A stretch of DNA of 64,000 bases. Origin: Linanthus parryae. Taxonomy: Eukaryota > Streptophyta > Magnoliopsida > Ericales > Polemoniaceae. The translations under genes were made by a program, and so were the position numbers. The notes below the pieces were generated by a model. It searched no databases. It was not told the origin of the DNA and saw only the letters and a list, made by a program, of their open reading frames with translations. Below are positions 1 to 64,000 of this stretch, one piece after another. The stretch spans positions 120,292,088 through 120,356,087 of the forward strand of contig JALGPY010000002.1 of assembly GCA_023055425.1 (NCBI GenBank). The letters are read 5' to 3'. The number at the start of each line of letters is the position of its first letter. Position 1 is the first letter of the stretch.

Positions 1-890
1 TATGTACTCACTCAATGAAACATTCGAGTCGATGCTCTCTGCGTTTCGGGCCAAAAACGTACCGTGTTTCGGCAAGTACGACTCGAATTGAGAAATGCAT
101 CTAGTTTTAAGTTTCTAGTAACATTGTTCCTGGAGTCTTCGGGCCTAACAACCTTCCACAGACTACTAATAGAAAATAAAGTTTAGATGTGTGGCTAGGC
201 CATCTTTTTTGCTCCCAAAAGAAAGGTTCAGTTATGGTGGATGTTGCTTCTGTGAATTTGCAATATATGGCTCAACCGTTCAAGGTCCCCTGACCATGGA
301 TAACTTAAGGCATATCTCCCCAAGACTGAACCATAGATAACTCTATATTCGATTTCTCGTGGAGAATGCCTGGAGGGAGCCTGATCCAGTAAACCTTCTT
401 TAAACCAAACATGGAGTATCCTCTTTAATCCAGGCTATGTGCAAATTCAGATTATTTGAATATAAACAGTAGGGATGGCCATTTAACTGAACTAGACGAG
501 GATATGGCCCTTCCTTGACCTGATAGGTAGGGTATGGGATAGCTTTAATAGAGTATGGGATTTAATTTTCAAAACCATGTAGTTTATGGAACAGAGATGC
601 CATTTGATGAACTCCCAACTTATATCTCTGAACCTGACACCCATTTAATCCCCAATTGCAAGTACTACATGTATACCCTTATATAGCCTTACATAAAGAA
701 TAATACAAGTATGTAAATTAGTTTAACAAACATACAAGTTGCATGTGTCGCTTATATCTCTTGACTGTCGGTAAAACAGATCCATAATGTGGGCTAACAT
801 ATTTATATACACACTATATTCCCCAAGACAATTTCATTTGTAAGCTATGGGCATCTACTATTTGGTATCTTTGTTACTTCAAATATTTTG
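1..890. other. No gene recognised
   Basis: AT-rich sequence with stop codons in all frames and no recognisable domain. It lies directly upstream of a decayed copia integrase fragment and may be unrecognisable gag/protease sequence of that element, but I see no zinc knuckle or DTG motif to support this. Confidence 0.4.
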
Positions 891-2592
891 TTACATATCT
901 TGCAGACCTTCAAATTCTCAATCATACAAGGTGCTAGATGGTTCAGTACGTTCATTGATGACCACACGCGTCTTTGCTGGATTTCTTTGCTTAAAAGAAA
1001 ACTGAGGCTGATCAAACTTTTGAAACCTTGCATGCCTTGATAAGAATCAATTTGGAGCAAACATCGGAGTTCTTAGAATGGATAATGGGAAAGAGTACTT
1101 CTCCAATATCTTCGGGAATTTTTAATTGACAATGGGATCTAATAAAAATGGCATTGCCAGAAGAAAAATCGGCATTTGTTTGAAGTGGCCCGTTCATTAA
1201 TGTTCACCACTCAAGTACCAAATATTTTCTGGGGTGAAGCAGTTCTCACATCTGCTTACTCGGTAAATAGAACACCCTCCAGCATCCTAAACTTTAGAAC
1301 TCCTTTAGGCACATTTCTCATGCCTTATCCTCATAGTAAGCTCATCAACTCACTTCCACTTAAAGTATGACTCTGTGGCTTTTGCTCCTGTGCACGGTAC
1401 TCTCATAAGCAAATTGGATCCGAAGGCAGTCACTCGTGTTTTTTTTAGGTATTCACCGACTCAAGGGATACTAGTATTATGAACCCGTGCATAGAAAGCT
1501 CTTTGTCTCTCATGACGTCACTTTCTTCGAGAATCAGTTTTTCCTCAAATTCCTCTTCGGGGGGAGCATTCTATGAACATGCAGTTTCAGAATCTCTCCT
1601 TCCTATTTGCAAATCGGGTGGCCCAAGTCATCAACCCCAGAATCATCTCAGAAACTTGCACATTCTTTCGTACCTAAGGTTGTTTCAGAAGCACAACAAC
1701 CAGGAACAAAACTACGTGTTTACTCAAGGAAACAGTATCATCACGACAGGACCGAACATGCTCATCCTCAAACAATGCAAAGCCAAGATTCAGACTCCGA
1801 AGCTGATGAATTGGAAACTGAAGGTATTCCTACTGTAAAGATGCAATCCTCCGTATTTCTAATGATCTTAGTGTGCCTATTGCTCATAGAATAGGAACTA
1901 GGAAATGCATTCTTCATCAATTTCCAATTTTGTACCCTATCACAGATTTTCACCTCAATATCGACCATTTGTCTCTAATATCTCTAGTGTAGAGGTTCTT
2001 AAATATGTGAAGCTCTAAAAATTCCTGGAGTAGAAGAAGCTATTCATGAAGAAATAAGGGCACTTAAGACGAATTGTACTTGGCAATCTACCATAATGCA
2101 AGTCTTATGTTGGTTGCAAATGGGTGGTCATTGTCCAGTACAGAGGTGATGGAACAGTAAACAGATATAAGACACGGCTCATTGTGAAACGGTATATGCA
2201 AACCTATGGAATTGATTACCAATAAATGATGGCCCCAGTTGCCAAGATGAACACAGTCAGGGTTCTTGTGTCACTTGCTGCCAATCAAAGTTGGTCAATT
2301 CACCAACTAGATGTCAAGAATGCTTTTCTTAATGGAGAACTCAAAGAAGAGGTATACATGCAACTACCACCAGGTTTCGAAGAATCTTATGGAAGTGAAA
2401 AGTGTGTCGACTTAAAGATCTCTTTATGGTCTAAAACAATCACCTAAGGCTTGGTTTGACAGATTCTCAGTGGCTATTCTACGCTTTGGATATTCACAAA
2501 GTCATGCTGACCGTTCCATGTTCTTCAAGCACTTGATTGAGTGTAAGGTTGCTATACAAATTGATATTATATTAGCTGGAAACAATAATGCT
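891..2592 (+). pseudogene. Decayed Ty1/copia pol fragment (integrase to reverse transcriptase)
   Basis: Reading across frames gives copia pol in order. About 930-1000 encodes the integrase-core start (WFSTFIDDHTRL). About 1055-1110 encodes VLRMDNGKEYF, matching the RSDNGGEY segment. 1176-1370 encodes the integrase tail (NIFWGEAVLTSAYSVNRTPS). About 1376-1530 matches the GCVCFVH...LDPRA...FLGYSP linker. 2226-2447 encodes RT fingers/palm (QLDVKNAFLNGELKEEVYM), continuing as GLKQSPKAWFDRF to about 2592, where similarity stops near the expected YVDD motif. Many stops and frameshifts show an old, dead copy. No LTRs, RNase H or gag are visible nearby, so it is truncated at both ends. Confidence 0.85.
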
Positions 2593-2851
2593 TAAATCAG
2601 TATTCTAATCTTTAATTTGCGAACTGGGTATGATTGATATTTTTGAACCATATTGAGGAAGATTACCAAGAGGTTTTGAACTGAGATCTGTAAATTCAAA
2701 TCAGATAAAATTTGTATAGAACACTTGATTTCTAGATAAGAACATATCAGATCTTTTAGATATATTTTATTCTGATCATGATTGATTGTAATATGAATAA
2801 TTTTTTTTATCTTCTTCAAGAAAAAAAATACAGAATTCTGATTTCAATGAT

Positions 2852-3452
2852 ATTAAGCACATTTTAACATATTAATCAGCTCTTCCCGAAGCGAGCAATT
2901 CTGGCCCCAGCAGAACTGTAGTGGTTATTTCCGTCCGCTAGCGATCAATCAGCTGAGTTGCATCGTGCTGTTAATTGTGTTCTTCAGCTTTGTTTCTGCT
3001 CTTCTTGCTTCTCCATTATATGTACTCTAAAATTGATTTTTTGCTTTGTTTAAGCGAGATCTTTCTACTTTCTGTTTTTCTTCACTTCATCTTCTGCTTC
3101 ATTCAGGTAAGTAGTACTGGCGCCAGCAGTATAGTTTTTTTTCAAATTTACACTAAACTAATATTAAGCACATTTTAATATATTAATTAGCTCTTCTCGG
3201 AGCAAGGGATTCTGGTCCCAGCAGAAGGATCGTGAAGACTGTAGTGGTTAATTTCCGTCCTCTGGCGATCAATCAGGTGATTCACATAATGTTAATTTTT
3301 TCTTCTGCTTTGCTGTTTTTGTTTCTACTCCTACTTCTTGTTCTCCTACATTTTATGTCTGCAAAATTTAAATTTCTGCTTTGTTTAGGGAGATCTACCT
3401 ACTTTCTTCTTTTATTCACTTCATCTTCTGCTTCACTCAGGTAAGTGCTACT
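2852..3452 (+). repeat. Diverged tandem duplication, two units of about 270-290 bp
   Basis: Unit 1 (about 2852-3120) and unit 2 (about 3163-3452) share the same order of blocks. Both start ATTAAGCACATTTTAA, continue with an AGCAGAA...CTGTAGTGGTTA block, GCGATCAATCAG, a T-rich stretch, and end CTTCTGCTTCA(T/C)TCAG followed by GTAAGT. The shared CAG|GTAAGT looks like a perfect plant 5' splice site. The units could derive from a duplicated leader exon, but no reading frame is conserved. Confidence 0.75.
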
Positions 3453-4099
3453 GTCTGATCGTCTTCACATTCTTTTCCTTCTGAATCGAAGTAACTTCTC
3501 AGATGTAAATAAAGATAGATCTATTTTCATTTTACCAGATCATATATTTAATGTGGTTTTTATGTGTTTCTTGATTCTGATCAAAGAGGTTCTCGTTTTT
3601 TTTTCCTTCTTTCTTCCTTCTTGAAATTCAGTAACATAGTCAAATACTTGTCTTTTCATACTTTTGGTTGTTTATGTCAGTCACAAGTGTGGTTCATGCA
3701 TATGTTCCCTGATACTGAACATATTAGATACTGGAGGTGGTCGAATGAACTGACTTGACCTGCAGAAGGCCTTCTGAAGATATTTAGCTGAAGCTCGAAA
3801 ACTTATTACTGAAAACTGCTAATAAATGAATACCTACCACATTCCACTTCCTCTTCCTACAACTTAATTTCACATCACAACTCTATCATTTCTGTTATTT
3901 TCATTTCTCTCAGTTTATTCCACTTATATATAGGTTTATATTCACATTGAAGATTGGATAGTGCCTTATAGGCACGGGTATATGCCCTAGTTGGTTACGC
4001 AACGGGACATTAGTCAGTAGATAAGTGATGGCTTGAACAGTCATTCAAGAGAGAGCAATCCTTAGTTATCACATGTGAATTCTTTGGGACACTAGAACT

Positions 4100-4145
<46 letters not shown>
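4100..4145. repeat. (GA)n microsatellite
   Basis: About 45 bp of uninterrupted GA dinucleotide following ACTAGAACTC. Confidence 0.97.
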
Positions 4146-4148
<3 letters not shown>

Positions 4149-4703
4149 GACCAACCTTGGAGATCGAACTTTGGAGCCTTGAGTCCATGGGTTTCAGCAA
4201 CACGAGAAATGGTTCAGTGACTTCAGTCACAACCCACTAGCTAGGTAAATTCAGGAGCAAGTTTCAGACCCAGGATCCCTAGAGGAATCAAGAGTAACGA
4301 TGATCTAGTTGTAGGTCACGAATTACAAGAATTTGTTTGATCTGATTGCGGCTACAAGAACCAAACTAATTAACAATCTGCAGAAGTAGTGGACAAGTAT
4401 GAACAAATAGACTACTGACTGGATTTGACAATTAATTGACCACACTATCTATGAACAAAGAAAGACTATCGACTGGATCAGACAATTGTTTGATCACACT
4501 ATCTAAATACCATAATGCTTAAAAGATTAATGTCTGCCAGCTATAAACCAAGTTCGAGCGAATTAACAGCCGAAGTACAGAAAAAATCTAAATACTTGCT
4601 GAGGAGGACACTTGAGAGGCTGATCTACAGAGACAACAACAAATATAAAGTCGGGCATGTGAGTGAGTTCCTCGACATATCAAACAATTAACTACCACCA
4701 AAA

Positions 4704-5330
4704 CATAGTTGTCAAATCAGGATTCAGATAGTGAATCGAAACTCACGTTCATTGAATCGTGAATCGAATCGAATCGAATCGTGAATCGTAAACATTCGCT
4801 TGCACTTATGTTAGGTCCATATAATAACATATTTTACTAAACTATAACATGTGTGAGCTAATATATTCATAATTTTACAAAAAGAAAGCTCAGATTTTCA
4901 GAAACTCGCATCCCTAGCTAGTGATAAGAAACTTTACACAATTTTTATAATGAAGATATAGAAAGACAGGTGGAGCAAGGAACTATTGAGATGCCAGAGA
5001 GATATAAAATAATAGAAAACTACTAGCCTTTGACTAAAAGAAATGTACAAGTCATTTTAAAACTAACACATGTTGCAAAACATTCAGAAAAAAATGGAAG
5101 TTTTATTTCCTACACTTGAGCTCTAACTCAAATAAGCCTTCAGCTGAATTGATGGTGAATCGTATGAATCGGATTGAATCGCAACTGAATCGTAAGATTC
5201 GGAATCTTGAATCGGGATTCAGTGAAATTTTGACCATTTAAGATTCACCAAGGGATTCGCATCGTTTCATGGGTGAATCGAATCGAATCGTAGGATACGA
5301 ATCGTGAATCGTAAGATTTTGATAACTATG
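4704..5330. mobile_element. Non-autonomous hAT-type transposon with 8-bp TSD
   Basis: A 627-bp element. The left end reads CATAGTTGTCAAATC and the reverse complement of the right end reads CATAGTTATCAAAATC, giving imperfect terminal inverted repeats. It is flanked by an exact 8-bp direct repeat CACCAAAA (4696-4703 and 5331-5338), the duplication size typical of the hAT superfamily. Subterminal regions are packed with GAATCG, GTGAATCG and AATCGTAAGATTC words on both sides, as expected for repeated transposase-binding sites. There is no transposase ORF, so movement would depend on an autonomous relative. Confidence 0.85.
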
Positions 5331-6279
5331 CACCAAAATCAAACACTATAACTAGACACAACCCTTGTTGCTGCTCAATTGACAGCACACCCCGTGGTAG
5401 ACGTCGGCCGTGTTTTCAGCAATTCTACCCTAGAAGGAGCATTATTCAGTCAAGAGTCAAAAAGGTAGAAGATGGACTCAAACAACTTGTAGACTCTGGT
5501 CACATAGACTGAAAGAATGAACAGAAGTTAAGGGGGAAGCAGAACAAGGAGCAGCACAAAGATCCCAGCACTTCCGGTAATAGAGGATCGCTGTCCAAGT
5601 TCTCCCACTGTAATTGTGTCAATTCTATACAAGAGTTCCTAGCCAATGCAAGACATTGAATGACTTAAAGAGTGAAGATGATAACATAACTGCCACTTTA
5701 TGACACTAAATCATAAAACGTTCAATTGGAGAAGAAGAACGATTTCATATTGTACCAAATCTGGAGATCGAGTGACTTGTTGATCCGGCCAATTCTCATT
5801 ACACAACTTCAAGATAAGATTTCTTCACTACCTAGTAAGCTTGAGATAGTAAGTCGGCAGATGTGCCGGATCATGTGTTGTGTTCCCTCCAGGTATGTCT
5901 TATTCAGCTCAATTGTAAGATTTCTCGTACTCTGATATGTTTTCAATTTATGGGTACTAAAGATGTGTCATCAAAGCTATAGTGTCCATAGTTTATTTTT
6001 CTGGGAGTTAAAGCGAACCCGTCAGTGACACCATTGCACTTTAAGGTAGCTTTGATACTGATAGACGGTGGTTCATATCTTAATGTCCCATTTCCACTAA
6101 TACCATAGATTCATCACAAACAAAGTACCATGTAGCATATAAACAGGCCACTAAACTGCAAAACCCAAACAGCAAATATGACAAAACCCAACTGTAAGAA
6201 ACCTAGGGAAAGCAAGAATTTGTTATCATCTTAGTTCACAAGAGAGATCCTATGTGGCACACAATACCCGAGGACATAC
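5331..6279. other. No gene recognised; flank of SPCS3 exons
   Basis: Downstream, on the minus strand, of SPCS3 exon 2. I searched it for the third SPCS3 exon (normally containing an LQSLFTWNTKQ-like stretch) and did not find it. A short open stretch on the plus strand near 5416-5510 weakly resembles a retroelement RT but is not convincing. Confidence 0.4.
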
Positions 6280-6571
6280 CTCATCGTTTCCTCGTGAAGA
6301 CTTCTCGAACCAATTGATGTTCACAACCTAAAATCGATCAAATCAAAACGAAAAACAAACATGAATAGAAGAAGATGTGAGGATTGGGGAAATGGAAATG
6401 TTACAGATAGTAGAAAGATAAAAAGTTTTACAGAAGGAAAGAGACCTGGACGCGGGCGGACGGAGAGGGATGGTTGAAATTGTCGGAAAAAGAAGCCATG
6501 GCGCATAGTAACGCCAGCACCGTCAAAGCGAACGTCAGCAAGGCGTTGGCTCGGTACCCGAAAGAATGCAT
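6280..6571 (-). CDS. SPCS3: Signal peptidase complex subunit 3 (SPC22/23-like), exons 1-2 only
   Basis: SPCS3 is the glycosylated ER-membrane subunit of the signal peptidase complex, which cleaves signal peptides. Exon 1 (6446-6571, ATG at 6571-6569) encodes 42 codons starting [14 protein letters not shown], the conserved N terminus with its single membrane segment (about residues 10-27), then [16 protein letters not shown]. It ends at a GT donor. A 118-nt intron (6328-6445) ends in TAG. Exon 2 (6280-6327) encodes 16 in-phase codons, [16 protein letters not shown], followed by GTATGT. The exon boundaries agree with my recollection of plant SPCS3 genes. The full protein is usually about 165-170 residues; exons for the remaining two thirds are not visible in 1-6279. 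Either the gene is truncated or it has a very long intron. Both exons are undamaged. LTR-element sequence begins about 190 bp upstream of the start codon. Confidence 0.8.
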
Positions 6572-6759
6572 CTTCTTCCTCCTCCTCTTCCCCTTCCCAG
6601 CCCCGATGAGTCAATTGGATTCTCAGTGTTCTCTCTGCTGAAGACTGTTAAGAACTAGTGTTCCAGAAGAAGATCGAGTTTTCGTTTCACTCTGAACTAT
6701 CCGTCCGTTCCGATTGAGCGGCCAATTAAAGAAACAAGTACACACCATAAAAATGTTAA

Positions 6760-6821
6760 TTTTCGTAATGGTGAATATTCAAGGGAGAGTTCCTTATCAA
6801 AAAAAATATTCAAAGGGGGAG
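6760..6821 (+). other. 3' internal end of an LTR element, with polypurine tract
   Basis: GGTGAATATTCAAGGGAGAG and a second AATATTCAAAGGGGGAG precede the first LTR. The same GGTGAATATTCAAGGGGGAG precedes the LTR at 11829. LTR1 is therefore also placed as a 3' LTR of an upstream, otherwise missing copy. Confidence 0.6.
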
Positions 6822-6887
6822 TGGTATGATATATGGACTAAATTATTGGTGAATATCCACCACATATTATAAGCTCAATCTATATTA

Positions 6888-7990
6888 CTCCCTCCGTTTC
6901 GCCAAATTCTTCAAAATTTTCATTTTGAACGTTTCGCCAGATTCTTCAAAATTTCTAAATATGGAAACTTTGATACTGGTAAAATACAACAATACCCTTT
7001 CTAAAAAAACTCAAACCCACATTTTAATTAGGGTTAACTAATCTGAATTATCATATAATCTAATAATCAAACCCAATTAAACATTAGTTGACTGATTAAC
7101 CCATCTTACCCCAACACCCAACACACACAACTACCATAACTTAATTCTAACCCCCCCCCCCCCCCCCCCCGTACTCCCTCATGTTCTTCAACTCTCACAC
7201 AGCCGCCAGAGAGAGAGTCCCTCATGTTCTTCAACTCTCACAAAGCCAGAGAGAGAGAGAGACAGAGACGGAGGAGGAGAAAGGGAGGGAGAGAGAGCTC
7301 CCCATCTTCGGACAAGAGAAAGAGAGGGTGAGGGATCTGAGAGATCGAAGGGTCGCAGCTTCGAGGAGAAACTAATCGGAGAGACGGAGGAAGAGGAGAA
7401 AGCAATGGTGGTTTCGACCAGACGATGGTTCGATGGCGGTGAGGCGGCCAACGGATGAGCACGTCGTCGTCTCCAATGTTCATCACCAGATCTGGTCAGA
7501 AGAACATCTATCCACTTCCCCTTCTCTCTCTCCGTTCATAGCAGATCCGCTATTTCTTCTTCTTCTTGTTCTTCTTCTTCTACTTCTTCTTCTTCTGTTC
7601 TTTCTTCCTCTTGTGCAACTTCATCTTCTCTTTTTTTTTTGTCACTTCTGTAAATTCAAGAGTAGATATGTTGATGTTAATCGGTGTTGCTGAAAATTAC
7701 TGAAGATTGTTGAATTTTGAAATTATTGGTGGATTAGTGCAACATCTTCTCTTATCTTCTTGTTCTTCTTAATTTATTCTTGTTGAAATTGTGTTGTTTG
7801 TTCTTCTTGTTAATTTTTGTTAGTGTTTCAGATCTATTCTTACTGTTTTTGTTATCTGCACAGAGGAGAGTGAGAGAAAGGGACAGAAAGGGTAAATTAA
7901 TGAATCAACAAGGGTAATATAGTCAATAGGCCACCTTTCTTAATCCCCGTGCCCATAAAGTTTTTGAAGTATCTAGTGAAACGGAGGGAG
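6888..7990 (+). mobile_element. Long Stowaway/mariner-like element with gene-like filler
   Basis: Terminal inverted repeats CTCCCTCCGTTTC...GAAACGGAGGGAG, flanked by TA on both sides (6886-6887, 7991-7992). At 1103 bp it is several times longer than a usual Stowaway MITE. The interior has a C20 tract, a purine-rich AGAGAG segment resembling a 5' UTR (7200-7430), and a T-rich TTCTTCTTGTTCTT stretch resembling an intron (7540-7870). No transposase is present and I recognise no protein in the filler. Confidence 0.8.
7151..7170. repeat. (C)20 homopolymer
   Basis: Twenty consecutive cytosines inside the Stowaway-like element; also a likely sequencing and assembly trouble spot. Confidence 0.95.
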
Positions 7991-8138
7991 TATAAATTAG
8001 GACGGTTGATTTTAAAATGTCTTTTAGACCGTTAGATTGAATTAACCCCAGCCCTTAGATCTCATCTACCACCCCTTAACTACCCACTAATTAACTACCC
8101 ACTAAACTACCTATTCCTTTTATCATAATTATAAAAAA

Positions 8139-8423
8139 TTAGGGGATTGCCCGTGCCCGAGGGCACTACCCCAAAAACACGTTTCACTTATTGTAATATA
8201 GATAAATAAAATTAGTACTTTCATCCACAAACACACGTAAAAACACAAAGACAACATACATAATTTTATTAAAAGGAAGCCCTTCTTTTATAATTAGGAT
8301 AAAAGGAGTGGGTAGTTAAGTGGGTAGTTTCAGGGTGGTAGGTGAGATCTAAGGCTAGGGCTGATTTGATCTAATGGCCCAAAAGACATTTTAAAGTCAA
8401 ACTATGGTGTTTTATAGAATAGA
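8139..8423 (-). mobile_element. Inner Helitron copy in inverted orientation
   Basis: Read on the minus strand it runs from TCTATTCTATAAAACACC (8423) to the CTCGGGCACGGGCAATC hairpin end and CCCCTAA (8139), about 285 bp. It matches the outer Helitron: the 5' part (TTTTAAAATGTCTTTT...TTAGATCTCA...CTACCCAC) is inverted relative to 8007-8125, and the 3' part matches 8430-8583 inverted. This gives a large inverted repeat around 8140-8290. The exact 5' boundary is uncertain by a base or two. Confidence 0.7.
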
Positions 8424-8755
8424 AGGGGCTTCCTTTGTTTCTGATTATTTAATACAATAATTTATGTTGTCTTCGTTTTCTGCCCATGTTTGTAGATGAA
8501 AATACTCATTTTATTTATGACATTACAATAGGCCGTGAAACGTGTTTTTAGGGTAGTGCCCTCGGGCACGGGCAATATCTTAGTAATTATATAAAAAGGG
8601 GCTTCCTTTGTTCCTGATTATTTACTACAATTATTTATGTTGTCTTCATTTTCTGCCCATGTTTGTAGATGAAAATACTCATTTTATTATGACATTACAA
8701 TAGGTCGTGAAACGTGTTTTTAGGGTAGTGCCCTCGGGCACGGGCAATCCCCTAG
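8424..8755 (+). repeat. Tandemly duplicated Helitron 3' end
   Basis: Two copies of about 160 bp: about 8424-8583, ending GGGCAATATCTTAG, and about 8596-8755, ending GGGCAATCCCCTAG. Both begin AAGGGGCTTCCTTTGTT and include the terminal hairpin. Only the second has the canonical CTAG terminus next to the host T. Confidence 0.8.
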
Positions 8756-9312
8756 TTTGTATTATATTGTTATTGATATATTAGCCCAGCCTAATGCCTA
8801 TATAAGGAGGCTTAGAGTTGGAGAATAACATATCTCTCATCACTATTCTCCTTACATTTTGTCTCTCTCTCTTTATTTCTTATCTCTCTCAATTATCGTT
8901 TCACAACACGTTATTAGCACGCTGCCTCTGCCCTCTGTGTGAGCGAAGCATTAAGTGATCGTTCTGATCATATACAAACTCCGGGTCTGTTTATTTTGGA
9001 GCCGCCGCCATCAACAGGTTTGTTCCTTCTTAGGTATGTTTTGTTATAGGCTTTGATAGGGATTTGTTTTTCTTACTCGTGGACCCCTTCTTCTCCCTTC
9101 AAAAGATATCAATAGATCGTAAAGTGTTTTTTTTTGGTTACCCACGTGTGCCCTTCATACCAACGTAGGCAACACTTTGATGGGCTTTGCCCAGTGCTAC
9201 AGAGAGTTGTTTTAATTTGTCTTCTTCTAACCCTTTTTCTGTGATGTTATAGCATTTATTTACTTTGTGTCAATTCTGTTAGTAAGTGTAAAGAAAAAAA
9301 AAAGAGTTATAA

Positions 9313-9939
9313 CTTCCCGAAGAAGAGTAGACTCGCGATGTAAGGGCCTCTAACTGTGTTGACCTATGCATAACCAGAAGTTATGCTTATTTAGAAGTCA
9401 CTCCAGAAGTGGTGACCAATCAAGCAAGAGACCTTCATCAACTACCATTGCTTGGTTAAAATTATTGATACGCTTGTAGTATCATGTTTCACACTTGAAG
9501 TTGTGAACTACGTGGACATAAAGTAATCTGAAGTTGTGATTTTTTTTATGACCTGGAGTCATAATTTTAGGATACATCTTTTGAAGAGATATCCTACAAT
9601 TTTCGTGTAAACCTCCCGAAGAGGTCATGTTTTATTATGTCACTTTATTTTATGTTTACACATTTTTTTTTCATTACACAATGATGTAATTGTAACATGA
9701 AGTTACAACATAACAAGGGCATCTAGAAGATGCTGCTATTTCATGGCTTGACTTGTAACCTGAAGTTACAACATAACAAAACAAGCGCATCAAGAAGATA
9801 CAACTATTTCATGGCTTGTAACCTGAAGTTACAAATTACTACTAGATCTCTAGAGGAGACGCTTTCACAATTGTAGCCATTTTTTGTCCAACCTCCTGAA
9901 GAGGTTGCAGTTTGTTTATTTTATATTTTAATGCTACAC

Positions 9940-9988
<49 letters not shown>

Positions 9989-11700
9989 GCCATTACTCAT
10001 TATGGATCAAAAACAAACCTCCTGAAGAGGATTCGTCATAGCCATCGATGCAAAATCTGGCCATGTCATATGTACCTGAAGTCACATATCATATAATATT
10101 ACTCATAACCAGTAATTATGAAATATTATAAATAATTATCTCCTTAAGAGATTGTTACAATTCAAATAATGATCCACCATCCTGAAGAGGTTATACTTTT
10201 TATTTATTGTATTTTTTGCGCATTATACTTTTTGTTGGTAACTTGTTATGTAATTTGTTATTTATACGCTTATCATTTATATAAGCGGAGCATCCAGAAG
10301 ATGTTCTTAGTCCATGAGGGTCTATTGAAGAAAAAAAAATCATTTTATATGCGTAAAAAGTAATTTTCATACCAGAAGTTATGAAAATAATATTATAACA
10401 TGGAGTTATAATCAAAAAAATCTCCTACAACCACTCCCTTTTGAATAAAAATATTGACATTTACGTCTCTTTTTTGTTTTCTGAAAGAAACTTTGATTAG
10501 AGAACTACGGCTTCCAAGAGATTGCTTATTGTCAATGTTTTTGTTTAAACTTGAGGACTGGTTTATACAAAGTACATATGAGACAAATTGATGCCTGAAG
10601 CATCAACGAAATATCATTATGGTTATGATCATATTACTCGCGTCATGAGGGGGAGAATGGGTCCTACTACATGACGTGAACCAAAATATCATTGTCTCTA
10701 AGGGTACGTACTAATGCAAAATTCCAACAAAATGGATAGCTTCTCGACTAATGAGTGTCAGGTTTGGGTATACACTTTAAGCATAAAATGGTTGCTTGTG
10801 TACATATGTTAATCCTCCAGAAGAGGAATATAAATCAAAGCATCCAAAATAAGTTGGATATGAATATATTGCTCTACAAGATGGGAACACAAGATTACGA
10901 GGAAAATCTTGAAAGGTTATCATTAATATGGATCAAAACCAACGTTGGTAGTTGAATAGCCCTGGAAGAGGCTCATAGCTCTGGAAGTAACTAAAGGTAC
11001 TTAACTACTACATACGATCCTACAAATAATTGATTATTATTTTAAGCGCTTTAAAAATTACATGAGTTAAAGGGAAAAGTGTTGACTAGATAATTAATGG
11101 CCACAAACAAAGTCAACACACGCATAACAATTGATCGGGTTACATAAATATGTAGAGCAAAACATATAGTACTAAAAGTACTAACAACCCGAAGCATAAT
11201 TACAATATACGCGAATACTACATATCCGCTGTTCAGCGTGGGATCCATGTAGATATTACAAATACGCTACTAAGCGTGGGATATATGTTCGCTGTTAAGC
11301 GTGGAACTTATGTTTGGGGACTAAGGTACAACAAGATATGGGTTGAAAAGTAACTAGTTACAAATACGATCGTACGAAACAAATTTGTGAAATTCCATGG
11401 AGGTTGGTTCCCATGAGAAATAATATTTGCCTGGAGCAAATTGAAAGTGTACACTCGCGAGTAGTTTTAGGTGCATATGCATTTTATTAAGTATGATTGT
11501 TAATCGTATATTATATGTATTCTTGTTTTGCAATGAATTTATTTGTCAGGTACAAAGATGTTCCAATGAGGGGGAGATCCAATGAAATGCTAAAAGCGTG
11601 GCACTCGTTTTCCTTCGTTATGGTTTTTGTCCCACAGGGTTTTTCCAAGCAAGGTTTTAACGAGGCCGCGAAGATCATCAGATGCATTCCAGAAGAATGT
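9313..11700 (+). repeat. Dispersed array of hairpins with a conserved C-(CWGAA)-G cap
   Basis: At least 16 hairpins share a 5-nt loop (CTGAA, CAGAA, CTGGA, ATGAA, TAGAA, CCGAA, ATGGA or CTTAA) closed by C-G, while stem sequences differ. Positions (stem bp): 9368-9386 (7), 9546-9564 (7), 9611-9625 (5), 9690-9708 (7), 9719-9733 (5), 9753-9771 (7), 9816-9834 (7), 9889-9907 (7), 10138-10152 (5), 10288-10306 (7, one GU), 10363-10388 (10, one bulge), 10392-10412 (8), 10588-10606 (7), 10813-10827 (5), 11425-11441 (6), 11684-11700 (6, one GU). Imperfect members lie at 9313-9325, about 9487-9507, 9569-9597, 10015-10033 and 10066-10090. Examples: TTGATGC-CTGAA-GCATCAA and ATTATAAC-ATGGA-GTTATAAT. Compensating stem changes under a fixed loop point to RNA structure rather than coding. 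The function is unknown to me. Confidence 0.85.
9942..9986. repeat. (AT)n microsatellite
   Basis: About 45 bp of alternating TA within the LTR element's internal region, between two array hairpins. Confidence 0.95.
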
Positions 11701-11828
11701 CATCTCCAAAAGTTAGCAAATTAGAATTCACTGATGTACTCTTTTTCCTTAGTCATTGATTTTTCCCACAGGATTTTTCATGACAAGGTTTTAACGAGGA
11801 ATCGTAGTGGTGAATATTCAAGGGGGAG

Positions 11829-12033
11829 TGTTATGATATATGGGCTGGATTATTGGTGAATATCCACCTCATATTATAAGCCCAATTTGTATATTGTTAT
11901 TGGTCTATTAGCCCAGCCTAATGCCTATATAAGGAGGCTTAGAGTTGGAGAATAACAGATCTCTCATCACTATTCTCCCTACATCTTGTCTCTCTCTTTA
12001 TTTCTTGTCTCTCTCAATTATCGTTTCACAACA
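11829..12033 (+). mobile_element. LTR2 (uninterrupted, 205 bp)
   Basis: Runs TGTTATGATATATGGG...TTATCGTTTCACAACA, directly after the polypurine tract CAAGGGGGAG. It is close in sequence to the two halves of LTR1. It contains CCTATATAAGGAGG, a likely TATA box, about 90 bp before the end. It serves as the empty-site reference for the Helitron insertion in LTR1. Confidence 0.9.
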
Positions 12034-12235
12034 TTATGAAATATTTGGCTAGTTTATTGGTCAACATTCACCAGATATCGTAAGTCTATTTGTATATTGT
12101 TATTGGCCCAGCAACCCACCCTAATATCTATATAATGAGGCTTAGAGTTGGGAAATAATGCACAACCCAATACTCTCTTCTTTATACTATTGTCTCTCTT
12201 TATTTTCTGTTTCTCTCAATTCTAGATTCACCACA
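12034..12235 (+). mobile_element. LTR3, diverged, abutting LTR2
   Basis: TTATGAAATATTTGGC...TTGTATATTGTTATTGGCCC...ATATCTATATAATGAGG CTTAGAGTTGG...ATTCACCACA is colinear with LTR2 but clearly more diverged, and lacks the initial TG. It is followed by CGTTATCAGCATG, equivalent to the start of the internal region after LTR1. It is therefore an older LTR whose own internal region is mostly gone. Confidence 0.75.
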
Positions 12236-12690
12236 CGTTATCAGCATGTGTCTCTACCGTTTTAAAAGAAAATAATAATATAATAAATTGAGGTATGAAC
12301 TTTATTGTTATAATTCATGTTTGTTTTGCAAGAAATAAATATGATCGAAATTATTTTATCTGTTCACGATTGAATATTTGAACATCAAAATATGTGTAAC
12401 TGCATGGGCGAGTCAATTTAAATTTTCCTTTTTGGGACCCTTTTCAGTTCGTTATCATTTTTTTTTTGCTCTGTAGCTCTGATATAGGGTTTTTTTTGTT
12501 TGTTTGCTTTGAAGAAAGTTAGTTTACTGACATTTTTTTGAAAAGAAAAAAAAATACATGAGTAATTTGCCGAGGAAACCGTGATTGGTTTCCTACGTTT
12601 TGAAATAAAAATTAAGTGCCCGAAATTTCAATATTTTTTTCTCTTTTCTTTTTTTACCTCCTTGTTTTTTTCTTTACTTCTTTTTCTCAA
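12236..12690. other. AT-rich spacer
   Basis: Begins with about 25 bp of LTR-element internal sequence, then T- and A-rich DNA without a recognisable gene. Confidence 0.5.
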
Positions 12691-14388
12691 TTTTTTTCTT
12701 ATTTTTTTTCTTTTCTCTTTTTGTTTTCAATGCGGGACAACACAGTAAATAACATAATATAGACCAGGCATGTTCTACAATATTCCAAAAATGTGGGGTG
12801 GCTGAAAAATACTGAAAAAAAAACTGACACGACCACCCCCACACTAGCTTCGAACCATGTAGTAAATTCGTAAAATAATCGCATTTTTTCCAACCTATCC
12901 TCCTTACTCCAAGGATGCCTAAATAGCTCAGTGAGTCCTCCAAATAACTCTATCAATCCAAGAACCTCATGTCGTGCGGAAAAAATGTCATGCACTACGG
13001 CTCTCCTCCTGTGCTCACGCTGTAATTTCATGAGTCACCGCCACACCGAAGTGTGCTGCCGTCACTATCTCACCCTTTCACCCACTCAAATATAGAAATA
13101 TGAAGTTCCTCCACTATTAAATATGACAAATCTGCTCTACCCAAGAAAATCTCCATCGAATCAACTCCCTCGTGCCATGACGCGTAGGAAAGATCAAAAT
13201 ACTAACAATGATGCGAGTATCAAAAAACAACTTCCTACGTCAATTGGTTACCAAGAAAAGGGTTCAACGGGGCTCACTAGTGGACCTAAGGCGCGAGACA
13301 GGAGGTGAGGTCCCATATGGCCTATCACTCCACCAAATGATGTGGTGACCGTGATGGAGGTTTGACGACTACCTGGTGATGGTGGTCTGGCAGGTAGTAG
13401 GATACATTGCTCGGGAGACAGCTACTTGCGTTTTCTGAAGTGCATTGGCTCTATAACTCCTCTAGACAGATTCTCACAGCTCTTCCTCACTTAAGTTCGT
13501 CCACTTCCGCGAAATTTTTCATCATTAAGCTCTCTCCAGTTTAAAGCTAAATCATTTGCCCAATACCAAAATTTAATTTTTTTATTTTTATTTTTTCATT
13601 TTTTACAGTAAAATAAGACTAATGCAGTTACAACGCAACCACCCCACACTGGATGGTATCATACGCTCATGGTACTAATCATCAGGCATATAATCTGGAC
13701 TAGATGAGCTCGCGTGCCTCATCGACTGGGAACAACATGTAGCATACTCAGAAAAATAAAGTGAGAGACATAAATTGAACCTGTGCACCCGGAGTCAGTT
13801 CTTACAGGTGTTGAATTTTCTGCAGATTCCAGCAGAGAAGGACCGTTGACCGTTCGCCGGAAAATTTCTCGACGGAAGTTGTCAACCTTCCGGGCTCTGC
13901 ATGCGCTCATCAAGTGTGCAATCCCCAAGCAACATTGTGTGTGACAATGTGCTCCCATATTGTCGAGTGTATTTTTGTACACCGGGGTCAATTGCCCAAT
14001 TCTGATGATAACTGTTCCTGAAGAATTCCCAACTCACACGAGTCCCTGTGATGGTCGAGTGTGCCAGGCACACTGGGGTCGATTCTTCAAGATTTTGAAA
14101 ACTGCATTTTCTGATCACTTTTTCTCTCTGTCTTTGTAGCTACATGCGTAGCTAATCTGATTTCTGCGTAGCTACGCCGACAAAGACTAGTCTGCATAAT
14201 TTTTCTGTCTTCAGTTACTTGTTTTTCTACACGTACTCAGTTTAGCATTAAATTCCAGTTCATCTCACCTCTCAATAATTAAATAAGTAAATAAATTAAC
14301 AACGTAAACCTACTTCTGGGTTGGGTTGCCTCCCAACAAGCGCTTGTAATTTAAGGTTGACGGCCCGATCCAGTTACCTCATGCTTGA

Positions 14389-14600
14389 TCAATGGACGTC
14401 AAAACAGTCTACCTTGACGACTGCTTCCGGGAAATATGGCTTGACCCAGTTTCTTTTCACCCTGAAAGTTGAATTGTCATGCGGATTTTCCAGTTCCACC
14501 GCATCCCATGACACTACCTCTTTCACAATGAATGGTCCTGACTCTCTGGATCTCAATTTTTTCAGAAAAAACCGCATCCGGGAATTTTAGAGAAGTACTT
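14389..14600 (-). pseudogene. Gypsy integrase C-terminal fragment
   Basis: The minus-strand frame reads KLRSRESGPFIVKEV...VELENPHDNSTFRVKRNWVKPYF. This is the typical C-terminal integrase tail of Athila-like gypsy elements (KLRSRWSGPF...VEI.NP..G..FKVNGQRLKPY). It sits immediately next to protease sequence, so the RT, RNase H and integrase core that should lie between have been deleted. Confidence 0.7.
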
Positions 14601-14989
14601 TATGCCCTACTTGAAGCTGCTTTGGCAAGATTCGCTTATCTTCTGCTGGAATTTGATGGCTCGGGAGCGGTTCCAGCTCCAGAGTTGGTGGCTCCTTGAG
14701 TGACAGGACCATGGTTAATTTATGCACATCTTCTTCTTCTAGATGTAAAGTGGTCCAATGTTCAGCATGTATGTCCTGCTCCTCCTCGAACCTCTCCTCG
14801 TCTTCTTGTTCACTCTGTCAATCTCTGCCCACACCTCATCCAACTCCTCGTTTTCCATGCCATCTTCGACTACCTCCATAGCGAAGCAGTCTTCATGTTC
14901 ATAATATTTAGAAGCTGGAGAGGTTTGAAGACGTTGAATTTCACATTGTCCTCATTAATCTGCATGGTCAGTTCTCCACTTTTACAACT

Positions 14990-15230
14990 TATCATGGCTT
15001 ATCTAGTGGCTAGAAACGGTATGCCCAGAATGAGTGGTACATGTCCCGCCCCATGTCCAGAACTACGAAATTTGCCGGAAAAATTAACTCTTCGACTTTC
15101 ACCAGAATATCTTCAATGACTCCATATGCTTGCTTTACGGACCTGTCCGCCATCTGAAGCATGATTCTAGTGGGCCTGATTTCACCGACTTTCAAACTTT
15201 TGAAAATCGACAGGGGCATCAGATTGATAC
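14990..15230 (-). pseudogene. Gypsy aspartic protease fragment
   Basis: Reads MPLSIFKSLKVGEIRPTRIM LQMADRSVKQAYGVIEDILV, followed by VVLDMGRD. This matches the gypsy retropepsin region after the active-site loop (INLMPLS..KKLGLGE.KPTRM.LQLADRS...GI.EDVLVKV...FVVLDM). The active-site DXG is expected at slightly higher coordinates, and I do not see it in a continuous frame. Confidence 0.7.
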
Positions 15231-15679
15231 TGGCCCCTAGGTCACACAGAGCCTTTCATGTGTAAGCATTACCTAGGGTCATCGGGATGACAAATCTGCC
15301 AGGGTCCTTCCTCTTCCTTGGTAGCCCATTCTTCACACAATTTCTCACTTCTGCCGTCAGATTTATAGTCTCGAAATCGCCCATCCGCCTCCTTCCATAC
15401 AGAATGTCCTTGTGGAATTTGTCATAAGTGGGCATCTTTGTGAATTCATCAGCAAAGAGTATGTTAATCTACAGCTGTTTGAACATCTCGAGAAATCTGG
15501 CGTAGTCCTTGCTATCATCCCTATTCTGTGTCTTCAAATGATACGGCACATCCTTGGAGATAGGTACAGTTTCACCTTCCTCATTATTCAGCACTACATC
15601 CTGTTCAACCGAGCCCTTCAGCTAGGGGCTGACGGTTGAATTGTCATCCTTGCCGAAAACTTCGTGTTCAATATTTTTT

Positions 15680-17030
15680 AACTTTTATGCACGTGTGTGG
15701 CTATGGTGCGGCGGATCCTGTAGTGCTAATCCACTTCGAGTGGTGATGGCATTGATATGAGCACGTAGATTGTTAACTGTGGTGGAGGGTAAGTTCCCTT
15801 GTGCTCTCTCAATTAGCTGTTGTGCTAACTGCCCCACTTGCACCTCCAAAGTGCGCAGTGAAGTTTTGGTCGATTGCACATCGGCTGTCAGGGCGTCCAT
15901 ATGTGCAAACCTGGACTCCATGGTTTGAAACATGGATTCAATTTTCTTCATCTGAGTATCGTACCGATGTGCTAACGGTCCTGAGTGAACTTGTTGTGCA
16001 GGTACTGCCTGCTGTGCTTGTGGTCTGTGCTGGAATCTGGTGCATAAATTGCAGAATTTGAATTTCCGTACCAGAAACCGGGATGGTCTCTCGTGCCAGG
16101 CCTGTACCAGCTTGGATCCCACTGCTGCTGCACATAGTTTGCATCTTCAGTTCTAAGTTCTTCGATGGCTGCATCCAAATATGGTTCTTCTATTGCTGCA
16201 ACAACCTTCTTTTTTAGTACACCTTCTTGACTAGGTCAGTCACCACTTTAGTCAGGTTATCAGTCCTGTCATCGGCTACTGGCTCGGCCAGAGCGGTAAT
16301 CTGGTGGTCATCAAACAGGTGAGTATCCTGCTTAGCTAACTGCTTCATCAAATCATAGGCCCCTTCCTTGTCCACATAGTATAGAAGGTTCCCACTGGCT
16401 GTCAATTATGTCAACATTCTCCCTGTCTAGGGCATGGTAGAATACCTGCAGAATCTTCGTGTCCCCGAAACCGTGATTAGGGCACTTTTTCACCAATCTC
16501 ATCAGCATGTCCATGCATCTACCACCGTTTCTCCCATCTTCTATTTGAATGATAAAATCTCGCTCTGTAGTTGGATTACCCGAGAAGTGGGGTCGAATTT
16601 TGCCAGAAAATCTGTAACACAGCCTTCCCAAGTGGTGATGGACTTGGGTGCTCGGGAGTCGGGCCAGTCTCTATATGTTCCGTATAGGCAGTACGGGAAC
16701 AAGATTAGGTTGAGTGCCTCTACGTCGACTCCCTTGTAACGGACTTTTTTGCTGTAATCTTTGAATTTCCCGAGAAAGTCGTTCGGGTCTTCATCGGCTC
16801 ACCCATGGAACGGGCAGAGAGTCAGAACAGTTTGGATGGTGGAGGGTTTAAGATCAAAGTGCTCTATGGTGATCTCGGGCACTATTATGGCTGGCTCGTG
16901 CCCTCCCGTAAGGAATTCAAAGTTCTCCACCAAGGCTTTTCCAGACCTGTTGTATGTCCTCTGGTTGTTCCGGGCATCAAAGTCTGCTGTGATTAGCTCC
17001 TCGATGTACCGAGCCATCTAAGCTGGAGTA
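15680..17030 (-). pseudogene. Athila-like gag, broken in several frames
   Basis: 16799-17017 encodes PEITIEHFDLKPSTIQTVLT, the Athila gag N-terminal motif (..A..FE.KP..I.M). 16353-16631 encodes the core retrotransposon gag domain (RDFIIQIEDG...LMRLVKKCPNHGFGDTKILQ VFYHAL), and 16214-16405 continues with ...LYYVDKEGAYDLMKQLAKQD. 15685-16178 gives the C-terminal coiled stretch ending VGQLAQQLIERAQGNLPSTT, a common Athila signature. Several frameshifts separate these pieces. No zinc knuckle is obvious. Confidence 0.75.
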
Positions 17031-17280
17031 CGTGCCTCTGGCTGTTCAGGCACTTCTTCTCTAGGTTCGGGCATTCCGCTTTATCTGTGTATGCAGTTTT
17101 GTTCTCTGAAAAGCTGTTCTGGATCGTCGAGTGGGTGCACCAGTTCGCTGGGCAATCTGGGCATACACTGTAAGTTCTTGAAAACCAGAGATCTTAAGAG
17201 CAGTGAGATAAAAGAAAAATAAAAGGAAATGGAAAAACTTTGAAAATTAATTATGAATAGTAAATAAACCGTTAAAAAGT

Positions 17281-17297
17281 CCCCGGCAACGACGCCA
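17281..17297 (-). promoter_or_regulatory. Primer-binding-like site of the Athila-like element
   Basis: On the minus strand, TGGCGTCGTTGCCGGGG follows the LTR end after a short spacer. It closely matches the TGGCGCCGTTGCCGGGG site typical of Athila elements, with one substitution. Confidence 0.75.
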
Positions 17298-17303
17298 AAA
17301 ACT

Positions 17304-18352
17304 TGATGCGCAATTTAGCGTGCTAGTTGCAAGTATACGAATCAAGTAGTACCGGGTGTATTTCAACTTGGATTATCGTTTTAACGAGGAATATTGTAGG
17401 TTTTTCAAGTAATCAGTTTTAACTAACAAAGTGTAAAAAAGGAGGAGTAGTTTGAGATTTTGATTACTAACTAAGTATTGAATGTAAAAACTGAAACGTA
17501 AATCTGTTTTATAAGAATTTTCTGAATATTCTTGAGTGTTGTAAATCTAGGGTTTAAGGTACTAGATTCCGGGATTCCGTAGGGTTTCTTCAGTTTTTCG
17601 TTCTTTTCGATATGAAAACACACAGCAATCACTTATCCGTGCCACGTACCAATTGCGCAGTAGCTTTTCAATTTCTGCACGTTATCACAATACTGCAGAT
17701 TTTTGGATCCTGTTAAGCTACCTAAACCTGCAGTCTCGTTCTAAGTCTGCTGGGGTTTCTAACCTGTCCTAAAGGCCTTGGTCAAAATCACTAATAGTTG
17801 GTCAAACGTAAAGGCTAGTCCTATATCCCATTCTCTTTTTGTGTCCATCGGGGTAAGGTGCTAAAATATGTCTTTTCTTCCTAACCCTAACCAGTCGTTT
17901 TCACCTACCGGGTCGAGTCCAATTCTGGTTCGCGACTCTGATCATGCATAAACAGTAAAATCGAAGAAAAAATAACGAATAAAAACTGCTGATATTAAGA
18001 TCCTAAGATCATGAATCCGTATTCGAAAATAGAACTAGATACTGAATACGAAACCCTAGGTTCACCGAGAACCTATGTAAAGAGTTTAGCTACTGAACGA
18101 CATAATTAAAATAACAAAGTTCTGAAATAAAGAGAGAGTAAGATCAAACGAGTGTCAGGGATTTTGGATTCGCGCTTCCGTACTCTGCGAGGATGCTAAG
18201 ACTTCTCCTTGGGTGTATTGTGTCTCAAAAACGAGCTCTGGACGTTCCTTTATATAGTAATGAGAAGCGTCCGATAAATTTCCTGAATTTACGAAACAGT
18301 CACTGGCCGAACCGCCTTAAATTCTGCACTGTTTGCGTAGCTATGCACATAG
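17304..18352 (-). mobile_element. Athila-like 5' LTR, interrupted at its far end
   Basis: In plus coordinates it begins TGATGCGCAATTTAGCGTGC at 17304, next to the primer-binding-like site, and runs through non-coding sequence to 18352. There a copia LTR end (TGTAGGGTTTTG) begins, so the start of this LTR is cut off or displaced. It contains the near-palindromic word TGCGTAGCTATGCA (about 18334-18347), also present as GCGTAGCTACGC at 14166. Confidence 0.65.
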
Positions 18353-19806
18353 TGTAGGGTTTTGTAATGGATTACGCAGCGGAATTAAACAAATAAGATC
18401 CTCACAAGACCCACCAAGGATCACAGGAGGAGACATCATAACGATAGTGAAGGTTCAAGTAACAATTACCTTCTTTGCCTCCTGTGATAACTTCACACGT
18501 AAAATAATGTCTACGTCTATATGGCAAGTCCACACCTAGGATCAAGCTCTAGATTCCTCCACGTCGTGGGCTAGCAACCGCTGGAAGAAGGAAGTAAAAA
18601 AATCACGCGACGGAGACAAAAAGAGGACCCGGTATCTTGTGGCCGGCGGGGTAGAGGGGGGCGGACGGGTCTAGGCTCGACCTTGACCTTGTATTTTTCT
18701 ATCTCTCTCTCTCTCCTTGCTTTTTCTCTCCTAGTGTTATAACAATTATGATACTCTTGGTGAGAATATGCTAGGAGTGCTCATATATATAGTCCAACAA
18801 CTCCTTGTTAACTACATATTAGCCCCTCTCCTGATCATGTCCTTACATGGATAAGTTTTCTGGGCAAATTAGTCCTAATCATGTCTATACATGGATGAGT
18901 ACACCTTGCAACTCCTAATCATGTTTATAGATGGATTAGTCCACCTTGCAAATTAGTCCTACTAAGTTTGCAAGTAGTTGCGTTCTGATCCTTCTATTTA
19001 ATTAATCATATTAATTAATTCTCAAGTCTAGTTTAATCCATATGGTGTGTGACCCTATAGGTTCCTGCTTAGTTGGAAGTAACAATTTACTAACATGGAG
19101 CGGTATCTAGCAACACATCCATGTCACCCAACTAATAGGAATATTCAGTAATTCGACAAACCTTGGGCAAGTATTAGCTCATCCCTTTGTCTCTATATCC
19201 GGATTGGACACAAAACATAAAAGTCACACTTGTATATCCAATCCATAGTTTCTCGATTTTGGGAATAGTTTTATCCATACAGATAACATCAATATCCCAT
19301 ATTGATATATCTGAGTCTGGCCAGACATTCCTATAAGCACCATCCTTCGAGTGGCCTGGATATTTTATCCCGTTATGTGGGAGGGACAAATTCTATCTAC
19401 ATCACTACCATCTCTAAGTTGCTTCCTATTGTGTCTGAAACGCGCATTTATTACTACGCAGTTACGGTGTAGTGTTTGACGATATCAAAACACAATATTC
19501 CACAACTAGAGGATCTAGTGAATTCAAGTCTAAAGATGACAATATCGTTGTCACCATGAGAAGCACTTGTGACATTACATAACTTGTATTTAGCCTTCTG
19601 GTTGTGGGTCAATCCAGTATGTCATTACTCCTAATGCATACCCATGTGTTACTTGATATCCCCATATCAATCTACCCACATTCTAGTCACGATGCGATAC
19701 AGTTGTCCTATTTGCTGTAGTACTCAACTAGGGATACTTAAGAATATAACGTTTATATTCTAAGGACTTCATTAATATTAACATATCTCCATATCGATAA
19801 CATAAT
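18353..19806 (-). mobile_element. Copia LTR, incomplete (family A)
   Basis: Plus-strand TGTAGGGTTTTGTAATGG at 18353 is the 3' end of a minus-oriented LTR. It is colinear with the LTR at 25290-26787 (the CCAAGGATCACA block, GC-rich CCGGCGGGG block, TATATATAGTCCAACAACTCCTTG, ATATCCGGATTGGACAC) but clearly diverged. It stops at 19806, before the part equivalent to TGTTGGAAT, exactly where another LTR end begins. It represents an older family member broken by a later rearrangement. Confidence 0.7.
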
Positions 19807-20013
19807 TGTAGGGTTTTGATTCATGGATTGCACAACGGAAGCATAAACAAACATAAAACCATGCAAAACCCTCCAAGGATCACAAGTCAAGAGACATAAC
19901 GATGGTAAGGGTTAGAAATCATAAACACACCTTTGGGTTCTCCTTGATGACTTCAAACGCGAATTGTGTCACGTTCTCTATAGTTGATCCACGCCTAGAG
20001 TTGATCCTAGATA
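19807..20013 (-). mobile_element. 3' LTR remnant (207 bp) of the family A copia element
   Basis: TGTAGGGTTTTGATTCATGG...TTGATCCTAGAT is nearly identical over its whole length to the end of the LTR starting at 25290, with about two differences in 207 bp. At 20013 it fuses directly to RNase H coding sequence, so most of this LTR and the end of pol were lost in one deletion. Confidence 0.85.
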
Positions 20014-23000
20014 TCAGCTACCGTATCTTGCTTGGAACTCTTCCAGCTCATCGCTGCTCCATTCAGGCAAAACACATATCCCGATTGTGATCTAAAGTCA
20101 TCTCTGTCGGTTTGGAAGCTTGCATCAGTGTAACCCCTTACACGCAACTCTTCCTCACCGCCAAATATCAAGAAAGCATCCTTAGTTCTTCTCAAGTACT
20201 TTAGGATGTTCTTGACTACAATCCAGTGACTCTCACCCGGATTGGATTGGTATCTGCTTGTCATACTCAAGGCATATGACACATCTGGTCTAGTACATAA
20301 CATGGCGTACATGATAGATCCTATGGCCGAGGCATAGGGGATTCTACTCATGCGTTCCTTCTCAATCTCATTGGAAGGACAACCACTCTTCGAAAGGGTG
20401 GTTCCATGTGACATGGGCAAGAATCCCTTCTTGGAATCTTGCATGTTGAACCGTTTCAACACCTTGTCAATCTATGTACTTTGACTTAGGCCTAGCAACC
20501 TCTTAGATCTATCTCTATAGATCTTTATACCGAGTATATAGGCTGCTTCCCCTAAGTCCTTCATTGAGAAACACTTTCCTAGCCAATCTTTCACAGATTG
20601 CAGCATGGGAATGTCGTTTCCAATGAGTAGTATGTCATCCACATACAAGACCAGAAAAGCTACAGAGCTCCCACTAACCTTCTTGTAGACACAAGACTCA
20701 TCTTCGTTTCTGATGAAGCCAAACTCTTTGACCACTTCATCAAAACGTCGATTCCAACTCCTAGAAGCTTGCTTCAATCCATAAATGGATCGTTGCAGTT
20801 TACAGACTTTGTTGGTTTGCTTTGGATCCTCAAAACCCTCCGGATGTATGATATACACGTCCTCGAGGAGATTCCCATAAAGGAATGCTGTTTTGACATC
20901 CATCTGCCAAATCTCATAGTCATGGTATGCTGCAATCGCAAGTAGGATTCGGATGAATTTGGTCATAGCGACTGGTGAAAAGGTTTCATCATAGTCAATA
21001 CCATGAATCTGTCTGAATCATTTAGTCACCAATCGGCCCTTATAGGTAATCACATTACCATCCATGTCGATCTTCTTCTTGAAGACCCACTTGCACTCTA
21101 TGGGTCGCGCCCCATCGGGTGGTTCCACCAAAGTCCATACTTTTTTGGTATACATGGATTCCATCTCGGATCTCATGGCTTCCAGCCACTTCTGAGAGTC
21201 TGGGCCACTCATGGCCTCCTCATAGGTAGTAGGCTCGTCATCCATGAGCATCGTGTCACCGGAATCGGTTACGAGAAGTCCATACCTCTCGGGTTCCTGG
21301 CGCACTCTACTAGATCTACGAAGCTCTTGTGTTACCTGAACAGGTTGCTCCACAACTGCTTGTGGTTCCTGTTCATGTTCCATAATCGGTTCAGTGATTT
21401 GTGGTTCTTGAACCTCTTCAAGTTCTACATTCCTCCCACTTGCTTCTTTAGAGACAAACTCTCTTTCTAGAAACACGTCGGTCCGAGCAACAAACACTTT
21501 GTTCTCGGTTGGATTGTAGAAGTAGTATCCCTTAGTTTCCTTAGGGTACCCCACAAATTTACACTTATTCGATTTAGGCCCTAGCTTGTCTGATTGTAAA
21601 CATTTTACATAGACATCGCAGCCCCAAATCCTCATGAACGACAGTGTGGGACGCCTCCCACTCCACATCTCATATGGTGTCTTCATGACTGATTTGGATG
21701 GAACACGGTTAATGGTGAAAGCTGCATTTAATAGAGCGTAGCCCCAAAATGATAATGGAAGATCGGTTTGACACATCATAGATCGAACCATATCCAATAG
21801 GGTTTGATTCCTCCTCTCGGACACGCCATTCCATTGTGGCGTTCCGGGTGGAGTGAGTTGGGACATGATCCCACACTCTCTAAGATAGTCGTCAAACTCT
21901 TGGCTCAAGTATTCTCCTCCACGATCCGATCGTAGGGCCTTGATACTTTTGCCAAGTTGCTTCTCTACTTCATTCTTGAATTCTTTGAACACTTCAAAGG
22001 ATTCAGATTTCGCCCTCATAAGGTACACAAATCCATATCTACTGTAATCATCAGTAAATGTAATGAAGTAGACATAACCACCCCTGGCAGGCGTGGCAAA
22101 TGGCCCACACACATCGGTATGTATGAGCGCCAATTGCTCACTAGTCCTCTCACCTTTCTTATTGAAAGGGGACTTTGTCATTTTTCCCAATAAACAAGCC
22201 TCACATGTCTCATATGATTCAAAATCAAATGAGTCTAGTAATCCATCCTTATGGAGTCTAGATACACGTTTCTCATTTATGTGGCCTAAACGACAGTGCC
22301 ATAAATAAGCAGGATTTAAATCATTTATTTTAATCCGCTTGGTATTAATGTTGTAGGCAGGATTGCTTAGATCAAGGACATAAAGTCCATTAAATAATTG
22401 CGCACTAAAATAGTGAATATTATTTAAATAAAAGGAACAACAATTGTTCTTTATTGAAATAATAAAACCATCCTTGTCCAAACAAGAAATAGAAATAATG
22501 TTTCTGCTCATAGCAGGCACAAAATAGCAGTTATTTAATTCTAAAACTAATCCTGAAGGCAGAGATAGCTCGCAAACGCCTATGGCCAACGCAGCAACCT
22601 TTGCTCCATTCCCAACGCGCAGATCTACCTCCCCTTTAGCCAATCTCCTACTTCTCTTTAGATCCTGCATATTTCGACAAATATGAGATCCACATCTAGT
22701 ATCCAATACCCATGATGTAGAGAAAGTTAAATTGACATCTACAACAAAAATACCTGGTGGTGGTGGAATCACTATTCCAAGCCTCTTGTCCTCCAGATAT
22801 TTTGGGCAGTTCCTCCTCCAGTGTCCAGGCTGACTACAATAGTGACACTCACCTTTAGTCACGGAGTTGGCAATGCCACCAACAGGCTTAAGGGCAGGTT
22901 CCTTGGCCTTGGCAACTGACTTGCCTTTGCCCTTGGAGGAAGAGGCAAACCTTTTGCCCTTTCCTTTCTGTACCATCACTATGGCCTTGCCCTTACCCTT

Positions 23001-23606
23001 GTTGATGCTCTGTTCAGCCGACCTCAACATGTTGAGTAAATCTGGCAGTGGTTTCACAATCTCGTTCATGTTATAGTTCATAATGAACTGCCCATAAATC
23101 TCGGGCAACGATTGCAACACGAGATCGGTTGCCAACTCTTGGCCGACCGGGAACCCCAGTCGGGCGAGATTCTCCAAGTACCCGATCATTCGGAGTACAT
23201 GGGGTCCCACCGGGTTCCCTTCTGCCAGATGACATTCGAACAGTGCCTTTGAGACCTCATACCTCTCTACCCTCGCCTGCTCTTGGAAGAGCTGCTTTAG
23301 ATGTTCGATCATATCGACAGCATTCATGTTTTCGTGTTGCTTCTGAAGCTCAGAAGTCATGGTGCAAAGCATTAGGCAGGCCGCATCATTAGCGTCATCA
23401 ACACGCTTTTGATACGCCTTTAAGGCAGCAGGTGTTTGGTTCTCTGGACCTTCTGGAACATGCTCCTCTATTGCGTACAGTTTCTTCTCTTGCTTGAGAA
23501 CAATTCTCAAGTTTCTGTACCAATCAAGAAAGTTGGTTCCAGAGAGCTTTTCCTTCTCAAGGACAGATCGTAGGGAATGTTGTGAACTCGATGAGTTGTT
23601 TGCCAT
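20014..23606 (-). pseudogene. Copia gag-pol, recently inactivated and truncated (family A)
   Basis: The ATG at 23606 opens an 862-codon frame. Gag comes first, then a zinc knuckle (CHYCSQPGHWRRNC, about 253-266), protease (WVLDTRCGSHIC), integrase zinc site (HCRLGH...CEACLLGK) and catalytic core (HTDVCGP, RSDRGGEY, NGVSERRN). An in-frame TGA at 21018-21020 interrupts before RT. RT continues in the same frame ([22 protein letters not shown]), then TAG at 20472-20474, then RNase H up to SWKSSKQDTVAD, where it is cut and joined to LTR sequence. The protease DTG reads DTR (AGA for GGA). The frame is otherwise open, so these are few, young lesions. Confidence 0.92.
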
Positions 23607-25275
23607 TTGGAATTCTACAAAAGAAAAATACGAAAGTTTTAGTATTTGTGAATTTTTGATTATATTTAATAATGGCTAGTTTATCAAATATAGCTCCCAC
23701 TATTTTTCTACGGATTAATAACCCTCAAGATATTAATGCGGAAAATATCTTTATATTTTCTAGTGGGCCAAGATCCATCTTTCATCTCCTTATGAGCTTA
23801 CTTTTGCAAGTCACCCATAATTTGACTACTTTAGGTAGGAACAATTCCAATTGCATCCCTTATGCAACTCTTGGTTCAATTGGGCAAATAACTCCTTATT
23901 TATCCATCCACATGGATAATCCCAATTGATTGCCTCTAGGTTTCTTAATCAAATTAATAGCCTAGTTGTGTTCAACCTCTTATCTAAACAATTGCACATT
24001 GTTACGTGCCATCGCATTCCATCATGATGAACCAAGTCGTCATGCTTTGGCACGCACGAACTTGGTGAATAATGATGATAATGAGTGTTTAAATAACGAG
24101 AAGGCAAGAACACAATATTTGAATTTTGAGGGATTTTTAAATTCAATTTTAATTGTTTTGTTGATCAATATCAACTAATCTATCTATTTGAGTTTGGGCA
24201 CAACTCCAAATAATAGATCCGGGTTGTCTAATTATCTTATTATCCTAATTGCATGCATCATCCATACACATACCACACAACAATAAGACAATAAAATAAA
24301 CAACCACAAAACAGTAATTTAAACATGATGTGGATATGGCCTTTTCTAGACTAAGATAATTCCAAGCCAATGGAATTATCTATGAACCCTAAAGCAAACA
24401 CATCTCCATGCGTCTTGATCTTTTGGTCCATCCTTCATAGTCTTGTGGAATGCTCCATGCTCCATGCTCCATCTTTTGTGGCTTCTTTGGCTTTGGGCTT
24501 CTTTTCTCCAATCTTGGCTAACAATCTACTTTATCTAGCACTAGCTAATATCTATACTAAATAAAATAAATCTCACAAGTTGAGAAAAAATATGGCACGC
24601 AGGCCATAAAACCCTAATTAATTATTACAATTAATTGATCAGCTCGCAGGCCGTAAAACCAAACCACAAAATTAAACATCCACATCAAACCACATCCTAA
24701 GGCCATATCCAATCACCATGCGATTTGCACATAAACAGTTAAAATCCAATTTTAACGCGCTTGGTCAATTTTAATTGATTTTAGGATTTCTAGGGTTAAA
24801 ACGGTCCATGGGCCCAACAATCAAATTGCCCGGGCCCAAAAATGTGAACCATAAGGCCCTAGGGCCGGCCCGGCCCAAACCCACAAGCCTAGGCCCGCGG
24901 GTTAGGGCCGCCCGGCCCCTAGGGCGGCCAAACTTGGGCGGCAAGCAAGGGGGCGGTCCCTAGGGGGGGCCGAACCTCCTTAAGGGAGTTGTTTCCAAAA
25001 CAACTCCCTTGCTTGGTGCCCAAGTTTGGTTGTTTCCTTGTTTTGGGAGAACTCCTTCTTCCCCAAGGATGCCCAAAACCTAGATCTAAGATCCTAAAAT
25101 TTCTCAAACTCACCAATTCATGCATCCAATGCAAAAATTGGATCTTGTTATGATTAATTATTGACAAATTGCATCCCATGCTTGATTTGTCTTGTTTTAC
25201 GCGATAAAAAATCAAATTAAGGTGTAAAACAACTAAAACGTAACACATAAACCACGTTTATGCTCTACGACATGT
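23607..25275 (-). other. 5' leader of the family A copia element
   Basis: 1.67 kb between the primer-binding site and the gag ATG, without a credible ORF. It contains a GC-rich stretch (about 24830-24970) with repeated GGCCCGGCCCAAA-type words, and CTCGCAGGCCGTAAAACC repeats (about 24600 and 24640). The same leader can be followed in the decayed copy at 29800-30840. Confidence 0.75.
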
Positions 25276-25288
25276 GGCTCTGATACCA
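25276..25288 (-). promoter_or_regulatory. Primer-binding site for initiator tRNA-Met
   Basis: Minus strand TGGTATCAGAGCC, one base after the LTR end, is the standard plant copia primer-binding site complementary to the 3' end of initiator tRNA-Met. Confidence 0.93.
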
Positions 25289-25289
25289 C

Positions 25290-26787
25290 TGTAGGGTTTT
25301 GATTCATGGATTGCACAACAGAAGCATAAACAAACATAAAACCATGCAAAACCCTCCAAGGATCACAAGTCAAGAGACATAACGATGGTAAGGGTTAGAA
25401 ATCATAAACACACCTTTGGGTTCTCCTTGATGACTTCAAACGCGAATTGTGTCACGTTCTGTATAGTTGATCCACGCCTAGAGTTGATCCTAGATCTCCC
25501 AAGTCCTTGGTGCTAGCCCGGAAGAGGAAGAGGAAGAAGAAATCACGCAAAACGAGACCCAAAAGGAGGGTCTCGGCCTCCTTTGGCCGACGGGGACGGG
25601 GCGGCGGCAAGGGGGCGGTCGGGCCTCCTTGTTGCTTGCTCTCTCTCCTTTTGTTCTCTCCCACTCTCTGTTATGTTCACTAATGAGCATAAGTTATTAT
25701 GTGGGAAGGAAGGAAGGAAGGTCCTTTATATAGTCCAACAACTCCTTGTTAACTACCTAAAGGACTTATTCTAGTCCTACTAGAATTCAATTTAGTCCCT
25801 TCCTTGCAAATTAGTCCCTACTAAGTTTGCAAGGGTTTGCAAAGTGATCCTTCTAATTAATTAATCCAATTAATTAATTCCCAAATCTAGTTCAACTCTA
25901 TATAGCGTGTGACCCCATAGGTTCTATCTAGTTGGTAGCAACTATTTGCTAATATGGAGCGGTCTCTAGCAAAACATCCATTCTAGCCAACTAATAGAAT
26001 AGTCATCTTGACAACCTTTGTACAAGTAATTGTCTCATCCTTTTGTCTCTATATCCGGATTGGACACGAGACATACAAGTCACACTCGTATATCCAATAC
26101 ATAGTTTCTCGATCTATGGGAATAGCCTTATTCGTGCAAATAACATCAATATCCCATATTGATTTATTTGAGTATGGCCAGACATTCTATAAGCACTATC
26201 CCTCGAGTGGCCTAGGATATTTGCTCCCGTTATATGGGAGGGACAAATCCTATCTACGTCCACTACGATCTCTAAGCTTGCTTCTTATTGTATCCAGTAC
26301 ACGCCTTTATAACTACCCAGTTACGGTGTAGCGTTTAACGCTACCAAGATCACAATAATTTGCAACTAGAATATCTAGTGACTTCAAGTCTAAGGATGAC
26401 AATACCATTGCACCGCGAGAAGCGCTTGTGACTCAACATAACGTGTATGTAGCCTTCTCGGAGATGGGTGAATCCAGTGCAACATTCCCTAATGCACACA
26501 TATGTGTTGGATCGTGATATCTCCATATCAATCCAACCCCATACTAGTCTATAGACGATTGTCCCATTAATCATTATACTTGACTAGGGATATTTAAGAT
26601 AAACAACACAATTGTAAATCTAAGGACTTCATTATATTAAATATCCAATAAATAATAAATGAATTTCTAGCCACAAATAATTCATACTAAACTAGATTGC
26701 CTCTAGTGCATCTATTCCAACAATAATGAATAGTAAGTCCATATATTTTCACGATAAATTGATAGCCTCTAGGGTACAATTCCAACA
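25290..26787 (-). mobile_element. 5' LTR of the family A copia element (1498 bp)
   Basis: Read on the minus strand it runs TGTTGGAATTGTACCC...CAAAACCCTACA. A TATA box (GACTATATAAAGG, near 25724-25736) lies in the middle. The first about 75 bp look like a small tandem duplication of the LTR start: TGTTGGAATTGTACCCTAGA is followed by TGTTGGAATAGATGCACTAG. It is bordered on one side by the primer-binding site and on the other by CAAGTGGGAGAC, a polypurine tract belonging to the neighbouring decayed element, so this one LTR serves both. Confidence 0.88.
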
Positions 26788-29700
26788 GTCTCCCACTTGC
26801 ACTAAAGTCAATCTCCTGTACCATATGCCTATTGACGTAGTCCGGCCTTCACGCTTTCGCTGTGCATGGTAAGAGAGACATCAGCCGGTACTTTGAAAAC
26901 ATTCGCATATCCTCTATCGACAATCGAATTAGATTGAATATTCTTAGTATGTGCAACTAATGCAGCAATATACTCAGTCCTTTGTGATAGAATCGGTAAC
27001 CGAATCTTGCATGGAACTCCTTCCAGCTCACATGCCCTTCCATTAAGGCAAAACATGAAACTTGACTATAATATGAAATCATCTTTATCAAATTGGAAGT
27101 TCTCATCATTGTAACCCCTTACATTAAACTCTTGCTATCCTCCATTTATCAAGAATTCATCCTTTAGTTCTTCTCAAGTACTTAAGGATATTCTTGACAA
27201 TTATCCAGTGACTCTCACCCGGATTTGACTGGTATCTTTGTGTCATACTCATATGACATGTCTGGCCTAATACATATCATAGCGTATCTCATGAATCTCA
27301 TTCATATGGTCCTTTCTCAATCTAATTGGAAAGACAATTAGTCTCCGAAAGACTAATTCCATGTGACATAGGTAGAATCCATATTATTTACATGTTGAAC
27401 CACAACACCTTTGTCAATATATGTACTTTGACTTAAGCTAGACAACTTTCTTGATCTATCTCCATAGATCTTTATAGACTGTCTCGCCTAAGTCTATCAT
27501 TGAAAATCAGTTCTCTAGCCAATCTTTAACAGATTGCAGAGTAGAGACATTAATCCTAATGATTAGTATGTCTCCACATACAAGACCAAAAATATAACCG
27601 TGCTCCCACTATCTTTCTTGTAAACACAAGCTTCATTCTTCAATTTTTATGGAACCAAACTCCTTTGATTGCATCATCAATCGAAGACTCCAACTCCAAG
27701 AAGCTTGAATCAATCTGTAGACAGATTGCTACAAGCAAGATGCGAATGGATTAAGCATCGCAACTGGGGGAAATATTTCGTCATAGTCCATACTATGAAC
27801 TCCCAGAAAACTTTTTCCAACCAATTGTCCCTTAAAAGTAATCTCATTACCATCCATGTTGGTTTCCTCATAATCCACTTGCATCCTATGAGTCCTACCC
27901 TTTCAGTTGGTTCCACCAAAGTTCATAATTTGTTGGTATACATGGATTCCATTTCGTATCTCATGGCTCCTAGCCAATTTTGAGATTCTGGCCCACTCGT
28001 GGCCTCCTCATAGGTTGTAGGCTCATCTCCATGAGAATTACATCATCAGGTTATGAGAAATCAATATTTCTCTAGCCTTTTGGTATATCCTACGAGGTTC
28101 TTGTGTTACCTGAGTAGGTTGCTCCACAACATCTTGTGATCCTGCTCATGTTCCATCAAAAGGATCAATGTTCTGTTGTGGTTCCTGAACTCCTTCAAGT
28201 TCTACTGTCCTCCCACTGTTTCTTGTAGAGACAATATCTATCTTGAAACACAGCGGTTCGAGCAACAAACAATTTGTTCTCGATTGGATAGAGATAATAT
28301 ATTTTATTTCCTCAGGATATTCCACATAGCACATCTATCTACTTGGGTTCAATTTTATCTGTAAACTATTTACATAAACCTCATGACCCAAATTATTTAT
28401 GAATGACAGACTAGGACATTTCCAAGTCCATATCTCATATGGTATTTTTCATAATTGATTTAGATGGAACAAGCTTAAGGGTAGAATTTGCTGTAATTAG
28501 AACATGACCCCTAAAAGTAAAATGGAAGTTCTGTTTGACGCATCATGGATCGATTCGTGTCCAACAAGGTCGGATATCTTCTCTTAGACAAGCCATACCC
28601 ATGCGGCGTTCTAGGTTGAGCAAGTTGGAATCATATCCAAAACTTTTTTTTATGCTTTTCAAATCCTTGACTCAAGTACTCTCCTCCTAGGATCTAATCG
28701 TAGAGCCCTGGTACTTTTGCCAAGCTGGTTCTCTACTTCATTCTTGAATTCCTTGAACAATTCAAAAGATTCTGATTTGTTTCTTCATAAGATACACAAA
28801 TCCATATTTCTCTGATGCCATCAGTAAATATGATGAAGTACTCAAAACTACATTTAGCATTTGTTCTTAGCGGCATACATACATAAATATGTATGATTCC
28901 CAAAGATCATATCTTGCCCATTAAACAAGTCCTACGTGGCTCATATGAATCAAAATCAAATGAGTGCAGAAATCCATCCATATGGAGTCTAGATGTGTAT
29001 CTCTCATTTATGTGGCCTAAACAACAATGCCAAAGATAAGTGAGGTTCATATCATTATACACAAACCTCTTGGTATTAATGTTATAGATGAACTTATCAT
29101 GATCAATGATATATAATTAATTAGACAAAATTGCATTACAATAATGAATATTAGAACAAATGGAACAACATTTTTTCTTTATTATGATAGAGAGCCTTTG
29201 TTATCCAAACAAGAAACTATGATACTGCACCATTTGGACGAATAAATCATATTTTTTATCTATCTCATAGATAACTTCCAACTTCTAAGCTTTCAATCCC
29301 TTTGAAATAGCTTAGTCGTGTTTGACCTCTTACTTCAGCAGTCACACATTACTAGCTTGTTTCGTCGCGTCATGTCTCAATGAATCAAGTCGCCTTACTT
29401 TGGCAAGCCCAAACTCATTCCATCTTGATCATGATGAGTGTTAAGCAAAAGATTGCAAAGTGGAGCAACACTTCAAACCTTTCATGTCTAGCTCGCTCTT
29501 TGAATGAGCTTATTTTAATGTGTGATCATATCATACGCCTTCATGTTTCTCATCTTGCTTCCAAAACTCAGAGTCCATGGCAGCTAACACGAGGCAAGTG
29601 ACATCCAAAGAACCATTCTTTGATGTTCCTTCCATTAGATTTTAGAGTGTTTTGGTAGTCGGTGGGAAGAGAACTTTATGTTCTACGATGTGCAACATTT

Positions 29701-30840
29701 TTCTTTTATTTGAGAACAATTCTCAATTTTATACCAGCCTAGAAAATAGATTCCAGACAGCTTGTCCATCTTAAGGACATAAAGTCGTGTTTTGTTTGTT
29801 TAATTTTATGGATATTAAACACCAAGAGGATTTATGCAAAGTATTGTGACGTTTAACTATATTTAACAAGGACTTAAATTGTCAAACATAGCTCCCACTA
29901 TTTTTCTCGGATTAATAACCCTCCATATTAATGCAGAAAATATCATTATATTTTCTAGTGGGCCAAGATCCATATTTCACTTCTTTTTTAGCTTGCTTTG
30001 CCAAGTCACCAAAATTTAGTTATTTAGGTAGGAACAGTTCCAATTGCATCCAATGCAACTCTTGGTTCAATTGGGCAGATAACTCCTTATTTATCTATAT
30101 CATAGATAATCCCAATTGGTTGCCTCTATGTTTTTTAATCATATTAAAATCACCTAGTTGCGTCTAACCTCTTTCTCAAACAATTGAACATTACTTGCTT
30201 GTGACATCGCATCACATCACGACGAACCAAGTCGCCTTGCTTTGGCACGCACGAGCTTGGTAATCATGATCATGATGAGTGTTTAAGTAACGAGAAGGCA
30301 AAACACAATTTGAGGGATTTTCTTTTCAATTTTAATTGTTTTGTTGATCCATGTCAACTGATCTACTTATTTGGGTTGGGCAATCCCAAAATAAAAGATC
30401 CGAATTTTTAATTATCTTATTATCAATTTTGGATGCATCATCCATACACCAACAATAAATAGACAATAAATAAACAACCAACAAATAAAACGTGATATGA
30501 ATATGGCCTCCTAGACTAAGATATTCCCAAGCCAATGACAATATCTATGAACTATATGATTAGTAAGCTCATCTTTATGTGCCTCCATCTCTTGGTCCAT
30601 GCTCCATAGCTTGTGGAATGCTCCATGCTCCTTAGCCTTGTGGAATGCTCCATCTTGTGGTTCTTTAGGCTTCTTCCCCATGTCTTGGATATTATATATC
30701 CTATTTGATACTAGCTATTATCTATACTAAATAGAAAGATCTCACAAGTTGAGAAGAAGACCGGCTCGCAAGCCGTAAAACCTGATTAACTATTACATTA
30801 ATTTTATAAGCTCGCAGGCCGTAAAACAAACCACAAAAAA
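26788..30840 (-). pseudogene. Heavily decayed copia internal region (family A, older copy)
   Basis: Colinear with 20014-24700 but full of substitutions and indels. It has the polypurine tract at 26788-26799, RNase H end (26830-27060), RT pieces (27400-27990, e.g. the VEPTERVGLIGCKWIMRKPT block), integrase (28350-29250), gag remnants (29330-29800), then leader with the CTCGCAGGCCGTAAAAC word near 30810. It ends abruptly before its primer-binding site, at the junction with a plus-strand copy. No frame longer than about 75 codons survives. Confidence 0.85.
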
Positions 30841-31793
30841 CTGCTAAAGGTTGGCTCGGAAAGTGTTTCTCAATGACGGACTTAGGGGATGTGGCTTATA
30901 TACTTGGTATCAAGATCTATATGGATAGATCTAGGAAGTTGCTCGGCCTAAGTCAAAGTACATATATAGACAAGGTGTTGAAACGGTTCAACATGAAAGA
31001 CTCCAAGAAGGGATTCTTGCCCATGTCGCATGGAGTCCCCCTTTCAAAGGCTGACTGTCTCTCCAATGAGATTCAGAAGGAACACATGAGTAGGGTTCCC
31101 TATGCGTCGGCCATAGGATCCATCATGTACGTCATGTTGTGTACTAGACCAGATGTGTCATACGCGTTGATTATGGAAATCGAATATTTGTCCAATCCGG
31201 GTGAGAGTCACTGCATAGCAGTCAAGAACATCCTTAAGTACTTGAGAAGAACTAAGGATGCGTTCTTGATTTATGGAAGGGAGGAAGAGCTACATGTAAG
31301 GGGTTACACTGACGCAAGCTTCCAAACCGACGTAGATGATTTCAGATCGCAGTTGGGATAGTGTTTTGCCTGAATGGAGGAGCTGTGAGTTGGAATATTC
31401 CAAGCAAGAGACGGCTGCTGATTCTACAGCTGAGGTTTAGTACATTGCTGCTAATGGCGCAACAAAGAAGGCTGTTTGGATTAGAAAGTTCATTACTGAG
31501 CTTGGTGTGGTTCCTAGCATTGTGGATCCGGTTGAGTTGTATTGTGACAACACTGGGGCGATCGCACAATCCAAGGAACCAATGTCACACCAGAAATCCA
31601 AGCACGTACTCAGAAAGTTCCATCTTATTCGTGAAATAATCGATAGAGGAGATGTGAAGACATACACGATTCATACATATGAGAATCTATCAGATCAACT
31701 TACAAAGCCTCTTATTTAGCGCAAGCGTGAAGAGCACATTAGATCTATTGGCATACGAGATGCACCAGATTGGCTCTAGTGCAAGTGGGAGAC
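30841..31793 (+). pseudogene. Copia RT end and RNase H, 5'-truncated (family A, opposite orientation)
   Basis: Starts abruptly in RT (LTDLGDVAYILGIKIYMDRS equivalent) and reads through SQSTYIDKVLKRFNMKDSKKG to the RNase H TDASFQTD motif at 31361. After a frameshift it continues with VDPVELYCDNTGAIAQSKEP ...HVLRKFHLIREIIDRGDV ... LSDQLTKPL to 31719. The polypurine tract GCAAGTGGGAGAC lies at 31781-31793, directly before the LTR. The tyrosine codon in STYID is intact here, confirming that the TAG in the 20.4-kb copy is a mutation. Everything upstream of RT is missing. Confidence 0.9.
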
Positions 31794-33207
31794 TGTTAGA
31801 ATAGATGCCCTTGAGGCAATCTTATTTAGTTTGAACATTATTTTGGCTAGAATAATCATTGTATTATTTATGGAGATATTTAATATAATGAAGTCCTTAG
31901 AATATAATTGTTGTTTAACTTAAATATCCCTAGTCATTTATATTGATTTATAGGACGATAAACTATAGACTAGTATGTGGGTAGAATGATATGGGGATAT
32001 CAAGTCTAGCACATGGGTATGCATTAGGGGTAGTGACATACTTGATTGACCCACCACGAGAAGGCTACAATAATTATGTTAAAGTCACAAGTGCTTATCG
32101 TTGTGACAATGGTATTGTTGTCCTTAGACTTGAATTCACTAGATACTCTAGTTGTGGAATGTTGTGTTTTGATATCGTCATACACTACACCGTGACTGGG
32201 TAGCAATAAAGGCATTAATGGACACAATAAGAAGCAAGCTTAGAGACGGTAGTGATTTAGAGAGGATTTGTCCCTCCCACATAAGGGAGCAAATATCCAC
32301 GGCCACTCGAGGGGTAGTTCTTATAGAATGCCTGGCCAGAATCAGATAATCAATATAGGATATGGATGTTATCTGCATGGATAAGACAATCCCCAATATC
32401 GAGAAACTATGGATTGGATATACGGGTGTGACTTGTATGTCTCGTGTCCACTCCGGGTATGGATACAAAGGGATAATACAATACGGTAACATTGGTCACA
32501 AGGTTTGTCGGATCACTGACTATTTCTATTAGTTGGGTGGCATAGGTGTCTTGCTAGAGACCGCTCTATGTTAGTAATTGTAACTACCAACTAAGTAGAA
32601 AACCTATGGGGTCACACACCCTATGGATTAAACCACACTTTGAGATTGATTAGTAGAACTACTTAGATATAAGGATTAATACACAACCACAAGCAAACTT
32701 ACTAGGACTAATTTGGAAGGTGGACTAATCCGTGTATGGACATGATTAGTATTGAGGTTAATATGTAGTTAATAAGGAGTTATTAACTATATAAGGGAAC
32801 TCCTAGCTTGATTTCTCATAAGTGTCATAAGTATTATCACAATTGAGAGAGAACAAATCAAGGAGAGAGCAAGACAAGGAGGCCGAGAGACCCCCCGTCC
32901 GACCCCTCCCACCCCGTCGGCCTTGTGAGGCGCGACTCCTTTGGGTGTCTCGTTTTGCGTGATCTTCTTCTTCCTCCTTCTTCCGTTGCTAGTACAAATA
33001 CGTGAGAAGGATCCAGATCAATTCTAGGTGTGGATATTCATAGAGACGTGGACACTATTCTACATGAAGTCACGAATTCAGACAAGGAGGTGCACAATAC
33101 TTTCATCCCTTACCATTGTTATGATGCATGATCTGCGATTCATGGTGGGCTTTGAACGGAAGTTTATTTTTGTTATTCCGTTGTGCAATTCATATCAAAA
33201 TCCTACA
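31794..33207 (+). mobile_element. 3' LTR of the plus-strand family A copy (1414 bp)
   Basis: TGTTAGAATAGATGCCC...CAAAATCCTACA, with a TATA box (AACTATATAAGGG, near 32786-32798). It is colinear with the LTR at 25290-26787 but appreciably diverged, and lacks the small duplication at the LTR start. Confidence 0.88.
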
Positions 33208-33606
33208 CTCCTAACTTATTTTCTCATAAATGTATCCATTATTAAGTGAGAGAACACAACAAGGAGAGAGAAAGAGACTATGGCGGAACCCTAGCCGTCC
33301 GCCCGCCCCTACCCGTCGGCCATAAAGAGGCGTCGGCCTCTTTGGTCCTCATTCTGCATGATCTTCTTCTTCCTGCTTCTTGGCGTGACCTAGCACAAAG
33401 ATGCAAGGAGGAATCCAGTGCAATACTAGGTGTGGATACTCGTAGAGACGTGGACACAATTCTACGTATAGTGATTATTCAGACAAACATGTTACACATC
33501 AATTCTTCCTTTACTACGTTATGATGACTTGTCCTGCGATTCATGGAGAGCTTTGAACGGAATATTTATTTTGTATTTCCCTGCATATTCGTGTCGAAAC
33601 CCTACA
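33208..33606 (+). repeat. Extra partial LTR end next to the 3' LTR
   Basis: About 33230-33606 repeats the last 380 bp of the LTR: the GAGAGAACACAACAAGGAGAG start, GC-rich CCGTCC block, TAGGTGTGGATACTCGTAGAG ACGTGGACAC equivalent, ending TCGAAACCCTACA. It is a diverged second copy rather than an exact duplication, and probably the remnant of another insertion. Confidence 0.75.
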
Positions 33607-35622
33607 CATTCTACTTTCGGACAGAGCCATCGAGTACGTCACTACTACGATTGTTATGATCCACTACAATATCCTTTATTATTTCCACATTGAGACATTT
33701 TTTCGGGAAACTTTAAGAACTAGGTTGACATCAAAATATTCTCAAAAGGAAATGATATCAGACTACCAAGAAGGCACGTAAACGTCCATTACCTACATAA
33801 AATAATAGTTTGAGAAGTGCTGAAGCTATTTTCAGTCAAGAACAAGAAGGTAATCTTTAAGTATGAAAAAAATTGTGTATATTATTTTAATTTAATAAAA
33901 GAATCAATCTTAGTTCTGCATATATTGGTTGCGTGGGTTAGAATAAAGTGTCTATTAAACAAACCCCTTTTCGCCTTGTTCAGAAATAAAGGCACAACCA
34001 CAATATCAAATACGTGAAAAACCCAAATTAAAGACCATAGAAGATAGACAAATAATTAGGGACCGTGTAATGATGGGTGAATAGGGAAGATAGACAAAAG
34101 ATTAATTATTCGTCGGTGTGGACTCAAGCTTCCACCATATACAAATAAGTAGGAATTTATCGCAAATAACAGTACATTGTTGGTTACTTCTCCAATCTGT
34201 TGCTACAGAAAATCCTAATTTATTTTTCATATGAATCTCCATAGTTAGTATTAGTGGAAGCAAATATAAAGCGCATATATTGCCATCAAGAATGGAGGTG
34301 CCATTCCAAATTAAGGCACAATGTAAACTCGGTTCCAGACTAATTGATATGTTCACTCTATGAAAAAGGTTTTGAGGATTTCCTTTAATGTAACTATATT
34401 GTGGTTATATCTTGCACGAGCTAAGACAAGTTATGGGGAAGTCAAAAAATAGGTATTTTGTTACCTGACTATGCCAGATTTTTGGGGGAGCTTCTTGCTG
34501 TTTATAAGAGGTCGTATTTCTACGTCATTGTCCATCCCTACAAGAAGAGTCGAAGAAGCAACACTGCTTTTCTGAAGCTCAATCAAATATCCAACTTTTT
34601 TTTTTGGAGAACTAAGTACAGCTATTTATAAAGTTCTTCTGGTAATAGATGAATGTGTTTTTTTGATATGTTTATTCGTTTTAGAAGTTGGTTCAAATAT
34701 GGAATTATGTTGCTTATGTTTCCAATTCAAAAACTAGAAGTCTGGAAAAAAGTTTGAGTTGCCATCCTAGAAGCTTCAATTTGGATAAACTGATTAGTAG
34801 GAACAAAAACTATGTCTCGAGTCTTGGTAAAACTTTATGGATATTATGCTTTTGTAATGATAATATTTTATTGGGTTAGATGTTCCAGTTTCATTGGTGT
34901 TTCTTTTACTTGCACCATATTACTTTATTGTAATGGATTTTCATCTTCATTATCACTCCATTATCTAAGAAGCCAGAGATGGCTTGATCTCATTTTGGTT
35001 TAAAATGGACCGCCTGAGGTAATTTACACATCCCTTATCTTAAAATTGAATTAACTTATCATTGATAATATTATTACTAACAAATATTTACCTGTATTTC
35101 ATGAAGTTCATAGTTAAAGACGAAGAAAACGAGGATAACTATATTTGGCGCCGCTGAGAAAATTATCGGAACACCTGTTGAAGAATTTGTAAATGACAAA
35201 CACAAATAAGTGTCCGTTGTGTACAATTACAAAATAAGGTATGCTATATAGTGATTCCTACGAGGGTGTCGTTATATTACAACAGCGAATTTTGTTGAAC
35301 GATGTATGCAATAAACAGTTCATTTTCTTCACAAAAATCGACGAGGTAATGGATCAAGACCGTAAACTGGAAATAATTTTTGTGGAGAGAGTGGTTGATG
35401 CTCAAGGTTTCCATGCAACAAAAAGGGGAAGAAACATCAAAATAGAGAAGAATTGATGGACGAATTATGTGATTTTTATTTGGCACTTTTCCTTCGACTC
35501 CATGAGAACGTCTCTTTTCATTGAAAATTACTTCATTGAATTTGCTACTAAGCTTTACGACAGGGTCGTCAATTCCTGCTGTTATTTGTAGCGTGGTTTT
35601 CATTGATTTAGGTTAGTACCCT
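33607..35622. other. Spacer without recognised genes
   Basis: AT-rich. Short frames at 34102-34356 (minus) and 35241-35456 (plus) are open but I recognise no family in either. No repeat ends are obvious. Confidence 0.45.
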
Positions 35623-36590
35623 TGTTATAAAAATTCTGTCCAGATTTGTTCTTAGTAAAGAAAAACAGCAAATAAATTAAAGAACGAACTTACGGATCGT
35701 TAACTTGTTGAATGCAAACACAAGTTGTCGAAGAACAGCCTCGTACATAGACGATCTCCGTAAGACAATATTCGCCGCCCACTGTGTGTGCCTTCGGGTT
35801 CCTACTGTGGCGAACTGTCCCCCAGGATAGAAGTTCTTCCTGTGTTGCAGAGTAGCACGAGACTGCAACACACGGCGAACGAGAATTTGCAGACGAGAAT
35901 GGATTGTTTGTGGAGAGTTTTGAATGGTAATACTGTTGGATTCGGAATGCATAAACTGGAAGAGGAGACTGGCTTTTATAGGCACTGAAGGGGAACGATG
36001 AACGGTCATAACCGTTCTGAACGGTTACAACTGTTGGCAAAACAGTTGTTGTTTAATAAATCCGATTTGGGTTTATTTTTCCTGTTTAAAAGGTTGGTTT
36101 TTTGGCCCAAAAAATAAACAGTCCAGAATAAAGCCCAACAACTCAAACCCACGTCACGTCACGACCCGTCCCGGCCCGAACCCGAACCCGAACCCGAGAC
36201 CGAGCCGAGCCGGCCGGACGGACGGCGGCGGCGGCGCGCGCGTGTGGTGGTTCGATCTTTGTCTAGGTCCTCTCCCCTGCAATAAATTGCTACGCCCAAA
36301 GGACGTATCCTTTAGTTGTTATGTTGGAGTAGATAAACACTCCAATTCTCTTCCTCATGATGTGGGATGATTTCTTTTGGGAACTTAAACCCAAACGTAA
36401 ACCCCCCCAACTTTAACGGCTTATTGAGCATTCATTACTTAATGGTTTTCGACGAATGAGTTACCGAAACGATTGCCAAGTTACCCACTATACGGTGGCG
36501 CAAGTAGTTTTGTTCACTCTTGTACGAGCCGGGTTAAAACCGAACTCAAAGTCAGGTGAAAATTAACATGTCGAAGACCATTTTCCAACA
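35623..36590 (-). mobile_element. 3' LTR of the family B copia element (968 bp)
   Basis: In plus coordinates TGTTATAAAAATTCTG...GACCATTTTCCAACA. On the minus strand it carries GTGCCTATAAAAGCCAGTC (TATA near 35973-35984), a plausible core promoter, and a CCCGAACCCGAACC-type GC-rich tract (36170-36240). It retains a segment of about 140 bp (about 35899-36038) that is absent from the other LTR. Confidence 0.92.
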
Positions 36591-36604
36591 ATCCCCCACA
36601 TGAA
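36591..36604 (-). promoter_or_regulatory. Polypurine tract (family B)
   Basis: Minus strand ATGTGGGGGAT ends exactly at the 3' LTR boundary, the expected plus-strand priming site. Confidence 0.8.
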
Positions 36605-37166
36605 TGATCAATAAGCTTTGAACGATCAAATCAGTGTGGTGAATCCAATTCTCATTGTTGGTAATTAATTGCTTAAAGAAGAGTAGCCATAGGCCTTGAA
36701 CTTTTCCATTAGTGAGATACCATAGGGTATACTGGCTTGGTCAGTATGCGAAGCGCTTTGAACTGCCTTGCCGTCGTGTATACCTAGTCGATAGTAACCA
36801 CACAATTAATACCGTAGCAAAATCTGTTCTCATGGTTGTGCTCATTTTGGCCTTGAGACACTGATGCCTGGTTTCATGAGTAGTCTTAGAGGAGTATGCC
36901 TGTCATCCTCCTAGAACCGGCCCCAGTTCCTACTCACATAGGTGAGATACATTTAAGGGTATCCATCCATACTCGACTTAACATGTGACCTCATTAAAAG
37001 CATAGCTTACCCTGGTCCTATCACTCGTCGCCCTAGGAATGAGATTGAAACATAGTTTCTTTCGTGAGTGACTTTAATTTGAACAGATAGTTAGGTTGTC
37101 CCTTTTGAACCTAGTTATTGGGATCTCCAATCTCCTAGGTTGGGTTTTCCTCTATCGTGCAACTCT

Positions 37167-40100
37167 TTACGAGATTGGCATTAGCCCCATTCCCCTTGAC
37201 GAACTTGCAACTAATTCTCTCGATAGACCTTTGGTCAGCGGATCCGCTAAATTTTCTTTAGACCTCACATAATCGATCGATATAATTCCTTGCGAGAGAA
37301 GTTGCCTAATGGTATTATGTCTTCGACGCATGTGTCGAGACTTACCATTGTATATACTATTTTGTGCCTTGCCTATTGCGGACTGACTGTCGCAATGAAT
37401 GCAAATAGACGGCACTGGCTTTGGCCATATTGGAATATCCTCGAGGAAATGACGAAGCCATTCAGCTTCTTCCCCTGCCTTGTCTAATGCTATGAATTCC
37501 GATTCCATAGTAGACCTTGCAATGCACGTCTGCTTTGAGGATTTCCAACATATTGCCGCTCCTCCGAGGGTAAATACATAACCACTCGTAGACTTGGAAT
37601 CTTTTGTATCAGATATCCAATTCGCATCGCAATATCCTTCCAATACTGCAGGATAGTTGGTATATTGTAATCCTAGATCCTTAGTATATCGTAGATACCT
37701 TAATACTCGGATTATAGCTATCCAGTGATCCTTTCCAGGGTTACTGGTGAAGCGACTAAGTTTTCCAACAGCTTGTGCGATGTCCGGTCTTGTACAATTC
37801 ATAATGTACATAAGACTTCCTATTATTTGAGCATACTCTAATTGCTTAATAGCCGAGCCACGATTTTTGGCGAGATGCATGCTCACATCAACTGGCGTCT
37901 TTACTGGCTTGCTGTTAGTTTGGTCAAACTTTTCGAGAACTTTCTCAATATAGTGAGACTGAGTTAGCGCATAGCCATTTTGAGTTCTAGAAATTTTTAT
38001 TCCTAGAATAACATCGGCCTCCCCTAAATCCTTCATATCGAAGGTTGTGGACAACAACTTTTTGGTGGCACGAATTATTGTCTCGTTACTTCCGAGAATT
38101 AACATATCGTCTACATAGAGACATATTATGACACATCCACTGTTGACGGTTTTAGAATATACACATTTGTCACATTCGTTTGCTCTAAAATCATTGGTTG
38201 TCATAACCCTGTCGAACTTTTCATGCCATTGTTTGGGAGCCTGCTTTAATCCGTATAAGGATTTCTTTAATCGACAATATTTTCCTTCATTTCCAGGAAC
38301 TCGGAACCCTTCAGATTGTTCCATGTAGATTTCTTCGTCTAATTCTCCGTTAAGAAATGCAGTCTTGACATCCATTTGATGGATTTCAAGATTAAAGATT
38401 GCTGCAATAGCAATTAACGTACGGATGGAAGTTATCCTTGTTACCGTAGAGTAGGTATCGAAGAAATCTATTCCTTCCTTTTGCTTATAACCCTTGGCGA
38501 CTAGCCTCGCCTTATATTTGTCGATGGATCCGTCGGGTTTCAATTTCCGCTTAAAAACCCACTTGCAACCTAGTGGTTTGCAACCTTGAGGTAGGTCCAC
38601 TAATTCCCACGTATTATTGTGCAATATTGATTCTATCTCGCTTTTAACGGCTTCTTTCCAGTAAGGAGCGTCCACACTTTCCATTGCTTCCTTATAGGAA
38701 GTAGGATCATTTTCAAGCATGTAAGTAAGGAAATCAGGTCCAAAAGACTTTTCGGTCCTTTGTCTCTTACTCCTCCTTGGCTCTTCATCTTGGTCGTCTC
38801 CAAATGTAGAGTCGTATGTCCGTTTTTCCCTTTCAGGCGTCTTTTCTTTGTAAGGAAAAATATCTTCAAAGAAAGATGCGTTTGATGATTCAATAATTGT
38901 ATTTTCGTGAATATCTGGTATCTCCGATTTATGAACCAGAAATCGATATGCACTACTATTCAAAGCATATCCAATGAAGACGCAATCGACTGTTTTGGGA
39001 CCGAGTTTTACTTTCTTAGGAAGTGGTGTAGCCACTTTAGCGAGACATCCCCAAACTCGTAGATGTTTGTAAGAGGGCGTTCGTCCTTTCCATAATTCAT
39101 ATGGAGTTTTATCAGCCTTCTTCTTGGGTATTCTATTGAGAATATAATTGGCACTAAGTAACGCTTCCCCCCACAAATTCTGGGGCAATCCAGAACTTAG
39201 AAGTAATGCATTTAGCATTTCTTTCAAGGTTTTATTCTTCCTTTAAGCCACACCGTTTTGTTGAGGTGTGTAAGGCGCTGAAAATTGGTGGATTATTCCA
39301 CTTTGCGCACAAATTTCTGCGAAGGGAGAATCATATTCTCCTCCTCGGTCACTACGTAGGATTTTAATCCTTGTGCTTAGTTGGTTTTCTACCTCCGCTT
39401 TATATTTCTTAAAAGCTTCTAAAGCTTCATCTCGACTATGTAGTAAATAAACATAGCAATACTTTGTACAGTCGCCGATAAACGTAATGAAATATTTCTT
39501 TCCGCCTCTTGTTGGCACAAACGTTAAATCACATATGTCCGTATGAATTAATTCAAGCGGATTAGTAGTTTTTAAACCAATAGGTTTAAAAGGCTGCCTT
39601 GTTAATTTTGCTTCAACAGAAATTTCACATTTGTGATTTAAGTTAATTGCACTTTTTGGAAGATGGTCCAAATTCATTAATTTCCGAATTGATTCGTAGT
39701 TAACATGACCAAGTCGTCCATGCCATAAACAAGAAGAAGAAAAATTAGACGACTCAAGCAAGTAGTTAATAGCTGCTTTCTTATTAATAGCCGAGATAAC
39801 CATTACATTGAGTTTGAACATCCCATCCTTCAAGTACCCCCTACCCTCGTACTCTCCTCTCTTGGTTACAACACATTTGTCGGACTCAAAAACTAGTTTG
39901 AACCCTTTCTTGCTAAGAACCGAACCAGAGACTAAGTTCTTCCTAATGCCGGGGACATGAAGAACATCATTTAGTACGAGCTTCTTGCCGGAGGTCATCT
40001 TGAGAATTACCGCGCCCCTTTCCTTTGACGGTGGATGTCGCTGAATTTCCCATGTAAATTTGCTCCTCGGTGTCAACATCCTCATACGAAGAGAACATGC

Positions 40101-41103
40101 TCTTGTCCGAACAAATGTGGCGGGTAGCGCCGGTGTCGACCCACCATTCTTTAGGGTTTCCATCGGCAAGGTTCACTTCCGAAACGACTGCCGCAAAGTT
40201 GCCTCCTTCATCATGGTTTGTGTCTTCAACCAAGTGAGCTTCGGACTTCTTTCCGTTGGAACTCTTGCGCTTCTTTCGACATTCTTTGATCATGTGACCC
40301 GTCTTGCCGCAGTTGTGGCACTTTCCCGTGAACCTCTTCTTCTTTTCGGGTTGAGCATTGTGCTTTCGCTTGAGTTTGTTGGGTTCCGAACCGCCCTCCA
40401 CAAGATTAACCTTGGAATGATGGCTAGTTGAGGGCTTCTCGTCCGCAATCCGGTTGCCTTCCTCGATTCTGAGACGCACGATCAAGTCCTCCATACTCAT
40501 CCCCTTGCGTTTGTGTTTTAGATAGTTCTTGTAGTTTTTCCACGCCGGAGGTAGCTTATGTATCATGACGCCAACAAGGAATTCCTCCGGGAGGATCATG
40601 TTTTCCGCGTGGACGTCATGAATTAAGCACTGAAATTCTTGGACTTGAGACATGATACTCTTTCCGTCTATCATCCTAAACTCTAAGAAGTTTTCTACTA
40701 CGAACTTCTTGGCTCCCGCGTCTTCGGTTTTGTACTTCTTTTCTAGGGATTGCCACAGTTCCTTGGCGGTTTTTACAGCAGAATATACATTATACAATTG
40801 ATTGTCTAGGCTATTCAATACATAGTTCCTAGCCAAAAAATCTGAATGATGCCATGCATCCTTTGCTAGTACCGCCTCTTTTTCTGGATTCTCGGAGAGT
40901 GTAGGTGCATCTTCGGAAAGGTATCGTGCAAGGCTTAAGGTGGTCAAGTAGAAGTACATCTTTTGTTGCCACCGCTTAAAGTCCTTGCCGGAGAACTTTT
41001 CGGGTCTCTCCACGGGATGTGCATTCACCGGTATGACCGGAGCAACGGGCACCGCCGCATTGGTTGTGGCTGCCTGAGTTTGCTCGGTTTGTCCGTCCGC
41101 CAT
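37167..41103 (-). pseudogene. Copia gag-pol with one frameshift and one nonsense codon (family B)
   Basis: Gag starts at the ATG at 41103: gag domain (residues about 35-220), zinc knuckle CHNCGKTGHMIKEC (262-275), protease DTG (323-325). At 40015-40018 one extra G in a run shifts the frame; pol continues from KMTSGKKLVLNDVLHVPGI. Integrase has HGRLGH, HTDIC and RSDRGGEY. At 39243-39245 TAA replaces the glutamate codon of NGVAE. From 39242 the frame is open for about 690 codons: integrase tail, RT ([21 protein letters not shown]) and RNase H ([17 protein letters not shown]), ending at 37167. All domains are present. Only these two lesions keep the polyprotein from being continuous. Confidence 0.93.
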
Positions 41104-41755
41104 TTCTAAACAAACAGTTGTTTAGATGCAGATCAGAATACAAAAATAATCGACTGAATATGATAAGCAAGAGAAAACAGTCTCTTATAATACTAGGATA
41201 AAGATGGAACAAGAAAAGAGCAAACAGTTGAATTGAAACGAACAGATTGATCAATCTTTTAATAACAAACTGTTGGTGCACTAATAAACTGTTCTACGTT
41301 TTGGGTTAACTAAACTTTTGTTTAACCAAACACAAATTGTTGTATTATGTAGTAAAAGAATGAAAACAACAACTTATGAAACAAAATTCTTTATTATTTA
41401 GTCACTAACAGAGATAGGAACATGCAAAAGAAAAAAAAAAGAATTAAACTTTACACTGTAAAGTTAGAACAGATGCTTAATTACTTCAAACAACAGATTG
41501 TATATGACAACAAAAGATTCTTAATCGTTCAAGTCAAAAAGATAGTAATTGTCAACAAATATTCTTTAACGGTTTCGGTACTAACAGATTGCAAACAAAA
41601 TGACTGAATCTGAAAGTACTGAGGAATAACACAGTGCCGAAGAAAGTAAAAAACAGTGCAACTACTAGAAAAGAAACGAATACTGGTAGCAACAGATTGG
41701 TTGTACTGCTTTATGTGATGCAAAGAACAAATAAGGAACGGTATTGTCTTACGAT
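41104..41755 (-). other. Leader between 5' LTR and gag (family B)
   Basis: AT-rich, non-coding, 652 bp. The bases next to the LTR end (minus strand ATCGTAAGACAATACC) do not match the usual TGGTATCAGAGC primer-binding site. Recurrent AACTGTT/AACAGTT words (near 41107, 41180, 41270, 41290) occur through the leader and also in the LTR (36043). Confidence 0.6.
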
Positions 41756-42550
41756 TGTTATAAAAATTCTGTCCAGATTTGTTCTTAGTAAAGAAAAACA
41801 GCAAATAAATTAAAGAACGAACTTACGGATCGTTAACTTGTTGAATGCAAACACAAGTTGTCGAAGAACAGCCTCGTACATAGACGATCTCCGTAAGACA
41901 ATATTCGCCGCCCACTGTGTGTGCCTTCGGGTTCCTACTGTGGCGAACTGTCCCCCAGGATAGAAGTTCTTCCTGTGTTGCAGAGTAGCATGAGACTGCA
42001 ACACACGGCGAACGAGAATTTGCAGACGAGAAAAAACAGTTGTTGTTTAATAAATCCGATTTGGGTTTATTTTTCCTGTTTAAAAGGTTGGTTTTTTGGC
42101 CCAAAAAATAAACAGTCCAGAATAAAGCCCAACAACTCAAACCCACGTCACGACCCGGCCCGAACCCGAACCGGCCGGACGGACGGCGGCGGCGCGCGCG
42201 TGTGGTGGTTCGATCTTTGTCTAGGTCCTCTCCCCTGCAATAAATTGCTACGCCCAAAGGACGTATCCTTTAGTTGTTATGTTGGAGTAGATAAACACTC
42301 CAATTCTTCTCTTCCTCATGATGTGGGATGATTTCTTTTGTGAACTTAAACCCAAACGTAAACCCCCCAACTTTAACGGCTTATTGAGCATTCATTACTT
42401 AATGGTTTTCGACGAATGAGTTACCGAAACGATTGCCAAGTTACCCACTATACGGTGGCGCAAGTAGTTTTGTTCACTCTTGTACGAGCCGGGTTAAAAC
42501 CGAACTCAAAGTCAGGTGAAAATTAACATGTCGAAGACCATTTTCCAACA
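41756..42550 (-). mobile_element. 5' LTR of the family B copia element, promoter segment deleted (795 bp)
   Basis: Same ends as the 3' LTR but shorter. The sequence passes directly from GCAGACGAG to AAAAAACAGTTG at 42030, omitting about 140 bp that in the 3' LTR contains the TATA box. The CCCGAACCCG tract is also shorter. As this is the upstream LTR, the copy probably lacks its own promoter. Confidence 0.9.
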
Positions 42551-42939
42551 ACCCTCTCTCTCGAGTTCTTGATATTTTTGGATCGAACAACATATTTTTA
42601 TAGCATTTTTAATTATAAAGGGATAAGTAGTGACATGAACTCAAGAATTGTTATAAAGTGCAAACGAAACGCAATTGTTTTAAGCACATCAAATCAATTA
42701 AAAAAAATAAAACCCTAAACTAAACTGTAACCTTAAAATTGAATGAGTAACCTTACGTCTTAAATTAATGACCCTAAAAACAATACCATGGAACCAAAAG
42801 TGTATTAAACGAAATTCCATATGTCATTGTAACCCATGAACAAGGAGTGTTTAAGTGTATTGCATCTAATAAGTTTTGGTCACGGAGTGAAAGTAGGCCA
42901 AGATTAACAGGTGGTCTCTTGCTAGAGCAATTTTTCTCT

Positions 42940-42970
<31 letters not shown>

Positions 42971-43341
42971 GTGAGAAGAATTGCTAGAGCAATTGGTTAT
43001 ATACTTTCTGTTTATTTCTGTCAAAATAATTTTCTGCCTGTTTAGAGTTTTTGTAAATTTCATGGGCTTAACTTAATGGTGAAGACATATTATCCCAAGG
43101 CTTAAAGTTTCGAGTTGAAATCATGAGAGTTAGCTGGTGATTATACATTTACACTGTAACGATACTTCGAAGTCTTGTGAAATAGTCGAATTGCCGATAA
43201 TATAGAGACTCTTTGAAAGAATGTCTTGATATGAAATAAGGACTTGTTCAAGGTGCCAATAAGAGGAACTCGAACCACATGATTGTTTCAACAACCTGTT
43301 AAGTACTCCCGTTTGTGACATAAATGATTAAGAATAATCAA
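42551..43341. other. Spacer between copia element and ATL gene
   Basis: AT-rich with a T28-type homopolymer at about 42943-42970 flanked by a short direct repeat, TTGCTAGAGCAATT. No gene recognised. Confidence 0.5.
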
Positions 43342-43347
43342 AGTCAA
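43342..43347 (-). promoter_or_regulatory. W-box-like site upstream of the ATL gene
   Basis: AAAGTCAACTTT contains TTGACT on the minus strand, about 150 bp upstream of the ATG. WRKY factors bind TTGAC(C/T), and ATL6/ATL31-type genes are known as elicitor-responsive. A single six-base match is weak evidence. Confidence 0.35.
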
Positions 43348-43495
43348 CTTTTTGTAAGTGTCTTTGTCTTCTCAATTGTATAGTAAGCCATCTCTCCTCC
43401 CGCCATTGATCACTACCTCCTCTCCATTTCTCTTCCCATCATTCTCTGCACCTGAAAACATACTCGTAAACGTCAATCTTGTGTCAAGAAAAGAA

Positions 43496-44614
43496 ATGAT
43501 TAAGGCTTTGCTCATCTCTTTAATAATCTTCGTTCTGCTGGCCCCGGCCACGCGAGCCCAATCCCAGTATGGATACGGCTCGGATCCTGGTCAGCAGTCC
43601 AGCCCCTCCATGGTTGCCATCGTTATTATCCTCGTCGCTGCTCTCTTCTTCATGGGTTTCTTCTCCGTTTACATCCGCAACCGCTCTTTCGGTACACCCG
43701 GATCAATAAGAGTGATCCGGGCCTCCTTCGGCCGCCGTTCACCCACCGGTGGCCTTGACCAGGAAGTAATCGACACCTTCCCGACTTTTAACTATTCCAT
43801 GGTGAAGGAGCTCAGGATAGGGAAGGAGGCTCTTGAGTGCGCTGTGTGCCTCAATGAGTTTGAAGAAGAAGACACCCTTCGGCTACTCCCCAAGTGCGAT
43901 CATGTTTTCCACCCTGAATGCATCGACGAATGGCTCTCTTCTCATGTGACTTGTCCAGTCTGCCGCACCAACCTTGTTCCTGAACCCAAGGAAGTACTTC
44001 CCCAAGCTGGAAACGGAAATGAAGGAGAAATTTCAATCCAAGTTCAGGTGAATGAGGCGGCGGAGACTGATCAGTCTCAGACTTCGCCACCACGGTTCAT
44101 TGACAGAAGGAGTAAGAGCACAACCATGGACCGCCCTCCAAGATCGGGTTCCGTCCGATCTGGGAGGGGGAGAATGTTCGGCAAGTTCCAGAAGTCGTAC
44201 TCAACCGGGCGCGCTTTGATCCAGCTGGGGGAGAATGTTGACCGGTTCACCCTCCGGTTTCAAGATGAGTTTCATAGGCAGATAATGATGAACCGGGCAC
44301 TGAACCGAGCTACTAGTTGCCACGTTACCACATTACCCAGGGAGAGTAGTCTAAGAAGCGGCTACCGAACCGGGTTTGGTGGACGGAGTAAAAGTACCAC
44401 TGTGGGGAGGTCAAATAGCAGAGCATCTGACCGTTGGATATTCTCAATGGCACCACCGTTCTTCACCCGGACACCGTCCCTCAGGTCCGATACGGCTGAG
44501 GGAGAAGCCTCTACGTCTTCCGGTTTAGCGAATCGGATGTTTATCAAATTCCCGTCGTTTCAACGGCGTGAGGTAAAAGGTGACGGAATGAATTCAACTT
44601 TACTTCCGGTTTAG
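43496..44614 (+). CDS. RING-H2 E3 ubiquitin ligase, ATL6/ATL31-like
   Basis: 372 residues, intronless as usual for ATLs. Signal peptide about 1-21 (ending ATRA-Q), one membrane segment about 39-58, basic stretch, GLD motif at 86-88 (GGLDQEVIDTFP). The RING-H2 finger spans 115-156: C115, C118, C134, H136, H139, C142, C153, C156, with the conserved W146. The long C-terminal half (RSKSTTMDRPPRSGS..., GENVDRFTLRFQDE) resembles the ATL6/ATL31 group, which acts in defence and carbon/nitrogen responses by ubiquitinating 14-3-3 proteins. I chose the ATG at 43496 because it starts a clean signal peptide; an upstream in-frame ATG at 43358 would add 46 residues that hide it. No damage is seen. It is an isolated host gene between transposons. 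Confidence 0.92.
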   Translation: MIKALLISLIIFVLLAPATRAQSQYGYGSDPGQQSSPSMVAIVIILVAALFFMGFFSVYIRNRSFGTPGSIRVIRASFGRRSPTGGLDQEVIDTFPTFNYSMVKELRIGKEALECAVCLNEFEEEDTLRLLPKCDHVFHPECIDEWLSSHVTCPVCRTNLVPEPKEVLPQAGNGNEGEISIQVQVNEAAETDQSQTSPPRFIDRRSKSTTMDRPPRSGSVRSGRGRMFGKFQKSYSTGRALIQLGENVDRFTLRFQDEFHRQIMMNRALNRATSCHVTTLPRESSLRSGYRTGFGGRSKSTTVGRSNSRASDRWIFSMAPPFFTRTPSLRSDTAEGEASTSSGLANRMFIKFPSFQRREVKGDGMNSTLLPV

Positions 44615-45190
44615 TCACGAGTCAAGAAGTCGTTACTGTGAAAAAGAGAATATGTGAGAGTCCATTTTACAGCTGATGTGGTGATTCAAGGATGTCCTAA
44701 GTAAAAATCATTGCTCCATAAATCCATTATGATATATTCTCAATTCAAACAGTACTCCAAGCTGACCGGACACGTTTTGAATAGCTTCATTCAAACTTTC
44801 AAGCTCATATCCACGTCATTTGGCTTATTTTTTTTCCGGATGAATGACAGTTTCTATGTAGACTAATTCTTTGTTTATGTAGAAATTCTTGTAATGCTTA
44901 TCCTCTTGTAGGAAAGAAAATGTATTGTGTGTGTGTATTTGCGTTTAAATGAAAGATTGGAGAAGGTTCTCATCTAGTTACTCCAAAAGTCAGGTATTTG
45001 TACCCTAAAAAAAAAGTCAGGTATTTGGAATTATTTAACTGGTTAATTGAGTCTGTATATTAATAAAACTAGCTAATTACCCCTTCCTTTGGGACTAATC
45101 ATATATTATAAACAGTAAAATACATTATTTTATTAATAGTATACAAATAAATTTTATTAAGGGGCCAAATAATAATTAAATAACATTGTA
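44615..45190. other. 3' flank of the ATL gene
   Basis: Non-coding. Contains TTTGTTTATGTAG and a GTGTGTGTGTATTTG stretch (about 44870-44945), compatible with a plant 3' UTR and poly(A) region. No other gene. Confidence 0.5.
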
Positions 45191-45448
45191 CTACTCTGTC
45201 CCAGCTCTGGCCCATCATTGGGAATATTTGACTCGTATATGGGTCACTTTGACCGGGTGATTTCGATAGCAAAATAATGCGATTTTTCGACAATTTTTTC
45301 ACGGTGTTATAGAGCAACTTATACTCTACAACACCATGAAAAAATTATCAAAAAATTAAATTACTTTGCTATCCAAATCACCGAGTCAAAGTGACCAAGT
45401 GAATAGTGATAAAAGTCAAAATGATGGGGAAGAGCTGAGACAGAGGTG
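45191..45448. mobile_element. Stowaway MITE (258 bp), nearly full-length hairpin
   Basis: TA target sites at 45189-45190 and 45449-45450. Ends CTACTCTGTCCCAGCTC and (reverse complement of the right end) CACCTCTGTCTCAGCTC. The two arms stay complementary for about 120 bp each (e.g. GGTCACTTTGAC..GGTGATTT and ATTTTTTCA.GGTGTT), meeting near 45310. Size, TA duplication and fold-back structure all fit Stowaway. Confidence 0.88.
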
Positions 45449-45634
45449 TAAGAAAAGGGTAGAGTCAGTTAAAATTCTACCAGTATGGGGATGTGAGACA
45501 ACACAGCACATGGGGTGCAGTCTTATCATGAGGTAATGAGTGGGAATTCAAATGGAGCATTTGATTCCTAATTAATCTAACGGTCAAGAACTTGCCAACA
45601 CCACATATATGTACATTAAAACACCCACCTAGCT

Positions 45635-46983
45635 TCTATTCTACCACTCCGTTTCTTCTCTTTCTCCCCCTTTCTATTTTCGTACGTTTCCTTTCTTTCT
45701 CCCCCTTTCCTCATTTGGCATGTTTAATAATGAACAATAACAAATTTGCCCCCACATTTAATTTCAACAATCCCAACCCCACTCAATTTTTTCTCTCAAA
45801 GAATAACACTACCCCTCACCAGCTTCACTATTACACCACTCATTTTAGATAGGATAGAGAGAGAGGCAGATGGAAGAACAAAGAGAGAAAGAGAGAGAAA
45901 GAGAAGAAAGAAGGGGAAGAGACGGCATGAATGCGACGGCGGCGGCCCAGAATCCTCGTCCCTGCAGAGGCTCACCACCTCCTACGCCGCTCCGCCATCG
46001 CCACAACCTCCTTGCGGTGAGACCTCCATCCTCCGGCAGCGCCACTCACGGCTTCTCCGGCGGCGGCGATTGATTTCCCGACACTGAGAAGGGACGCGGA
46101 AAGCGATGGCCTGAAAACCGACAAGAACTAGACGACGATGCTGGTGGATCTCGACGGCGCCACTGTGGATCTTGGCGGCAATCTCGACGACGGTAACATC
46201 AACCTCTCCGGAGACTAACACCGCCAGATCTATCAGAACACAGAGAGAGAGACCGACAGAGAGAGCTTCCGATCTGTAGTTTTGTTATTCTTATTCTTCT
46301 TCTTCATTTGTGATTTTTTTCTTTTTGGATGTGTAATTTTTTTCATGGGTATGTGACTTAAACTCTTGGATCTGTGTTTTGTTGTTTGGATCTGAAAGTT
46401 TATGTTGTTGGTGGTGGTGATTGACTTGGTGGTGGTGGAGGGCTGGTGGCTGTGGGGGTGGAGGGCTGGTGACTGTGGTGGTTGTGTTGTTGGTAGTTAA
46501 GGTAGAGAGAGAGAGAGGACATGGCAGAGAATTAAAAGAAAGGAAGGGGTAAAATTGTAAAAGTGACGTTCTTCTTAATCTCCGTGCCCTCCCCAAGGGG
46601 GAGAAAGAGAAGAAACAGAGTGGTATAAAAGAGCATGGTTTAACAAACTTTTGAATTTTCAGCCGTTAGTTTAAACAAATCCCATCCCCACCATTAGATC
46701 TCATCTACTTATTACATCTCTAACTAACCACTCTCTTTGGACATTCATAACTACCCACTCTCCTTGGATATCCATAACTAAATTTTTTTTTCAATCATCC
46801 ATAACTAACAGGAGAGATGTTTTTTTTAATTACATCCCTAACTTGGAAATTGTTTTTTTTTCCACCACATTTGTAAATATAATTTTTAGATAACACCTCT
46901 AAATTCATTTTAAAAAAACACCTCTAAATTAAAAAAACTATCAAATTTAGAGATAGTGCCCTCAGGCACGGGTAATACTCTAG
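45635..46983 (+). mobile_element. Second Helitron carrying a Stowaway-like element
   Basis: Starts TCTATTCTA like the inner Helitron at 8423 and ends GCCCTCAGGCACGGGTAATACTCTAG, followed by T, the same terminal hairpin as at 8755. After the embedded Stowaway-like element the sequence resumes TATAAAAGAG...CCGTTAG...TTAGATCTCATCTAC, colinear with 7991-8070. It is the same family and the same composite layout as in LTR1. Confidence 0.75.
45644..46623 (+). mobile_element. Stowaway-like element with gene-like filler (980 bp)
   Basis: TIRs of about 28 bp: left CCACTCCGTTTCTTCTCTTT CTCCCCCTT and right, reverse-complemented, CCACTCTGTTTCTTCTCTTT CTCCCCCTT. TA flanks at 45642-45643 and 46624-46625. 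The interior has an AGAGAG purine-rich segment (45850-45920), a GC-rich segment of exon-like composition (45930-46220) and a T-rich, intron-like segment. It ends CTTAATCTCCGTGCCC, shared with the element at 6888-7990. No transposase and no recognised protein. Confidence 0.82.
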
Positions 46984-47007
46984 TAATATATAGATAAGTT
47001 AAAAGAG

Positions 47008-47067
<60 letters not shown>

Positions 47068-47321
47068 AGATTCTAGGATTCAAGCAGTTGTATACCCCTA
47101 AAACAAGATTTAAGCAGTTGTTTCACGTATTTAAGTGCACATGCAGTAGGTGATCACCAACTCTCTGTGGGAGTGTTTGGCACATATATTTTGATTAAAT
47201 TATAATTCCGGTGCCCAAACACATCCACGTTGCTCCGTTAATTTTTATACCATGTTGCTCCATCAAGTTTTTATTCTTTCTCTTGGAGCATTGTTGCTTT
47301 GCTCCATCGACCTGCTTTAAC
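46984..47321. other. Spacer with (ATT)n microsatellite
   Basis: Contains about 58 bp of ATT trinucleotide repeat at 47008-47065; the rest is non-coding. Confidence 0.8.
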
Positions 47322-47601
47322 CAGGGCCATCTCTAGCGTTTTGGAGACCCGAGGCGAGCATTCAATTAGAGGGTCCCCAGAAACTTTCTTCACATGTTTT
47401 ATATTGCTTATTTTATTTTTACAAGAAAAATATATCTGTGTTGCTTTTATATATGTAAATGTACTATCATCATATTCAAACTAGATTCTTACGGTAATTA
47501 TAACATAAATTATATGTACAAATACAAAAATATCTCTAGTTTTTACAGAATTTTTGGCCCTAGGCGGTTGCCTCAACGGTCTAGTGGTAGAGACGGCCCT
47601 G
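47322..47601. mobile_element. hAT-type MITE (280 bp)
   Basis: Ends CAGGGCCATCTCTAG and (reverse complement of the right end) CAGGGCCGTCTCTAC, flanked by GCTTTAAC (47314-47321) and CCTTTAAC (47602-47609), an 8-bp duplication with one mismatch. The CAGGG terminus and 8-bp duplication fit hAT. No coding capacity. Confidence 0.85.
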
Positions 47602-48339
47602 CCTTTAACAATGCACATTACAAAATGTTTTATGTGCATAATACTATCACAGCTAATAAAAAAGAGCAGTTGTAGATATACATAAATAACTTGAACAGGA
47701 AAAAAGCAGAAGCAAACCATAAGTAATTAATATCAGCGGAAGCTTTTTTAAGATGTTTTTGTGATTGTCCGTAAACGTTATCCCTAATCTTTTGGAATTT
47801 GTTGTTCACATGCTTGTCTCCCAGCAATCCGCGTGCACCTCTTGGATGATCGCGGTGATCCGCAGCCCGACTCGCCTTTTAATCTGTGTGAGAGAGACAA
47901 ATGTGATTCTCCGTGTGTATTTTTCTGCAGTGGAAACAGTCTTCATATATAGACCAAGTTTATAATTATTTGCAGCATACTCTCTGAAATTTGTGATAAT
48001 TACAGTGAAGCCCCATGGGCTCAATTAACATCTCCCACAGTCCGTGGGGGTTGCGTATAACTCTACCAGTTTCTTCAATCTTCAACCAAATAATCAACAA
48101 TGATTTTCTGCGGTCATGTTGTGCGACTGCTGAGAGTACATGCGTTGTGGGAGATCTTACACCGAAGGCATCATGAGGCAGCGCAGGAAGGCTCTACCTC
48201 CAAAGAAAAAGACAATACACAGTCTAGCTCTCGTATACCCCAGACTCCATCATATGCCATCTCATAGACCATGAGCATGTCTAGTCTCACAGACAACACC
48301 CAAATGCATCAATCATACTACTGTTATATTCATATCTTG
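47602..48339 (-). mobile_element. Possible LTR fragment, unclassified
   Basis: On the minus strand, CTGTGGGAGA at about 48030-48040 looks like a polypurine tract followed by TGTTAATTGAGCCCATGG, a plausible LTR start, with a TATATATGAAG stretch further on (47942-47952). The other LTR end cannot be placed and no coding region accompanies it. Confidence 0.35.
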
Positions 48340-50050
48340 TGATACGATCTCCGCAAGTGTACGGTTATCGCTTTAATAATAACTGTGGAAGATAGGCTTG
48401 TCGAATTCCAGAGGACTTGTTGTGAATCAATTAGGATGATTAACTTTAATTGGGCAAGCCTTTGAGTTTGTTTAACTAACTAAGAATTTAAATAACAACC
48501 AATGATTAAAATTAAGATTACTATGAGAGACGAGTATCAGGATTTTCTCTAGGTTTGTTAGGTTTCCACTATTCACGAATTATGTTCTGAAATACAGATG
48601 ATAAATTGCTATCCCAAACGAGCAAGGGTGCTTTGAAGATTTCTCAACTAAAGTCTATACTTAGAGCACGTACCTGATTCCTCTAGCCTACGTACGTCTA
48701 AACATGCATTACGATCTCTTATCTACTCATTGTTCATAGTCTGTGGTTGATTCCTCTAAACCGTGACTCTGTGCTTAATTCAATTATCTGTGTAATTCGT
48801 TGCTTCCACTAACCAATTATCCATGATATTCCTACTGCAACGTCTCACAATAGCAAGATAGATTAAGAACAAGAATTAAACATAGCATAAACATTCATCA
48901 TCAATTAAGTTCATAAAACGTCAAATCCATAATTCACCAAAAATAACTTTAAACCCTAGCTACTGCTCATGATCATAATTACAAGAGTTATCATGATCAT
49001 GAGACAAAACGATAAACATATAAGAGAGAGAAGATCAAACGGTAGAATTCTCGCTTCCACGACAAACTCCGCCTCCAATTGTGCTCTCCAACCTTGTGCT
49101 CCGTGTTCTCTCCATCCTCTACCCTCTCATAACCACGTTCTTAGGTCTTTCTTATAGTTTTAGGTTCGATCCTCATCATTAACTATCGCAAAATAACGAA
49201 AAACCCCAAAAATCCAATCCTGGTACGTAGGGTGAATGTATTTTCACTTCACGTGAATGTACGTTTACAATCCAAAACAGGGTGAACGTACGTTCAGTTG
49301 TACTTGCACTTGTAAGTACAGCCAAAAGCTTCCTCCCGGTTCGCTTCTTGAAATTTTTCTAAGTAAAAGTGATGTACGTTCACCTAGAAGTGATTGTACG
49401 TTCACTTACTGGACATGTTCTTCTTGTCTTCATCTTCAACGGATCATAACTTTCTCGTTCGATTTCCGTTTGAGCTCCGCGATCTGCCGTTGGAAAGCTC
49501 TTTAAGTATACTTTCATTCGCCACCAGTATGAATTCAATCTTTATTCTAGAACTCACAATATCCTAAAAACATCCTAATTTACTCCAAAACATCCTGGAA
49601 AAGCAACTAGCGTTTTTGAAAAGCAAATAAGGACCTGAATGTTGATCCCGAACTCTGATGAATGTGATTTTTGCACCGTTGGATTTATATGACGACGTAG
49701 ACTTCATCATGCAGAGAAATCCCCGTTTTCGGAAAATTTTCTCGTTTTTCTCAATTATCGCCCAATTTTGACGAAAAATCCAAAATGCGCCAAATTCGCC
49801 TTTTTCTTCTATTTCGAAGCTCATTTCTTCTCATCACTTGATTCCTGCATGCATAATTCCTGTCAAACAACAACATTAACACTACAGGGAAGATCAAATG
49901 TGATAATTTATTAAAATCATACTCAAAACTAATAAGAAACGCCCGAATTGTACATTTAAGCTCTAAAACATCTAAAACACATTTTCTTCTCAAATAAGCC
50001 CATAATTCATCACTTTGCACCGAAACGCACACAAATAAAAATGTAAAGTG
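48340..50050 (-). mobile_element. Gypsy (Athila-like) LTR
   Basis: Plus coordinates begin TGATACGATCTCCGCAAGTG TACGG, the CGCAAGTGTACGG start typical of the inner end of such LTRs in reverse orientation. It contains several copies of a GTGAACGTACGTTCAC-type word (49230-49405, with the exact palindrome TGAACGTACGTTCA at 49283-49296). The far boundary near 50050 is estimated. Confidence 0.6.
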
Positions 50051-50875
50051 TACATAAGATAACTCTTATGAAGGAGTTATTAAATACCTCCACAATTTCC
50101 ATTTGCGCGTCAAGAGCAAAGTCTCATCTACTGTATCTAACTGTTAGCAAATACTCATCTACTGCATCTAACTGTTTTCTAGACGACAAGACTCAAACGA
50201 CTTTACACAACTCGAAAGATGATACAAATGCAAATACATACTCGATCTTAAAACAAGTATTTAAAACACAAAACATCCAATTTCTATCTTTTTGGCAAGA
50301 ACATGCAATCTCCATATCATTAACTGAAAATCTTCAAGCTCTCACTAGTCCTTTTTGAAATTTACATAAACATAGCAAGAATTTGAAATTAAACGATTCC
50401 ATGTATCAGCTCACTACGGCGTACCCTTTCTACTGCAATTCAAACCAAGACACAAGCACGTCCAAAGCTTCACTGGGTCTAATTCAGCTCAGATTTCATT
50501 GTAGCCTTTCTTTGCCAAATCATATGAGGTTTTCAGACCCTCTAAGCCTTTATTGTGTTTGAATGAAAATTATTCCGATCCAGGGAGTCACAACTCCTGT
50601 AAAATAGGCTTGACTCTACTTTTCCTCTCTAAGCTCTACTTGGATGGAATCCAAATTTTCCGGGTGACCGGAAGCGCATTAGGTTGTTGCTCCTTGAAGC
50701 ACAATTTTGTCTTTCTTTTTTTAATTTATATTTTCATATGTTCTCATTTCGTTTTCTTTCCTCGGTTTTTACAACCGTGCAGTAGAGCTTAAAGAGCGTG
50801 GGCGTTTTCGGTTAACTCTTGTGACCACCGTAGGGGATGGTGGTGTACGCCCCTCAACTTCACTTAGGCTGAGGC

Positions 50876-50953
50876 AACCGTACCTCATGAAACCAACTCT
50901 ACATGGAGGTCCACCCGTACCACATGAAACCAACTCTACATGAAGGTCCACCC
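50876..50953. repeat. Short tandem duplication, 2 x about 39 bp
   Basis: CCGTACC(T/A)CATGAAACCA followed by ACTCTACATG(G/A)AGGTCCACCC occurs twice in direct succession with two differences. Confidence 0.9.
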
Positions 50954-52239
50954 CAGATCAACAAGAGACCACACGTTTCCACTTGAAAACAGAATATTCA
51001 GCTACAATAACACTCAATCTAATTGGCACACTATAGGAAGTCTAGGTATGCCTTAATGTGTCATTCTTTCCACAACTTCCAAATATTCTCGGGACATCCT
51101 TTCGTGAAACTCGACACTGAATTTAAAGAATAAAATTGCTCATACTATGACACTTCCTACTCTAAAGGATCCATTCACTAAGATCTCTTTAGTTTCACGA
51201 TCTTCAATTGACTTTTCTTAAATTTTTCAAGTTTTCAATTTTTTATGGTTTTTCTATTTTTTTTTTGTATTTTTCATAATATCCTAACTCTATATGCAAG
51301 ACTTTGACTTTTTTTTTTTTTTTTTTAACACTACACAACTCAACGTTTTGGTGGGTAGACTCAATTATTTAAAGTGCAAACAGTATGTAAATCTACACTA
51401 CACAACAGACAATATATGTAAAAACATAACAAAAATCATAACACTGACTCACAATACAGTCTCAACACACTACATGTAACTGGGCATGCAGACACATTTT
51501 GCTAGCAAATAGATAAACCACTCCACACTAAATGCTTCGTTGTCCTCAACGAATTTAGAGATTATACATAGGACTCAACAATCAAATGTCTAGGTCAGTA
51601 GATGAGATGAAGCTATGACATACTTAAATAAAAGAAACAAAAAATCAATAAAAAGAGAAAAATATTCACAGCCACCTCAAGGGCGGGGAAGAAATATGCA
51701 CCAACAGTCCCCAAGCACTAGTGGCGCCACCATGCTCTCATCATGTTAGTGTGTACTCGCACACCGGGGTCGACTGCCTCCTTTGCTAAAATCCATGTAT
51801 GAAGAATCCCCAACTCGCCAATTCAAGTCCCTATAAAGGTCAAGTGTGCCATGACACATCGGGGTAGGCTCTACCATAACCTGCTCATGTATGTCACTAG
51901 GAAACCATCATTAGTCTTTCTCTCTCAATTCTCGAAATAAATAAATAAAAACACAACACAACTGTATTAAAAAAGAACTCCTTAAATGAACACAGTAAAT
52001 ACGTTGGGTTCCCTCCCAACAAGCGCCTTGTAATTTAAGGTCGACGACCGACCTAGTTAAGGATATTTTTTTCTCCATTTCTTCTTCTTCCACCATCGTC
52101 TCCCCTTCACTTTCTTTTCACGCGAGCATGCATGATTTGACAATGGTAAGAAAAAGTTGTAGACCGCATTAGAACTCTTATTATTTTTGTACTTTGGTCT
52201 ACTAGAGAATTTGTTAACCGCCACATGCCTCCTGCTACC

Positions 52240-52286
52240 TCTCCTCCTCCTCCTCCTCCTCCTCTTCTTCTTCTTCTTCTTCTTCT
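52240..52286. repeat. (CTC)n/(TTC)n microsatellite
   Basis: About 25 bp of CTC followed by about 22 bp of TTC repeats. Confidence 0.95.
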
Positions 52287-52712
52287 GTAAAACATGTTGT
52301 CGTAGAGGAACGATCCTTTGAATATAACCTCTCATGTGGAACATATTCTACCACGCGTTCTTTCTTTCCTACTTCATTTCTTGGTTCTTGTCTTGGAATC
52401 ACGGGTGACAACTCATGGATTGCATAAAACTGGGGTGTATGGTCTTTCTCATGTTATTCACTCAATTTTATTATCTCCAAGATATATGGATTAGACGGAG
52501 GAATTCTTCGATACATGTCCCTATGAACATCTCCGTGCAATAATTCCTTAGCTTCACGACGTTCTTCCTCAAATAAAATATCTTCAGTGATTGGGGATAA
52601 CTCATTATCATTGTACTTATGAGATTGTTCTTCACTAAAACCCTCTTCAATTTCCTTAGTCCACTATCAAAACTCTCCCATTCATGCCATGACTCCGAAA
52701 TTATGCGATGCA

Positions 52713-54160
52713 TGACGCGATTCTTTAACGCGTATGCGCAAGTGCACGGTCAATTAATATAGGGGTGGTATTTCAACCCCGAGTTATCGATCCCACAAGG
52801 AAGGACTTGAGATTATTTAGCTATTAGATTAATTAAGAGTACGGTAACCAGGAGGAAAGATTTGATTGATTTAAGAATGGAAATAACAACTAAGCTAATA
52901 TTTTTTTATTTTCATATATTTAAGAAACAAAGATGGAGAAACTTGGCAACCTCTAGATCACCTAGGGATGTATATGAATTCCGGTTCAACTATGTAACAC
53001 GCCAATCCTATTCTACTTCCGGGTAATAGGCTATGACAATATCATGTCGGTCTCATGTCATTTTACGTCTCGGTTAACTACAATCTCATCTCGGTCTCAT
53101 GTTGTCTACCGGTCCGTTTTAGCAGGTCATCTACTGGTACGATAACGGGTCCAGTCGGTCCACCATTTCACGAAACAGCTGAATAATCCTACCGAATCTA
53201 CCCACACTAAGGCCAATCCTAACACTTCTCATTTTCGGTCTCGGTGATTCGGGAATGTTGTTCACATCTCATCAAGGCTAGTTGGAGTCACTGTAGCACA
53301 CTCGCTAGCTAAGTAGTATTTCGGGGTCATGACTCCTTCAACACTAATAATTAAGTGTCGCTCGTGAACAATTGACAAGAATGAAATCAACATTAAGCAA
53401 GATTTAATCCACAAAGAACCCTAGTTTTCATGAATGTGTATATCCTAATCTAGACGTGTCAATAGACAAGATTCAATAACAAGTTCATGAAACTAATATT
53501 TATTCAAAGATCAAATCTTAAGCATGAAACAGGTCTTGAATCCGGAAATTAATCGTCTACATAAAACCCTAGGCTCTATAGATAACCCTAGCAAAACTTT
53601 TAGCTACGCGAGTTAAACAAAGTAAAACAACCGAGTTTCTCCATAACAAAGATTGAGAGAGGAAGAAGAAGAAAACTCAAAACCTAGAGATCTCCAATGG
53701 TGAGCTTGAGTTCTTCGTCCGTCTTTGTTCTTCATCTCCTTCTTTGTCTTCTACCGTCGTGAGTGATAGAATGATGAATGAATCGGGTAGTAATTATACT
53801 CCAAATTGGTTCGGAAATAATAAACTCAAAACGACGTAGTTTTGGACAAAAAAGAAGCAGACCCGTGCATCTGGCTTCAGCAGATAGCATGATCTGCTAT
53901 TTCTGGTCGTGCGATCTGATTGTTTTTCCAGTGAGAAAATTTGCCAGGTGATCGCACGATCTGCCATTTCTGATTGTGCGATCAGAACTTGATCATGCGA
54001 TATGCTCTTCTGATCGTGCAAAACATCGAGTTGGTAAAACTTTCTCCTCTGAATTTTGGCTAAGTATGGGAAGGTGGGTTAAAGTGTCATTACACAAACT
54101 TGATTAAATGACGCTTGCCTCCCCTATCCATGTCTTCACTTTAATACCCGAATTTTTAGT
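52713..54160 (-). mobile_element. Gypsy (Athila-like) LTR, different subfamily
   Basis: Plus coordinates begin TGACGCGATTCTTTAACGCG and soon read TGCGCAAGTGCACGG. It contains repeated ATCGCACGATCTGC-type words at 53887-54024. It differs in sequence from the LTR at 48340, so the two are not a pair. The right boundary is estimated from the change in character before the mitochondrial-like DNA. Confidence 0.55.
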
Positions 54161-57109
54161 CAGCTTATTTTGATAATGACATAAATTATACGGATTATTT
54201 GGGTAATTACAATTTATTAAAGCAGTGGTAATCTATTTTTTTTTTACTTTATTAAGTACTTAACCAAGTGCCTATTTGATTTTAAATATAATCTGAAACT
54301 TTTACGGTGGGGGGTGTTCTTTGCCTATTGCTTGACAACAAACCTTCTTCACACCTTTCAAAGCGAATTTCCTAAAACCAGCGGTACGAGCGCTACCAAT
54401 CGCTTTCCTAAGAGTAATGATCCATCCCCGAGGAGTCGAATCTCCGCGTATTATGACTGATGAAGACCTCTACTTACTTTATCTATCCAATTTTGCAACA
54501 AATAAAAAGGTCTAGAAAGCAGGAATATCTGTTCTGTTTTCAAGAGAAATAGCACACTTTATTCGATAGTATAAGGAGCCCAGTCCTGATTCGAGTTTAC
54601 CTACGTCCTCACTCAAAGTCAACCGATCCTTAGTTCTAGTTTGCGAATTGCCGAATACATGCCGTAAGACTCAATTGTCTAATAAGAATCATAAGAAATC
54701 GGCTTCTACTAGGTCATATCCTATCTTACCTCATTTACTTTTTTATTTATTATTAGATTATATTAGTTAAACCGAGTTTCGGTAGATTAGATAGAAGGTA
54801 GCCCTCGCTCGTCTATTTCTTCTTATTCATCATCGTATCACACCTTCCTAGCAGGCTTCGTACTGAGCATCGAACAAGAGAACAGGCTGCTAGTTCTAAC
54901 ACATTCCATTCAATCCACCTAAGTTCCATGCGGATCGGAAGCATTAGTTTGGTAAACTTCTTCTTCAATTATTCTATCAAACTTCCTTGAAAGAATGTAT
55001 TAACGCTTCCTCAAAAGGAGTGAACGTAGGCAGAGTGCAGGTGCTTTTTTGCCTTTGCTGAGCTTCGAAAGACAGGAAATGCGGCTTCTTTCGGTGATGC
55101 CATTGGGCATAAATACCTACATCTTCCTTCTCATCTCAAGTAAAGAATCAACTCCTCCCGTTGTTGAAGAAAGTTCAAATGATGTTTGGTCGTTAGACTA
55201 GACCCAGGTTTACTAAAAGTCAAATGCCAGCTAATCTCTTAGCGATCTCTCCTTCATCAATTGCCCAACGAAAACTTGATGGGCTTAAATAATGCCTTAA
55301 CCAAAGAAAGGTCAGGAGACAGAGGTTTTACGGAAACTGCGATGAAAAGCCTTTAAGGCCTATGAAAAGAACCATCTGGGGAATCACCTTACGCAGGAAG
55401 TCAACCGATGTTCAAAGCAGAATAAATGGCATCTGCAAGAGCCCTTGGTACACCATTTGATATCCCGAAAGGAATTACTGCGCCTAGGTCTTTGGCATGG
55501 GACTTGGCTTTACGCCTGCTTGACTTCACACCTGGGCTGTAGACTCACACTGCAAAGAGCTGCCTTACTAAGAAAGTATAGTTATAGTACTTGTTTAGTA
55601 GTGCTAGCTCCTAGTCTAGAGAGTATGAGTAGCTCAACTAAGAATAAGAGGAAGATAGCTCCTGATACAATAACAGATGATAAGATGACTATCATCTCCG
55701 TTAACGTAATCAAAGATCAGATTATGTCTTATATCTCCTTTGACTTAGGTATCTTTCTCCTTAGCTTCAGGCATAGCTTGGAATAGTATCATCATTCCAG
55801 TTCTCTATCAATCAATCAAGAAGACAAAGAAGAGGTTGAAGGCCGCGAATTGGCAAGATCTTACTCTTTTCCTAATGGTGCTATTATTGTGGTACCTTGT
55901 AAGAGTTGGAATTGAGCTCAGCTGAGATTGAGTATGCTGCTTTGTCTTCGATTGAACCAGGAAATGCGGCTTCTTTGAGAGGCCTGTAAATGTTGATTCA
56001 AAAGAATATATTCCTCGGTACAAGCCCCCTTGGGGATGATGGCATCTCATCTTAATGAATGGTGCCAGGTGCAGTGATCTCCTCCTATAGGTACTTGCTT
56101 CAACAATTACACATACCTATTGGTAAGAGGTAACCTAAGATGATGAGTTGTCCCAAGAAAAACAACTTTCTTTCATAACATGATACCCGGCGCAGTAAGT
56201 CCTTTCATAAATGGATTACCAGCGGTGTCAATGGTAGGTTCGGGCCCAAGGCAAAGTACCAAGTGCGAAGTAAGGTAAGGCTCACTGTCGACTCTGCCGC
56301 CTGGCCAACATGAAATAGGGCTGTACTGTAGTAAAGGGTGACAAAAAGCCAGGCAAGATGCTACGTAAGAATACTCACTTTCTTCTTTGTTTAATTCCCC
56401 AGTCACAGGCTTTCAATCAATAGATCTAGATCACATGCATCCTTCTATTCTAATAGAAGATAACAGATCTTATAAGTGGATATATGCATTCATAGAGTAA
56501 ACGAAGAACTACTCTCATTTCTTATCTTTATTCCCGCCTACAGGAAATATCATATAGAAGAGTCTTTCTCATGTGGTACAAAAAATAGCCTCTTACTACT
56601 ACTTTTTTTCGGACTTACGCCCCCTCGAGTACTAGGATGAGTGGTTTGATGCGTTGCCGGAAGTGGACGAAAGGAGCGGTAAAGGGGCGTCCAAAGGCCT
56701 TACTTGCCGAACCTTCCGGAATCACCCTTCGCGAAAGGAGTGACCTTGGGGTACTTTTCTCTTTATGCATATTTCTTTATGTTGTAAGAGGTTGAAATGG
56801 TAAGTCAATCGAAGTATGAATGGATAGTAGTACCAGAAAAAAAAGAAAGGAATGAGCTCCCTCCTCATGCAAAGCCCACTACGAGTGATGATCTATGCTA
56901 TGGCCCGGATCCCAGCAAGAAAGAGGGAAGTCTAGAAGAGTGGATTCCTACTATTAATGAACCAGAGTGGGCTAGTCAAATCTCAACAGATATGGAGATA
57001 GAGAGGGGGAATGAGACAAGTCTGGAAAGAGGTCAGTGATAACGCTTTTTCTTTCTTAGCGCTCCGCCCCCGTAAGGGGAACTTTGGTTACGCGGCTTTC
57101 TCTGACTTG

Positions 57110-57119
<10 letters not shown>

Positions 57120-57145
<26 letters not shown>

Positions 57146-57146
57146 T

Positions 57147-57192
<46 letters not shown>
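57120..57192 (+). tRNA. trnM: tRNA-Met (CAU), chloroplast-type as found in plant mitochondria
   Basis: 73 nt. Acceptor ACCTACT pairs with AGTAGGT, discriminator A. D arm GACTC...GAGT. Anticodon arm TCGCT-TTCATAC-GGCGA with anticodon CAU. T loop GGTTCAAATCC within a paired arm. It closely matches chloroplast elongator trnM, the copy plant mitochondria have acquired. All stems are intact. If the segment is nuclear, this gene is most likely inactive. Confidence 0.9.
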
Positions 57193-57203
<11 letters not shown>

Positions 57204-60200
57204 TGCCCTACTTCGTAACTCTCGCCTTTCCTACAAGCTAGATCTGTCTGTCTCTGTACCATTACTGGAAGAGAAGAAATGAATCTTGCTGATGTCTTTC
57301 TTCGTTCTAGTCTCGCGTTATGCTAGATGACTCAGAGCATGGATGCTACAAAATGGAATAGCTTTGATGCCTATTCGACACAATTCTTCTTCTGGCTCTG
57401 CCCTTTTTTTGTTATGAAGAGTCGAATCCAGGCTCAGTAAATAAAGTAGAAATTAGAGTAGGTTTAGAGAGGCACGTATTTCTGCTCGACTACGAAGTGA
57501 AAGCTCTCCGAATCTTTAGGGGACTATCAATTAATCAATCTTTCAAGTGATTTAAGACAGTGCTGTGCTAGCTTTGTCCTACACGAGCTGCACGAGGCTA
57601 TCGGGGCAAAAAGCTTCGACAGATTTCGCGATGAAAATAGGATGTGGAGTTAGATGGTGCTTTCCGAATCGGTAGGCCATTTATCGCCCTTGGGCCACAA
57701 TCTATAGATAGAGTGCCTATGCCTAGTATGAGAAGCCAGTAGTACCGGTCAAGTAAGAAAGGGAGTTTCTATCCCCGCTAACGTAATCTTCGATCTAATA
57801 GGAAATCCTCTAAGGTTTGATGGTTTTGGGAAATGAACAAGCGAATGACGAGCTAATTGGCGCATACAAATCTCCCATAGACGCAGGGGCGCATTATTTA
57901 GTAGAGTATGCCGCCTGCTTCCTCCAGCATAGTGGGTAGGGGAAGGGGTAGTGGAAGGGAAAGTGCTAGGATAGAAAGGCAACCTCCGCCCCCAAAGGGA
58001 AGGGGTGGAATCCAATTAAAGCAAAGCTTTTGCACCCGAGATAAAGGAGAAAAAGAGGCTACTTTTGACGAAGCTCAAGCAAACGAAAAATGTTTCAACA
58101 TTTTTTAACTTTATAGTAGGGGTGTTGGAAGTCCTCTATTATATAATTTTACGGAATAGAAAAGCTTAGGTTTTTATTCCTCGGCGGCTTGCAGCAGGAG
58201 GGAGAAATAAGAAAACGAATATTCCAACGAGGTTAGGATTGCCACTCTGAGAACAAACTCCCTAAAAAGAAACGAAAGTTGGCATGGCAGCAGGGTCAGA
58301 GGCCCAAGATCATGGGTAGGCCTTAAAAGGCCTCTAATCGCCCGCAAACACTCATTGGTAGACCAGCGCAGGGGAGCGCACCATTATGTGGTCGGCTCTC
58401 TAGCTCCCTTGACTATTCACTCGATTCGATCCTTTCTTCCGGAATAGCACCCGACAGAAAAAAGAGGGATGTTGCTGAGTGAGGAGTTCGACATCCTGGG
58501 TAGGCTTCGTTCAATTCTCATTCCTGTGCTGATCCCGGACTTGCAGAATAGATTACCCCCTTTTCACTTTAAAATAGGGCTAGGGTAAGGGAAGGTAGGC
58601 TTAACTAACGTCAAAGGAAGGCCGGATCAATTATTAGTTCATCGAAGGAGCGAGTTTTTGATTACATGGGACAAGCTCCCTCTGCTTCTGCAGATATATC
58701 GCTTAATAAAGAATGGTTGCCTGGGCTGGGGACAGCTCCCAAAGAAAAGAATGATCGACACTCCGTAAGGTGCTGCGTGATAGGATCTTGTTGATGGGTC
58801 ATCTATAAGGAAGGGGGCATCCAATCCATTTAGTACAGCTGAAATGAAACCTACGACGGACCCGGTGCTAGTGCTCAAGAAGCAGAAGACCACAGATCTC
58901 CTCGTCTTATGAGTGCCGAGGTGCGCGATAAATCTAAGAAAGTTCAACATTCGATATAAGTCTCTTTTATCATTCATAGAGCGTAACATGATCTTTAGGT
59001 TACACCTATGCTTTACCGTTCTCGCCTTTTACGGAGTCGATCACAAGAGTTGGCCATTCACTCTTTAGAACATTCCTCATTCCTTTCTGTCAAAGAAGGC
59101 ATTCTTTAATAGTAGTTCCGGAAGTTGTTCAACTGGTACTGTAACAAGCAAGTAAGCTTTCCACTACTGATTCTGTGAGACTCCATATGCTAGCTTTTCT
59201 TCAAAGCTAATCTGTGAGACATAACCCTTTCGCATTGGACTTTGTCTTGGTCTTCATTGGTCCTGCGAGTAAGAAACAGTCTATCGTGAATCATCTTAAA
59301 AAGGGGTTCCGGTCCCTAAAATGAATAAGAGCCTGCCTGCTCTTTCTTAAGCTACCTATTCTTTCACGATCGCATTTACCGGGTTTCCATTAATAGAATC
59401 AGTGGGAAGTAGCCTTTCTTTCCATAGTCTTTGGCATGGGACATAGGGCATTGGTCATAGCTTCTGGCATAGTATCTTCGTAATCAAGTATGGTATTCTA
59501 TCTCCTACCGAAGGAGTCCTACTCCCAATAGAAGGCTGGAACTAACACCTATTTCATCTTTTACACATTCCCAATCTCTTCAGCAAGTATGATTTGATAT
59601 CCCGGGCATCAATCAGCAGAGGAAAAGAGTTTGTTTCCTTGGCCAGGTAAAGCATGTAGGGCATCATTCCCTTGGTCAGCCTTCTAGGGTAGGTTCGGTC
59701 GGGCCAGTGAGCTATTACGCACTCGGAGCTTCTAGGCAAACATCCTTACCCTTTCCATAGGGGCGGTCGAGATACTAAAGAATCCCAGTTAGTGGAACAC
59801 CCTTCTGCTTCGGCTTATGCCTTCTCTTACGAGAGTTGGGTTTGGTTTGCTTTACGCGCTAGGAGCTTCCTGTGCCTTATTGATAGGGGAAATGAAGCAG
59901 AAATCGATTCCTCTTCTGTACTGAATTCAAGTGAAACTACTACTCTTGTTCGCCTAAGGGAGTTGAAAGTATCGGGTTGTTTCTATTCCTTTATTTTGAG
60001 TACCTTTGCTAAAAGAAAAGAATGGTAGGTAAAACAAAGGTGAGCGAAAGGCACCGGGATATTCTATTGCTGTTGAGCGAACCTGTTTTTGACAAAGAAA
60101 AGAGTGGTCCTGTTCCTTCTCCATAGGGAGCGGGAAATTTGCCTTCTAAAAGGGGTAGTCCTCTTGCTAGCTGATTGAGATACGGGAAAGAAGAGATGTT

Positions 60201-62670
60201 TGTGATTCAAAGATCATATAGTAGGTCTTTAGAAGCGAGAATCCCGCCTGGGGGCTATCCATAGTAACATTCCCCCGGGGGTCAGTACAATAAGGCTCCC
60301 TTCTTCGATCACTTGGTGGAATGGACAGCCCTTTCAGTCTTCAGCATAGGTTGCCATTTCTTCAACATCATAACTCTTCCTCACGCTCTCTCGCAAGCTC
60401 TATCGTCAAAGAATCCCCTGAAAGAGCTCACTCTTTCACTTTACGAGTGGCTCATGTGCACCCGGCCTAATTGAAAAATAGAGGAAGAAGAGGCATTTTA
60501 CCCTTGGTGAAGTAATAGAAGAGAGGAAGGCATTTCCGCTTCGATTTGATTTCAGCTGCCGAATAGAAACCTTATTTCTGCATTTCAGCTATTTGAAGAA
60601 GGGCTATCGGCTCTGTTCACAGATAAACATTGAATGTAGGTACATCGAAAAAAGAAGAAGATTCAAGCCGGATTTCCGACTTGGGACGGGGGAAAAGTGG
60701 TGCCCGTCCCCTCAAAGGCTTACTCGCACCTATTTCTCAATTTATAGGAGAGCAAAACAAAGATGAAGAGAGAAAGAGGATTCCCTCCCTAAACTAAAGG
60801 GAGGTATTGTACACATCACTGGATTTGACTACTCCAAAGTAGCCTAAGCAAGAAGCCAATGAAATAAAAGAAAGTATATTATCCCAGAGACATCCTTCGC
60901 TTGAGCCTGGTGTAACATTACTTCATAGAAGAATGCCTGCTCGTTCCAAACTAGAGCTGCGATATCATAGGTCCGGTCGGGAGTGAACAGCACTTCCACT
61001 TCGGTTTCGCATTCAACAAGAAGAAATATCATATAAAGTCGCTTTCGGACCTAAAGGCCCCCTCAGCTCAGCATCGGTAGCAGACATCGAGCCTAGCTTC
61101 TAATCGAAAGCGTAACAAGCCGCTATGCTTAACACATGAAATGCAATAACGTTCTGGTACAAGCCCACTCACTGAAACAAGAGTCGTACATTCAGCAGCA
61201 TTTACCATCAATAATGAACTTGATGAAGGAGTTGCTTAGCCAAGGGTTGTTGCTGCCGTACCCCTATGTTCAGTAATCTCTTTGATTCGTTTTCTCTACA
61301 ATGGACATTCTCTTTTGTTATACCGATAGAGAAGTTAAGTCGGGATACTATAATAGAAGATAACTGGTCTTATTTGCGGATTTGAGAATCAATAGCGCGA
61401 AAGAGCAGAGTCGATCACTTCTTAGGGCAGGCCTTCCCTTGTCTCTTTCATCCGAACACCCAAGCTTCAAGCCCTTAACTATACTATTTTTACAACACTC
61501 GCTTTCATTTTCTTATTTAACTATAAATCGCACTATTGGTGCCTTTTCCCAAACCCAGGATTTTTCCTCTTTTTCCTAGAATTTGCATTCTATAAAAGGA
61601 GTCCGTCACTACCTTCTTGGCAAGAGCTCTCTATAACTCTTTCCCTCAAGTCATCCCTAATAGTATAGACTTGAGAAGGACGGGGGCCCTATTCATTTCC
61701 TGATTAGCGCAGGAATCGAACCCGCGCTAGATCTGATCCATCTGACATCTCCCCCCCACCTTTCTTCTCTAAGACATCATAAGGACGCCTATATGCAAGC
61801 AAGACTCCTCGAAAGCCCCTTCTATAAATTGGATTCCATTGGCCGGCACTACTCTCATCTAACTTGAATAGTCTTCTTATTACAGCGACTATTAAGCAGG
61901 GATCATTCCTTCGACTATTCATAGGCATCCGTACCAAGGTTTCCTAGAATAGCTTCTGACTCTTACAAGAGTCTAGACTCTCACTTACAATAAAAGAATG
62001 GTTATAAGACCTGAACCGTGAGACAGTCCCCGCTGAGGAAAACTCGACTCTTATTGGGAATCCACACGTAATTCAGATTAAGACTACATGTTAGTGAATC
62101 AAAGGGGCACGCATCCCTTTGCGGCCGACAAGAAGGCTTGCACTAATCTAAAATAGTCTCTTCGGAGCAATAAAAGATGAAAGGCAGAACACTACAATAA
62201 AGAGAAAAAAACATATCACATTATATAAGCCATTTCTCTCTTTAAAATACCTCCAACATTTCAGAGCTTTCTTTCCCCTAATAGCTCTCTATTACTACTT
62301 TTCTTTTTTTTTTCGAAAAAGGATCACTTCATTACCTAATAAGACCGGATTTGCCGCATCGGGAAAGAGAGGGTCACTCCTATTTAGTTTCTAAGGTGAT
62401 CAGTCCTATCAGAAAGAAGATCAGGTGTGCGATAACTATACTAGCTTTGTGGCGTCTTTCATCAAAGATCGGTGTCGGTTTTCAAGATAGGATAGCGAGG
62501 CATGGAAGCTTTCTGCTATGCTTATGCAATTATAGGATAGAGGAGAGTTACTGTAAACACACAACTTCCACCCTGTTGGCTGTAGTTTTAGCTTGTATAT
62601 GTGAGAAAAATATAATATAAAAAAATATTTAAATAAACCATTTTTCTGCAGGAACTAGAACAAAGCAGAT

Positions 62671-62676
62671 TTTATT
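62671..62676 (-). terminator. Poly(A) signal of the small minus-strand gene
   Basis: Minus strand GGAATGAATAAAATCTGC contains AATAAA, about 218 bp after the stop codon. It follows a T/G-rich TTTGTTTGGTTTTCTTTGTTG stretch resembling a plant far-upstream element. Confidence 0.5.
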
Positions 62677-62893
62677 CATTCCAGCACTAGAAGCAATTTT
62701 GTTACATGGAAAATAGGAAGCTTACACACACATAGACCAGCCACACAACTAAACACAACAAAGAAAACCAAACAAAGACACTTAGCATAGGAGTAGATCT
62801 CCACCAAAGAAGAAGAAGACCCTACATTAAAACACACTACTTTGCGTCTACAGACACTTATTTAAATCTTCTAGAAAGAGTCGACGGACTCTT

Positions 62894-63148
62894 CTAGTCT
62901 CCACGGTCACCGAGGGTAGCAGCCCGCACAATGAGCTCTTGCTGTTCGTTGAGGAGCGACCTCCTCCTGTCTTCCAGACCGCGAATGCGGTCCCGTAAAA
63001 GTTGCATCCTTCTTCCTACGTCCTCAGGATCGAGAGCAGGCGGATGCTCCCAGAACAGACCAAGCCTTTGCTCACATTGGAGCTTCAGGTTTTCTACCTG
63101 ATGGATTGAGTTCTGAATAGTGGCCAGTCTTTCGGCAATGATTTCCAT
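62894..63148 (-). CDS. Small coiled-coil protein of unknown function with pol II-type signals
   Basis: 84 residues from the ATG at 63148. Two predicted helices: residues 1-33 (MEIIAERLATIQNSIHQVEN) and about 45-77 (VGRRMQLLRDRIRGLEDRRR ...), joined by FWEHPPALDPED. Heptad-like leucines suggest a helical hairpin or dimer. No signal peptide, membrane segment or catalytic motif. A consensus TATA box lies 71 bp upstream and AATAAA downstream, so it has the layout of a compact nuclear gene although the surroundings are mitochondrial-like. I do not recognise the family. It could be a nuclear gene captured by mitochondrial DNA, a gene inserted into the NUMT, or part of an unrecognised element. Its GC-balanced, evenly used codons support a real coding history. 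Confidence 0.5.
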   Translation of the reverse strand: MEIIAERLATIQNSIHQVENLKLQCEQRLGLFWEHPPALDPEDVGRRMQLLRDRIRGLEDRRRSLLNEQQELIVRAATLGDRGD

Positions 63149-63218
63149 TAAGTTTTACTGAAAGTCTTTCTTTCTGACTTCTACCTCTCTCTTTGAAAAT
63201 ATAGACTGAAAGAAGCTT

Positions 63219-63229
63219 CTATTTATAGG
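63219..63229 (-). promoter_or_regulatory. TATA box of the small minus-strand gene
   Basis: Minus strand GGCCTATAAATAGAAGC is a textbook plant TATA box. A start about 30 bp downstream would give a leader of roughly 40-50 nt before the ATG at 63148. Confidence 0.55.
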
Positions 63230-64000
63230 CCTTGGAGGCGCTTAACTCTTTCTTATTATTAGTAAGAATTGTTGTCTTAGTTTCATAACATGTTTCAACC
63301 CCGGCTTTTCATGAATATGGAACCAGATCCACTAGATTTTAGTGTGCTGAATAATTCTCTTCGTACGGATTGGAGTACGAAAGGCCCCCATGTTTTTCGC
63401 GGGTATCGCCACGCGGCTTAAGCCCGATCACTCCCTAAGGAATAGGAGGCAATAATAGAGCGAATCTGTCAGAGAGTACTCCACCACGACAAAGCACGCT
63501 CAGTCAATCGTCACTCGACAGCTCGAAAGCGGATCAGTACAAAACCATGTGATCTGTACTTGTTTACGTACTCCCCCTTAGGCCTAGGGCTTCGTCGTAC
63601 CCTGCTTACTCCTCTTTCACTTTCACTGGCTTCTACTTGTATTTTTTTTATTGGCGGATTTGTACCCAGGTACATCATGAACTCCCCTCTGCCAATCGTC
63701 ACTCGACAGCTCTGTCCTTTCTTAGGAAAAGACCTAACCACTATCTCTTGATTCATCTGTTTTTTCTACCTTTAGAGCTCGCTCTGTCAGTCCACTAAGA
63801 CCTTAGTGTTCACTAACAGCGGTATACAGTAAGTCAGTACACCCACTACTCTCTCTACACTATTCCTCTCTACAGGCCCTTTTTCTCTCTCCTCATTTCT
63901 GAGATAAGGGGCATCTTTTTATTTAACATTCAATAAGATGTATTCGAATGAAAACCCTTTTTCAAATATCCTCTCCGTATTCCTCAGCAATCTTTATGAC

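Follow-up and report, generated by a model that had tools for sequence, protein, structure and literature searches.

The retroviral psi signal consists of conserved-loop hairpins that lie 3' of the major splice donor and are present in unspliced RNA only. Single-stranded RNA viruses carry dispersed packaging signals, in which many stem-loops with varied stems share one loop motif. LARD and TRIM elements have LTRs, a primer-binding site (PBS), a polypurine tract (PPT) and a non-coding interior. Little is known of the way in which plant LTR retrotransposons select their genomic RNA, or of the mobilization in trans of their many non-coding copies. For the barley Ty1/copia elements BARE1 and BARE2, the excerpted report describes splicing that generates a Gag-only mRNA apart from the genomic RNA, a BARE1 intron of 104 nt at the end of gag, and packaging of BARE2, which is unable to make Gag, in BARE1 particles (PMC3735527). 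TR-GAG elements, as excerpted, have two LTRs and gag as the sole ORF (PMC8704663).

Here, we identify a dispersed array of short hairpins with a nearly constant loop, all on one strand, in a non-coding LTR element of a 64-kb window of Linanthus parryae DNA, the window being the whole stretch analysed (genome size 1.51 Gb). The element belongs to a multi-copy Ty1/copia group in which the array is carried by Gag-only, CA-less NC+Pol and non-coding elements and in which copies with a spliced junction are scarce. As in psi, conserved-loop hairpins lie 3' of a donor, here a predicted one, in a stretch that would be confined to unspliced RNA; however, psi comprises few hairpins in a compact 5' domain and its binding is demonstrated, whereas the array comprises 10 to 20 hairpins dispersed over 1 to 5 kb and differs from both kinds of packaging signal in being known from sequence alone. 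With the signals of single-stranded RNA viruses it shares many stem-loops, differing stems and a common loop motif, but it resides in a retroelement and in a predicted intron. The window element has the LTRs, PBS, PPT and non-coding interior of LARD and TRIM elements and differs from them by the array, which is present in coding relatives too. Unlike the 104-nt BARE1 intron at the gag end, the predicted intron spans 1.4 to 1.75 kb before the first ORF, and the excerpted BARE1/BARE2 text mentions no hairpin array (PMC3735527). One relative has the TR-GAG layout of two LTRs and a single gag; the excerpted TR-GAG text mentions neither an array nor a CA-less NC+Pol partner (PMC8704663). A literature search covering titles and the openings of abstracts, with few subscription journals, returned no description of such an array in an LTR retrotransposon, which we take as weak evidence that it is undescribed so far.

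We suggest that the array is a reiterated binding platform that would mark unspliced RNA for packaging by Gag/NC, a reading that keeps to the platform for packaging or Gag recognition of the preliminary description and to which we give a probability of about 0.45. Within a plant Ty1/copia group, some branches would use the array as a reiterated RNA element that acts in cis, the unit of the array being a short stem of varying sequence that presents the cap C[NNGNA]G, usually CWGAA. Splicing of the intron would generate a short-leader mRNA from which the array is deleted, while unspliced RNA, to which the genomic copies correspond, would retain it. The loop would be read by a protein, presumably the CCHC/GR-rich nucleocapsid (NC) part of Gag, and bound caps would mark the unspliced RNA for packaging, such that Gag-only, CA-less NC+Pol and non-coding carriers could share particles through the array. 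A repeated, intron-borne RNA cap is thus a concrete candidate signal for the choice of genomic RNA; it points to a candidate reader, namely the NC region of a Gag family whose relatives occur in many flowering plants, and makes the choice between splicing and packaging directly testable.

The preliminary description had placed the hairpins in non-coding retroelement sequence, and indeed no ORF of at least 120 aa is listed in 8756-12033. The window element has the LTRs, PBS, PPT and non-coding interior of LARD-like non-autonomous elements, its 5' LTR being truncated (see the table). The features that define Ty1/copia elements were found in relatives only (Retrotran_gag_2 above and CCHC just below the cut-off in L121 and L116; gag_pre-integrs, rve and RVT_2, in that order, in L139), the window copy being without such an ORF. 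The junction of LTR end and PBS, CACAACACGTTATCAGCACG, is matched exactly at 425 places genome-wide, and its reversed control at none. To us, the PBS family form CGTTATCAGCACG does not look complementary to the 3' end of a tRNA; in reverse complement it presumably resembles the D-arm/anticodon-arm part of tRNA-Ile, and in this candidate pairing a C would stand opposite position 34, which we take to be inosine in the mature tRNA. This would be akin to the half-tRNA priming of Drosophila copia. A tRNA-Met gene lies at window 57120-57192. The 3' LTR is directly adjoined by another, related LTR (window 12034-12248) that has a PBS of its own (12236-12248), and within the window no strict sense-strand hairpin was found 3' of this second LTR. 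Searches of 8000-13000 for known RNA families gave SNORD97 alone in Rfam, at 25.1 bits against a gathering threshold of 45, and no hammerhead match at E <= 1, and we rejected a known Rfam family and a retrozyme.

Features of the LTR element and its hairpin array (window coordinates; strict rule, perfect stem of at least 5 bp, C-G closing pair and NHGRA loop; looser rule, bulges and G-T pairs permitted)
Feature	Position	Strand	Basis or remark
Truncated 5' LTR, 3' part, ends ..TTTCACAACA	8756..8908	+	repeats D1, D2; start by eye
Primer-binding site CGTTATTAGCACG, family form CGTTATCAGCACG	8909..8921	+	
Alternative predicted donor AG/GTTTGT	9017	+	
Predicted splice donor AG/GTATGT, intron start 9034	9032..9039	+	position as in relatives' donors
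Weak hairpin, loop CCGAA, 4 bp + internal loop + 4 bp	9307..9330	+	looser rule
Hairpin GCATAAC CAGAA GTTATGC	9368..9386	+	strict rule
Bulged hairpin GTCACTC CAGAA GTGGTGAC	9397..9416	+	looser rule
Bulged hairpin TTCACAC TTGAA GTTGTGAA	9488..9507	+	looser rule
Hairpin TTATGAC CTGGA GTCATAA	9546..9564	+	strict rule
Hairpin, loop TTGAA, T-G closing pair, 4 bp + bulge + 7 bp	9568..9596	+	looser rule
Hairpin ACCTC CCGAA GAGGT	9611..9625	+	strict rule
Hairpin TTGTAAC ATGAA GTTACAA	9690..9708	+	strict rule
Hairpin GCATC TAGAA GATGC	9719..9733	+	strict rule
Hairpin TTGTAAC CTGAA GTTACAA, near-duplicate of 9690	9753..9771	+	strict rule, repeats
Hairpin TTGTAAC CTGAA GTTACAA, near-duplicate of 9690	9816..9834	+	strict rule, repeats
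Hairpin CAACCTC CTGAA GAGGTTG	9889..9907	+	strict rule
Short hairpin CCTC CTGAA GAGG	10018..10030	+	4-bp stem
Bulged hairpin ATATGTAC CTGAA GTCACATAT	10068..10089	+	looser rule
Hairpin GGAGCATC CAGAA GATGTTCT, with G-T pairs	10287..10307	+	looser rule
Bulged hairpin ATTTTCATAC CAGAA GTTATGAAAAT	10363..10388	+	looser rule
Hairpin ATTATAAC ATGGA GTTATAAT	10392..10412	+	strict rule
Hairpin TTGATGC CTGAA GCATCAA; same slot in other copies	10588..10606	+	strict rule
Hairpin TCCTC CAGAA GAGGA	10813..10827	+	strict rule
Hairpin ATTTGC CTGGA GCAAAT	11425..11441	+	strict rule
Acceptor-like TATTTGTCAG/G near 3' end	11540..11550	+	sequence resemblance
Hairpin CATTC CAGAA GAATG	11685..11699	+	strict rule
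Polypurine tract AAGGGGGAG	11820..11828	+	read from sequence
3' LTR, 205 bp, TG..CA	11829..12033	+	read from sequence

Several comparisons support the array as real, as had been claimed. First, between 9300 and 11700, perfect stems of at least 5 bp with a C-G closing pair and a 5-nt NHGRA loop number 13 in sense and none in antisense, and in the shuffling control that had been proposed, 1000 dinucleotide shuffles gave a mean of 0.01 and a maximum of 1. In the same interval, stems of at least 4 bp give 16 hairpins versus 0.04 in shuffles, any 5-nt loop with C-G closing gives 15 versus 0.39, and 4-nt and 6-nt loops with C-G closing give 0 and 0. Second, the whole 64-kb window has two other strict NHGRA hairpins, both on the minus strand and one of them inside one of the window's two other Copia elements; because these two elements contain this one strict hairpin between them, Copia DNA does not carry the array as a rule. 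Third, under the looser rule, 9100-11828 (2.7 kb) has 20 C-G-closed sense and 0 antisense hairpins, and 47.7 kb from the rest of the window has 11 and 20 on its two strands. Fourth, we selected sites by the loop letters NHGAA alone and exchanged 3' arms among sites. In the array, own arms paired over at least 5 bp at 10 of 53 sites, compared to a mean of 0.54 and a maximum of 3 in 500 swaps; antisense sites paired at 0 of 30, and the remaining window at 1 of 984 and 3 of 1185, about the same as swapped. In nine other copies, the paired sites numbered 6 to 17 in sense and 0 or 1 in antisense (e.g., 15 of 141 in L086, swapped mean 0.34, and 17 of 155 in L088, swapped mean 0.44). The earlier stem range of 5 to 10 bp needs correction: perfect stems here are 4 to 8 bp, reaching 13 bp in other copies. 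Similarly, the proposed CWGAA loop with C-G closing gives the usual letters, while from position 1 to 5 the loop is mostly C/T/A, T/A/C, G, A, A, position 4 deviating in certain slots. In several members, a 3'-side bulge adjoins the closing pair.

The loop letters point to recognition at the cap. Among 30 aligned copies of 9482-9940 (the young set), the loop has G at position 3 in 193 of 207 cells, A at position 4 in 201 and A at position 5 in all 207, and positions 1 and 2 are variable. Because position 4 is C or T in some slots (CTGCA, TTGCA, CTGTA), the firmest invariants are the closing C-G pair, G3 and A5. A plant RNA-binding protein could read such a cap and alter RNA stability or localisation, either hijacked by the element or restraining it. 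The Smaug/Vts1 site is a CNGGN loop in which G at position 4 is needed; a pentaloop with a fixed G3 resembles it, and CTGGA and ATGGA loops make up 8 of 278 hairpins. However, with A at position 4 in 201 of 207 cells, CNGGN is unmatched, and we rejected the Smaug/Vts1 recognition element and hold a host factor to be a distinctly unlikely reader.

Stems are constrained in the young set, in which variants common to at least four copies (shared variants) occur in 7 of 85 stem, 5 of 35 loop and 52 of 280 spacer columns: stems have fewer than spacers (Fisher p 0.028), and loops, taken together, are no different from spacers in this respect. There is no covariation in this set, with 7 double changes versus 6.9 expected if independent, and its stems are mostly conserved only. 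Across subfamilies (41 rows, five slots tested), compensatory changes were found in two of five slots. In slot one, pair 4 is GC in 30 rows and TA in 7, and pair 6 is TA in 33 and CG in 5; in the bulged slot, pair 2 is AT in 31 and TA in 4, and pair 6 is AT in 34 and TA in 4. Own arms in these slots are 0.914 and 0.911 paired, compared to maxima of 0.883 and 0.893 in 1000 swaps, and in the other three own arms are not above swaps (0.954 versus a mean of 0.955; 0.930 versus 0.932; 0.895 versus 0.881, maximum 0.905), all of these tests being inflated by the relatedness of the rows and the counts possibly representing few events. The slot at 9488..9507 has paired variants in relatives, e.g., ATCCATAC/GTTATGGAT, and that at 10068..10089 shows A-T to T-A double changes. 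Thus, the preliminary claim that both arms changed together holds between slots and subfamilies but not within the 30-copy family; the broader claim of a selected RNA structure with a fixed loop gains support from the strand bias, the presence in most sampled copies, the presumed second species and the compensatory slots. Reverse-transcriptase template switching that copies one arm onto the other would make covariation cheap without selection, and tandem units exist, in L141 too. Yet it leaves the fixed loop letters, the closing pair, the strand bias and the absence of hairpins from the examined first ORFs unexplained, and we consider it very improbable.

The array is widespread among copies. 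Genome searches with the LTR (window 11827-12034), the array region and the 3' region gave at least 41, 51 and 40 matches, 40 of 1683, 605 and 1533 candidates, respectively, being scored. Hairpins with the same cap occur at 22 of 30 LTR loci, the window included, while the other eight have none within 1.5 kb; 12 of 13 longer stretches have them, all on the strand of the LTR, with L089 as the sole hairpin-free stretch. All 30 array-region loci carry hairpins (33 different stems; 278 hairpins on the main strand and 1 on the opposite strand), a rate that is a product of how these loci were selected; a fairer rate comes from sampled PBS sites, of which 9 of 12 have hairpins within 1.2 kb and 3 are hairpin-free over that distance.

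The array of coding relatives sits within a predicted 5'-UTR intron, 3' of a predicted donor that follows the PBS and 5' of the first ORF, a context that the preliminary description had no means of seeing. AGGTR is found 23-110 nt 3' of the PBS in 43 of 51 rows and is absent within 140 nt in eight, at least seven of the 51 rows being second readings of a place. Among 18 copies with a strict PBS and donor, 14 have an ATG directly after an AG preceded by a T-rich tract (mostly ..TTGTTGTAG or ..TTTTTAG) and four fail this rule; because the search rule requires this AG, it is not independent evidence for an acceptor. At the acceptor-like site of the window element, CAGGT is present in 13 of 17 aligned rows, window counted. 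The 14 predicted introns (1402-1746 nt each, 21,124 nt in total, with the apparently near-identical copies L099 and L100 each counted) contain 152 sense hairpins and 1 antisense, and the first ORFs of these copies (7,413 nt) contain none. A psi-like placement, 3' of the donor and absent from spliced RNA, is predicted in 14 of the 18 copies. Genome-wide, AAAGGTA (donor type) lies 20-50 nt 3' of the PBS at 171 places and AAAGATG (spliced-junction type) at 6, at least one of which is unspliced as the place on C51 also runs on into AAAGGTA. Several PBS-plus-donor places pair with Gag starts, taken from 113 Gag matches, at 1.05-1.6 kb (e.g., C46:2883770 and 2885402; C35:77776690 and 77775307). The ratio of 171 to 6 indicates that integrated copies derive from RNA retaining the intron stretch, and we predict that this leader stretch is a spliced intron.

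Together, the fixed cap, varied stems, single strand, many copies and placement in the retained RNA fit a reiterated protein site that identifies genomic RNA. The main rival to packaging is a platform similar to RRE or CTE, in which the caps would recruit an exporter of intron-containing RNA or act as a splicing brake, packaging being separate. The array is in a predicted intron retained by genomic copies and is multi-copy, as cooperative binding would predict, and an excerpted review reports a Cer1-encoded protein that is required to export unspliced Cer1 RNA (PMC12786077). By contrast, non-coding elements, which have no protein from a spliced form, carry arrays past the intron, with hairpins well beyond its original extent (window 10588-11699; L086), and we regard export as improbable, if a serious contender. 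The structure alone might instead control splicing or translation by looping out the intron or regulating the leader, the cap being merely favoured and protein-free. Placement between donor and first ORF would fit, as would the folding of 9300-10299, which is 6.9 sd better than 20 shuffles in a segment that includes a (TA)n repeat. However, the individual hairpins are weak (-1.3 to -9.0 kcal/mol), a stability optimum would favour the known stable tetraloops, and constant loop letters on differing stems indicate recognition, making control by structure alone quite unlikely. Hairpins beyond the original intron or in pol, and the low stability of each hairpin, count against the packaging reading as well.

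Packaging by Gag/NC requires a reader, and coding relatives supply a candidate. L121+L138 is a Gag-only element with a gag of 372 aa and no pol, LTRs identical over 185 nt and GTAAC flanks on either side; it alone has the two LTRs, single gag ORF and absence of pol of TR-GAG elements. Its 3' non-coding part is related to window 10640-11826 and has four capped hairpins. Its Gag contains a GR-rich stretch and a CCHC zinc knuckle, the knuckle being just under the Pfam cut-off. Of 3549 candidates within the eligible length range, 1580 are related to this Gag; those listed by name are from flowering plants, with Helianthus, Beta, Linum, Phoenix and Carex among the genera. L116+L140 resembles this element for about 0.75 kb past gag, its gag frame being broken. 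Of 30 loci (L096-L125), 24 match a 144-aa CCHC protein without a CA match, some of them broken, two match CA and four neither. One of the CCHC-type, CA-less elements (L098+L139) has a separate pol frame, 1049 aa of it open in L139, and a 3' LTR weakly similar to that of the window element. These classes would fit a divided system of Gag-only (CA+NC) elements, CA-less NC+Pol elements and non-coding passengers, in which 10-20 CWGAA-capped hairpins in a retained 5' intron, as a shared RNA code, would admit unspliced RNAs alone to common particles; this extension is speculative and on balance unlikely. In another gag branch (L142+L143), a pol-like frame, read by eye, follows gag, and the division of labour may reflect incomplete sampling.

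The cap and its placement appear to recur in a presumed second plant species. The one relative found in the genome collection, L141 (NZ_QPKJ02000023.1), is a 5.6-kb contig filed in a Solirubrobacter genome assembly that we presume to be plant DNA, given the 70% identity of its Gag and the plant origin of those Gag relatives that are listed by name. It contains a gag whose frame is broken there, a pol frame of its own, 1223 aa long, and an LTR-like stretch between PPT and PBS followed by donor-like sites. Six capped hairpins lie within 441 nt 3' of these sites, with 0 antisense; their loops are CAGAA, CCGAA and TAGAA, and four of six have a 3'-side bulge by the closing pair. Since these hairpins are part of a tandem repeat, they amount to two independent units. 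Elsewhere, none of 52 IMG/VR stretches with the LTR-end pattern has more than two hairpins on a strand, back-translated Gag and pol found no relative in IMG/VR, and a Linum Gag had no match among plasmids.

The array belongs to some branches only. Upstream of gag copies 65-67% identical to L121 Gag, L142 has 1 weak hairpin, L144 has 0 and L145 has 13, and because L142, although nearly array-less, precedes a pol-like frame, the array is not needed by every relative. L142 (about 490-960) and L144 (about 630-690) have several short units with TTCGAACCC-like motifs, which to our eye resemble antisense tRNA T-arms; such units in array-less introns are perhaps another repeated leader element. Capped hairpins also occur in pol, where two frames have 3 apiece, compared to 0.25 and 0.12 in synonymous shuffles (300 of them), a result that is suggestive at most because two encode conserved peptides: CACGC CWGAA GCGTG and AAATCC CTGAA GGATTT are at corresponding codons in L141 and L139, and peptide constraint may explain them.

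Other features recur among copies. A tandem LTR-internal-LTR array is suggested by three PBS copies that share one orientation and follow each other at intervals of about 3.6 kb (G000:C1:96100633, 96104240 and 96107874). At window 10641-10676, the arms CGTCATG/CATGACG pair perfectly around an internal polypurine tract, AGGGGGAG; this stem recurs in L138 (reverse complement 362-403) and L086 (about 4610-4652), the tract in the loop being like a central PPT presented by a hairpin. Just 5' of the PPT, the motif GGTTTTT..CCCACAGGGTTTTTCC..AAGGTTTTAACGAGG is repeated (window 11626-11665 and 11760-11799); it has three copies in L086 and is present in L138 and L141.
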